DNA of 64,000 nucleotides from contig NC_134845.1 of the NCBI RefSeq assembly GCF_965363235.1, positions 68,849,261-68,913,260 of the forward strand, written 5' to 3'. The position numbers and the translations under genes are program-made. The first letter of the stretch is position 1, and every line of letters starts with the position of its first letter. Source of the stretch: Mytilus galloprovincialis (taxonomy: Eukaryota > Mollusca > Bivalvia > Mytilida > Mytilidae). The notes below the pieces were generated by a model that saw nothing but the letters and a program-made list of their open reading frames with translations, was not told the DNA's origin and made no database searches. Shown here one piece after another: positions 1-64,000 of this stretch.

Positions 1-3000
1 GGTTCCATCATAAAATTATAATAGCAATTCAAACGAGAAGAAAAGTCCTTATTGTACTAAAATGAATACAAATATGACAGACAGCAACCAACGCCACTAT
101 ATTACTGGCTTCTGGATTGGAACATTCACATGCATAATATGACATTTATAGGATTAATAAAACGTGTCTACTTATATCTGATACTCCTTCTTATTCGGAC
201 AAAGGTGTACACGCACAACACAACGCAACTGTGTAAAATTCAGGTTGAAACATCAAATCGATATGATAAGGTAACGGAACGTTTACGTGGAGTACAGACT
301 GTATCCGAACAACCCTCTTAACTCCCCATAAAGATAAAATATAATTTATGAAAGATATTGATGTATATATAAAACGCATGAAATTACTCCATGTCAATCG
401 TTCAAATAACGTATTAACAGTAAACACTCGATCTACATATTAACATCTCGTATTATGGAATGTTAACTATAATATAGATCATTTCGTCAATGACGTTTCG
501 TTTAGTTGTATACTTTTTCAATACTGCTGTTAAAATTTGATTTGATTTTCATTTTTGCATGTTTTATAATGATATATTGCATTTTTTTTATTGTCGCGAA
601 ATAAGGCACTTAGCCTCATTTCACATTTAATTTGATAACATCTTAACAATCTGTGATATAACTGATTAAGATGTTTAATGGACGATAGTGGGTGTATAGT
701 GAATTTGGAATTTCAAAATAAAGTCAACAATCACTATCAAAATAATAATATGATGTTTTTAGTTTTATAGATTTTAGTAACAACCAGAATACAGAATGAT
801 CCGTCAAGGTAATGTGCCTTAATTTTTGTACTGATTCACTGTCTGTTCTGAAAGGTTTTATCCGAATAAACACGAGTCCTTCAATTTCACACGATTAAAG
901 TCCTAAATGTGTATGTTAATTTTGTGGAAATATATATTGCATTCTGCATAGTACAAGATAAGGACTGGATATTCAAGTACGGGACACTAAGCTATCACAA
1001 CTTTCAATGATTTTTTTTAACTCCTTTTGTTTCAATGTCTCTTGAAATTATGTATTGGTGTATTGGAGCGCTAGGACTGGATCAACCGGGAAAAACAATT
1101 TTGTAACTATTAAACTATTAACTATAATAGTAACTCTAAACAGTACTTGATTACGTTCTAGCTAATATAAATGTATAAATAAATATGAATATGTTCATTT
1201 GCTATTACAATACAATTTTAATTTAACTTACACTTAATTTAACTGTTAGATCTTTAATTGTTGCATTTATAAAATTCAAGAGCATTTTATATATGTATCC
1301 CACACTAATAAGTGCTCGACATCGTATAGACATGTTTTTGTTGACCTTGAAATTTATGTGTGTCTTTTAACCGATTTTTTTTTTTATTAATACATTTGTA
1401 AATATTTAAGATATTTGTGTTTGGTTAAGATACTGTATAAACAAGATTACGTGTTTGTTTTGTATTGATATTATAGTTATCATCTGTCTGTATCAATTTG
1501 GAAAACATCTTACAGTTGACTAATGTATATTAATATATGCATAAACATGGTCGATATTAGGAAATCGAATATACATGTATAATTGTTAGTTCATTAATTA
1601 AAAATAAAATGGAGTTACAATTTCATTCACGACATATTAAATAGGAACGATTATTATCTCAGTTATCATTTTTTTTATATAAAATAAGTACAAAATAGTT
1701 TGCATTTTTTTTTCAAATTTCAAGCGTTATTTATTTGACTGCGATAAAACTATTCCACCGCAAGCGTCATTAGGGTTCGCGGATTTTACAACGTACGTAC
1801 AGGATTGGAGGATTTAAAAAAAAATTGCAAGACTAACGACGTCAAATCTTACCTATTGTATCTAGGGTTGAAAGTCAGTTCAAGACGCATCCGTTTCATT
1901 TCAGAATATTGATGAAGTTAACGTTATGGATGGGTTTATGCTTTTTATATAACTATAGTTTATGTATCACCCCATTTATTGTCTGTTGTCATTTTGGATT
2001 TAATAGAACACTTACTGTCTGGATATTCGTGACATTGTAAGTTTATTGTGCCCTCGGATACAAAAATTGCCCTCGGCTACGCCCCAGGACAGAAGTTGTA
2101 CCTCGGAGGAAAATAAACTTACTATTTCATTCATACCCAGTCATTAAGTATACACTATAAGGGTCTATCGAAGTCTAACGTCGATTGTTTTTCAAAGCCT
2201 CAAATGACTTTTTGTATTCCAAAGAATATTTTTCCTGAAGTTGTGGTTTTAAGATATAAATTCTGATTGATAAAGAAATTAGAAACAATAATTGAGGTTC
2301 CGAAAAAGATTTTAACATATCGTTGTGATTCACGATGTTTGATAACCGTGAATATATGTGAGCAATTAGTATAAACATTTTTATGTTTGTCTCATTGCAC
2401 GGATAAATTCAATGGTTTAAAAGGTTTACTGTCACCATCACACATTTGTTATAACTATTCGATATAACATATGTGTACCGCCGAATATTTCCTATTCAAT
2501 ATAATATATCAAAATTAAATAGACAGAAATCGACCTAATGCAAGTGTATGTAAATATGTACAAGTCATGTTTAAGACTCTGATTGATTTTGCAGCATTCA
2601 TTTACGAAAAAAAATGAAATCAAAGGCGACGTTTTGTTCGCTTTGTAGCACTTCATTAATAATGCAACTTGCAAACAGTCCCATACTTAACGTTGTTTTT
2701 TTAAAACCGAAATAGATTAATAGATATATTGGTGTTGATTTGCATAAGTCGATTTCTATCCAACGCAGCTCTCGAATCACTTGTAATCATTCGTAACGAA
2801 ATAAATGTTGATTATTCGGCCCCTTGTTGGCGCTGTGATAAGCAATACAATATTTGTGTCTATTTTAGATTAGTTACATAAAGACCTCAATGTGACCAAG
2901 ACAATACAAACAATGCTATTCCACTAGAATCATCTTTAAATAGACCTGTGTAAGAACGATCATGCTATCGTCTGTGTTTCTGATGGGTAATTCAAGGATA

Positions 3001-3031
3001 CTGTGATTGTCTATTACGAAGTGGTAACATA
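1..3031. other. Intergenic DNA upstream of the ROCO gene
   Basis: No coding sequence recognised; short ORFs here look random. About 40-160 resembles the end of the mussel repeat also seen at 3445-4120. The CCTCGG-rich patch at 2049-2110 resembles another dispersed repeat. Confidence 0.5.
2930..3031 (+). promoter_or_regulatory. Possible ROCO promoter and 5' UTR
   Basis: A TATA-like TTTAAATAGA lies at about 2935-2944, ~90 bp before the start codon. The assignment rests only on position and composition. Confidence 0.2.
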
Positions 3032-3064
3032 ATGGCTTCAAATCGCAAAAAAGGACTCGAAGAG
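3032..3064 (+). CDS. ROCO gene exon 1 (start codon)
   Basis: Encodes MASNRKKGLEE and ends at GTAACA in phase 0. There is A at -3 and G at +4 of the ATG. The same frame upstream reaches TGA at 2981-2983 with no other ATG between, which supports this start. It joins in frame to exon 2, giving ...GLEE|DLIISAICG.... A more distal 5' exon cannot be excluded. Confidence 0.7.
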
Positions 3065-6000
3065 GTAACACATAAGTCTTCAAGCACATGGTTCATTTTC
3101 AAAAATTGTTTGTATTGAACTGTTGCGTGACTGGCATATTTTTTATTCAGGTTATGTTACCTGATATTTAGAAAAATTCTAGATCAAGAGGTGTTTGGTA
3201 TTAGAAACTGCATGCACGTTCTTCACTTCAAGGAATATGTATTTTCAAAATGATTTTGTACAGCGAACGACTTATAAGCTAGACGGGGGAAAAATTCATA
3301 AAATAAATGACGGATCTTGTATTATTTAAATCTACTGTTAATAAATTTCCAAATCATTTAGATTACGGAATGTATCTTGCTCACGGATATACATAATTTC
3401 TTGTCCTGTTTTTTACATGTACGACATAAAATTAAAGAACTATAGGTCACCGTGAGGTCTACATTGATAACCAAATGTCATACTACACAGTGAGACCAGA
3501 AACAACAAACGTAAATCGATTTAAACAAGAAAACTAACGGCCTGATCTAATTTTTAAAAGAATTAATGAAAAATAAATATCATAAACAGCAAAGAAATCA
3601 CAACCACTAACCTACAGGCTTCTGGCTTGATACATGCACATATACACATAATGTGGCGTGGTTGTTAATATAAAAAATAAGATGTGGTATAAATGCCAAT
3701 AAGACAACTTTCCACAAGAGCCCTAATGACATAGAAATTAACAACTGTAGGTCATTGTATGTCGGCCTTCAACAATGAGCAAAACATATACCGCATATTC
3801 AGCTATGAAAGCCCTCGAAATGACAAATCTTAAAAAATTCTAACGAGAAAACAAACTTCATAATTTATGTACAAAAAAAAAAAACAAAAAAAAAAACAAA
3901 TATGTAACATATCAACAAACGACAATCACTGAATTACAGTCTCCTGACTTGGTACAGGCACATACATAATGCTACGAGAATAATAATGTTAGCGAGATCC
4001 TAACCCTCCTCCTCTAACCTGGGACCATGGTTTAATATTGCAATATAAGAACAAACAATAAAAATCATTTGCTAAGGGCTAAACTTATCAGATTGAAACA
4101 AAAAGAAATACTACACAGTGTGGACGTGACCGGGTACTTGTATATCCCAACAAAAAAAAAAACACATTAAGTACAGATCTGAAAGTACTCGCAGTTACTG
4201 ACAGCTAGTTCAAAGCCACTTACAACTAATAAAAAAAGCTTGCATCTAAACATGATAACAAGTGCCAGCCCCCTAAACATCGGATAGTGATGTGGCATTA
4301 GATCGGTGCTAAGCAAAGTACAGAATAAAGTGAGTTAGCAGTTACTGACGGCTTATTCAACGCCAAAAATCAACTAGTAAAGAATATAAGAAAGACTTAA
4401 ATATTAATCAGTTTATATCCATACACATTATTTATTTTTGTTATGCTACAGGATTTAATTATATCTGCAATATGTGGCGATTCTCGACTAATGGAAGAAT
4501 GCTTGAGTGCAGGAGCAGAAGTTAACTGTAGCGATTCAGATGTAAGATTCAGCGACTCGTACAAGTTTTAAATGTTCGTTAGGCATGACCATTCCAGTTT
4601 AGGTTTATATATAAATTTTAGTCCTACGATGTTTTGTTAAATCAGCCCCAGTGTTTTTTTAATTCTTTCAGTCGTATTGTAAGCATTTTTTTTGGCTAAT
4701 TTACATATTTATATTCATTATATGTAAAGAATAAAGTTTACTTGTTTTTTGTTAATTGAAGCTGATAAAAAAAAATTCTATAGAAAGACAGTTTATAATC
4801 TATGGAACAGTATACATAACACTTATACAAGTTATATATGCAAATATATTTTGTTTTATTGATTAAGTTAATGCATAAATCTAACCCGCGATCAAATATC
4901 CCATGTACCTATTTAGTACAACAGATGATTTTTCAAATGCCGCAAAAATCCAATTCTTTATGGATATTTTCCACCGATGACATAAACCAATGCTAGTTTT
5001 ATCATTATCTGAGTATACTGATTCGATTTTAATATAGATATGGCTATCAACAATTATAATGCTCTTTTTCTTTCGTCAATGGTTTATTGTTCAGACACAA
5101 AGCATTATTATATTTGCTTCTTTAATTACATATTTTCCATACTATCTCTCTAAAGGGTTTTAGTGTTAAATACTATAACATTAACAGGGGCAAACAGCAC
5201 TTCATTTCGCAGTTTTAAAACCCCACAGTGACATCGTTTCTCAATTAATTAACAATGGAGCAGATCTAAATCGAACTACTTTACTCGTGAGTATTATTTT
5301 CAATTAGTTTTGATATTCGAAATAAACAGAATATCAAGACACATAAATGTCATTTAACAACATAAAAAATCGCTTTCCAAATTAATGTAGTTAAGTGTCA
5401 TTAGTGATTAAGAGAGAAATAATATGAAATGAACAAAAAAAAAATAAAAATCCACAAACATAAATATGCATGCATCGAAACAAATAGTTAAAAAGGAAAC
5501 AACTAAAAAAAAACGCTTTTTTTCCTGATTAGATTTAATTAAAAACGTGAAACTCATAAACTGATTGTAATATTGACTGTCGAAAATAAGATCAGTTGCT
5601 TACCAGATACAATCATACGTTTAGCGTAATCGATTTATTTGTTGGTCGAGGACTGACAATACTAGAAATATTTGTAAACCGAACATCAAATAATTTCAAA
5701 AACCCCAAAAAGAACATTGAAGAAGTAATCCCATGAAGTATACGTATACTTTTTTTTTTTTATCGAAATACCGTCGCAGGAAAAGTAGGAATTATTTACA
5801 GAGTCAATTTACATTTTCGAGAACGCTGTCGGACAATAATTAAAAGAAGAAAGGACATATTTTTGCTATATGTAAAATATATATATAGAAACAAACTAAC
5901 CGAAGTAAGACACAGGAGTGGTGCTTAAATCAAATAGGTTAAAAGCATTATTAAATGGGAAAATCAAAAGCATTACTAAACGTCACAGCAAAGAGCAAAT

Positions 6001-9000
6001 GAAAAAGGATGAAAAATAAAAATCATTGTATACACAAAAAATACACAGGCAACCAATTGCTAAAAATCGACATAACAAATAATAAGTCTCCTGCAAGGAA
6101 AGAAGTTCCATCATTTAAAATACAACCTGTGTTGCTGATGGCATATACAATTGTTGGTTATAGTTAATATGAGATTACAACTAGTTTTGTAAAAACATAA
6201 AGTTTCTGTTTTCTTCTGTTACATTTTCTTTCAAGTACAGTAAATTCAGAAACGCATTTATCATTTTATGTTCTTGGTATTGGATATTGGTTCTTCAAAT
6301 AGTGAAATAAAGGAAACAGTAGTATTTTGCTGTTCAAAAGTCATAAACTGATTGAGAGAACAAATCCGGATACACATTAAAACCCGATGGAAAACACCAA
6401 CTATTAGAGAAATACAACGAAATAACAGTTCATTGGAGAAGAAAAAACCCACAAAAAACCAACAAAAAACTCCAAAAAAACGACATTGCAACAAACATAG
6501 AAACAAACTATTAGATACGAACAGCTGTGTGCCTGACCTTGTACATTTTAAGTATACATGGTGAGTTTGGCCTCGTTCTGTGGTTAGTCATACCTTGCGC
6601 ATAATGGTAATGTTAAATATATCTCTAAAATGAGAAATTTACATGACTATGATACAGTACAAATAAATGCAAGTACACTCGAGAGAGAAATACATAAATA
6701 TATAGCATAATAGTACGCGAAAAAGCGTTAGATTGTTTTTGTCCGATTAATATTTACAGTTAAAGTTATAGTCGTTTAATCATTATATTTCGTTATCTAC
6801 AGGGAATGACACCACTTCATTATGCAGTAAAGAGTGGATCAGTTTATACAATTAGTAAATTGATAACCAAAGGATCAAACTCAAATATTGCAGACACCAA
6901 GGTGAGTCAACATGCCATAACAAATGGTTATCAAAATGGATAGAATTGTTTCTTATTTCTTTATACACTTTTCATCAATTCCGAAGAAATATCTAAAACT
7001 TAAATTGTGTTCAACATGTTCAAATTGATAGATACACATACATAACATATTATTCATAAACATTTATTTACATCACTGCAAAGGTATAACATTATTTTTG
7101 ATTGACAGAATAAAACATATTATAGTCAACATCTGAAAAATATGTCGGTCAAAATGTGTTCTACTTTGTTATATATTTATTTTTCATAAGTTTAGTATAT
7201 CGAGATCAACCTTTTTTTTGAAACATTTGCCTTTTCTTCAAAGCTGTCTATACAGTTGTAGGAATTTATTAAGTTCAATTAAAAAGTCATATATCCTTGA
7301 TAGTGCCATATAAGGGACTACACTAAAAGTTGTATAATCGATGTCAATTTAACCAAACTGGCAACTTTTTGACCCACTACCCCGAACTCTTTGAGTTAAG
7401 TTTTTTTTTATCCTTCATTGATTTTCTGATGTCGTCCCTAACGTGTTGGTTTCGTTTAAGCTGGGGTCACACATTCACGATTTTTACTGCCGTCCTCCAT
7501 AGGATCATTCCCGATTAAAATTTATCAAAAGTCTGATCATGATCCTGTGAATCGTGGATGGAAAATCAGATATTGTTCAGGAAGCGTCGATATTCAACCG
7601 TTTCCAAACGAATTTATCCCGATAATCCCGTTCTCAATCCGCTTCTAATCCGATTTGTTTATTTTGTATGATACAATTCAACCGAGTCAGTCACGACTGC
7701 GATTCGATTGTACCGTATGTAATCTGACAGAGATCAGACCGTGACAGACAGTGAATCGACGCTGACGGAAAACTGTCGGCACACTCGGGATGATCATGTA
7801 CTGTCGGAGCTTAATCCTTTCACAGTCCGCTCTATCGTAATGCAGACGGCTTTATCGGGTCTCAGTCGTACTGTATTCTGTAATTGTCGGAACTCTGACG
7901 TCGGTATCATTGACGAATTTCGTATTTATAACGGAACTGTTCTGGAACGGTTTCGGCAAAGACGGTTTGCAATCGACAAGATCTGGATGCAATCTGGACT
8001 CAATCGGCAGAAAAACAGCAATGAAAAATTTCTCCAGATCAATACCGTTATACCGGATACCGTCTATAAAACACTGAACATTGTTATGATTTTGATCCGA
8101 TACATCGGAATCTGTCACGACAAAGTCACGCTTGTGATCCGACTTGACAAAATTAGCTGAGTTTCCCCGAATGTTACGGGACGCACCTAATTGTCGGGGT
8201 GCTTCGCCGAATTATCCGGACCATAACCGACCCGTAGGAATCTGTTACGAACTTAAACGACTGCGTTCATACAATGAGAGGACATTCCAGATAATTGAGG
8301 ATAGTAATCCATTTTTTTCACTTTTCGTGTCTTTTCGCTGTCTGATCTCAAACTGGAGCAATAATCGGCAATGTTTAAACCCCGCATTAACTGAAATGAT
8401 ATTTTTGATTTTATTGAAAATAAATGCAAGCACTCTTTTGAAAACAGGGTTGGACTCCACTTCACCATGCAATTATAAGTTCAAAGGAAGAAATAGTTTC
8501 TGAATTACTAAGTAGAGGATCTGATCCAAATGTCAGGGATGCAGATGTGAGTTTTGAAGTTACCATAGTTACAAGTATCATTGAAAAATTCTTCGTATAC
8601 AACGATTCTACAACATTCGGTTTCATTTTTTGTATTAAATGCATAAGCTACAATAATCAAATTCTAAAGTTTCAGATGTGTGTGGTATTTGACATTAAAT
8701 TAGATTTCAGACATTCACTGAAGTCGATTGATTTTTAATATTGAAAGCATTAACAATCAATAATTTATAAAAACATGGTTGAATATAAAACGGTTCAAAT
8801 ATACATGTAGTTTAAATTTATATGGAATGTCTAGTACAATTTTCAAATTATGTAACTCGTATGTAGAAATATCCAGCCTAATCAATTTAATTGTCGAAAG
8901 CGAACTAGATATTTACATATTCATACCAAACTGTCCTTATTTCATACAAATATGTAGATTAAAACTATCATTATGAACGTTTATAGTGTAGCTAGATACT

Positions 9001-12000
9001 AACAATGACTTGCCTCAAATAAATGTAATATGCTTTAACATTCTTTTCAGGAACAGACGCTTCTCCATTATGCAGCTAGAAATGGATCGAGGAAAATAAT
9101 TTCAGCATTAATTGATATAGGATTAGACCCGAATGTGGCAGACAAACATGTTCGTATTATAGTCGTTAACTCACAAATATATTAATTGCTCCACAATAAA
9201 CCAATTAGACATGACATACAGTACCGTGTTGATTTGAAAATCAAAATATTGTAACCGGTATTTGTATTTGCCGTAAATCAAATTCCTTATGTGCATGCTT
9301 CTGTCATCATACGCATATAACTTTCATGTTCACAGGATTTGATCAAAACGTAGGGAATAAACAGAAAACAGATACATGTACGTTATCAAAAGCCCTTTTG
9401 AATGTTAGAATGGTAAAAAATAAAAAGTAATAACAATTCAAATATTGAAGAAAACAATCGAGTGATCGAACACGCATATGCGTTTATGTCATTTGATAAA
9501 TCCTTAAATAATTATACAATATATTAGTTTGAATTCCAACATCTAACTTTGTTTGGCCTTTAAAACTTTTTCGTCAATAATGAGTCATGTGCAGAATTAA
9601 AGCACTTGTGACGAACCTGTTTTTCTGATGTGTAAATTTCTGATGTGTATCCTGTTTTTTTTAATGTGTAAATTTAAACAGTAGATTTATGTAACACTTT
9701 AGAATGAAACATAAAAATGTAAGACTATGAAAATAATATACTCATAACAGGGACATACCCCTCTTCACTGTGCAGCTATGAACGCATCAGAAGACACTCT
9801 TTCGGAATTACTTGAGAGAGGAGCTAATTCAAATTTGGTCAATAAAGACGTGAGTTTATTAAATAATAAATTTAATTTTGGATGTAACGCGTCCTCCGAT
9901 TGGCTGACGTTATTTTGTTATGAGCCTATAGACATAATTTAGTCATGTGACCTTGACGTCATCAACGCTTTTTCATGGTTTTCTACGGTTTAAAATGGAA
10001 TTTAGAATTAAATTATAAGAAATGACTGTAATATTTTTTCTGTCTATTCGAAATAACATAAAAAATGTGGTGCACATTGTAATATAACCCGCTACGCGCG
10101 TTATTCAGTGTGCACCAAATTTTTAATGTTATTTCTTCATAGACAGAAAAAATATTACAGTCATTCCTTATTTGAATTATTTGATATACAAATTAGAGAC
10201 ATCATTACATGTACTTACATATATAAATCATCGTTTACATGTATTTGTTACGAAAAGAAAAACTGGGATATTTTCACAACTGGTTCTGTCGTTCCGATTT
10301 GAGAATTCATTTGTTTTCAATGCGTTTTTATTTTGCAGTAAATTCATCAAGAACGTTTTGATTAATATGTAGATTTTACTATTTAAACCTTGGGTTGCTT
10401 GCATAAACGACGACATCGGTATGAACATTGAAAAAACCCAGACCGTTATAAGAAATCAAATAGTACAAACGTTGAAAAGGCAAAATCACAAAAATACTGA
10501 ACTCCGAGGAAAATTAAAAAAGGAAAGTCCCAAATCAAATGGCAAAATCAAAGGTAAAACACATCAAACGAATGGACAACAACTGTCTTATTCCTGACTT
10601 GGTACAATCATTTTTAAATGTAGAAAATTGGGAATTGAACCTGGTTTTATAGCGCTAAACCTATCACTTTGATGACAGTCGTATCAAATTCCGTTATTTT
10701 TACAACGATGCGTGAACAAAACAGACATAATTGGTTAAATAGTCAAAATATGGCTACAATAGTCATCACTTTGTACAATCTCAAGATAAATAAACATACA
10801 CAAAAAACAACAAAAAACATTTATCAAATATAAAAAAAACCACATTCCTTGTTTCGCAAGTTGGTCGTCAGAAAATGCGAAAGTCACAAAAAAGAAAGTT
10901 TGTCATTCAAGATCTTTTCAAAACAATTATAATTTCACATGGAGATTTGTAGTATGCAGGGTTATAAAATCAAACGTTATGTTAGAATTAATTACAGAAA
11001 CAGGCCGATCGAGATTAAAAATTATCCAGCAGTTCTTTAGAATTTTAAGAATCCATATACAGTTAATACTTCAACGCCAATGGAATAATTTTGTCGTTTG
11101 TCGTTCAAAGTATTATCAAATTTATAAAAGAACAATAACATAATGCCAGGATCTTTAAAAGTACAGAGTCACGTTATAAGAAAGACTGAACCATAAAAAG
11201 TCGCATATACAAAACACACCAGCAAAAATAAAAGATAATACAAACACATTGCCGGGAGATATAAGTACCTAGCCCCGTCACATGGATAACACATAAATAA
11301 GGTTAAATACATCAGGTAAAAATGCGTTGTTGCTACCGTCTCGTTTGTTTATGATCAATCAGACCTTTAAGGTTCGCAATCCTAATATGACCGTTTTACA
11401 GGGACAGTCACCTCTTCACTATGCTGTTATATACGGTATTAAACATACAGTCACCGAATTGATAAAAGACGGATCAGATTCGAACGTGGTAGATAAAAAT
11501 GTAAGTGGAATATTCTCAAAAACCAAATTCATAGAGATGTACATCAAATATAAATATTTTTAAAATTTTTAAAAGTCTATCACGCAGTTTGATAATTCGG
11601 AGCAGTTAAAACGTATAAATTCTTTAAAAAACGTTGATGTATGTAAACATGTCAAAATCTGAGGTAAATATATTGATGATATGTATGTGACACAAACGAT
11701 ATTTCAACAGATTTAACAGTTCTAAATGACAGGCGTTACATAAGTACTTAACCATGGTGCCATTCTCGTCCTTTTTTTATCAGAACATTCATTGTACCTT
11801 TTAACAGAAAGTTGAACAATACATTTTACAATGATTATGATTGCTGCCTACCTGGAACTAGGGGAACAACGATGTTTTTGTATTAAAGACGTTGCAGCAA
11901 GAAAAAAGTCGCAACTACTCTGTTCTAACATGTGTACGTTTTATGAAAGTTTGTACATTAATGTTTTTTTCCTATATAACAACCTTAACAGGGAAAGACA

Positions 12001-15000
12001 CCACTTCATTATGCAGCCTATGCAGCTAGACATGGATTTGATGACAACATGGATAAATTATTTGCTTTGATTAATCGGGGATCAGAACCTAATGTAGCGG
12101 ATAACAGTGTGGGTATTCAATAAGGAATTTTATAACCACGCAATTAAGTGTACACTTTATGTAACTATTTGGTTTTAACGAATAATTAACGTGAGCTATT
12201 ACGATTTATCTAGCTGTATAAATACAAATATATAAACGCATTACGCAAATAACGTAAATTTATTTAGTGTTGACTCATATGTATTATTTGTGAGTTAAAA
12301 CTGACTTATAATCCAATTTATTACATGTTAAATAATTATATTTATCAGGTGTCATCATGACAACACATGTGATAGAAAGCTAAGGCTTGATCACAACAGA
12401 TACTAGAAATTATTTTAGGTGATCCGATAGAGTAAGCAGATCCTACACACACAAAATAATATTTTAATCATAGCAAGTACGGGCATTGAAATTGGACTCG
12501 TGTATCATTGTTGCATGATCAGTAGAAGGACGTAGATATAAATAAATGTATATGAAAAGTCACCAAAATATCGAACTCGTAGAACATTCAAAGCAGAGAG
12601 TCCCTTATCAAATGACAAAATGAGGACACCAAACGGATGGGTTACAACTGACTATGTAGATACAGTTGTAGACATTTGAAGGATGATTGTATAAAAATCC
12701 TATTTTTTTTAAAATGTTTTATACATGTTACAGGGGAAGACTTTTCACTATGCAACGTATGCATTTAGAAATGGATTCGAAGGCAACATTGACATACTTT
12801 CTGAACTAATAGATGGAGGATCAGATCCAAATATTATAGATAATGATGTAGGTAATACTAACGGGTAATAGCAACATGCCTGTGGGAAGCAAATGTTATA
12901 TCACTTAATTCAAAATATTGGTCTTAAAACATAACGCTTCAACATACATGTAAACACGGTGTTATGATTTTTCGTCACCCCAATGTATTGAATCTGTTAT
13001 AGTCAACGCTGTTAAAAGTATTTAGCAAGTTACGACATAATTGTATGTAGCCAACAATAAAAGAAGAATAAACGTTTATATCAAATGAATAGTATCCATA
13101 AGAAAACACACGACAGTTGATTTCATATGAGTCCGTCTTTTACATATGAACTAAGTATTGTTTTGTTTTTATTTTCTTAAATAGTTAGACGTCACAAAAA
13201 AATTTTGATGATGTTTTTAATGCTGAGAAAAAACTCATAAAACTGCTTTAATACTTTGAATGAAGTAAAAGGTATCAATGCTTTAAGGATTAAGAATCAA
13301 AAGATAATCATTTTCCGACAAATTTTCAATTTATTATGTCTGGGAAGACTGAGTTTATTTCATATCAGTTTGGACCTAAACATGCTAAAGTTCCGTTATA
13401 TATACACGATCAATGTATAACAATCTTTAAAAAAGCTTTTGATATAAAAAAGAGAATCAAGCATCCTTAATAAAAAGAACAGTGACAGATACATACTAAA
13501 CCAGCAAATGAGGTTATTCATTTACATTTTGCAGGAATACAAATATTTGTTATTTATAATTTGATAATTTTGTTTTTCATAACTTTCAGGGTAATACAGC
13601 GAGTGATTTAGCACCTTTCTTTATTAGTTTGACTTTGTTCCAGGTAAAATCTTTCTTACAAAATATGACCTACCAAAGAGTTAAATAGTTATCAAAGGTA
13701 CCAGGATGATAGTTTAATGCGCCAGATGCGCGTTTCATAAAATTACTTATTTCAATATACTGAAATGAAATTCTATATATGCATATATTTAAGTTAAGAA
13801 CATATTAGATCTAGAATTATGTAAAGACGAAAACCTCCATTGGAAAGCTATTTTCCTAATCAAATGCCTAGTAATGTCTTAGCTTATTAAATAAATATCC
13901 TTCTATCCATCAAAAGATGAGACTGCAATAAAGAAAAGAAAACGAAACACTAACAATAACAAATCCCTTTTATACTGTATAGACATCACACTTACGGCAC
14001 ATGCACATGAAAAACACGAAGTTTTATCTAGAACCAATTTTATAGTTTTATTATTGATATTCACCCCACATGTATATATAATTTTGATTTGGGAAATGAA
14101 AGATGTAGTTATCAATTTTTAAGAAAGAAACATTTTATATTCTTTATATTTTGGAGAGGTGGTTTTATTAATATTATATATCTGTCCGGAAATTCTAAAT
14201 ACTAATATACCTTACATCGTCAAATGTTCAGTATGCAACATATTAACTACGTCTTTTAACGTCGAGCATTTTTGTAGGAAAAGCGAGAGAAAGGTAAGCA
14301 CACTATATCTAATTGTTATCATACGTTCGACTAGAAGACTATTTATTTTGTATACTGTTATGAAAACACGAATTGGTAAATAACATAATGAAAAACCCAA
14401 ATTACAGACATTGAGAATTTCTATAATGGAAGACCAGATGAACTCACAAATGAGCTTATCGAATAAAAATTTAACAAAGTCATTACAAAAGATAATGTAA
14501 AAAAATGCAAATGACGTTTAAATTCGTTTGAATAAAAGTAATATCGTTATGTCTGCCAATAATTAACAAACGACTAGTTAACGACGATAACATGTAATAC
14601 AGATATGCGCATGACGCATACATTAACCTTATAATCATTTTAGTCAAACTTTGGAGAGAACTTAGAAAAGAACTCAGAGGTCTTGGGCTGGAACATGTAA
14701 GTGATCTACAAGATTTGTTGCATGAAAGTTTCCAGAAGTGTTTTTGGAACAGAATGTATTTGGTAGGTCCTTATTCTGTCGGAAAAAGCTGTTTAGCGAA
14801 GATTCTTGTTGGTGAAACTGTGCCAATATCACGTCAGTCTACTGATGGTATATGGATATACATGGGAAGAGCTGGGATGGACGTTGACAAGTTGGAATGG
14901 GTACTGTTTCCACAAGGTTTGTGTTGTTGGTACCTTTAAGCATCATTGTCAGTTTCTAGCATTTGACATTTAATAGCGGATGATGCATTAAAAGCATAAG

Positions 15001-18000
15001 ATTCTTACCCCGCCACGGATGTCAATCTCCCTGATTTAAATACAATGAGTTTAGTTTTAGTTCGATACCTTGATGTGTATAATGATATATTATTATATAA
15101 GTTGTCAGTGTCTAATACCATTTTAATAGGGTTTTACTCATTGAAGTAACCGTCTTATCTTTTTTCTGAACGTTACATTGCCAATTGAATCATTCAAGAA
15201 AACAATTTAACACTTCAACAATTTCTTCCCTATTCCATAGAAATATTGCGTGAATATGACTTTATTGTAGTTCAAAACATTTATTATAACACATTAGTTA
15301 GTAAAGGATACTATATCTAGTCTTTATATAATATATTTTAAACATTATCTATAAACACAATTTGTTTCTCATATAATGTTTTAAAGGTAATGCGATCACA
15401 GAAGTACTGACAAATATGTTAATGTCGATTTCTACAAGTGAAACCAGAAGTTCCGTTATGGAAGATAACATGCAGAGTGCCACTTTGAATACAAGTCTGC
15501 CTTCAAACAAACATACCTTAACTACTTTTTCTGTTCACCAGGAAAGACCCCACTATCAAATTGAAAGAAAAGACAAAACAACAAGAAATGAAGGTACAAT
15601 TTTATTAGGCAAAACTAAATTCAGCGGATCAGAGTCAGAAATAAAAGGCATTGTTAAAATTGAATCATTTCCGCTTGAAGAACAGAAAATCAAAGTACTA
15701 GGAAGTGCTTCTCACTTTGAACATGGTAAATTGCACCAGAATGAAGAACCTGTGGAGTTTCATCTCTCAAAACAAATGCATATTCTTAAAGTTTTCCCAG
15801 AAGAAAAACATAAACATAGTAATACTTCTACATGTAACAAATCATTTGAAACTTTCGATGATTCATTTGTTAACGACGTAACTACAGCTATGATATCCAA
15901 TCATAATCCAGAACAACAGTTAAGGACATCAGAGAATGAAACTGATGAAAGAATAACCTTACCAAACCACGAACGTCGCGCTTCTTCAATGGATGTTTTA
16001 GAAACATCCATCGGACGGAAACATGCAATTTCCTCGCAGTTAGCCGAATCTTCAGGGAATAAACTTTATCTGCCGGTCGAATCAGAACCGACAACAGAAA
16101 GAGCAAGTGATATGTCATATGATAAAATACACCAACTGTTAGTGAAAGCAGTGAAGGAAGGTAAATACAAGCAAAGGATAGTACCTATAGATATCTGGGA
16201 CTTTGGAGGTCAAAAAGATTATTACATGACTCACCAGCTGTTCATAACCAGCAGGGGCATATTTGTATTGATGTTTAACGGCTTAATTGATCTACACAAA
16301 AGCATGTCCGACCTTAACTTTCTTCCTGGACATTTTGGAAAACCAACAATTGCAGGTACCGTAACAATTAATAGATATTTCTCTTATACCGCATATTATT
16401 GATTATAGATGCTGGTCGTTTTTAATAACTAGGGCGTGTTGAGTATAACGCTGTAATAATATCCTTACGTATCATTTCAGATATTATGAGAGACAAAAAT
16501 TTCGAACTAGAAATGCAAAGTCATCAGTAAAAAAAAAAAAACAAACTGACATGGCTAAAAAGAAAAACGAAACGTAACACTTCACAAAACACAAAAGGAG
16601 ACATAGAAAACTAAAGACCACTGATCATCACGCATCCTATTAGAACCAGGGGTTATCTCAGGTTCTCTAGATGAATTACCAGATCCTGCTCAAAATGTAA
16701 CATCAACCGTGTTTCTTTTGAAGATAAACCCAGGTTTTAACTGTAATATGAAAATTCACGTCCATGACAAAAATGTGTCCAATGTCTGGCCCCTCGACAA
16801 ATAAGCAAACCATGTAAAATAATAGGGTTATAAATGCGTTGACTGTGCGTACAGTTGGGTGCAGACCAAGCATTACATAAAGTAAACGCAAGTTAACGCC
16901 GCGTGCACATATTTCGTTAGTTAACTTCAAATATCCCGTTTACTAGTAAACGCACGTTTACTATAATTACGTTAACGTGGTCGAAATGGAAATTTCTAAT
17001 GTCTACCCTAGTAAACGGGCGTTTACTATGTGTCCGTTTAGTCAGTAGTAAACGGACGTTTACTTCAGAATTCTTCAAATTTATTTTTACGTGCACTTAA
17101 AAGTAAACGGGCGTTTACTACAGATTTTACAACTGTATTTTTACGTGCACTTGAAAGTAAACGCATGTTTACTTTTCGCGTTAACTGATTGGGTAAATTT
17201 AGAAATAAACTTCAAGTTCATTTGCACCTTTTTTTTTTTTATAAAAACGACCCTTAGTCTTAATATTTTACGTATATAATGAAGTATGTGTTTCAAACCA
17301 GAACAATTCAAAAACTCTTTTAATTCAAAATATTAAATTACACAAAATCACTTTCATTAAGTCCATTAACTTTACTGATTTGCAGATTTTTCTATATTTT
17401 CTTGGCTATTCACTTATTCTTGAACTATACATAGTAATAAATATTTGAAAACCCATTATCTTCTATTTTTTCAAGTAAAAATGGCTATGCAGGTGTTGAA
17501 AGGTATGGAATCATTGCTTTGTTAACAAAAAAAGAAGATCTATGCAGTTTGAAAACACTAAAAAAAAAACATTGCGTGCGTCGATAAAAGGTCGATAAAA
17601 AATCTCCAGTTTTGAAGCCCAAACTCCAGCTGAAAATTTCCAAATCTCCAGTTGTGGCTTGACAACTCTGTCACATGTCTGCTTTTCAAAAGTTACAGGT
17701 GCAAATATCGATACGGAAAGAAAGGTTATCTGAGACATAGGGAGAATATTTTTACATGATGGGATGTAAACATCATGGTTTACGTTGTTTCGTTCGCCAT
17801 TTATAATTTGTCTCTCCGAATTCCTAACTATAACTCGGTGCATTTAATATATTATTTTTAATCGAAATTCACCTTGTTTGCCTTGGATTAACATGATAAG
17901 ATTCTGTTATGACAAATGATAAAAAAAAAAACGTAAATTGTACAGTGTATTGAAAGGGATATCAATAAAGTGTAATATAAGTATGTACATTTGTACCATC

Positions 18001-21000
18001 TCGTCAATTTAAATGTTCAAATATTGCTATCTTTACATGGATATATAACTAATTTACTATGCAGCTATATATAGTGCTAATATGGTCTGTTTTGGTTATA
18101 ATTCGATTAGTCTGAGGTTAGAAAACTACTGAAATTTGTTTCAATATTCAATATTTTGAATAAAAAAAGGACGTGCTGGCACTCTTAATTGATGCGAACA
18201 AATTTTTTTAGTCATACTATTCAAATATTGCTACCTTTTTCATTATACAATCAATCCTTACATGAAAATATAACCCATTTACTATGCGGCAGTATAGATT
18301 TACATGATAAAATGCTGATATGGTCAGTTTTTGTTGTTGCGGACAAATAATTTTATTATATCAGTCAGTCTGAGGTATGAAAACTGCTGAATTTTGTTTA
18401 CGATTCAATATTTTGAATAAAAAAAGTACATGCTGGCACTCTAAATTGATGCGAACAACATTTTTTAGTCATAATATTCAAATATTGCTACCTATTTTAT
18501 TATACAATCAATCCTTACATGAAAATATAACTCATTTACTATGAGGCTATATATATTTACATAATAAAATGCTTATATGGTCAGTTTTGGTTGTTGCGGA
18601 CAAATAATTTTATTATATCAGTCAGTCTGAGGTATGAAAACTACTGAATTTTGTTTACAATACAATATTTTGAAGGAAAAAAAAAAGACATGCTGGCACT
18701 CTAAATTGATGCGAACAAAATTTTTTAGTCATAATATTCAAATATTGCTACCTATTTTATTATACAGTCAATCCTTACATGAAAATATAACTCATTTACT
18801 ATGAGGCTATATAGATTTACATAATAAAATGCTTATATGGTCAGTTTTGGTTGTTGCGGACAAATAATTTTTTTATATGAGTCAATCTAAGATATGCAAA
18901 CTATTAAATTTTGTTTACGATTCAATATTTTGAATAAAAAAAGGACATGCTGGCTCTCTTAATTGATGCGAACAAAATTTTTTAGTCATAATATTCAAAT
19001 ATTGCTACCTATTTTATTATACAATCAATCCTTACATGAAAATATAACTCATTTACTATGCGGCTATATAGATTTACATAATAAAATGCTGATATGGTCA
19101 GTTTTGGTTGTTGCGGACAAATAATTTTATTATATTAGTCAGTCTGCATGAGGTATGAAAACTACTGAATTTTGTTTACAATTCAATATTTTGAAGAAAA
19201 AAAAGACATGCTGGCACTCTAAATTGATGCGAACAAATTTTTTAGTCATAATATTCAAATATTGCTACCTATTTTATTATACAATCAATCCTTACACGAA
19301 AATATAACTCATTTACTATGAGGCTGTATAGATTTACATGATAAAATGCTTATATGGTCAGTTTTGGTTGTTGCGGACAAATAATTTTATTATATGAGTC
19401 AGTCTAAGATATGAAAACTATTAAATTTTGTTTACGATTCAATATTTTGAATAAAAAAAGGACATGCTGGCACTCTTAATTGATGCGAACAAAATTTTTT
19501 AGTCATAATATTCAAATATTGCTACCTATTTTATTGTACAATCAATCCTTACATGAAAATATAACTCATTTACTATGCGGCTATATAGATTTACATAATA
19601 AAATGCTTATATGGTCAGTTTTGGTGGTTGCGGACAAATAATTTTATTATATCAGTCAGTCTGAGGTATGAAAACTACTGAATTTTGTTTATGATTTAAT
19701 ATTTTGAAGAAAAAAAGGACATGCTGGCACTCTAAATTGATGCGAACAAAATTTTTAAGTCATAAAATTCAAATATTGCTACCTATTCTATTATACAATC
19801 AATCCTTACATGAAAATATAACTCTTCTACTATGTGGCTATATAGATTTACATAATAAAATGCTTATATGGTCAGTTTTGGTTGTTGGGGACACATTATT
19901 TTATTATATGAGTCAGTCTGAGATATGAAAACTAATGAATTTTGTTTACGATTCAATATTTTGAATACAAAAAGGACATGCTGGCACTTTTAATTGATGC
20001 GAACAAAATTTTTTAGTCATAATATTCAAATATTGCTACCTTTTTTTATTATACAATCAATCCTTACATGAAAATATAACTCATTTACTATGCGGCTATA
20101 TAGATGAACATAATGAAATGCTTATATGGTCAGTTTTGGTTGTTGAGGACAAATAATTTTATTATATTAGTCAGTCTGAGGTATGAAAACTACTGAATTT
20201 TGTTTACGATTCATTATTTTGAATAAAAAAGGACATGCTGTCACTCTAAATTGATGCGAACAAAATTTTTTAGTCATAGTAATCAAATATTGCTACTTAT
20301 TTTATTATACAATCAATTCTTACATGAAAATATAACTCATTTACTATGCGGCTATATAGATTTACATAATAAAATGCTTATATGGTCAGTTTTGGTCGTT
20401 GCGGACAAATAATTTTATTATATGAGTCAGTCAGAGATATGAAAACTAATGAATTTTGTTTACGATTCAATATTTTGAATAAAAAAAGGACTTGCTGGCA
20501 CTCTTAATTGATGCGAACAAATTTTTTTAGTCATAATATTCAAATATATGGTCAGTTTTGGTTGTTGCTGACAAATAACTTTATTATATCAGTCAGTCTG
20601 AGGTAAGAAAACTATTGAATTATGTTTGCGATTCAATATTTTGAATAAAAAAGAACATGCTGGCACTTTAAATTGATGCAAACAAAATTTTTATGTCATA
20701 ATATTTAAATATTGCTTCCTTTTTTTATTAAACAATCAATCTTTATATCAAAATATAGCTCATTTACTATGCGGGCTATATAGATTTACATAATAAATTG
20801 CTTATATGGTCAGTTTTGGTTGTTGCGAACAAATAATTATATATTACGAGTTAGTCTGATGTATGAAAACTACTGAATTTTGTTTACTATTCAATATTTT
20901 AAATAAAAAGAGGTCATGGCCGTCAGGCTGGTAAAAAAATTTCTGTCAATTGTATTATATGGTCAATTATGGCATAAAAATATAACTGAATTACTACTAT

Positions 21001-24000
21001 ATAGAATAAGATAGTTGTTAAACAGTTAAAGGGTAAATATTGTCAGTTTTGGTTAATTTTACGAGTCAGTCTGTCTAAGATGAGAAAACTGTTTGATTTT
21101 GGTGAGGATTAAATTACATTCATTTGAATAAACATACTTAAACTATTATTTGCGAAGAACAAGAAATTTACTATAATTATTGTTCAATTAAATACAAATG
21201 TGCGATAACATTTTTAAATAACTGTAATCGTCAATATGTCAAGCGGAAATGACCAGTTGGTCAATTAATTTTGATGTTCCTTATCAATTTATATTTTATG
21301 TAAATGTATCCAGGTTACGATGATAATCTGCGTTAACGGGCGTTTACTACAAACAGTAAACGCGCGTTTACTTATTACGAAAATAGAAGACGCGCATTTT
21401 TCCACGTTAACGCGGAGGTAAACGGGAAAGTAAACGCCCGTTTACTCTTTACAAAATTAGAAGACGCGCCGTTTTTGCGTTAACGCGGAGGTAAACGCGA
21501 AAGTAAACGACGTTTACTTTTAATGTCTACTGCAATTTCGGAGTTAACGCACAGTTAACGCGGCGTTTACGTGAAGTGCACGCGAGTAAACGCCGCGTTA
21601 ACTTTTTCGGCCCGTCTACATGTAATGCTTGGTCTGCACCCAACTGTACATTTAAAAAAAGCGGTTCATAAAAAATGTACTTCGGTCACACTATGACACC
21701 CCAACCAATATACTAAAAGAAGCATTAAATTCTTAAGTAAGAACACGATCATAGATGCTTTATATTTGTTTAGTGTATCTGCTACATTGGGTCAACTCAA
21801 TTTTGACATACTGCAAGAGAACAGATAACGGTTTTCCAAGGATTGTCTTTGTAGATACACACAAGGACAAGAAATGGTTCAAGGTAAATGAAAATATCAT
21901 TTCCATTGCAGATACAAATTTATTACATTAGATTTAACTGCATTTCTTTCTTTATTTTAATCGCTTTATACTTTTCTCGCATGATTGGTTATTTCTTAAG
22001 ATCAATATTTGACCTCACTTGATGTCATTTCTTTATTGTTTAAATATTTTATAACGACGTCACATTTTTTCGCTTTGCATGGTTTTTACTTTTGTGAAAT
22101 CACGAACAGAAGGTGATTGAGTATAATGACATAGAATTGACTGAGCACTGTCTTTTTGGTGAACCGTTAGAAGGAATTTCTACTTTCTATTTGAAATAGA
22201 ATGTGAGGTGTATCATTTGTATATATTTCCTCTGATATAATTTTTATACTATGTCAAAATTAAGATTTTACTAACCTCATTCAAAAATATAACAAAAATT
22301 GACGATCACCGTGCTACTTTTCAAGCTGCAAGTCGTCCAATTATCCAATTTTGCATTGATCAGTCAGAAAATAAAACGTTTTTGTGCATACTAAGAAATC
22401 TATTAGATAGCATTTTTCAATAAAATATGTGAAGAACAGTTTGATTATATGCTTAAGAAAATTAAAAAAAAACATTTTATCACCGAACTTGTTTTCTTGA
22501 CAAGAGTAAAAATTGAGAATTTCCTAATCACTCCAGTATAGATATAGACTATAGAGTGATCTCCCCTTATATGCCAATGTTGAAAAAATGATTCTTACAA
22601 AACAAATATTTGGTAGGTGTTAAAACATTTTAGTAAATGTAATAAGTCACTTACGTTTCTTCAAACAAGAGGGGCGAAATGTTAATTTATGCAAATAAAC
22701 AGTCTACGCCTGTCCTTACTAGTCAGGAATATAATGTCCAGTAGTTGTCGTTTGTTAATGTGGGTCATAAGTGTTTCTCGTTTCTCATTTTTTACATACA
22801 TTTACCGCTGGTTTTCCTATTTGAATGGTTCAACACAAGTCATCTATGGGGCCCTTCATATTTTACTGTTCGGTGTGAGCCAAGGCTCTGTGTTGAAGAC
22901 CGAACTTTGATCTATAATAATTAATTTTTACAAATTGTGACAATGAAGTGTGGTCTTATTGGCACTCATACCACATATTATTATATCTATTTACACAAGC
23001 ATTGCAAATCTGTGTAAACATTTTCAAAAAAAGGCAAATATTAAGACCGATTTAGCACTGCTACTATGTAATCCAAGATGGCGATATACCATTAATATAC
23101 CTTAATACACTAACATTTAGAGAAGTGATAAAAAAGTCAGAATTTGCCTTAAAATATCTGTATTAACATTCGTGTGCACTCGTTACGATATAAGGTGAAA
23201 CAAAACAAAAATACAGAACTCTAACTGAATTCAAATCGGAAATTCTTTTATAAATGCAAATTCAAAAGCTCGAAGACACATCTATGCGACTGTCATACAA
23301 GTGACAGGTTTAGCTAGCTATAAAACCTGGTTCAATCCACCATTTTCTACATAAGAAAATGCCTGTACCAAGTCAGGAATATGACAGTTGTTATCCATTC
23401 GTTTGATGTATTTGAACTTTTGATTTTGCCATTTGATTGGGGACTTTCCTTTTTGAATTTTCCTTGGAGTTCAGTATTTTTGTGATTTTACTTTTTATCT
23501 AACGAATGAACAAATGTCATATTTCTGACTTGGTACAGGCATTTCCCTTTTTATCTGAACCTTGCACTTATATGACAGACGCATTGAATTCCATTATATT
23601 GACAACAATATGTGAGCAAAAGAAAACAGACATACATATTTGTATAGGAGCCAGCTGAAGGACTCCTCTGGGTGAAAGAGATTCTCCCTGCATTGAAGAC
23701 CCATTGGCTGTTGTCTGCTTTGGGGTCGGGTTGTTGTCTCTTTGACACATTTCCGATTTCCATTCACAATTTTTGATAGGTAAAAGTATTTCAAAAATGG
23801 ACTAAACAGTAAAAAAGGGTAAAGTTAAACACGTTTTTGAGATGATAAACAACATCAGTACATATAATCTATACTTCAAGACCTTCATGTATTAATTGTA
23901 AAGTTGATACGGAATATTTATCTACAAGGTCTTGTTATTGTCAAGTGAATTGTTTTATATAATAAAGCACGAGATGTTCTTTGGTATAATCTTTGCTCAT

Positions 24001-27000
24001 CAACTTTCTGATCAAACACCGATGACGTTTTATAAAGAGAGTAGCAGCTGGAAGCTGCTTCATTCCAAATAAGTTGGAAAATGTATATCCCATATAAATG
24101 TGAGGTTTGTATATTGCTGCTAAGGTGGGGTGTATATTAAGTACTTATTCTTTAGTTAAATGTGTAAATTTCATATCTGTTTTGAAATAGTAATCACACC
24201 CATAGTTAAAATATGTCAGCTTATTCAGGTATGCTTTACCAGAATAGTGCAATACTAATATATATAAGTGCAAACGATAGATGTTAAAGAATGAATATTC
24301 TAAATTACAGTGGTCACGAAATGCACGACGAAAACAACTTGAAGATGATCTACAGAAATTGTTTAATTCCCATGCCGGCTTGAAACATTTAGAATTCAAA
24401 CCGCTGATATTTGTTGATGCCACAAATCCAGATGATCCTGAAATTGGAGATCTTAGACACATTTTAATGATGAGAGCGACTGAACATCCAAGATGGGGCG
24501 AATCGATGCCAACAAAATGGATTCCGTTGGAGTTACAGTTAGCCCAGAAATCTGCTGAAGGTTTTAATATTATTTCACGTGAGCAATTAATGACAATGAA
24601 TTCCCAAAATAAGTCAATGATCTTATCGGAGAGACAGATAGAATTATTTCTAAAGGTACAACACTCGCTTGGAAAGCTGTTGTACTTTGATGTCGAAAAA
24701 CTTCGAGATTTTATTATTATATCACCAGCATACTTAGTTGAAGTTTTACGATCCATAGTAACAGAAAAACAGTTCTGGCCAAAAGGGAAAAGATTTTATA
24801 CAATTTTGAAAAAGCTTAAGAAAACTGGGATGATTGAAAGGGATGAAATCTTTTATCTTTGGGGGCAAGATAATTATAAACATATTCTGTCATACAAAAA
24901 CTATATGCTTCAGATTCTTGTTCATCTTGATGTTTTAATTGCTCCAAGAACAAGTTATGACGATGAGAACAGTTCAATACAAGATGTTTCTCGCTTTATG
25001 ATCCCGTGCATGGTAACTAAAGGAAACAACACAACGTTCATGAAAAGATTTTGGAACTCAAATAATTCGATCGTACTAGCTTATACTTTTATTGAAGAGG
25101 TTATACCACCAGCGTTGTCATATCGCTTTCTAAGCTCGTTCATAACATGGTGGGATATAAAAAATTATAAAGACAAAAATAAAGAGAAGAGAATGTTGTT
25201 CAGTGATCTAGCTGTGTTAAGGATTGACAGTTTACATGACGTAGCAGTCCAAGTAAAAACAAAAAGGGTGATTGTGTCACTTATTCATGCCGACTCAAAA
25301 GACGATATAATTCCAACTCTGGCGTCTTCTCTCCAGGAATGTCTGACAGCGGCGATAATACGAATCTCAGAATTCTACTCAATGTTATCCGAGGACGTAA
25401 CATCAGCGCAAGTACATTCAATTATACCGTTTAAAATTGAATTTGGTGTATTCTGCAAAACAGATTTATGTTTCTTTAATCATAATGAGATTCCGTTATC
25501 TAATGATGAACCAATATGGATTTGTAAAAAGCACAAACAACGACATGCTGTCAAAACTCTAACAGCTTGGTTTTCAGAAAAGGTAAGCTATGACTTGTAA
25601 AGTATTGTGTAAACACAAAAAACAAAAAGAGATGCAGTTTGAACATGTTGAACACAATGAGAAAACTATCCACAAAATTTGAAATATTAGACAATTAAGT
25701 CAGAAACTTTTGATGGTACTAATTCATGTTGTGTGAAGAAAGCGAAAATTCTGTTAATAATTAATTATCTATTTCGAATTTATAATTTCTTCAAAATACA
25801 AATCAGTCGTTGGTGTCAATTTTCAGGTTTTTTTTGTTCGTTATCTTGGTGTCTTTTCATAAACAATGTACTAGACTTAAATGTCGATATACTCTTCCAA
25901 ATCATGAAAAAGAGTTTTCCAGCTTAAATTTCAGTTAAATCAAATACAATAACATTAACGGTAGCAATTGTTCTGCACCAGATCCGCATTTCGACAAAAC
26001 ATGTCTCTTCAGTGATGCTCGTGACCAAAATATATGAAATCCAAAGCTTAAATACAAGATATGAGGCATGACCCAATATCCACACATTTAACTTTCTGAA
26101 ATAAATAAATCATAAACAACAAGATTTTCTTAGATTTTGATATTTCAGTTACATACGTGAAAATATAATCAAAATGAATGCTCTTGTATTTCTTCTGTCA
26201 TCAGCGATGTTCATTTGAGACCATCTAATGGTGTTTAAATATCCAAACGTTTTGATTATGCTCATTTATGTCAAACTCAGTAAAAATACGTTAAAATCAG
26301 TTTAATTGGTCAATTCAAAAACCCTTGAAAGTATTTCTCGTCTAAAGATCAAATACTTAATTTTCTAAATATACTGCCGAAATATATCCACATGAACTTA
26401 CCTTAAATAAATCAAATATTAGCAGCAATAAGTGTCCTTTCCTAGATTAAGACATTTTAGTTTTACACCAGCAATTTTGTGCACAAATTTGTTGCAAAAT
26501 AAAGGCAACAGTAGTATACTGCTGTTCAAAATTCATAAATTAATTGAGAAAAAAAATCTTGGTTAAAACTAAAACTGAGGGAAACCCATCAAATATAAGT
26601 GAACTTCGACACAACAGAAACACAACACTAAAATGTATCACACACACAAAAGAACTATAATATAAAAATGGTGATTTTCTAGACTTGGTACAGGACATTT
26701 TACGAAAAAAATGGTGGGTCGGCATGGTTTTGCAACTAGCAAATCCTTGCGCTTTTATGGCAAAATTGCTGATTGTTCTAACCCTTTTGGTGATTTCCCG
26801 TTATTTGGACGGGGATGTTTCTCTGACATCATCTTGTAGTAATTATATATTTAAGCTCGTTTGTTATACTTGTGTATGTAGTGACATTATAGGTTTCAAT
26901 GAACATAATCTGTATATTACTGGTAAGTTATGATGTCAAGAAATTCGTTTCCACAAATGACTTGAAACTTACCAAGTACAAATATTTGGTATGAAAGATT

Positions 27001-29321
27001 GACTGTACCTTTAGAAAACTTATTTCAAACGGAATAGTATACCGTGATATTCTAAACCGGATCCCGAAATTTAGATACGATCCGCTTAAACTGTTCGTAT
27101 TTGGGTCCTGCCTAGATTGGGATCGCCCTTTACTGTTCAGTATGTCCGTCCGTATATCTGTTTGAAACAAAGTGTGTCCGCTCTATATATATAGCTAGAG
27201 AACCGTTATATTGTCATACTGTATACTTGACATGTACATTGCATATTACTCAAAACCAAGGTATCCTGTATGTGCTTTTCGAATAGGATGTTTTTATTTT
27301 TTATCGGTGTGACGAGTTGAGTCTTTTTCAACTGAGTTGGGATTTTTTCTTTAGTTGAATGATGTTAATCTTTTACACAACTGTCCGAGATGACGGCGGT
27401 CGGGCGCCAAAATAATCTTTAATTCCGCCCTTTTTTCTATGCTTGTCCCATGTCAAGAGCCTTCAGTGCAGTGAGTGTCGTTCTTTTATGTTGGTCATAT
27501 TTGTTTTGTTATGAATCAAGCCGTTAGTTTTGCTCAAGTAAATTATTTTATATTGTTCATTTCGGGACCTTTTATAGCCGTCTATACGATATTGGGTTTT
27601 CACAGTTGAAGCTTAAGGTAATACGATTGTCTATAGTTACTTTCATCCACGTAACTTTGGTAGACAGTTGCTTCATCGTCTATCATCATGATCATATCAC
27701 ATCTCTTATTCTTATATCGTGTATGTAGTAACTTCATATATTTCAACTTATTTTATATATTTATCACTGATAACATACGTCAGAGATTTCGAAAACATTA
27801 TTTTAATGCTAAATTCGGGAATTTTTCAAGGACTTTATCATCCAAGATGTTATATTCGATCTGAATTATTTAACACTTTTATGTGTTCTTTTTGTTCTTT
27901 CCATTTTGTTCTATTTTGTCGTCTACTGCTTGTATTGACTGATTGAATATCAAATTTGTTTTTCATAACAATTTATCATTTCTACAATTAACTGTTGAAC
28001 CTGTGAATTGAATCTAAGGTAACATAGTATACTATTATATTTCAGGTGTTTAGAGATGTCTTGATAGATATATATGGTAAGCTGATAAATTTAAATTAAT
28101 TTGTATTTAAGAGAAAAAAAGAAAGGGTTCGACCAATCTCATCATAGAATTCAGCATAACATTGATTTCATTTATCGAATAACATTTCAAATTTTTATTT
28201 TAAATATTCTTTCTTCAATTATTTTAATCTAACTGGTGAGATGTATTTTTGTATATTGTTAACACGCATAGGGAGTAAAGAGATATTTTCATAGAGCAAA
28301 AAAAAAAAAAACAAAAAAAAAACAAAAACAAAAAAAACAAAAAACAAAAAAAAAACACAGGAGTCAGAAATCAAGATGCACAATATCTAATTATGCAAAA
28401 GATTAAATCAACAACAAAGAAAAGGCTTGCCTGAATTTTCAAAATTGATAATAAAACCTTATGACAACATCATGAAATAACACTACTGGTTTCTCTCGTT
28501 GACATATGCAATGCAACGTTTTGAGGATTCAGGCTTTTATTATGAGTATTCACACCTTCGTTGAATGGCTGGCTATCAGTGTAGATGGAAATTTACAGGA
28601 GAGGTATTCAAAATTAGAACAACACACCTCAAAATATTACAGAAAAATATGCGTAAAATGATGCTAGAATATTTTATGTAAAAGGACGTTAAAATTCCTA
28701 ACAGCTCTTTTCGGTTTACATTCATCATAAACGCTTTAAACGCAAAATATTTGAAAGCTTCAAATATATAACTACTTGAATAAGTATTCGGGAAAGAAAT
28801 GAAAAAAGGCGAAAACAAACATTTTATGGGATCGAAGCGATTTTTTGAATTTATCTTCATCTGGAACGCCCAAAGTTGAAAAATGTAAAGCCACAGAAAA
28901 ATGAGTATTTTTTATTTAACATTTTATAGAATAATAAAGATTTATATTATATACATACATTTGACATATTAACACTATTTGAATACCACTTGCATTTCAT
29001 TTAATTGTTTTAGATATGCCAGAAGACGCCTTGAACATAATTCCGTCAATCAACGCTCTTCACGATTTGTCAAACCACATAGGGAACAGCACCATGTAAC
29101 TTGCCATCGAGTTAGAAGTGGATTTATCTTACATTCAGCAGATTAAGCATGATTTAAAAAACAAACTTTTAGAACAAACTAGAAAATTGTTACAAAGTTG
29201 GAAGCAAAACAGAACTCCAAAACAAACATATCTACGCCTTTTGAAGGCACTTTATCGGGTCGATATATATGGTCCTGCTTATACAGTTCTAAGACCTCAT
29301 GTTTTACTTGAATCGGATTAG
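3032..29321 (+). CDS. ANK-ROC-COR-Death (ROCO/DAPK-like) gene, whole span, 18 exons
   Basis: Eighteen exons with GT-AG borders join in one frame (3981 coding bases counting both stops). Domain order: ankyrin repeats (residues about 12-334), a short basic linker, Roc GTPase (about 340-790), COR (about 791-1214) and Death domain (about 1225-1326). Roc motifs visible are the P-loop GPYSVGKS, the switch II motif DFGGQ and the G4-like THKD. The order matches the non-kinase part of DAPK1 and of other ROCO proteins. No kinase domain is seen, and the first exon has a start codon with an upstream in-frame stop. The family acts in the cytoplasm as GTP-regulated signalling scaffolds, with Death domains recruiting apoptotic or immune partners; a role here in cell death or innate immunity is inference. 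An in-frame TAA at 29097-29099 would end the protein at 1252 residues, inside the Death domain; without it the protein would be 1326 residues. Confidence 0.88.
3445..4120 (+). repeat. Two tandem copies of an abundant mussel-type dispersed repeat
   Basis: A truncated copy (3445-3665) is followed by a longer one (about 3671-4120). Shared landmarks are 'CGGCCT', 'ACTGAATTACAG' and 'CTGACTTGGTACAGGCACAT'. Related pieces occur at 22688-22990, 42690-42837, 48597-48790, 52390-52660 and 57560-57835. It lies in ROCO intron 1; element class unknown. Confidence 0.6.
4452..4541 (+). CDS. ROCO gene exon 2, first ankyrin-like repeat
   Basis: Acceptor TTATGCTACAG, donor GTAAGA, phase 0/0, 30 residues. It reads as a degenerate N-capping ankyrin repeat: DLIISAICGDSRLMEECL, then SAGAEVN. 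Confidence 0.8.
5188..5286 (+). CDS. ROCO gene exon 3, ankyrin repeat
   Basis: 99 bp, phase 0/0, exactly one 33-residue repeat: starts GQTALHFAV, followed by QLINNGADLN. Acceptor ATTAACAG, donor GTGAGT. Confidence 0.9.
6303..6420 (+). repeat. Fragment of 'AACAGTAGTAT' dispersed repeat
   Basis: Matches the start of the longer copy at 26497-26765: AAACAGTAGTAT, then GCTGTTCAAAA and TCATAAA. Confidence 0.5.
6803..6901 (+). CDS. ROCO gene exon 4, ankyrin repeat
   Basis: 99 bp, phase 0/0. GMTPLHYAVKSGS, then KLITKGSNSNIADTK. Acceptor ATCTACAG, donor GTGAGT. Confidence 0.9.
7463..8383. mobile_element. Probable non-autonomous DNA element in ROCO intron 4
   Basis: This ~920-bp block is richer in CG dinucleotides than its surroundings. 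Its ends form diverged inverted repeats: left GGGGTCACACATTCACGATT, right the reverse complement of GGGGTTTAAACATTGCCGAT. Flanking target duplication is unclear. Open frames on both strands (7741-8160 and 7852-8118) have no recognisable domain. Confidence 0.45.
8448..8546 (+). CDS. ROCO gene exon 5, ankyrin repeat
   Basis: 99 bp, phase 0/0. GWTPLHHAIISSKEE, then ELLSRGSDPNVRDAD. Acceptor GAAAACAG, donor GTGAGT. It starts about 65 bp after the right end of a mobile element. Confidence 0.9.
9051..9149 (+). CDS. ROCO gene exon 6, ankyrin repeat
   Basis: 99 bp, phase 0/0. EQTLLHYAARNGS, then ALIDIGLDPNVADKH. Acceptor TTCTTTTCAG; the donor GTTCGT is weak but keeps the repeat length and phase of its neighbours. 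Confidence 0.87.
9751..9849 (+). CDS. ROCO gene exon 7, ankyrin repeat
   Basis: 99 bp, phase 0/0. GHTPLHCAAMNAS, then ELLERGANSNLVNKD. Acceptor CATAACAG, donor GTGAGT. Confidence 0.9.
9885..10180. mobile_element. Hairpin-forming MITE-like element
   Basis: A long imperfect palindrome has arms at about 10010-10075 and 10105-10180, sharing AATGACTGTAATATTTTTTC in inverted order around a GC-rich loop. The preceding 'GTAACGCGTCCTCCGATTGG' block seems part of the same unit. It lies just after ROCO exon 7 in intron 7. Confidence 0.6.
10440..10720 (+). repeat. Dispersed repeat, 'CTGACTTGGTACA' family K
   Basis: Shares TCACAAAAATACTGAACTC, 'TTCCTGACTTGGTACA' and 'GAACCTGGTTTTATAGC' with 39662-39860 (+) and, inverted, with 23215-23480 and 55525-55712. 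Confidence 0.6.
11402..11500 (+). CDS. ROCO gene exon 8, ankyrin repeat
   Basis: 99 bp, phase 0/0. GQSPLHYAVIYGI, then ELIKDGSDSNVVDKN. Acceptor GTTTTACAG, donor GTAAGT. Confidence 0.9.
11992..12108 (+). CDS. ROCO gene exon 9, extended ankyrin repeat
   Basis: 117 bp (39 residues), phase 0/0. GKTPLHYAAYAARHGFDD, then NMDKLFALINRGSEPNV. It is six residues longer than the standard repeat, with the extra residues between the two helices. Its closest match in the window is exon 10, which suggests a local exon duplication. Confidence 0.88.
12734..12847 (+). CDS. ROCO gene exon 10, extended ankyrin repeat with one codon lost
   Basis: 114 bp (38 residues), phase 0/0. GKTFHYATYAFRNGFEGN, then LIDGGSDPNIIDND. 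Compared with exon 9 it lacks one codon in the conserved T-P-L-H turn (TFH instead of TPLH) but stays in frame. Acceptor TGTTACAG, donor GTAGGT. Confidence 0.86.
13590..13643 (+). CDS. ROCO gene exon 11, C-terminal half ankyrin repeat
   Basis: 54 bp, phase 0/0, 18 residues: GNTASDLAPFFISLTLFQ. This looks like the final capping half-repeat (GNTA.DLA). Acceptor AACTTTCAG, donor GTAAAA. Confidence 0.8.
13687..13745 (+). repeat. Short fragment of GGTACC-family repeat
   Basis: AGTTATCAAAGGTACCAGGA followed by a GCGCC...GCGCGTTTC segment, as in 41783-42515. Confidence 0.5.
14278..14293 (+). CDS. ROCO gene exon 12, 16-nt microexon
   Basis: GAAAAGCGAGAGAAAG lies between a TTTTTGTAG acceptor and a GTAAGC donor. 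Exon 11 ends in phase 0 and exon 13 needs a phase-1 donor to keep the Roc frame, so some exon must bridge them. This 16-mer gives EKREK plus the first base of a Val codon finished by exon 13, producing a basic helix EKREKVKLWRELRKEL. Phase and sequence both fit; it is inferred from frame logic. Confidence 0.68.
14644..14916 (+). CDS. ROCO gene exon 13, Roc P-loop exon
   Basis: 273 bp, phase 1 in and out. An amphipathic linker (LRGLGLEHVSDLQDLLHE) is followed by the Roc domain start, with Walker A GPYSVGKS (residues 381-388) after MYLV. Then comes the switch I-like segment SRQSTDGIWIYMGRAG. The donor GTTTGT is weak, but the Gly codon split by it is completed by exon 14. Confidence 0.88.
15387..16355 (+). 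CDS. ROCO gene exon 14, Roc insertion plus switch II
   Basis: 969 bp, phase 1/1. The first ~260 residues are rich in Ser, Thr, Glu, Lys and Asn with no recognisable fold. They are followed by IDIWDFGGQKDYYMTHQLFI, the Roc switch II motif, then RGIFVLMFNG and a loop to the donor GTACCG. The polar stretch is inserted into the GTPase fold between switch I and switch II. The frame stays open throughout, and a minus-strand ORF at 15888-16118 is its shadow. Confidence 0.9.
16940..17175. repeat. Left array of 16-bp near-palindromes
   Basis: Five copies of GTAAACGSSCGTTTAC-like sequence, 40-55 bp apart, lie just inside the left terminal repeat. They match the right-end array at 21330-21520. Confidence 0.75.
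18010..20930. repeat. Satellite array, ~257-bp units alternating as ~514-bp dimers
   Basis: The word TGCTGGC recurs at 18174, 18431, 18691, 18948, 19209, 19465, 19722, 19979, 20236 (as TGCTGTC), 20493 and 20658. Spacings are 256-261 except the last (165, an internally deleted copy). Two unit types differ at linked sites: CTCTAAATTGATG with GAGGTATGAAAACTACTG, versus CTCTTAATTGATG with AAGATATGAAAACTATTA or GAGATATGAAAACTAATG. From 18691 on they alternate strictly. Outer copies are more diverged than inner ones. Confidence 0.88.
21330..21520. repeat. Right array of 16-bp near-palindromes
   Basis: Copies include GTAAACGCGCGTTTAC and GTAAACGCCCGTTTAC, with GTTAACGCGGAGGTAAACG spacers. They mirror the left array. 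Confidence 0.75.
21774..21883 (+). CDS. ROCO gene exon 15, Roc G4 exon
   Basis: 110 bp. It completes a split Val codon and reads YLLHWVNSILTYCKRTDNG, then RIVFVDTHKDKKWFK. THKD (21857-21868) is the N/TKxD guanine-specificity motif. It ends in phase 0 at GTAAAT. It lies ~130 bp after the right end of the 4.8-kb satellite element. Confidence 0.9.
22688..22990 (-). repeat. Dispersed repeat copy, minus orientation
   Basis: Contains GTTCGGTGTGAGCCAAGGCT and TTATTGGCACTCATACCACA, the reverse complement of landmarks at 57560-57835. The 73-residue ORF here is repeat sequence. Confidence 0.55.
23215..23772. repeat. Family K repeat in head-to-head arrangement plus family C end
   Basis: A minus-oriented K copy (23215-23480) is followed by a plus-oriented piece (23495-23600). 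A segment with GGTCGGGTTGTTGTCTCTTT follows (to 23772) that recurs at 35240-35375 and, inverted, at 62120-62275. Confidence 0.55.
24311..25582 (+). CDS. ROCO gene exon 16, COR domain
   Basis: 1272 bp, phase 0/0, 424 residues. COR hallmarks are PTKWIPLELQLAQKSAEGF, LSERQIELFLKVQHSLGKLL, YFDVEKLRDFIIISPAYLVE and a long helical second half. A Cys/His-rich end (FCKTDLCFFNHN, then ICKKHKQRH) suggests a small metal-binding or cysteine-cluster segment, which is inference. COR mediates dimerisation and GTPase coupling in ROCO proteins. Acceptor AAATTACAG; the ORF extends 30 bp upstream into the intron only by chance. Donor GTAAGC. Confidence 0.92.
25964..26110 (+). repeat. Dispersed repeat fragment
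   Basis: TGCACCAGATCCGCATTTCG, then 'CTTCAGTGATGCTCGTG': resembles a repeat known to me from mussel sequence, in the intron after the COR exon. Only one copy is in this window. Confidence 0.4.
26497..26765 (+). repeat. 'AACAGTAGTAT' dispersed repeat, longer copy
   Basis: AAAGGCAACAGTAGTATACT, 'GAGGGAAACCCATCAAATAT' and 'GACTTGGTACAGGACATTTT' are landmarks. A shorter copy lies at 6303-6420. Confidence 0.5.
27270..27700. repeat. Old dispersed repeat remnant
   Basis: 'CGGGACCTTTTATAGCCGTC' and 'ATGAATCAAGCCGTTAG' resemble parts of 52390-52660; similar remnants lie at 32420-32640 and 38520-38720. Boundaries are approximate. Confidence 0.35.
28046..28076 (+). CDS. ROCO gene exon 17, short linker
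   Basis: 31 bp: VFRDVLIDIY plus one base, acceptor TATATTTCAG, donor GTAAGC. It takes phase 0 to phase 1 and joins exon 18 as ...DIY|DMPEDALN.... Confidence 0.75.
28297..28358. repeat. A-rich simple repeat (AAAAAC-type)
   Basis: Runs of A broken by single C residues in ROCO intron 17. The rest of that intron (28077-29013) shows nothing recognisable. Confidence 0.8.
29014..29321 (+). CDS. ROCO gene exon 18, Death domain with an internal in-frame TAA
   Basis: The exon enters in phase 1 and reads DMPEDALNIIPSINALHDLS, NHIGNSTM, then TAA at 29097-29099. The same frame then continues LAIELEVDLSYIQQIKHDL, LLQSWKQNRTPKQTYLRLLK and on to TAG at 29319-29321. The helices before and after the TAA together match a Death domain (ALHDLSNHIG...LAIEL...I.QI...LL.SWK). 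The codon is one base away from CAA (Gln), which would fit. This can be a real truncating allele, an error, or the start of decay; the sequence alone does not decide. Confidence 0.85.
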
Positions 29322-29847
29322 AAATATATATTTATACGGCGTGGCTGATATGCATAAAACTACTTGAGTTAAGATTTGTCCAGAACGAACAGATGTATTT
29401 ACACTTCATACGATAAATTAGTACTTCAAGTAGATATTTTAACTTAAACATGTTAAGTGGTTTTAAGCAGATCAGACCTGCTCCTTAACTTGTGTACGTT
29501 TAGAAATTTTAACAGGCAAAAAAGGTTATGACTGAGTGTAATTATTCATATCATACATGTATATGCTGCTTCAGTTTGAAAGATTAAGAATCACAGCTGA
29601 AAATGTGAACAGAAAGGGTCTCATTCGAAATACAATCTGAAAAAAATTAGGGTTGATGTTTTTATTTGAAAGATAATTAATTAAAAAAAAAAAAAATAAC
29701 TAACTTTTGATTTACAGTCAAAGAATGTTGAACTTTACAGACGAAATGTAGCATAATTGCAATTAGCATTCCAATGTACTTTTAATTGTAAGGTATTTAT
29801 AAATTGATATGGACTTAGTCGAAATGTTAAATATGACAAAATTGCAT

Positions 29848-29853
29848 AATAAA
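29848..29853 (+). terminator. Possible ROCO poly(A) signal
   Basis: AATAAA about 530 bp after the last stop codon. AATAAA is common in DNA this AT-rich, so the call is weak. Confidence 0.25.
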
Positions 29854-29991
29854 TATTCCATTATCTATTTTATACATTTTATGTATTTTTGGTATATGGC
29901 ATTGGGACTATCTAATGATTTAAAATGAGTTATAGTATTAAATCTATATTCTCTGAAACTGACTTCTTGATTGGCAACATAATTTGTACTT

Positions 29992-30850
29992 TTGGAGGAC
30001 GTGAGTGACAACAAAGTATCGTCATTTCCATGGAAACCAACTGTGCCCCTCTTTTTGCCGTCTTGTTTCTTTATTCTCCTGAGGTTGACTTTGTACAGAA
30101 ACTTACCGCTATATAGATGGTGTTCTTATGATTATGTTGAACGCATCTATCCCATCGACATAGAGATACATGTAAAGGATACAACAGGTACAATTAAATC
30201 TACCTCATATCTTGAATTACATCTAGAAATTGACAATGAGGGTCGGTTAAAAACAAAACTTTACGACACAAGATATAGTTACAGCTTCATATTTCTATGT
30301 AACAACATTACAGCAGCACCTGCATACGAAATATATATCTCCCAATTGATACGATATTCCCGGGCTGATTTTTACTATCATGATTTTCTTGAAAGCGAGT
30401 TGCTGCTTAAAAGGGAGCTGTCAAACCAAGAGTTTCAAATAGTGAAAATCCATTCTTCGGAAATTTTACGGACACCTTCACGATTTGGTTGGCGGTTATG
30501 GAATGTCAATTAAACAGATAGTACATTTGTAGCGGATATGTTCCTTATGTCGTTGCTACAATCCTGCTCCTTTTTCACGAATGTGACCTATCGAATTTAA
30601 AAGCTTATGAACGGATTTGTACTTACAGGTGCAACACGATGGGTGCCACATGTTAAGTAGGATCTGCTTTCCAAATGGGGCACCTAGAATCATCCCAGAC
30701 TACGGTGGAGTTTGTGTTGCTTATTCTTTATCTTTATATGTTGTGATTTGTATACTAATTTCTCTTTCTTGTTATTGTTAATGGCATAGTGAATTTATTT
30801 TCGATTTATGAGTTTCAATATAACTCTGGTATCTTTCATCCCTCTTTTAT
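29992..30850 (+). mobile_element. Fossil retroelement, 3' part with reverse-transcriptase C-terminal remnant
   Basis: The 173-residue frame includes IKSTSYLELHLEIDNEGRLK and YISQLIRYSRADFYYHDF. It resembles the C-terminal part of a reverse transcriptase common in mussel genomes, possibly Penelope-like, with a following 3' non-coding tract. Only the 3' end is present and it is decayed. A second, more decayed copy lies at 46806-47525. Confidence 0.55.
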
Positions 30851-31154
30851 ATCAATATTGCTCATTAGATATCCCGTTCGACCTGTAGGGAATGCAATTA
30901 TCCAACAGACACTACCCATAATCACCAGATCGATCACGATTTCTTTACCGAAAAGTCTTTTCTATGATCATGACGATCGCGCCATAGGGATCAGTTTAAC
31001 ACAAAACATATTCAAAAGTAATTAAAGAAAAAAGACAGAAAAGCCAAAAACAAACAAACTATCCTACCTACTAATTCATGTTTACCTTATCAAAAGTTGT
31101 CTTTTACCAAACAAAACAGTCAGAAATGAATATGTAGCCTGTCTATTTTCCGGT

Positions 31155-31190
<36 letters not shown>

Positions 31191-33357
31191 CGTAAATGGT
31201 ATATTAACATTAAGCTCATCGAGATCCGGATGTACCAATATAATAAGCCTACTGAAAATTTACTTCCAGTATAAATTAAGAGAATAAACGAAAAATTGAT
31301 ACACAGTCGAACGTTGCCGAAATTGAGCCCTCAATTCGATACGCATTCCATCGCAGCGACGGAGCAGACGATAAAATCAGTATTTTTGTAGATTATATGA
31401 TATATTCACACCAACCCCCAATAGAACATTGGTAACGCCTACTGAGTATTATTTTAAAGTATAATTTAGAAATAAGCCGATTGAATCATACATACCAAAT
31501 CCTTACAAAAAATAGGCCCTTACATTGTTACGATACGCATTAATCACGGGATTAGGAGTTGGGTAAACGATGAAATGAGTATCGTCGCATTTTATATGCT
31601 TTATTGATTGATTATTTTATTATTCTATTAATGCATATACATTTGTGTAATTTGTTGTTTCTTTGGCAACACTTTCACTAATAATGCCTAGAATATTATT
31701 TTATTTCTAAAATACTAGAAAAACCTGCATAAAGCAAACAAAATTGTAAACTTTCATTGCTATATGTATCGAAGTTCTTTGAAATAAAGTTTTAAAAAAT
31801 AGAACTTATCAGTATTTCCGCAAATGAACTTCTTGTTTCTATGGCAACAAATTCAATGGCAAATATTTAACAATTGAATACACATTTTTTATTGATATTT
31901 TTTGTTTTTTTTCTAGATTGAGTAATTGTGTTTTTGTATATTTCTTCTGACCATGAAAACAGACTGATTTTTTTTTCATTATTTGTACTTTTATCCAGAT
32001 AAGAGAATTTTCGTTTGTTTCTTTCAAGTGGTACATGTAACACCATTATCGATATACTATACTAGCAAAATTATTTAAATAACACATGTGTGTATACAGT
32101 GAAACTTAATAAGTCTTTTAGTTTCCCTACTATTGTACAAATTTAAGATACTAACTGAAACTTTTCAAAATTGTTTTAAACTTGTGTATTATCAAGCAAT
32201 TGTTTCCATAGCAACACAGTTAAAACTATAAAACCGTTGTATATGAATACGTTTAAAATTTTAATGATTACAATAATTTGTATATTTATTTATTTTTCTC
32301 GGACTGCAGAAAAGATTAAACAAAAAATCTTTTTCTAAAAAATGAAAACTAAGATGTTGTATCCATGGTAACAAAATAATGAGACATCTGATTTCAGAAG
32401 TTGTCGGTGGATATACCTATTACATTCTTTTCTTATTGATAATGACGGGACTTTTTATAACCGTATATACGTGTTGGCATCTTATTGTTTGGCGCTGTCC
32501 GGTGGCCATAAATATTGTTACTTTCAATTCTATTAAATTCTGGTAGATCATGCCTAATATCCTAATTATAATCAATCGATCAATAGTATATTAGCTATAG
32601 GTCAACTACATCTGTTGTAAACAATATTTGTAGGGTGAACATATTAAACTGGCATCGTTCATATTACAAAAATAAAAAGTTCATGATGCAATGAACAGTC
32701 CAGAAACAAGCACTTTACGCATTATAACCAGTATAAGTTAGCGATACTTGGTTCAGATATTAAGTTTTGTACGCAGTAAAAAAATCCCTGCGTTCAAAAT
32801 TTCTGAATATTTAGTTTTGTCTATGATTAAGGGACACAAATGCTTGTATGCATGTGTTGGTAGGATCCTCCAATATTGGGAGCTACCCTCAATATCTGCA
32901 AGGATACAGTGGAATCCTATACCCCCATTCGGTATTAATGGAGATGTGTTTCTAATGTACGAAAATATCTACAAGGACAGTCCTCACCCCAACACGAATG
33001 AAGTACTAGTATCGGGAAGTCTGTTATTATAGTGGAGGAAGCCTAGAAACTCGGAAAGAACTCGGAGGACTAAAAAAAAAAGCCATAGAGATAACAGTAG
33101 ATAGGTCCTAAGGTATTGGGCAACTTTGACCAACCGATGTAAAATTACTTCTACGAGAAGATATCGTGGATTTTACATTTATCAAAGTAATCGATATAAT
33201 CTACGCATGGAATGATAATCTCGTTTATAATCTATTAAAAAAATTTATTCGTGAGAGTTGTTCTAACCATTTTTCTTATGGTAAACATGGTCTTTGTGTT
33301 CAACAGCAAAGTCCATGACTTCTTGATCTAGTTTTGTTTACATAACCACTCATTTTT

Positions 33358-33362
<5 letters not shown>

Positions 33363-33399
<37 letters not shown>
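33363..33399. repeat. (TG)n microsatellite
   Basis: About 18 uninterrupted TG units between the two genes. Confidence 0.95.
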
Positions 33400-33402
<3 letters not shown>

Positions 33403-34129
33403 GGGGGATTTAATATCAGGCATTTTTTTTTAAATATCTGTACGCCTCATAATGTAATAAAAATACACTATAAGACAATTTTAGTGTGAAAAAGTAAGTG
33501 TGTTGCATCTCATTAAAGAAAAAATATATAACAGTTGCGGAGAGGGGATATCTTTTTAATGTCGACCTTTTAAAGCGGATATAAACAATGGAAACGTCGA
33601 AACATGGATTCGCCATCACATTGACGCAGTTAATGTGCAACATTTTTTGTATATCGTGAAACGAATAGTATATCACATGCGAGAAATAAATAAATAAGAT
33701 TCTAACACCATAAGAGACACTCATGAAACTTTAAGGAAACAAAACATGAAGTTTTCATTCACTGTATTTTATACCAAAATTGAATAATTATCCTCACAAA
33801 AAATGTTTCATTGCTGTGATATTCCAAATGAGCCACAACACTTCAAATGATTAACACAAATGTTATGAATAACGTCAGGCTTCAGCGTTTTTTGAAACTT
33901 TATTTAGTAGGGGCGACGTGATTCAGATATTGATATTGACAAATTATTAAAGAACTGTTATAGTATATTCAATCTAAGTCAATTCCCTTATATAATAGTA
34001 TTAAAGGCATTTGACAGCTCCACCCTGCTCAAGTATCTTGTCTAAGGTAGGGATGAATCATAGTTTATAAAAATCTCTTTGATTCAAACATATATTTATG
34101 GAAATCAAATTGGATTCAATTTTTGTCGA

Positions 34130-34235
34130 CTTGATTCTTTATTCGAATGAGGGTGATTTTAGAGTCACTGATTAGTCTTATGTAGACGAAACGCCCATCT
34201 GGCGCAAATACCAAATTTTAATCCTGTTACATGTA
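34130..34235 (-). repeat. GGTACC-family fragment
   Basis: 'TTATGTAGACGAAACGCCCA' then 'CTGGCGCAAATACC' is the reverse complement of part of the 41783-42515 unit, more diverged. Confidence 0.5.
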
Positions 34236-34839
34236 CCTATGATAAGCTGATCTAATCAAGATATTCTTGTGAAAATTGAAAAACATTGAAAAGCAAACAT
34301 TTGTCTTTTTCTGCCATGACATTTTGCAGTTTGTTTTCCTAATATGAGTATGAATTACCCTTTGGATTCATGTTTTGTCTCTTTGACAAGTTGCATGAAA
34401 GCAACCCAAAAGAAGAAAATACAAGAACATTTACCAATTGTGCGTATCGTTTTAAAGTACTGTAATTAAGACAGTGTGGTCACGTCATGAAAGCAGAAGC
34501 ACACAACGACTTCATCAGAATACCATATCATTAAACATGTTGAACAACGAGACATTTTATGGTATGACAAATATGCAAAAATAATCAAATATATTTTCTT
34601 CGTACTCATGGGTGTATGTTGTTTGGTCTTTTTTCTAATCTGTGGTTTGTTGACGTTTTTTGTGTTTTTTTTACAATAGGGTTGTCAGTTTATTATCGAC
34701 AATAAGTTCGAATATCCCTTTAAAATAGGTCGTCTTTTTATGATGTGTCCTTATAAAAAGAATCATTTATTGGTATTTGACAATTGCTTTAAATTATTAT
34801 TATTTTTGTGGTTACAATAACTAAGTTGATATATTTTGC

Positions 34840-35921
34840 CTTATTCCGGCATCAAACATCAACTTATAGCACCGAAGTAAGCATAGAGTGGTCAAAAACC
34901 ATGTACGCGGCTTATACGGTAGTAATTCTTGAACGCACTCAATTTGTCAATCATATTTGTATCGTGTGCAGAACGAGCTTTAAGCGCTTGTACAGCGTAC
35001 GAGAAGCGTACATAAGCGTTTATCAGGCGTTCAAATAAATTTAGTTGGCGTATGTCTGTAGTTTGTCTTACGTGTATGAAATGCACGCTACGATGAAAAA
35101 CGTCACTTGAATGTTTTTGAGACCCGCTTCGGTCATACCTGTGACGATTATCCGATCCGTGTTTTCTGCGTGTATGGGACAATGTTATCATGGGCTGTTT
35201 CACTAAACGAAAATGTATTTTTATTTTGATACCAACTGAGGCCCACCTTCAGCATGTTCAGGTGCGAGAGTTTTTTGCTGCATAGAAACCTATTGTTGGC
35301 TTTTGGCTGTGATCTGCTCTTTAGTCGTGTTGTTTTCTCTTTGACATACTCCCTATCTCCATTTTCAATTTTAATGTTTGTACGTCTTCTGGATATTCGT
35401 GGTCTTGTAAATTAACGGACATATGCAACAATATAAATGTCACAGCAAGTTTTGTTGAACGCGTTTTACGTTTATGATACGCAACGGGTACAATTCATGC
35501 GTTCGGATAGCGCTGAAACTGTGCCAGTTTAATGTACAAACACGCCCCGCATACGTTCGAGTAAAAGTCCAGGTAAGGGTCGAACGATCTTCAGACGTAT
35601 TACGTGCCCTAAACAAGTCTTATCTGTAGCGTTTCAAAGCGCTTTCAACATATGTATTACGTACGTGAAGCGAACAGTAGTACGCTTGACAAGCGCTAGA
35701 GCTAAATGAAAATGTTTTGTTGCATGAAAACATCCTGGAGTTTAAGCGGTCACCTAGCGTAAACAATTGAATTTCGACGTATTTCGAACTTATGCAACGC
35801 GTGTCTAACAATTGCTTAATGTTCCTCTTGCGTACACCTAACGTATACGAACTTAGTCAATTTTCTCTTTTTTTTTGGTGCACGTCGGTCTATTAGCCAA
35901 TGTATGACGCCGGCATAAAAG
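34840..35921. mobile_element. Inverted-repeat DNA element with a nested insertion
   Basis: Diverged ~38-bp ends pair in inverted order: left TTATTCCGGCATCAAACATC, right the reverse complement of TTATGCCGGCGTCATACATT. The interior is rich in AAGCG/GCGTAC words and CG dinucleotides. A family C repeat (about 35190-35410) interrupts it. No transposase is seen. Confidence 0.5.
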
Positions 35922-36451
35922 ATTATAAACTCTTCTTATTATTTAGACCAGATTTTTATCTGACAAATCTGTGTTTCTTTTCTCAGGTATTTGTTGCTCT
36001 TTTATACATAGGAGAGAAACATTTGCATAAGTTATAACCCTACATTACCAACTCTCCATTTTCAAATTTCAATTGTGTAATGCAATTCGCCGAATCGGTA
36101 CACGGAAACAATATATTAGTTGTAAGTTTCATTTGCTTAAATATTAGGTGTATAAGTGTATTAGAAACATTGATGAAACAATCTGAAATTATTAGGGAAT
36201 ACAATAATCGTATAATAATCGCAATTATTGATTGCACAATTATATAATATTGGTTATATTGATCACTACCTAAAAATGTACACATATTTTACAGGATCTC
36301 TGATGCATGTGATGTGCGTGTCTGTCTCTGAACTGTATTATGGATTGAACTGTTGCCTCAATTAAAACTTTACAATAAAAAATATTTGAAAACGATAAAA
36401 CAAACAACTGATTCTGACAGACATTTCATTTAAAGTTTAATCTCTGCACTT

Positions 36452-36622
36452 CTAATAGTTTATATAATCCTCATTCGAAAACGCAGAATTGGTATATCTC
36501 GAATCATAATATTCCAGATTGGATTGCAGATTTTTACTTTGAGATGTACTTTTATAATCTTTCCTTCCTTGATTATGTGCCAGAATATTAACGTTGTTAC
36601 GCGGTGATCTTCTTTTACTATC
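36452..36622 (-). CDS. Adhesion GPCR last exon, cytoplasmic tail and stop
   Basis: 57 codons including TAG. DSKRRSPRNNVNILAHNQGR, then EYYDSRYTNSAFSNEDYINY at the end. The final 19 residues hold five tyrosines, two of them in Y-x-N contexts (YTN, YIN). Acceptor TTTTTTAATAG. No ordinary poly(A) signal was spotted just downstream. Confidence 0.84.
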   Translation of the reverse strand, partial: DSKRRSPRNNVNILAHNQGRKDYKSTSQSKNLQSNLEYYDSRYTNSAFSNEDYINY

Positions 36623-39600
36623 CTATTAAAAAATGAGAATAATAGTAGACAATATATATTATTTCATATTTTCAAATGAGAAGAAAAATACAATAATGAC
36701 GGAGAAGGCCTCCAAAAATAGAAATGAAATAAAATATATTGAATCGTTTACGTAATTTTACGCTGAAATAAAAAAACCTCACAAAGTTATACATTTTCTT
36801 CTTTAATAAAATATTTTTACTATTTATGTTTGTAAAATTGTCTGCTCAACCAAAGACAGTCATTAAAATATGATTTCGGTTAATTTGTTATTTCCTTCCT
36901 TTTTAGCTCACCTGGCTCAAAGGGCCAATTGAGCTTTTCTCATCACTTGGCGTCCGTCGTCGTCGTCGTCATCGTCATTAACTTTTACAAAATCTTCTCC
37001 TCTGAAACTACTGGGCTAAATTTACCAAACTTTGCCAGAATCATCATTGGGGTATCTAGTTTATCTAGAATATTAATATAGATAGAGATAAACTGTAAAC
37101 AGCACTAATGTTCACCAGAGTAAGAACTGAAAAAAAGTCAGCATAACTAAAATGGTCAGTTGACCCCTTAACGAGTTATTGCCCTTTATAGTCAAGTTTT
37201 GTCAATTTTTCGTAAATTTTTGTAATCTTTCACAAAAATCTTCTCTGAAACTACTAAGACAAATTTAACCAAACTTGTCCACAATCATTATTAGGGTATG
37301 TAGTTTCAAAAGTGTGTCCGATGACCCGCCTGCGAACCAAGAAGGCCTACATGGCTAAAAATACTACATAGGGTAAAATGCAGTTTTTAACTAAAATCTC
37401 AGAAACCAAAACATTAAGAGCAAATCTGATAAGACAGATTTGTTTGTTATGTCAAGGTCTATCTGCTCTGAAATGTTTTGACCAATCAGGCAACCCAGTG
37501 TTGGGGTGTTGCCCCTGAATTGGTAATTTAAATAAAAATTGCAGCTTTTGGTTGTTATCATGAATATAATTATAGATAAAGATAAACTGTAAAGAGCAAT
37601 AATTTTCAGCAAAGTAAGACCTACAAATAGGTCAACAGGATCAAAATGGTCAATTGACACCTTAATGAGTTATTGCCCTTAATTGTAAATTTTTCAATTT
37701 CATAAATTTTGTAAAATTTGTAAATTCTTACAAAATTTTTAACTAGTGGGGTAGATTCAAAGGTTCATTATAGATAGAAATAGCAGCAAGAATGTTCAAT
37801 TAGTAAGATCTTCAAACCCATCACCCTCACCAAAACACAATTTTGTCATGAATCCATCTGTGTACTTCGTTTATGATATGCACATACACCAAAGTGAGCG
37901 AGACAAGCTCTTACGAGCCCCTAGTTTTTATATCCGTCATTAGTTTCGAAGACGTTTTTTGAGTACGAAATAAAAAGTAAAAATGAAATAAAACGTGCAC
38001 TCAAAGGAAAACGCACAAAATTAACGCACCAAAACGTTGAAAACTTAACACTATGTCTATATGACACTGACAGTGAATCTTCTTTTACGTATTTAAAAAA
38101 AGGTTATGTCAAAGTTTCTCTATCGTTTTATTTTCCTTTATCTATATCAACGAAGGAGTAAGAGTCTATATAATATCTGCTCAAGTGTTGTTGAAATGAA
38201 GCGGTGCATTTAATGCATATATTATGTATATTTATTGTTTAGACTTTTAGCAAAAACTTTTAATATCCAAGACTGTTGCAATAATATGCATAATGTTTTA
38301 GTTGTTTTTTGTGTTGTGTAACAACGTAACCTGATGAGTTAAGCCATTTCATTTTCAAACGATATACACATTGATCTTAAGTTGTGAATTTAAAGCACTG
38401 TCCCAGGTTAGTGAAGGGTATGGCGTAGACAAAAAATGTGCCCGTCCAAAGTATGAAACTTGTAATCATGTGCTGCATAACATAATCGTTTTTCGATTAA
38501 TATTTTGTACACTTATCAGGCTGGTACCTGTTTTATTATGAATTGTTATACATTTGTCATGTCGGGAACTTATATAGCTTGCTATGACATATGATTTTAA
38601 TCTTGGTTCACGGCTTACCAATATCTATATAGTTGCTATCATGTACCGCATTTAGTCCCTGGTGTATTTGCATTGGCAATCACAAGACATATTATTATAT
38701 TCATGTAGTAGTTTATAGCCTAAATGTGCGAAATGTTGACCATTGTTGAAAATGCAGGCATTCTCATATAATACTCAATAAAAAACGGAAATTTTAAGAG
38801 CAGGTGTATACACTGTCATGTACTCACCCAGTTAGTAGAAGATTGATTTGGAACCATGCGACTGTTTTGTTGATGTTTTTGATATTTTTTGTAACTGTTC
38901 CTGATCTATATAAAGTATGCAAAACGCATTTAATCGGAATAAAGTGCACAATAAACTACGAAGGATACATTTAAAATTTGTCGAAGCAATTGAGTACAAC
39001 CAGTGTATAAACATATAAGTTATTGTTACATTCTGAACACAAATGTCGTTAATCGCAATTAAGACATAAAAACGCATTACAATATTTGTAACAAAAGAAA
39101 ACTGAAGTAAGCAGTTTGCTTAATTTACTTAGAAAATAAAACTCATAATAGAAACCGGGATAATAATATTGTATTTTACCTAGATGTGCGTTTCGTCTAC
39201 AAAAGACTCATCCATGAAATTCGAATAAAAAAGGTTAAAAAGGGCATATTACGTACGAAGTTGAAGAGCATTGAGAACCATAAATTTCTTAACGTTTTAC
39301 CAAATACAGCTTAGGTTATTGTTATCAATGACTTATATGCTTAACGAGCTTGTAAAATCCTGCATGAAAATGATTATATCCGAATTGTGCTGTTCTTGTG
39401 AAATCGTTTTGAACATGGCTCTGAATAAGACCAGATTGAATAAATCTGTAAGCGCGTCTGTTGACATTCTTTTTTTTTCATCGTTTTTTTATGTTTTATA
39501 TGAAACTCACCAGAGGATTGAATAAAAAATCTGACACACAGATAAATAGACCCTGTTTAAGGATAATAAAAATAGATAAATTCTACAAATATAGTGGAAT

Positions 39601-42600
39601 TTATATCATAGCAACATTTAAACATATATATATATATTTTGTTGATCTCTTCCTATATAAAAAGTAAAATCACAAAAATACTGAACTCAGAGGAAAATCA
39701 ATTCGGAAAGTCCATAATCACATGGCAAAATCAAATAGCAAAACGCAACAAAGACGAATGAACAAGAACTGTCATATTCCTGACTTGGTACAGGCATTTT
39801 CAAATGTAGAAAATGGTGGATTGAACCTGGTTTTATAGCTAGCTAAACCTCTCACTTGTATCACAGTATCTTTAAAATTTAATATCACCACAAATATTGT
39901 ATTTGCATTGTGTCATATATATCAAATTTATTCGTGCAGTGATAGTTCACCTTTTTTTGTTCAACTGCCTTTTCTGTCCAGTTAAGCCATTCAAAGTAAT
40001 ATGTCAGAGTGTGTCCTTTTGTGTTGTTATGTGACACTACTGTCTCAGCTTGTTATGTAATTTTATACACATGTCCTTAGTCAGGAGCCTGTTTTTTATT
40101 GCTTGTCGTTTGTTGCTGTGGTGAATAGGGGTTTCTCGTTTTTTTTTATTAGATAAAGCACTCATACCACATTTTCTGACTTCAAATGATGAGAACTATT
40201 GTTTCAATATTGACGATTTCTGACAATAACAAGCAAAAGTAATTTTCGAGTGATATCTGATTCTAGGTTAAAAACAAATGCTACATATTTGGAATCGTAC
40301 TTGTTGCAAGAAAAGCAGCGTTTCTGTGGGTAATGGACAATCGCATAGTTTTAGCTAGGACTTTCGAGTTGCTTTATATAAATATACAGTTTTTCTCAAT
40401 ATGACTGCGTTATAATGGTGTAAAGAAAAATATATAATGCCTGTGTCAATTATAGTAACTTAAGAAATGTTTTGAAAGCAATAATTGACACTGACATACA
40501 CTAAACCAGCATTATTTACAAAAGTAAACCTTTCAACGGAAAGTGAACTTACTTGCAATGCATTCAAAAATGTTTTCTCTGAAACTTACGCAAAACATTT
40601 TATGCATTATTATTATCAGTTTACCATAATTATTATTATTTGTAGATATTTTAATTTTTGTTATATATATTTCAACCTACCTGAAGAGAATTGAAAATTG
40701 CGAAAAGGTATTGAAAGATGACCAATTTTTCCATCATGGAAAATACTCCTAGTACCCACGTAACACCAAATAATGGTAACAGTATGCATACACTTTTAAA
40801 TCCAACCCTAGAATAGAAATAATTAAAGGGTATTTTTTATCCAAGATACCATTGTTTCTGTATTATAGTTACACTATTGTTCCTTCTTATTTATTTTCGC
40901 TCAAATAAATTAATCATATAGATTTCTATGGTAAATTCAATAACATGCTCTATCGTCAAATTACAGGCTTCTTAATGATATTTTGCAACACACAGAAAAC
41001 AAATATCAGACATTGTCATTGATATGTACGAAAGCGAATTAGCGCCATACAACTTTTTTTTTAATACTGCTTCCTATGTTCGCGTTATAACGCAAACTTT
41101 TGCGTTGTAACTCAAACATTTGCGATATAACGCAAACCTTTGCGCTACAACGCAAACATTTGCGGTTAACGCAAACCTTTGCGATATAACACAAACCTTT
41201 GCAATATAACGCAAACATTTGCGAAATAGCGCAAACAAATTTATTTCAATTATTCATTAAGTTTTGTATGTCTGTCTGTCCGTCTGTCATTACTTTTGGT
41301 TGTGATTTACTAGAAAATACGAAAAGAAATAAATACAATCTTTATAATAAATATGCATAGGAATATAAGGGATTACTTGAAGTGCAATTATACATGAATC
41401 AAGAATGATATGTGCATCAGAAAAGTATTTAATTTAACAAGCAAATAGATATAGTAAAGACATATTTTAATTGAAAGATCAAAAATAATGTCATACAATT
41501 GTGAAACTCCCAGGTCAAATAGAAAAAAATGATCTTTCTGCTTTAAAATGAATTATTAATAATGAAACATTTTGTTTTCAAATCTCAGAATATGATAATA
41601 ATTCTATGATAGAAAGTCATTGAGTTTATATTTCAATATAGTGAAGTATTTTAAGAAGCTTTGGTAGCAATTTGAAAAGAGAGAACATAATTATATTGAT
41701 AAAACATCTTTATTCTATACACTTTTTGCCAAATGGTAGCTTTTCTTTTAATATAACCAACTTCACACAGTCCTCAATAGTTAGCAAAGGTACCAGGATT
41801 ATAATTTAGTACGCCAGACGCGCATTTCGTCTACATAAGACTCATCAGTGACGCTCATATCAAAATATTTATAAAGCCAAACAAGAACAAACTTGAGGAG
41901 CATTGAGAATCCAAAACTCCAAAAAAGTTGTGCCAAATACGGCTAAGGTAATTTATGCCTGGGATAAGAAAATCCTTAGTTTTTCGAAAAATTTAAAGTT
42001 TTGTAAATTGGAAATTTATAAAAATGACCACATTATTGATATTTATGTCAACACCGAAGTGTTGACTACTGGGCTGGTGATACCCTAGGGGACGAAACAT
42101 CCACCAGCAGTGGCATCGACCCAGTGATGTAAATAGTTATCAAAGGTACGAGGATTATAATTTAGTACGCAAGACGCGCGTTTCGTCTATATAAGACTCA
42201 TCGGTGACGCTCAAATCAAAATATTTATAAAGCCAAACAAGAACAAAGTTGAAGAGCATTGATAATCCAAAATTCCAAAAAGTTGTGCCAAATACGGCTA
42301 AGGTAATCTATGCCTGGGATAAGAAAATCCTTAGTTTTTTGAAAAAGTGGCAGTGGCATCGACTCAGTGGTGTAAATATTTATCAAAGGTACCAGGATTA
42401 TAATTTAGTACACCAGTCGCGCGTTTCGTCTACATAAGAGTCATCAGTGACGCTCATATCAAAATATTTATAAAGCCAAACAAGAACAAAGTTGAAAAGC
42501 ATTGAAAGTCCAAAATTCCAAAAGATTGTGCATCAAACGAGAGCTTACTTTGGAAGTATATTTATATTTTGCTATAGCTGTATTAGCAGGGTTGATTTTT

Positions 42601-45600
42601 TATATTCTTCGATATTACTTCATTTTATTAAATGTTCTTTGTACATATATATACATGTATTTATTATCATGTATATAATTTTTTGGGCCTAGTATAGCTT
42701 GCTGTTCGGTGTTAGCTAAGATGCCGTGTTGAAGACCATACTTTGACCCGTATTTAATGGTTTCATTTTAGAAATGTTGAATTAAATGGAAAATTGTCTC
42801 ATTGCCATTAATACCATATCTTCTTATATCTATTATCCTACTCATTATTTGTCAATGATATGTTCTAAAAAATCAAGCATTTTTCTTTGCAATGATAACA
42901 CAGGAGTACAAATGTTAATGTATGCAGTCTCCTCTATTAATAACTGCTTATCCTTTGAATCTTAAATAAAAAATAAGATAAAACAAATGTTTGCTTTATA
43001 TCGCAAATGTATGCGTTATAACGCAAACATAGGAGTAGATAATAAAATAAAAAGTTGTGTGGCGCTAATACGCTTCCGTAGATATGTTCATTTTCTTTTA
43101 ACATGTTTAAAGATGAATGTTGATAAAATAATGGAATATCTGAAATCCCAATATATTTCTAGCTCCTGTTATTATAGCCATAACCGATTCTTTGAATTAG
43201 TTGGTAAATAATACTCTTCAACTTTGATTTTAACTGTTTAGATTGGGGCATCAAAATAATTTTAACAGATTTAACATACTGACCAGCATGAGTCATTACT
43301 ATCAAATACAATAACTTACTTTGATTTCATTTTCAGGGATTTCTTTTCAAACCCTCTCGCTGTCATTATTCTATACACCATTATAGCAAAAATAACAAAA
43401 TTAATCTGAAAAACACAATTTGAAAAATATGTACAAAACCTATTTAGAATATATGTTATTTACTTCTAGGGAACGTGAAATTATTTGTTTTTTTCTCTCT
43501 GATTTTCTTTATTGTGCAAAATGGATTGAGGTTTTTCTTTCTACCCACCGCTGACCCCGGCTACCTCATGTTTAGATTCACTGCAATGTTATTCACTTTC
43601 CTTATTTGGTACTAAATTTGCAGAATTCACTAATGATTTTCATAAAACACAATCATTTGCCCTTTATGGGTCAAACAGTCAATTTAAGTCAATTACAGTA
43701 ACTTTGACCCCCCCCCGAAAAAAAATGTGACAAATTGGAAAAAACTTGAATCATAATTTCATGTCGATATGCACAACTAACTTATTCATGTTATTATCTA
43801 CAAAATTTCATTAAATTCTGTTTGTGGTTTCAGAGAAGTTGCAATGACAAACTGTTGCAGAGGTATATTGAAGCAAATAAGTTAAAAGGGGCGTTACTCC
43901 TAGAATAAAATTGAATCATAATTTCCTGTAGATATGCACATCTACGTAGTATGTTCTTATTATCTACAAAATTTCATGAAATTCTTTTGGGTTGTTTCAG
44001 AGAAATTGCGATGACAAACTGTTGCAGTAATATATGAAGTAAATAAGTTCAAAGGGGCGTAACTCCTAGAAAACAAAATTTATCGTAATTTCCTGTCGAT
44101 ATACACATCTACATAGTATGTCCTTATCATCAAAAAAAGTTTCAAGAAATTCTGTTGTGTTGTTTCAGAGGATTCGCATTGAAAAACTGTTACAGTATAT
44201 AATATATTGAAAATAATAATTTCAAAGGGGCGTAAGTCCTATAAAATAAAATGAATTGTAATTTGTCGTCGATATGCACATCTACATAGTATGTCCTTAT
44301 CATCTAAATAGTTTTCACGAAATTCTGTTGTGTGATTTGAGAGGATGTGCGACGGAAAGAAACAGGACGGACAGACTGACTGACAGACTGACGGATGGTT
44401 AAAAACAGTAGGTAAATATGCTTCAATGTATAGTCATATCGTTCTTTCTTTGACTTTTGTACTTACCAAAATTACAAGCAATGCTGGCCCGATGAACGCC
44501 CATATGAGGTTTGATTCAAGGGTCAACCAACAACTAGAACAAAAAAAAAAAAACAACCTATACGACCATTATTTCAAAAATTGTCAAACACTATTAACTA
44601 ACAATTATGTAGATCCCTTTAATGCATGGCCATTATTTTCTCGGTACATGTTTGTCTAAGCGGACCTTAGAGGTTAACGAAGCAAAAGCTTGAAAGATAA
44701 TAATACATATTCTTGAAATAAACAAAAGGACTTGCGAAAACATTCTTCTACATTTGAAACATGTAAAATGTAGAAAGACATCATCTTCAAAACTGGATGT
44801 CAACGCAGAGCTAGATACATGTAGGTAAATAGGCAGACAAAAGATAAATTTAAAACAATATCAATTGAATTCGGTTCAAGTTTGGACATTCCCAACATGT
44901 TAAAACTGTAAACAATATAATGCTTTAATAAAGGCATTGAATACGTATAGTAGAAATTAAAACCATACATGTATAAAGAAGTTTCTAGACAGTTCATGTC
45001 AGAAAACATGCACATATGATAAGCTGACAATAATTAAAGTCTGGTTTTTAAATTCTTTAAAATACTGAAACAGGGGAAGGGATATAGAATGTACTGTTAA
45101 AGGAAAGATAGAGTATATGCAATGATCATATTGGCTATAATATAATAGATACTTAGTGTTATTAGAAAAAGTGTTTTTTCAAGAGTTTTCTATTTGAATG
45201 AATGTTGTTTAGCCTGCACTTTGTAACAACAGGTGTTTCACATGCCAAAATATTCATACATATGTCAATTTGTTGGCGTACTGATTCTCATATATGATCT
45301 CTGTGTTTCATCTTATAGAGACTTCACGTGGGAATGTAACCAGTATAGAAAATTATGGTAGCGTCTAAAATTAAATATAGGTTAGGGGTAGTTTATAATT
45401 TTAGTATTGTTAACTCTTAGAATGTCACGGCATATACACGTTGAAAGTATGCTGCACAGCCCTTTTTTGACATTTGAATAAAACAGTAATGCATATCATT
45501 TTTTTTCAAGATACTTCATAATAAAAGTGGCACATTGTTCAAATTGAGGTTTCTTCCATATATCTTTTTAATTTATTTTTTATTTTTTGAGTTCTTCGTC

Positions 45601-48600
45601 AGAATTTCTCCATTAGTCCTTTTTATCTATGTTATATTTACAAACAATTTTTTCCATTACATTGTGGTTTAATTCCTTTGTATAAATAACATAATTTATA
45701 CTGCACTCGTTCTATTTGAGCAGTCAAAATGCGTTGACCGTATATGTGTATGTCAAAAATGTGTTGACCGTATATTTCTATGTCATATACAGTCACTGAC
45801 CTGATATCACTTTTCCGCATGTATATTTAATAGAAATTGCCGAAATTATAATTAATCATTCATACGACCTATTCAACCTGTCCTTGTTTCAACTGTATAC
45901 AATGACTCAAACTTATTTTTTATGCAAATTTAAGAAAATAACATATTTCACTTGTTAATATTTTTGGTTTGCAAACTATAAATCATCACATTTTATGCTT
46001 ATTGTTGATATTTTAGTTCATTCTCAAACAAATTCGTTCACCATCGATTGTTGGTTTCAGCAGGTTATGTACATTTTATTTTTGTATATTTCTCCGGCTA
46101 CGTGATATGAGGCCTTTAAATAAAAGGGGGAAGTTTCTCAATATTTAAATCAATAATAACATTAACACATTAAACAACAAATGAAAATGATTTTTCTTTA
46201 TATTGCAACATAAAGACAATAATAGTGCATTGATATGACATATCAACGATACGAGCCTCGCATTTCCCCCTTTCTAAGCCTCATCCTTTTAGCGTTGATT
46301 TATCAAGTCAATGCACTATTATTGTCTATATAATAAGATAAGCTATAACATGACAACTACGTACAACTGATGGTTGCCATAACCTTCCAATTTAGTCACA
46401 ATGGCAGAAATTCCGACTATACCAGCAGGAACAACTGAAAAAAAAATGTATTCTCGAACAGATTCGTTGCTGTGGTCATATTAAGCATTCTACATGTCGA
46501 TGCTGTGAACATATTATCGAGTTCTTGAAAACATCTACAAACACTATAGTCCTGTTTAATGACACAGTATATTCGCAAACAGTATAGTCCAACATGTTTG
46601 CCATACGAATCAAATCTCAAATGCAGACTTAGCAACTTTTATGTTTGCAATTCACCATTCAGTGAATTTTGTGTATGTACGTAGTTAGTCATGACCTATC
46701 TATTTTGAAATTGCATGAAGTTAGCAGTATTAGTTAACTTTACTTTCTGCTATATACAATTTAATTTGAGAATTTAAAGCTGGGTAACTATGTTTTACTC
46801 ATTTATTCCATCGAACTAAAGATAAAGGATACAACAGGTACAGTTATGCCTGTCTCATATCTTACCTTGTAACTAGAAATTGACAATAAGGCTCGGTTGA
46901 AAACAATAATTTACGACCAACAGGATGTTTTCGGTTTCCCAATTGTGAACTTTACATTTCTATGTAGGAACATCCCAAAAGCACCTTCATACGGAGTATA
47001 TATCTCCAGATTGATACAATATTCCTTGTTGTATTTCCTATCATGATTTCCTTGATAGAAGGTCCTGCTCACACGGAATTTGAAGCTTTTATACCAAGAG
47101 ATTTATGTGGTGATCGAAGATGAAACTATTCCTTAGTTAATTTTATAGACGACATTACGAGTTGATTGACCGCTATGGAATATCTTTTTAAAAGACGATG
47201 ACGGATATGTTCTTAATGTCGTTACTTTAATCCTGTTCCCTTTTCACAAATTCGACCTACCGAATTAGACCTATAACCGAGTTCGTACTTACTGGAGAAA
47301 CAAGACGGGTGAAAATTGTGGAGCAGAATCTTCCTACCCTTTCAAATCACCTGATATCATACCCTTTTTGGGTGCGGTTCGTGTTGCATAGACTTTATTT
47401 TTCTATGTTGTAATTTGATTAATATTTTTTTGTCTGTTTGTCTCTTTATCGTTTAGTCATGTCGTTGTCATTCCATTTTCGATTTATGAATTTGAATGTC
47501 CCTGTGGTATTGTTCGTCCCTCTGGCGTACTAAATTACAATCCTGGTACCTTTGATAACTATTTACACCAATGGGTCGAAGCCACTGCTGGTGGACCCCC
47601 GAGGGTATCACCAGCCCAGTAGTCTACATTTCGGTGTTGACATGAATATCAATAATGTGGTCATTTTTATAAATTTCCTGTTCCCAAAACTTTAATTTTT
47701 TTAAAAAACTAAGGATTTACTTATCCCAGGCATAGATTACCTAAGCCAATATTAGCACAACGTTTTTTGAATTTTTGGTTCTCAATGCTCTTCAACTTTG
47801 TACTTGTTTGGCTTTATAAATATTTTGATATGATCGTCACTGATGAGTCTTATGTAGACGAAACACGCGTCTGGCGTACTAAATTATAATCCTGGTACCT
47901 TTGATAACTATTTACACCACTGGGTCGATGCCACTGCTGGTGGACGTTTCGTCCCCGGGGGTATCACCACCCCAGTAGTCAACGCGTCTGGCGTACTAAA
48001 TTATAATCCTTGTAACTTTGATAACTAATTATATACATACCCCAACATGCAGGTAACAACCGATTAGTTATAGATTCTTTGTGGAATACAAAAACAAACA
48101 TCTTCAGAATGAGAATTCCCTCAGCTAGCATTAGAGCAAAGTCTGTTAGGAACATGTAATGCAAAGCAACTGCAATTGCCGTACATACATCCTGTATATA
48201 AGGAAAAAAACATTTTCATAATTTGTTTTTATGCAGAAAAGTAACGTTGTCAACTTTATAGCTACATAATCTACGTATGGTATAACGTATTGCGAATGCA
48301 TTATATGATTTGTATTCCTGAGGAATTTATATTGCGGTTATAAACTTGTATTATTTGATTTCCACATGCCGTAATTTTCAGATTTGTTTGCTTTAAATAT
48401 AATGATTAATGGCGTATCAGGTACACAAAATCAACATACACCTTCAAGTTCATGTTTGCTTATTTTGGGTAGTACCATTTCAACAAAAAGCACGTAATGA
48501 TATTGATATGCTTTACATTATGTATTTTGCAAAATACATACCAATTGCATCTAAATTCATGCAATCCTGCGTAAAACACATAACAATTCTTAAGAGTTAA

Positions 48601-51600
48601 CCATTATAGGTCAATGTAAGGCCTTCAACACGGAGCCGTGGCTCACTCCGAACAACAAACTATAAAAGACCCCCACAAATTACTAGTGTAAAACCTTTCT
48701 AACGGGAAAACCAACGGTCTAATCTATATAAAACACGAAAAACGAGAAACACATATAAATTACATAAACAAACGTATATATATTCGTTTGAGGTTTAGAA
48801 CTGTTCATATTAATGCCAAATTAACAATTCATTGGAACGTGTCGTTTATTTAGAGAACCGGTTTAGCTATGTTCAAAGTGTTTTATGCGGGTCTTGACCT
48901 TTTCGCAATAAACACAAATATCACGTCATCTTTCAATCTCCGTTGCAGAGATCACATATCCATTCCGTTCAATACTTTGTAACACTACACTCATATCAAG
49001 TGCAGTATTGCGGAGCATGTATGGAACAGATATGAACTCTGCGCCGGAGATTAGTCATCTTTATGTTTAAAATCAACACATATAATATATGACTAATTTA
49101 CTGCCTCTTACTTTATTATCTGTTCGTGTTATACCAGCTAGGAATATCGAATACGACAGAATTAAGGCCACACATAAGTTCAGCAATATTTTTGTCCTAT
49201 CTATTCTTAATTTTGTATCATGCCTACAATAACAGCATAAAACAAAATACATTAGCAAATATTATATTTATTGTATTCAGATTTACTACAAGTGAAACAA
49301 GCGGCGGACCATATCTGCAGTCAGTGTATTGTTGTTCAATAAAACATAGTTCTGTCAGAAGTTGCTGTTAAATAAAACGACTGAAAGAGAACAGTTTCAT
49401 ATTGAAAAAAAAACCGTCCGAAGAGCTTTTCTAAATGTCCTCATCAGGAACGCGCACAGCCTAATATTTGAGAGCAAAGGATGTTTAAGAATATCTAAGG
49501 AGCTTTATGACAAAAAAAAATATAAATTAGCAGGCCAACTCTGACTGAGGGATTTTTTTTTTAAATTTCTAATATTAATAAACGGTAAATTTGAAAAAGG
49601 TTTGTTTAATATCATAAGTTCCTAATAACTGACTACTGAGCTGAACATACCCTCGGGGACTGAAAGTCCACCAGCAGAGGTATTCATCAAGTGCTGCAGA
49701 AAGAATGGAAACAGCACATAGCATAATTATAGGCGTCCGACGCGTTGTTTTGGTTTTACAATCATCATTTATGCCCAAAGACAAATACTTTCAAGCCGGG
49801 AATATATAAGATAACCAATAAAAAATGGTGACGAAAACCATTCTCTAAAGGTCCCCCGCATTATGTTGATGTTTGATTTAATTCTTACATTAGATAAGAA
49901 CAGTGTAACCTTAAATAAGGCAGACGAAAATTTAACAAAATGGCATATTGTATTAATATGTTGATAAATGAAACGAGCGAACAATCAAATCTGTTATTTC
50001 AAAATTTTATTGACCTCATTGTCTATTTTAAAATATTGTAAATAGATCAAGCTGACTAATCATACATGTAATACTTTAATATCTTATATGAACATGTTTA
50101 CCAAAGATTTTTTTTCAATGAAAGGACATCATGTATATACGGCGAAACGTAAAACGTAATAATGCAAGTTGGCTGACTGTTATTTTACTCTTCCAAAATA
50201 CTATCAAATGCAAATATAAATAGCTATTGCAGAACACTAATAGTCATAAAACCTGGTGTCTTAGTTGAAACAAAACATGACGTATTGTCAGTTTTTAAAA
50301 CTTTTTCTACAGACTGATTGCCTTTAAATGAAGCACTTATTATTTGCAGTATCGATAACATGTGTATGAATACGTGTAAACATTACTTCAAAATATGCAT
50401 GTGATCTCCCGATGCTAATAAGAAAATAACATTAACAAACATTGCACTTTTTTATTGCTTCAAATAAGTATACAAACCATTGGTTCATTTATAAAACAAC
50501 TTTCAGCGTTTGTGGGCTAATATTTATGTTATCTTTATTAGTCTAGACCAACTCTAAATTTTGTTTCATAACTTACCACAAAAGTACAGAATACATGAGA
50601 ATTGTAATTAGCAAACACAAAATTGAGACTCCACATCCTATGGCTGAAATAAGACTGAGTGGAAACTGATGTAAAAGTGGCTAAAAATAAAATAATAAAA
50701 AAAAATCAATGAGTTGGCACCAATGATTATTCTTGAATTGTCTGAGTACTAGTTAAATACTAATTAAGATGTTCCTTGTTTTCTGATCACAAATAAAAAA
50801 GCCACAAAAAAGAACCTACAAGGAAAATTCCAAACGCAAATTCCTTAAGCAGATGGCTCAAAGACAATAACCGAATAGGAAACAGCTGCCATGTTATAGA
50901 CTTGTTACATGCATTTACTTATGTATGTATGAAATGGTAGGATACAGCTTCTTTTTCGTTTTTTTTTGTTTTTATAAAAGTACATGTTTTAAACTTCTTT
51001 TTTCTAACAATATGTTTTTTTTTCAACATAAGGCCCAATTTCTACTGCAGTGCGAAAACATATAACCATGATGACAATCGTCTGTCAAGTGCAATACATT
51101 CAATAGGGAGTTAGCTGTTGGTTTCTATTATTGATCTTGTTTGCAGCTCTGATTTCATCTTGGCGGTTTTATATGTTTACTATGTTTTACCAAGCGTAGA
51201 AAATGAAATATACATAAGTTAACAACCGACAAACATTCATACAGACTTTTAGTCAAAGGTTAGAGTCACCATTTTTCATAATCGAATAAATCTAGATCTC
51301 AAAGTGTTGACGATATTTTTTTCATTTAATCAAAGTTACTTAACCGAGCTTAACTTCCCTATTTGATGATATAATCATGATCTTCACTCTACTATTGATG
51401 AGCTACATTAGCGCCAAGTTTTTTTTTACTGCTGATGTTAGATTATGCAAATAGTACAACATAAGTAGAGCTTTACTAGTGAAATTCGTTATATTGTTCA
51501 TGTTGGTAATTTTTAGTTTGTGAAGAACCTCTGAAGTATGGTATTTGACAAATGCATGCTATGTTTTGTTGTTCGATTTCAGAGGCCTTACAATGTCTCT

Positions 51601-54600
51601 TACCTTGAACACTTTAAAATTCGTTCATTCAAAACTGATACCAAGACAACTTAATCTTGAACTCTTAGACCATAAACACGACAGTTATACTATCATTTGT
51701 TTTATGCATGTGTGCCAATTGCTCGACAGATTTTTAATAACATGTAAAATGTAGCCCTATACCGTCAAGTGTACTGTGCAATTCATATACACGTTGATCC
51801 TCGTTAAGAAAAGATGTGTAATTACGCTCTTTAGTAATGGTATAAGTGGGTTGAGTATAGCAGTCACATACTGGCTGAAAACCTCCATAATACATGTAAG
51901 TGTGTTTTGTTAGATAATCCTTAACTTTATCATTGAATTTATGTACATATATATACTTCTTATATCTATCGTGTAAGTGTATGTATTATTAAGTATAAAT
52001 TCATATACGTACTGTCCTTCCTGGACTCATTAACATGGCGAAATTTGTAGTGTGGTTATATTCACATACTGTGTAAGAATCTGTTGATTCAACAACTCGT
52101 GATCCAAAAGATGACCACGCTCCATTTGTAGTATGGCTATAGAACAGTTGAAATATATAAAAAAATCACTTTTTTTTCTAAAATTCACATTATACTGTTA
52201 TATATCTTTTTAAAAATGTTAATGTTCATTTTAAATTTACGCTTTAAAAAATGAATGAATAGGCAAGCGCTAATGAGAAATAAAATGTTGTTTATATGTT
52301 TATGTTAATTAAAAGTTTACCAAATTTGTATTATATCTAAAACGTTTTATGTCTAGAACATAGAGAATTAATACAACACACAAAAAAATAATCATATTTG
52401 ATGTGTTACATGTTTGTTTTTCGTTCATGTGTTACATGTTTGTTTTTCGTTCATGTGTTACATGTTTGGTACATAAATTCTCGTTTGAATTGTTTTACCT
52501 TGTCATTTCGTAGCCTTTTATAGCTGACTATGCGGTATATTCCTTGCTTATTGTGAAAGGCCGTACAATGACTTATAGCTTTCATTTTTGTTTTAGTTGG
52601 TTTCTTCAGGAGAGTTGTCTCATTGGCAATCATACAACATCTTTTTTTTTATATAATAATGCCTGTCTATAGGTTAGTGTATGGTCTCACAAACATTTCT
52701 TATACAAAGAAGGTGTTGATACACCTGTCATAATGCCTGTTCATTTTAAAAAGCATAAACGCTGAGTATTGTGTTCATGACATTATTAAGACAGAAATCA
52801 TATTGGGTTTTTAGACTTGTACGGATTGATTTTGATACTTACTGAGCACCAAAATCCCAAAATCCACAGAAAGGTGTCGAGTAGTCTCCCTTAAAAGAAA
52901 ACATTCGTTTGTTTAGAAAATATCATTGCTTAATTGCAACCAGTGTAGTGTTTTGTAAGGCGTTAAGCTTTTAAAATTTTCTTATCCCAGTGAAGTTTGT
53001 ATTATAAAAACATAAAAATCAATTTGTTATTTGTCACGTAGCTGTATTGTTAATTGCGCTGCCTGGTTACTAATAAACTAAACAGCGTTCAAACCAATCT
53101 TATGAATCTTTTGAAAAAATAAACGAGGAATCGTTCATGCGCGTAGCTATGTTTACGACAAAAAAACGGGTGTACACTTGATTTTTGATTAAAAAAAATC
53201 AATCTAAAAATAAAAAGAACTGGTTAAATCCACATCAACCTTGTATTTATTTCTTCAATGGGGACATAAAGAGACGAAATTTAATTTTCAACGAAATGGT
53301 ATCATATTAAATGTATATTTGTTTATTTTCTGTAAAAGTCTGAAACTACTGTGAATTCTGCGTAATTTCTTTTTTTTAAAACAGTTTTTTTTTTCGGTGG
53401 CAATATTTAGGTACAGTATGTGGTTAAAGGTTTTTTTTAATATCTATCATAACTTAGTCAAATCTTCATGAAATGTTATAGAAGTTGGTCAAAACCGTTT
53501 ATGACTAAAAGAGTTTCCAGTGCATAATAATGATTTCCTATATTTAAGGGATAAAAGGAATATTTGTTTGCAGTTAACAAGAAGGTTCAGTTTTGAGTTA
53601 AGTTCCCCATATTAATTTCTTAGCCAAACCTACATCGAATTTTATGAAACTTTGGAAGACGTTTTTTTAGATTAATGTCTTAAGCAAAAAAATTGAAAGT
53701 TTATTTTTTCGCTCGTTTTTTTCAGTTCTGTACTGACAGACGGACTATAGACGGTCTGATTTTTTTTTCATGATAAAACTTATAAACCTCTATAGATTGT
53801 CATGAATATTGGGCAAACGTTAGTGTTCCAGATCGAGAAAAAATATCTAAAGAAAAAGTTTGATTTGTTTAAATCCTGTAAATGACTAATAAATAATAAA
53901 GGGATTCACTTTTTGCGGGAAATCAGGTTACCAAAGAACTCTTAACGATTTTTAATATTGCACCTGAACATCTCTGAAAATCAATATTATTTCATGTTCA
54001 ATAAAGATTTTTTTTGTCAATTAAAAAATGCTTTACCCGCAGCTCCCGTTACACATATTTCAAAGTTATTGGTTTGGATGTTTTCTCTTTGACCATTAGA
54101 TTCCTTATTGGAAAATTATTATACATGAACGTATTAAACATAAAAAATAAACCATTTATAATCTAAAGTATGTGATACTGATATATATTTTTATATTAAT
54201 GGCGGGAATCTTATCTCATTCTCGATAACTCTATAGCTTTTGGGGGATTCGCCCTCTTAAACCCACTACCAGCAGGTGATTTGACCTGGACCCGCTTGAG
54301 ACCTTTAGGCTACTTGCCCAGGTTCGGGCGTACACGTTAAAATAACCTAGCTACGCCTCTGTCGTTCCCAATGAATTCATACATTTTCATAGAAAGATAA
54401 TACATTATCATCTAATGCTTAATTGATTTTGTCAAAGGCTAAACAAGTTGTGAGACACACCTTCGTATTGCTGCTCATTGTGTAAAGTTTTATAAAAAGA
54501 AGTACACCGCCTTAAGTGTTATGAGGAATGAATATTTAGAATATTGAAATACTATTACTTACTAATAGGTGTTCGAATTTTATTATTAATGAATAATCCG

Positions 54601-57600
54601 AACAAGATGTTCCGTGAATCGTAAAATCAGCTATAATGGAATTAATATCGTAACTTCCATTAAATGACTGTACTTCACTGTAAATAAAATGAAAAACTTA
54701 TGTCAGCTAAATTAGGTTCTTTTGGCATAACAATATGGTAGGTAGAAAAAGCGAGGTAATAGAATATAACAACAAATTAGATGAATAATAAAAGTTTGAA
54801 ACGAAAGTTCACGAGAGAGCAATAAAAATGGCATCTAGCGGTTTGATAAATATAAAAACAATTGATCGCTATTTTGTTCATTTTTCCTTTGATCTTTTTT
54901 GTGATAATTTTTCATATCATGCTACTCGCTTGAGATGGAAAATTATCGCTAGAAACTAAGAAGGCACGAAATTGACATGAAATTGACTACGTCGTTATAG
55001 GTAAAATAGCGATAAACAGATTATGATTGGTCATCTCAACTCGATTGTCTTTCTCGCTTTCGCCGTCCCGGCTCATGCGAAAATATCAATCTCGTTAAGA
55101 TGATAAACCATTATCTATAATTATCACAAAAACCTGAATGCGTGAACAGTTTTATTTTTGTATTTGATTATATGAATGATGGCGACACTATACATGTTAA
55201 AGTATTTCCTATTGTAGCAAAATATCTGCCAAGAATACTCACCCATTTAATATTAAATACTTGGGGAAAAAACTTGAAATATTTCGATAAAATGTGCTAC
55301 TATATCCCGTTAAACCTAAAAAAAACAAAAAAACTGTCATTTTCAAATTTTTGTGTTACATGTATTTTACCGAATTTTACATTATTGAAACACATCCATA
55401 CTTATTATTAGCCGTTAAAATTTCTATTACAAACAAATGGTAATGAAAGATTATTAAACATTTTCAGGGAATGTGTATGGTTGAGCGTTTGCTGCTTTTC
55501 GTCAAAAAGAATTATAATTCACTATATAGCTATAAAACCAGGTTCAATCAACAATATTCGACACAAGAAAAAGCCTGTACAAAGTCAGGAATATAATAGT
55601 TGTTATCCGTTCGTTTGATGGGTTTGAGTTTTTGATATTGTTTTTGATAAGAGACTTTCCTTTTTGAATCTTCCTCGGAGTTCTGTATTTTAGTGATTTT
55701 ACTTTTTGTGAATAGAATATCATTTTGTATAGTTTTGTCTAGATAAAAAAAGCAACAAGATGTTTTCAAGGTATTCGTTTGCAAATTCAACTGTATGTTA
55801 AAAAAAAATAATTAATACATACGTTCAGATTACAAAAAAACGTCGAGGTCCAACGTATTAATGTTGTGTACGTATAGAAACATCACATTTTAACTGCAAA
55901 GTCTTGAATTTAGATTGACGACCTTTCTTTCAAGACCTATCTTATAATTTATCCGCGAGGTATATTGCTCGTTTTTTAGATTTAAGGTTGGGAAAAGATA
56001 TACCTGGCCTAGTGTGTCCATCTTACATTTAAACTTCTGTTTGATATGTGTCGAATGATTTGTCTCTATATTTGTATTTTCGTTTTGTGTTTCCAGTTGA
56101 ATTCATATTTCAAGATCACTCAATAAATATGCGGTATAGGTTTTTAAATTAAACTTCTATTTGCTAACACCTTGGGAATTTGACTGATAGAATATTTGGA
56201 TTGAAGCAAAGATATTTCAGATACGCATGAAGTATTTACCACTACAAATGTTCTTCTTCAGTTTAATTTCAGTCGCTGAATCTGCTATCCATGAGTCAGA
56301 AGTTTTCGAACGATCAGGAACAGATATCTCGTCCAAACCAGTCTTCCCTACTTGCATTACTGAAATAATTAACAAATCGATAAACAATTACGCAGCATAG
56401 GAAGTCAATCAAATAAAATATTCATTCAAAAGTGCTGTTGCATAATGCGACTGCTGTGGATAAAAAAAAAAAAGAATTTAAGATCATAGTTACATTCGAG
56501 GATTATTCTTACCTCATATACAGTTCTTGGAATATGATTGGTTAAAAGCAACCGTGCTGTGGTCTTCTATATTTAGTATAGGGTAATAGGCGTGGATTAT
56601 TTCAATTCAAGGTTACGTCCTTTTGTAAAAACAACACAATGTTAAGGAAAAATCTAAAAGGATTCACCAGAAGACGACATCGGTGATGGCCGGTTGAAAT
56701 AAATTCATAAAACTCAGGTTTACAAGTTGTTATTGTTGGCTTTTGTTTTTGTATCGACTAATGAAAGTAGGTTCTTACTATTAATGATTTGATTACTTTG
56801 ATGGACCACTAGTCCAACGACCACATGTTATCAATAAATGTGTTACACAGTGTGCTAGAGATCTAATACGACATTTCCTTAAGGCCATTAAATTTCGTTT
56901 TTGGCTTTCAAGTAACGCTTTCCTCCCTTTTTGCGTCTATCTGTTTACCATGCCCTCTTCATTTTTGAAGTGAACGTTACCACATATTAGCCTCAATGCG
57001 ATATCAGTAGAATTCTGATATCTCATTTAGTCAATAGACAGCTATTGAAAATCATCAACTATACTTTGATAATATCTGGTAAAGTACACTTCAAAAATGA
57101 AGAGGACATGCATATAGTAAAGATAGACGAAAAAAGACAAACAAATCATCAAAACACAATTTAGAAAAAAAAAACAATCAAAGCAATTCGCCATTCATGA
57201 AAACTGTGGGTTGATATCAAATGCTCTAGAAAGGTAAATGATATATGTTCATATGGAACATTTGTAAAGAACTTGTGTTAGTAAAATAAACTTAACTGTT
57301 CTTTCAACAGTTATATCATAATGGTTGTATGAACAAAATTAATGGACACATAAAATGACTATTTATGCGTGGTAAGCTCGTTCGAACTGTTCGTCATATG
57401 ATTTGTATGATCCACTTGGGTGATATGAACAATTTTTCTGTTCGATAAATACTTACACAATATGATACTGCTGACAGACGGCAGTAAGTGTATACGTATA
57501 GATAAACAAAATTTTAATGAGATAAAACTACTGATGATTCGGTTTTTTTTATGAATAGATATAGGAAGATGTGGTGTGAGTTTCAATGAGACAACTCTCC

Positions 57601-60600
57601 ATCCAAATAACAATTTAGAAAAATAAACCATTATAGGTCAATGTACGGCCTCCAACACGGAGCCTTGGCTCACACCGAACAACAACTATAAAGGGCCCAA
57701 AAATGACTAGTGTAAAACCATTCAAACGGGAAAACCAACGGTCTAATCTATATGAAATTAAAAAAAAAACGAGAAACACGTATAAATTACATAAACAAAC
57801 GACAACTACTGTACATCAGATTCCTAAGTACGAATTAAACTAATTCCTTGGCATCTATTATAATACTTTAATCGTAAAAAGAGCACAAAAAATTAGGAAT
57901 AAGAACGTTATTGTTTTCCGTTATAGCTCAGAAAGCAAACATATTTAATAAACGTACCAACATTATCTTTTGCAACAATCACTGTCGCTTCAGTATTTAT
58001 AACTTGGCTTAATTCATTACTGTAGTCTGTTATTGCGTTCACGAGTGAAGTGACACCATTTAATCCCTAGTGAAAAAAAAAAATGAAATCATATTGGGAA
58101 TACAATGTATCACATTTTTCCCTACTACATATTTTCATTATCTTTCAATTCACAATACAGGAAAGTCATAGCTTAGCCTCAATTTGCATATACGTTATCA
58201 GTCATGATTATTTATAAAATTTGTGTTATAGCGCTCTTTGTTTTGTGAACTTCATTTATTTTAAATTGTGTTATCTTTTGTCAAACTTATAATATATTTT
58301 CCACCCTCCTTTAGTTGTAAGCATTTTCGAGATTTTGAATTGTTAGTGTTGATTTTTTTCATTTAAGATACTAAATTATTGCATAAATCAGATAAAGATC
58401 TTTTTCAGTCTTCAGAAATTTAAGGATGACTTCACTAAAAAAATGCATGCCTTTCAAACTGTGTTATTTAATACTTTGCGTTTTATTTTTCAAACTTTCC
58501 GTTTATAACAGTTACATAATAGACAAAGAAAAAATGTATTTCTGATGTGAAATTTTGTGAAAGCTAATGATGTAATTTCGGACAACCAGAATCGTGTGAG
58601 TTAGTATAGTATATTAAAACAATGCACTTAAAGTATATCAAATAAACACTATAACACTAGCCTTTTTTGAAATACAACACGATAGGTAATCATCCAATGC
58701 AATTCGTATAGTGATATGAAATACAACTAGTATACTACATGACTGTATAAATGAATATATTCTCTATTTGAAAATGGTTACCTTGTCGTTTAGTTCTGTC
58801 CATGACTCATGATTTCTTTCATCTAGTAAATTATTGCACAAAGAACCTAAAATCTGAAATACATGCATTCAATCATTTACAAATGACATGAATGCAGGGA
58901 GTGAAAACCTAAAGAATAAGAATGATTCAACTTTACATAGTAGATATTCATAGTAAGTATATTACTATTAACTTACTTTGAAAATAGATCTGGGTATTCA
59001 ATGTTGTAAACATAACGATTTGTTCATTTCAGAAAGGAAGGCATTGTTATCATCATCTTTTCCGTATCATATATGTAAATTCAATTCATATAGCTTTTAA
59101 CGATTTTCATAAAAACAACTGGTTATAGCGTTCCTGATGGAGAGCACAGTCTATCTTATTGTATGACAGAAAGATGCTGTGCATTAAACATAAAAAAATA
59201 TACTAAACTGATCGACATACTTATATATATATATATACCTGATATATATGTATAATAATATACCAACGGTTTTTGGTGGAATTTGAGTTTATAAGTGTTG
59301 AATTTCATATGTTTCGCCTTGCGTACTGTTGTCTGTCATTTAGTTTTGGTTTGTACTTTTTGCAAAGGCGTTGGCCGTTTATTTTTGTATTCTTTCAATG
59401 TTCATGTTGTATCTTTTTATCCATCTTAAACATCGTACATTACCACTGACTAAAGCCGACAGAACAGCCACTAGTTAGACTGGAATCAATTAAAGTATTT
59501 TTGTAACATAGTGTTTGGGATTGTGATATGCTTGCAGACTGTTTTTTAAGTGTTTCAAATATTCATTCATTGTTCAATTATAGCTGAAGAATATATCCTC
59601 ATCTTGTAATATTGTCTCTCGCACAGTATTTTCGTGTTATGAATTTATTAGTATTTTATTCTTATCTTATTCAATATATTTGATTTTTCCAGTTAGAATA
59701 AAAGACGTGTTTTTCATTTTGAAACATTCAAGAAACGGATAGAAATGATTTCATATTATAATATTGTATGAATACTTTTTTCACATACTTACATCAAGTT
59801 GACTAAGTGAAGTTTCATCTTCATAACCTATTACATATGTGGCAATATCATGTAATATAGCTGATGCTGTCAAGAGATCACCAGAACGTAATTCATAGTT
59901 GTTCCGTGTGATGTTCTCTAGATCTTCCAGTATATTGCTCACAAAATCGTCGTCACTGTTCCCAAACAAAAGCTTATTCAACTGAAAAACGACAAAAGAT
60001 GTCTTCATCTACCATGTCTACATAAGATAATTTTGTTGTGTGTATTCTGTTAGCAGTTGAATATTATTTTTACGGAAAAAGATTCAATTGGAACAATACA
60101 CATATTGAAGGAAGTTATTTTTTAAAAACAGTACATTATAACTAAACATCCATTGTGAATAAAACAATTACAGATCTTTTAACTCGTTTTTGCTCATGGA
60201 TCTACTAATAAACTCTTGTTCTTAGAGTTACTTCGCTTGTGTGCTAGGGAATAAGTACGAAATATATGAGGTATGCACATTACATAAGAGGTTAGAGCAA
60301 TCCACTATGGATTTTCCTGACCTCATATGTATTATGAACAAAAACTGAAAAGCCGTTCCTGTATTTTAATCATGTTGGAAGTACTCAATTTAAAATTACT
60401 TCTGTTAGATGTGTTTCGATCGAAATTGTTACAACATTAGGATGATTATCGAAACCTCGTACTCAGGAATAACGATAACACGATTATGTTTATAGGGCGA
60501 TAACGCTTATATACGCGTTTGATTTTAAAAATGGAAAAGAAAACATCACATTTTTGTTAACGCGTTATAGATTTATAACTAGCAATGAATCAATCAAACA

Positions 60601-63600
60601 CCATAAGCCAACTCACAGAATAAAGAATGAAAATGAGAAATTACTTACTTGTTCTAGGATATATATCATTGATTTACTTATGCACCTGCTGTAGTCTGGT
60701 TCATCCCAAATTCCACCACTGCTGCAGTTTCGTGAAACATTACCCGAGTATTCATCAGTGCAAGATAAGGTAATGTGTGTGTTTTCTTGAGTTATACTCC
60801 ATTTAGTGTGAAATCTATCTATGTCTTCTTCACAAAGATTTGCATCTTAATACATATGTAATAGAAATAAGGTACTAGTGATAGTGATCATAAATGCATT
60901 TGTATCATCATTACCGATCAATGTGATAAAAAAAAGTAGCAATACCAAGCACAACGACCCTATTAAGCATGAAAGTTTAATTCATAAAAAAACCAATTTC
61001 ATAAAGTTAGATTGAAGTTATTGTTTCTCTTTATTTATGTCATTTTGGGACTAATTCGATTCGTTATAGTCTTGATGACGACACATGCATTTCTAGATAT
61101 TATCTTATGGTATTGACGTGTGCCTCTACCAAAGAAATAATCTGCGCATGTCAGTTTTCATTAAACCTTTCTGGCAATTATTTTACAATAGGGGATATTA
61201 TATCACTCCTTATGTATTATATCAAATAAAGAGATATGGTATGATTGCTGATGATATCATTTATTTTACTAGCAATTATAGACAATTGTACAACCCTCAA
61301 TAATGAGCAGAACTCGTACCTTATGTTACGGTTATATATGTCATGATGAGACAGAGACGGCAATTTTTCTCCCTAGAAGTAATCACTGAATACACAAATA
61401 TTTTGCGATATTGATGCCCTTTGTTTAATCGTATATAAATTTTGGAAGAAAGAAAAAACCAGCATAATTAGTTTTATAACATGTATAAAGGAAATCAGTT
61501 TTTGCGACCTCCGTTAAATTTAACAAATGATTTCGCACACAAGTTTTGAATGATGAAATAAATTGCTTAAAACTATCAAATGTCATCACGCATGCAAACT
61601 AACTAGACATGTGAAATTTGGTTCTGATTTTGATCTTTTGTAAGTATGTTTTTCATCTCAACCTATTAAATCTGTAATATCTTTTCATAGTAATTCATCT
61701 TATCAAGATTGGACTTCTTAAAATATAATCAAATTGGTGATGTTTTTTTTATAAGATACAATCGTTATAAGTAATATAAAAAACATGTATGTAACATGGG
61801 ATGATGCAAATAAACATATTAAAATCGACGACCCCTTGAATATCGATACGTTACTGGTAATTGAAATACACTTTAAAGTGCAACAACGATAACATTTTCA
61901 CAATTTCATAAATTCAATTTATTATTCTAATATGTGAAATGTAGTCGATTCCCTCAATTAAACTAGTATCGTTTGAATTTGGAAAAAATATGCTTTTTTG
62001 CGTATTATTTTTTTTTTATGTTGGTGGGTGGGATTTAAAAAAAAAATATCATTTCTGGAAATACATAACTAACTGCTTGAATCAATATCATTACATAAAC
62101 GGAAACTTTATCAAATTAAATTGAGAATGGAAATGGGGAATGTGTCGAAGAGACAACAACCCGACCATAGAAAAAACAACAGCAGAAGGTCACCAACAGG
62201 TCTTCAATGTAGCGAGAAATTCGAGCACCCGGAGGAGTCTCTCAGCTGGCCCCTAAACAATTATATACTAGTTCAGTGATAATGAACGCCATACAAATGT
62301 ATGGTTTTTATACCAAACCAACATCTTTGATTGTTTTCAACTTTAAATTTTAAAGTTTTCCCATAACTATGAAAACGGAACATAACAATGTTTTCGTGCA
62401 AAACCATTGTTTAATACATGTAAGATTGATTTGAAATGAATTGCTCTTTATAGTCTTAATGTTGAACGCTAAAGTTTTTTTTAAAATAATATCCAAACGA
62501 TACATTTTTTGTTCAGGAGAAACATCCAGACTAAACATTAACATATCTTACTGCATATCGTATGATAATAATCTTGTATGATTCTTGGTAATAATTGTTA
62601 ACGAAATATTTTTGCAAATCTTTTGACAAATTTAAATCTTGATATAAACAAAAGAAGTACTATCTTTACAAATCTTTTATTTTGTTCTTTCATAAAATAT
62701 CAAACAAATTCCATATTGAATTACAGATTTAAATCCTATGTTATAACATAACGTATCATATTATTTCCTTGTCCAATTACACAATACATTGAATACGCAT
62801 CTACCATGTCTAATGAGACTTAAATAAAATATCTCATTTGTCAATCTTTTCGTCATTTTTTCTTCTTTATTATGCAAGAAAAATATCTCCTTTACAAATA
62901 GAAAATCGTTGAACATAATAATTGTAGATTTAATCACTTTACTTACTTATCACTTGTAATGTTATACAGATCTGATTGGAAGCTTGACTGAAATGAAGAA
63001 TAAGTTCATTGAAAATATATTTTCAAATGTGACAAAGCAAAAAAGAACAGTGTCTGTGAATAGTGTAATATCAGCAACGTTTTCAAATGATTATGATTAT
63101 TGATACATGAAAAAAAATGTGTGGCTAATTGTGAATAATATATTGTATATAATGATTGTAATAATTTTTTTATTGAGACATTTTTTTAAAAAATTTTATA
63201 TATTTTAACATGTTACCCTTTGTACTATTTTAGTCTAATAAGAAAACCATGCAGGCTGTTGTTTAATTGTAATCAAAAGTATTTAAGCGCATGCAATGCA
63301 CATATTTAACACTCCGAAATCAAAGCATGCATCTATTCATGATTTTCCTTTTATCATAATTTGGTTTATGCACAAGACATCAAATTAAAAAAAATATCAA
63401 GATGATTAAATCCTCGCGCATGCAGTAAACCATAAATAGAACACATTTCATGAAAAATAAATTTAACCAGTAAAGAAAAAATCCTGATTCAATTGAACTT
63501 CAAAATTTACATTTTAAATCTACAAAAAGACACGAAATATATCAATTATGCGAAACTTGAAACCAAAATCTAAACAGCAAGCTGACGGTACGCAAATGAT

Positions 63601-64000
63601 TGATATTTTTTAAATTACACAACAAACAGTAACTTCTTTTAAATAGTACGTTATATGTTATAATTAAGACCATATATTTGATGTTTCAATGCTAAATAAA
63701 TTTTGTAATTATTTAGATCAATTACAACAATCGAATGACAAAAAGGAATAGCACATTCTACGTTTACGATTTTTCTAATTTTTGAAGAGTTGTATGTTCG
63801 ATTACATCAGTCAAATCAGTAAAATAATTATGATTAATTTATTATGAAAAAATAGAACTAATTTATTGATGTATATTTTACCTGATACTATCGAAGGCAG
63901 CACAACAGACTGTATGATTGCCAAGATCCATCTCTGTAGGCGTCCATGAAACATTGACATACCAACGATCGTTTGATACCGAATGTTTTAGCATCTCCGA
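36452..64000 (-). CDS. Adhesion GPCR gene, 3' part, 20 exons seen
   Basis: Twenty minus-strand exons join in one frame to 711 residues plus stop; the N-terminus lies beyond 64000. Domain order: a partial extracellular module (WTPT...CCAAFDS), a four-cysteine HormR domain, a GAIN domain with a degenerate GPS motif, seven transmembrane helices with class B2 signatures (LHYMFL in TM3, CWL in ECL2, FGVTWVLG in TM6, FNSLQGLFI in TM7) and an ~83-residue cytoplasmic tail. The family self-cleaves at the GPS and is activated by the exposed tethered agonist at the plasma membrane; here that agonist would start TNFAMLM. Ligand and G protein are unknown. One exon of the GAIN domain may be missing between 54672 and 56240. 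Confidence 0.9.
36905..37927 (+). repeat. ~1-kb dispersed molluscan repeat with internal duplication
   Basis: Begins AGCTCACCTGGCTCAAAGGG and a (GTC)n run near 36954-36976, and ends near GAGCCCCTAG. Two internal blocks match each other: about 36985-37200 and 37230-37690 share CTCTGAAACTACT, GATAAACTGTAAA and GAGTTATTGCCCTT. It lies in the last adhesion GPCR intron. Class unknown; no coding frame. Confidence 0.65.
38828..38905 (-). CDS. Adhesion GPCR exon, proximal cytoplasmic tail
   Basis: 78 bp, phase 0/0: IRNSYKKYQKHQQNSRMVPN, then QSSTNW. The basic post-TM7 'RN.YKKY' helix is typical. Acceptor ACTTTATATAG, donor GTGAGT. Confidence 0.82.
39175..39310 (+). repeat. GGTACC-family fragment
   Basis: 'GTGCGTTTCGTCTAC', 'GAAGTTGAAGAGCATTGAGA' and 'CCAAATACAGCTTA' match the 41783-42515 unit. 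Confidence 0.5.
39511..39552 (-). CDS. Adhesion GPCR exon, TM7 end (42 nt)
   Basis: Fourteen codons, phase 0/0: GLFICVSDFLFNPL. It completes TM7 (NSLQ|GLFI) between acceptor CCTTAAACAG and donor GTGAGT. Confidence 0.86.
39662..39860 (+). repeat. Dispersed repeat, family K
   Basis: Starts AAGTAAAATCACAAAAATAC and includes TTCCTGACTTGGTACAGGCA. Directly upstream of the TM7-end exon in the intron. Confidence 0.6.
40681..40807 (-). CDS. Adhesion GPCR exon, TM6 and TM7 start
   Basis: 127 bp, phase 2 in and 0 out: VGFKSVCILLPLFGVTWVLG, then VFSMMEKLVIFQYLFAIFNS and LQ. LPLFGVTW is the TM6 signature; FQYLFAIFNSLQ begins TM7. Acceptor TATTCTAG, donor GTAGGT. Confidence 0.93.
41082..41236. repeat. 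Eight copies of a 20-bp repeat with palindromic core
   Basis: Consensus GCGATATAACGCAAACCTTT; the first copy contains a near-complete form of the palindrome TTTGCGTTATAACGCAAA. One or two further copies stand at the right end of the element (about 42990-43030). Confidence 0.85.
41783..42515 (+). repeat. GGTACC-family tandem repeat, about 2.3 units
   Basis: Units start TATCAAAGGTACCAGGATTA-like at about 41783, 42131 and 42379. The first is ~349 bp; the second lacks ~105 bp internally. Landmarks: CGCGTTTCGTCTA, AAATATTTATAAAGCCAAAC, TGCCTGGGATAAGAAAATCC, GGGCTGGTGATACCCT. Confidence 0.75.
42690..42837 (-). repeat. Dispersed repeat copy, minus orientation
   Basis: 'TTGCTGTTCGGTGTTAGC', 'GTGTTGAAGACCATACTTTG' and 'TGTCTCATTGCCATTAATAC' match 22688-22990. 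Confidence 0.55.
43320..43405 (-). CDS. Adhesion GPCR exon, TM5 end and ICL3
   Basis: 86 bp, phase 0 in and 2 out: INFVIFAIMVYRIMTARGFE, then KKSLKMKS. The basic ICL3 follows TM5. Acceptor GTTTTTCAG, donor GTAAGT. Confidence 0.9.
43670..44410. repeat. Tandem repeat, about four ~170-bp units
   Basis: 'AAGGGGCGTAACTCCTA' recurs near 43888, 44054 and 44227, each with 'GTCGATATGCACATCTACAT' and 'AAATTCTGTTGTGTTGTTTC'. It ends in a GACGGACAGACTGACTGACA tract. It lies in the intron upstream of the TM5/ICL3 exon. Class unknown. Confidence 0.7.
44467..44533 (-). CDS. Adhesion GPCR exon, ECL2 and TM5 start
   Basis: 67 bp, phase 2 in and 0 out: CWLTLESNLIWAFIGPALLV, then IL. CWL is the conserved ECL2 motif; the Cys pairs with the TM3 Cys in this family. 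Acceptor TTGTTCTAG, donor GTAAGT. Confidence 0.92.
44534..46364. other. Adhesion GPCR intron between TM4 and ECL2 exons
   Basis: 1.8 kb. Apart from the palindrome at 46212-46331, nothing recognisable; short ORFs are at chance level. Confidence 0.5.
46212..46331. repeat. 120-bp fold-back palindrome next to a 5' splice site
   Basis: Arms of ~39 bp (46212-46250 and 46294-46331) share AAAGACAATAATAGTGCATT inverted around a ~43-nt loop. On the minus strand it starts ~33 bases into the intron after the TM4 exon. Confidence 0.72.
46365..46434 (-). CDS. Adhesion GPCR exon, TM4
   Basis: 70 bp, phase 1 in and 2 out: (V)VPAGIVGISAIVTKLEGYG, then NHQ(F). Acceptor TTTTTTTCAG, donor GTACGT. A 120-bp fold-back palindrome begins ~33 bases into the downstream intron. 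Confidence 0.88.
46806..47525 (+). mobile_element. Fossil retroelement 3' end, second copy
   Basis: Same family as 29992-30850: shared ATAAAGGATACAACAGGTAC, 'GAAATTGACAATAAGG' and the following 3' tract 'CATTTTCGATTTATGA'. It is decayed, more than the first copy. It lies in the intron upstream of the TM4 exon, antisense to the gene. Confidence 0.55.
47523..48030 (-). repeat. GGTACC-family tandem repeat, minus orientation
   Basis: CTGGCGTACTAAATTATAAT recurs at about 47523, 47872 and 47986; the first spacing (349 bp) equals the unit length of the plus-oriented array at 41783-42515. Its end lies about ten bases from the donor of the TM3 exon. Confidence 0.72.
48041..48191 (-). CDS. Adhesion GPCR exon, TM3
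   Basis: 151 bp, phase 0 in and 1 out. DVCTAIAVALHYMFLTDFAL, then MLAEGILILKMFVFVFHKES. The TM3 cysteine and LHYMFL are present; the usual FxWMxxEG reads FALMLAEG (Trp to Leu). The donor GTATGT was chosen because the alternative GTATAT six bases on breaks the next exon's frame. A dispersed repeat begins ten bases into the intron. Confidence 0.9.
48597..48790 (+). repeat. Dispersed repeat copy
   Basis: 'ACCATTATAGGTCAATGTA', 'CAACACGGAGCC' and 'GGGAAAACCAACGGTCTAAT' match 57560-57835. Confidence 0.6.
49112..49223 (-). CDS. Adhesion GPCR exon, TM2
   Basis: 112 bp, phase 2 in and 0 out: (W)HDTKLRIDRTKILLNLCVA, then LILSYSIFLAGITRTDNK. 'LNLCVAL' is the TM2 signature. Acceptor TGTTATTGTAG, donor GTAAGA. 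Confidence 0.92.
49620..49700 (+). repeat. GGTACC-family fragment
   Basis: 'GACTACTGAGCTGAACATAC' and 'CTCGGGGACTGAAAGTCCAC' resemble the GGGCTGGTGATACCC...CCACCAGCAG part of the unit. Confidence 0.4.
50577..50680 (-). CDS. Adhesion GPCR exon, TM1
   Basis: 104 bp, phase 0 in and 2 out. PLLHQFPLSLISAIGCGVSI, then LCLLITILMYSVLL. The 'IGCGVSILCLL' run is the class B2 TM1 signature. Acceptor TATTTTTAG, donor GTAAGT. Confidence 0.92.
50681..52012. other. Adhesion GPCR intron between GPS and TM1 exons
   Basis: 1.3 kb, AT-rich. I see no repeat family or coding exon in it. Confidence 0.45.
52013..52136 (-). CDS. Adhesion GPCR exon, GPS cleavage site and tethered agonist
   Basis: 124 bp, phase 2 in and 0 out: (H)HTTNGAWSSFGSRVVESTD, then SYTVCEYNHTTNFAMLMSPG. 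The usual C-x-C-x-H-L-T-x-FA is here C-E-Y-N-H-T-T-N-FA. Predicted cleavage is between the two threonines, leaving TNFAMLM as the agonist. Two of the four usual GPS cysteines are absent. Acceptor TTCTATAG, donor GTACGT. Confidence 0.9.
52390..52660 (-). repeat. Dispersed repeat tail with a 26-bp tandem triplication
   Basis: ATGTGTTACATGTTTGTTTT-type units of ~26 bp are repeated about three times (about 52398-52470). 'CTCGTTTGAATTGTTTTACC' and 'GTTGTCTCATTGGCAATCAT' follow, the reverse complement of the 3671-4120 family start. Confidence 0.6.
52843..52889 (-). CDS. Adhesion GPCR exon, first half of GPS motif
   Basis: 47 bp, phase 0 in and 2 out: GDYSTPFCGFWDFGA plus two bases. C-x-FW matches the start of the GPS motif. 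Acceptor CTTTTAAG, donor GTAAGT. Confidence 0.88.
52890..54562. other. Adhesion GPCR intron within the GAIN/GPS region
   Basis: About 53390-53770 has the look of a diverged tandem repeat of the 'ATGAAACTTTGGAAGA' kind found in mollusc DNA. The rest is unremarkable. Confidence 0.35.
54563..54672 (-). CDS. Adhesion GPCR exon, GAIN subdomain B, acceptor uncertain
   Basis: QSFNGSYDINSIIADFTIHG, then SDYSLIIKFEHLL, ending in phase 0 at GTAAGT. Two acceptors compete. TTTACAG would start the exon at 54677 and need a phase-2 upstream exon. GTGAAG would start it at 54672 and fits the phase-1 exon at 56240-56359. The better-looking acceptor is TTTACAG, so a small unseen exon may lie between. Confidence 0.72.
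54780..55130. repeat. Probable dispersed repeat
   Basis: A block with 'CTCACTTTCG'-like words (GTCTTTCTCGCTTTCGCCGT) and several ATCGCTA/TAGCGAT inverted pairs, higher in CG than its flanks. Family not known; one copy here. Confidence 0.35.
55525..55712 (-). repeat. Dispersed repeat, family K
   Basis: 'TATAAAACCAGGTTCAATCA', 'CCTGTACAAAGTCAGGAATA' and 'TTCGTTTGATGGGTTTGAG' match 23215-23480. The 80-residue minus ORF at 55548-55790 is repeat sequence. Confidence 0.6.
56240..56359 (-). CDS. Adhesion GPCR exon, GAIN subdomain B start
   Basis: 120 bp, phase 1/1: (V)MQVGKTGLDEISVPDRSK, then SWIADSATEIKLKKNICS. Acceptor TTATTTCAG, donor GTAAAT. Confidence 0.84.
56926..57138. mobile_element. Fold-back (MITE-like) element
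   Basis: Inverted arms of ~60 bp: left GCGTCTATCTGTTTACCATG with 'CCTCTTCATTTTTGAAGTG', right their near reverse complement, around an ~80-bp loop. No target duplication is clear. It lies in an adhesion GPCR intron. Confidence 0.65.
57560..57835 (+). repeat. Dispersed repeat copy
   Basis: 'TTTCAATGAGACAACTCTCC', 'CAATGTACGGCCTCCAACAC' and 'GGGAAAACCAACGGTCTAAT' are landmarks shared with 48597-48790 and, inverted, 22688-22990. Confidence 0.6.
57958..58066 (-). CDS. Adhesion GPCR exon, GAIN domain
   Basis: 109 bp, phase 0 in and 1 out: GLNGVTSLVNAITDYSNELS, then QVINTEATVIVAKDNV. Acceptor TTTTCACTAG, donor GTACGT. Confidence 0.85.
58782..58853 (-). CDS. Adhesion GPCR exon, GAIN subdomain A
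   Basis: 72 bp, phase 0/0: ILGSLCNNLLDERNHESWTE, then LNDK. The 'nLLd..n..sW.el' helix is typical. Acceptor TGTATTTCAG, donor GTAACC. Confidence 0.85.
59793..59981 (-). CDS. Adhesion GPCR exon, GAIN subdomain A
   Basis: 189 bp, phase 0/0. LEDLENITRNNYELRSGDLL, then TASAILHDIATYVIG. The 'LRSGDLLTA..IL.DIA' helix is characteristic of GAIN subdomain A. Acceptor CGTTTTTCAG, donor GTAAGT. An ORF covering 59781-60008 overlaps it but uses intron sequence at both ends. Confidence 0.9.
60649..60845 (-). CDS. Adhesion GPCR exon, HormR domain
   Basis: 197 bp, phase 1 in and 0 out. ANLCEEDIDRFHTKWSITQE, then LSCTDEYSGNVSRNCSSGG and IWDEPDYSRC. Four cysteines, two tryptophans and the C-x-G-x-W-pattern match the hormone-receptor domain found before GAIN in adhesion GPCRs. 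Confidence 0.87.
62120..62275 (+). repeat. Dispersed repeat, family C end
   Basis: 'GGGAATGTGTCGAAGAGACA' and 'GGAGGAGTCTCTCAGCTGGC' match, inverted, 23640-23772 and 35240-35375. The rest of the 60846-62946 intron shows nothing recognisable. Confidence 0.55.
62947..62987 (-). CDS. Adhesion GPCR exon, end of extracellular module
   Basis: 41 bp, phase 2 in and 1 out: (S)QASNQICITLQVI(N). Acceptor TTCATTTCAG, donor GTAAGT. It completes the beta-strand module begun in the edge exon. Confidence 0.75.
63882..64000 (-). CDS. Adhesion GPCR exon (partial at window edge), extracellular module
   Basis: Reads RWYVNVSWTPTEMDLGNH, then TVCCAAFDSI, with donor GTAAAA and exit in phase 2. Paired cysteines and a WTPT strand suggest a beta-sandwich extracellular domain, but the family is not recognised. 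The exon continues past 64000. Confidence 0.75.

Follow-up and report, generated by a model that had tools for sequence, protein, structure and literature searches.

How does a satellite array with an ordered, two-type repeat pattern come to lie within a single transposable element, at a single intron? This question is raised by a locus of Mytilus galloprovincialis where ~257-bp units of two types, A and B, follow each other in tandem. The first-pass annotation proposed that the array had grown there in ~514-bp dimers by unequal exchange. We analysed a window of 64,000 nucleotides around it (C8:68849261-68913260) and searched the whole genome (1.385 Gb, 331 contigs).

Tandem Repeats Finder gave a 257-bp period with 9.5 copies (18109-20547) and, at 20379-20712, a register of 166 bp. 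The units were numbered u1 to u11 (Table 1). The annotation had described eleven units of ~257 bp, in strict A-B order from 18691 onward. Typed by c67, a single marker column, u1 to u11 read A A B A B A B A B A A, so the strict alternation stands from u2 to u10; the equal length does not, u9 being truncated and the diverged tail being made up of u10 and u11. On the tree of the units, u10 sat on a long branch and grouped with the B types. The window also has tandem arrays at 43738-44350 (173-bp period, 3.6 copies) and at 41082-41237 (20-bp period, with higher registers of 59 and 79 bp). At gathering thresholds, Rfam gave no match in the window.

The two types differ at linked positions, as first described. 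Four alignment columns split u1-u9 perfectly into units 3, 5, 7 and 9 versus units 1, 2, 4, 6 and 8, and none of the other 125 partitions into four and five units was matched by more than one column. Identity at lag 2 was higher than at lag 1, with permutation p values of 0.0097 (u1-u9), 0.0029 (u2-u9) and 0.0106 (u1-u10), and of 0.065 without the truncated unit and the partial ends. The marker switched type at 8 of 10 steps when these units were included (p = 0.043) and at 6 of 8 when they were dropped (p = 0.12). The alternation in the window array is thus confirmed as real, with p from 0.003 to 0.12 depending on the version of the test.

Table 1 Features of the array-bearing element and of its host gene in the window (positions are those of the window).
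Feature	Positions	Strand	Basis
Whole TIR element, 4795 bp	16852..21646	+	TIR pair, TA on both sides, joined flanks matching empty sites
Left 27-bp terminal inverted repeat (TIR)	16852..16878	+	Genome-wide TIR pattern search
Right 27-bp terminal inverted repeat	21620..21646	-	TIR pattern search, arm comparison
TA target-site duplication, left	16850..16851	.	TA before the left end in 40/40 fetched loci
TA target-site duplication, right	21647..21648	.	TA after the right end in 38/38 loci where the right end was found
Left arm; near the end, repeated AGTAAACG/CGTTTACT-type palindromes	16879..18075	+	Fetched long elements match, except for the private insertion
Left-arm insertion private to the window copy	17404..17681	.	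CTT on each side (17401-17403, 17682-17684)
257-bp tandem array	18076..20930	+	Diverged tail matched to about 21011
Units u1 and u2 (u2 starts at 18570), type A	18314..18829	+	Unit alignment, split columns
Unit u3, type B	18830..19086	+	Unit alignment, split columns
Unit u4, type A	19087..19346	+	Unit alignment, split columns
Unit u5, type B	19347..19604	+	Unit alignment, split columns
Unit u6, type A	19605..19863	+	Unit alignment, split columns
Unit u7, type B	19864..20119	+	Unit alignment, split columns
Unit u8, type A	20120..20375	+	Unit alignment, split columns
Unit u9, type B, truncated to 166 bp	20376..20541	+	Unit alignment, split columns
Conserved tail, u10 and partial u11 (u11 starts at 20800)	20542..20930	+	Same tail types in six sister arrays read
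Right arm with subterminal repeats	20931..21619	+	Tandem-repeat and arm comparison
Host gene exon, part of the Roc (GTPase) domain; GT at 16356	15416..16355	+	Start = ORF start
Host gene next exon, frame containing HWVNSILTYC	21770..21893	+	By eye from the frame, ends approximate

The array lies inside one inverted-repeat DNA element, bounded by 27-bp TIRs and a TA duplication. Its placement in the intron of a coding gene also held up. The frame upstream matched a Roc domain (29.1 bits, cut-off 27), and the element is in a predicted intron of this gene, between the exon end and the resuming frame (Table 1).

When the flanks of the window element were joined, a ~130-bp repeat ran across the junction at 38 non-self places (best identity 83%), and the matches stopped at the junction in two self-hits only. 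For a sister element on C42, treated in the same way, a repeat spanned the junction in all 40 best-matching places scored. These junction-crossing repeats are empty sites, and both elements are therefore true insertions. The repeat in which the window element landed is palindromic (16813-16851 and 21649-21740).

The left arm of the window copy has a private insertion of 278 bp. The alignments of other long elements break near arm position 550 and restart near 833, and blastn found no second copy of the insertion within the 64-kb window. Many palindromic AGTAAACG/CGTTTACT-type motifs lie near both element ends (16945-17175 and 21350-21600), and array-free relatives have similar ones in their outermost 100 bases. 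They are perhaps candidate binding sites of a transposase.

Across the genome, the 27-bp TIR had 217 forward and 214 reverse sites with at most two mismatches (reversed-pattern control: 0), and a word from the unit occurred 652 and 527 times on the two strands (control: 0). Among the first 100 TIR sites listed, 38 elements were paired by eye; one is the window copy, and the 37 others were fetched. The fetched sample comprises the first listed contigs and the best array matches, and is not a random draw. The reading stopped short of most elements on the later contigs, of the inner parts of the longest copies and of the array loci C1:30.91M and C5:27.97M. Of the exact-TIR pairs fetched, all 20 that were at least 2.8 kb long had the array and all 17 of at most 1.35 kb lacked it. 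This agrees with the annotation's view that the element spreads the satellite array around the genome. The array-bearing elements measured 2.8 to 8.9 kb. Their array-free relatives, with arms about 84-89% identical to those of the window copy over the main stretches, measured 0.95 to 1.35 kb, so that even these exceed the few hundred bases of a strict MITE. Among the matches listed (100 per pattern), 75 right and 71 left ends of the long class were recognized by eye, forming at least 56 end pairs 1.55 to 35.4 kb apart and leaving 15 left ends unpaired. Exact left ends numbered 126; among the 100 listed, C1-C4 together had 6, C5 had 14 and C11 had 22.

Element ends that begin with CAGT point to Tc1/mariner. 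The TA target and the CAGT ends suggest a transposase of the Tc1/mariner type. An 18-letter pattern, TA followed by the 16 bases that open the TIR, gave 324 sites and indicated no autonomous partner. For the transposase domain PF13358, 150 of 764 candidates were scored and gave 150 matches, none of which was seen inside an element in an informal comparison by eye with the element ends. Neither search thus yielded a transposase or partner for the family. The closest match noticed by eye and an unpaired left end on C11 are ~14 kb from each other (26.02M vs 26.04M); a rough estimate puts the chance expectation at about one neighbour of this kind.

Where the window units have their relatives was assessed in a set of 396 aligned units from 24 arrays, including those on C2 (L048), C12 (L049) and C9 (L050). 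Further kin were read on C42, at C8:81.25M, at C13:67.01M and at C11:62.08M, the last with one partial unit and no unit string. For all ten window units scored, the closest relative was outside the window array, in sister elements on other contigs. A second nearest-relative test agreed, with none of nine window units closest to a unit of its own array. Identities to units of other elements were 97.3 to 99.6%, above any match within the array. The order of the units is shared as well. The in-order match score was reached by none of 2000 shuffles for C13, C12, C9, C2 and C8:81.25M, and p was 0.001 for C42; some nearest-unit matches between sisters were out of order. The edges of the arrays are fixed. 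A homologous first unit and tail were common to the seven arrays of this sublineage, with the edge units staying in place, and the tail units of the window had their closest relatives in the tail units of sister elements. All six sister arrays read also had a truncated unit of 167-171 bp ahead of the tail.

These comparisons bear directly on growth at the window locus itself, by successive duplication of a 514-bp dimer and unequal exchange in the style of centromeric higher-order repeats. Such growth would account for the excess of lag-2 over lag-1 identity, and for the likeness of alternate units (98.1% between u3 and u5, 96.9% between u2 and u4). However, every scored window unit is closer to other elements than to its own array, and the unit order is shared with sister elements, which makes growth in place highly improbable. 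The unequal exchange that the annotation placed at this locus is contradicted by the same result. Of the proposed growth in dimers, a two-unit pattern stands for the ancestor only, as seen with C9 and C12.

Alternation by c67 was found in two of the sisters. The type switched at 24 of 31 steps in C9 (p = 0.0002; 0.008 with truncated units dropped) and at 22 of 28 in C12 (p = 0.0014; 0.0005 with truncated units dropped). Switching was not significant in C2 (18/31, p = 0.26), C13 (6/11, p = 0.25), C8:81.25M (4/5, p = 0.20) and C42 (2/4, p = 0.80). Both B markers, c67 and c138, were present in 33 of the 396 units, 30 of them in the window, C2, C9 and C12 arrays and the remainder in L039 (two) and L011 (one). 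The joint c64 and c67 form was found only in the same four sublineage arrays. Outside the sublineage, six of the 20 arrays also had the B allele of c67, on its own in L027, L028, L035 and L041, and this variant is therefore older than the sublineage. None of the six outside arrays with both alleles had c67 alternation (p 0.39 to 0.97).

Units might also have been swapped between elements by gene conversion or ectopic recombination, the similarity then reflecting exchange and not descent by transposition. This reading could draw on the out-of-order nearest units and on the B-like marker variants that recur in arrays of other lineages. It is opposed by the arms. The tree of the outer left arm put the sublineage in one clade with support 0.93, as did that of the inner left arm (C13 left out) with 0.99 and that of the right arm (C2 left out) with 1.00; C11:62.08M was in none of the three. 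Arms and array give the same sublineage, and so they moved together. The edge units, fixed in all seven sublineage arrays read, also speak against exchange. The left arm of the C2 copy looked mosaic when gaps were counted (94 and 98%), but this was rejected as a gap artefact, the gap-free halves being 98.3 and 99.1% identical. Unit exchange is thus an improbable source of the similarity.

The window units are closest to other elements and largely in the same order, and arms and array are concordant; hence a preformed array was carried by transposition of the whole element. We regard it as very probable that the locus holds a non-autonomous, TA-inserting cut-and-paste transposon with the 257-bp array as its cargo, and that the A-B order was inherited and not built here.

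Other copies changed in their own ways. Over the whole set, 176 of 396 units had their nearest relative in the same array, for example 27/29 units in L048 and 20/27 in L012. The window, L017, L026, L027, L035, L043 and L044 had no such unit. The spacing between same-array relatives was mainly 5 in L012, L022 and L045, 8 or 9 in L029, 9 in L050, 5 and 8 in L048, and 2 to 4 in L018. This is amplification that took place in the individual copy or in the parent from which it recently came. The dimer as a rule for the whole family was rejected, the best lags in 21 arrays being 1, 2, 3, 4, 5, 7, 8 or 9. In these 21 arrays, lag 2 exceeded lag 1 with p < 0.05 only in L041 (0.036), L048 (0.029) and L049 (0/5000).

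Two copies on C11, at 77.09M (15.9 kb) and 77.24M (35.4 kb; L059-L062 for the two), share both flanks (97.8 and 99.2%) and so look like one insertion that was segmentally duplicated. Both carry nested foreign DNA. Their length difference does not count here as evidence of array growth: array sequence was found in one of five sampled pieces, and both copies had non-array DNA. A duplicated pair on C14 had 99.0% identity in the one flank compared, and the same end-to-end distance of about 1637 bp.

The satellite could instead be older than the element and independent of it, captured by the TIR element, with dispersed arrays outside elements as its true source. Two array pieces on C1 would fit this, with 4 and 5 unit matches (partial ones included) that are roughly 73 to 87% identical to the family, and with neither TIR nor left arm in the sequence read. 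However, right-arm sequence adjoins both pieces (75.7% over 251 bp; 85% over 40 bp), and such remains fit old element remnants. In addition, the first 100 of 1179 unit sites listed include 15 array loci; as judged by eye, 11 of these lay in or beside element ends, two are the C1 pieces and two were outside the comparison. An independent satellite is therefore unlikely. The two C1 pieces may be what is left of old elements, or they may be an older source of the satellite, so that the transposon may, but need not, have given birth to the satellite as the annotation suggested. Diverged array pieces on C1 are L057, L058 and L065.

Inheritance of a preformed array builds on the element ends, the TA duplication, the two empty sites, the arm-array agreement and the in-order unit homology between copies, all of which were directly observed. 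In the history that we propose, part of the array would have acquired an A-B-A-B order in the ancestor of one sublineage. The ordered array would then have moved with its arms to new sites, among them the window intron. The window copy would have kept the inherited order with little later change, and some sister copies would have amplified multi-unit blocks further, between fixed edge units. These block changes may have come from unequal recombination or from gap repair after excision, and the data fit either.

Linked variants that recur at multi-unit spacing are shared with centromeric higher-order repeats. The window units differ from these in that they are not a recently homogenised multimer; their pattern would have been inherited with the element. 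Multimers most alike within their own array, as in the centromere type, were found in other copies such as L048 (27/29) and for none of nine window units. Helitrons and Helentrons are defined by insertion without TIRs and target-site duplication. The mussel element has both a TIR and a TA duplication, and is thus of another kind.

Satellite-like arrays dispersed as cargo of a non-autonomous element are described for the Helentron Cg_HINE of Crassostrea gigas, with monomers mostly of 140-180 bp and arrays mostly of up to 5 monomers, the longest of about 29 (PMC7492417). Cg_HINE is a rolling-circle element by that account, whereas the mussel element has 27-bp TIRs and a TA duplication. The miDNA4 element of Xenopus tropicalis (Scalvenzi and Pollet 2014) is, as reviews describe it, a TIR element assigned to Tc1/mariner, whose internal satellite is a single monomer or an array of variable length (PMC12628747, PMC9659126). 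On this description the two are alike in being TIR elements with an internal satellite array. Measured against the same reviews, the mussel element differs from miDNA4. Its array-class ends are separated by ~1.6 to 35 kb, foreign DNA being nested in the longest, and in one sublineage the A/B order is inherited and the edge units are fixed. A clam MITE with tandem repeats, in Donax trunculus, is indicated by a title on tandem-repeat-containing MITEs (reference list of PMC12628747). Among titles and abstract openings of the open-licence literature, we found no description of a higher-order array inside a TIR element. The mussel element joins a known kind, the satellite-bearing TIR elements, with miDNA4 as the nearest described case.

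Long arrays homogenise, which makes the beginnings of higher-order satellite structure difficult to observe. The same short array is present here in dispersed insertions, with unit homology and fixed edges, and so block gains and losses can be reconstructed. We suggest, tentatively, that higher-order patterns may first form within a transposon, which then copies them, already complete, to many chromosomes. If this is true, the sublineage would record the formation of higher-order repeats like a series of fossils that can be read, with units homologous one by one over seven insertions and element-specific block amplification on top. The locus also calls for caution: a higher-order pattern at a locus need not have arisen there.
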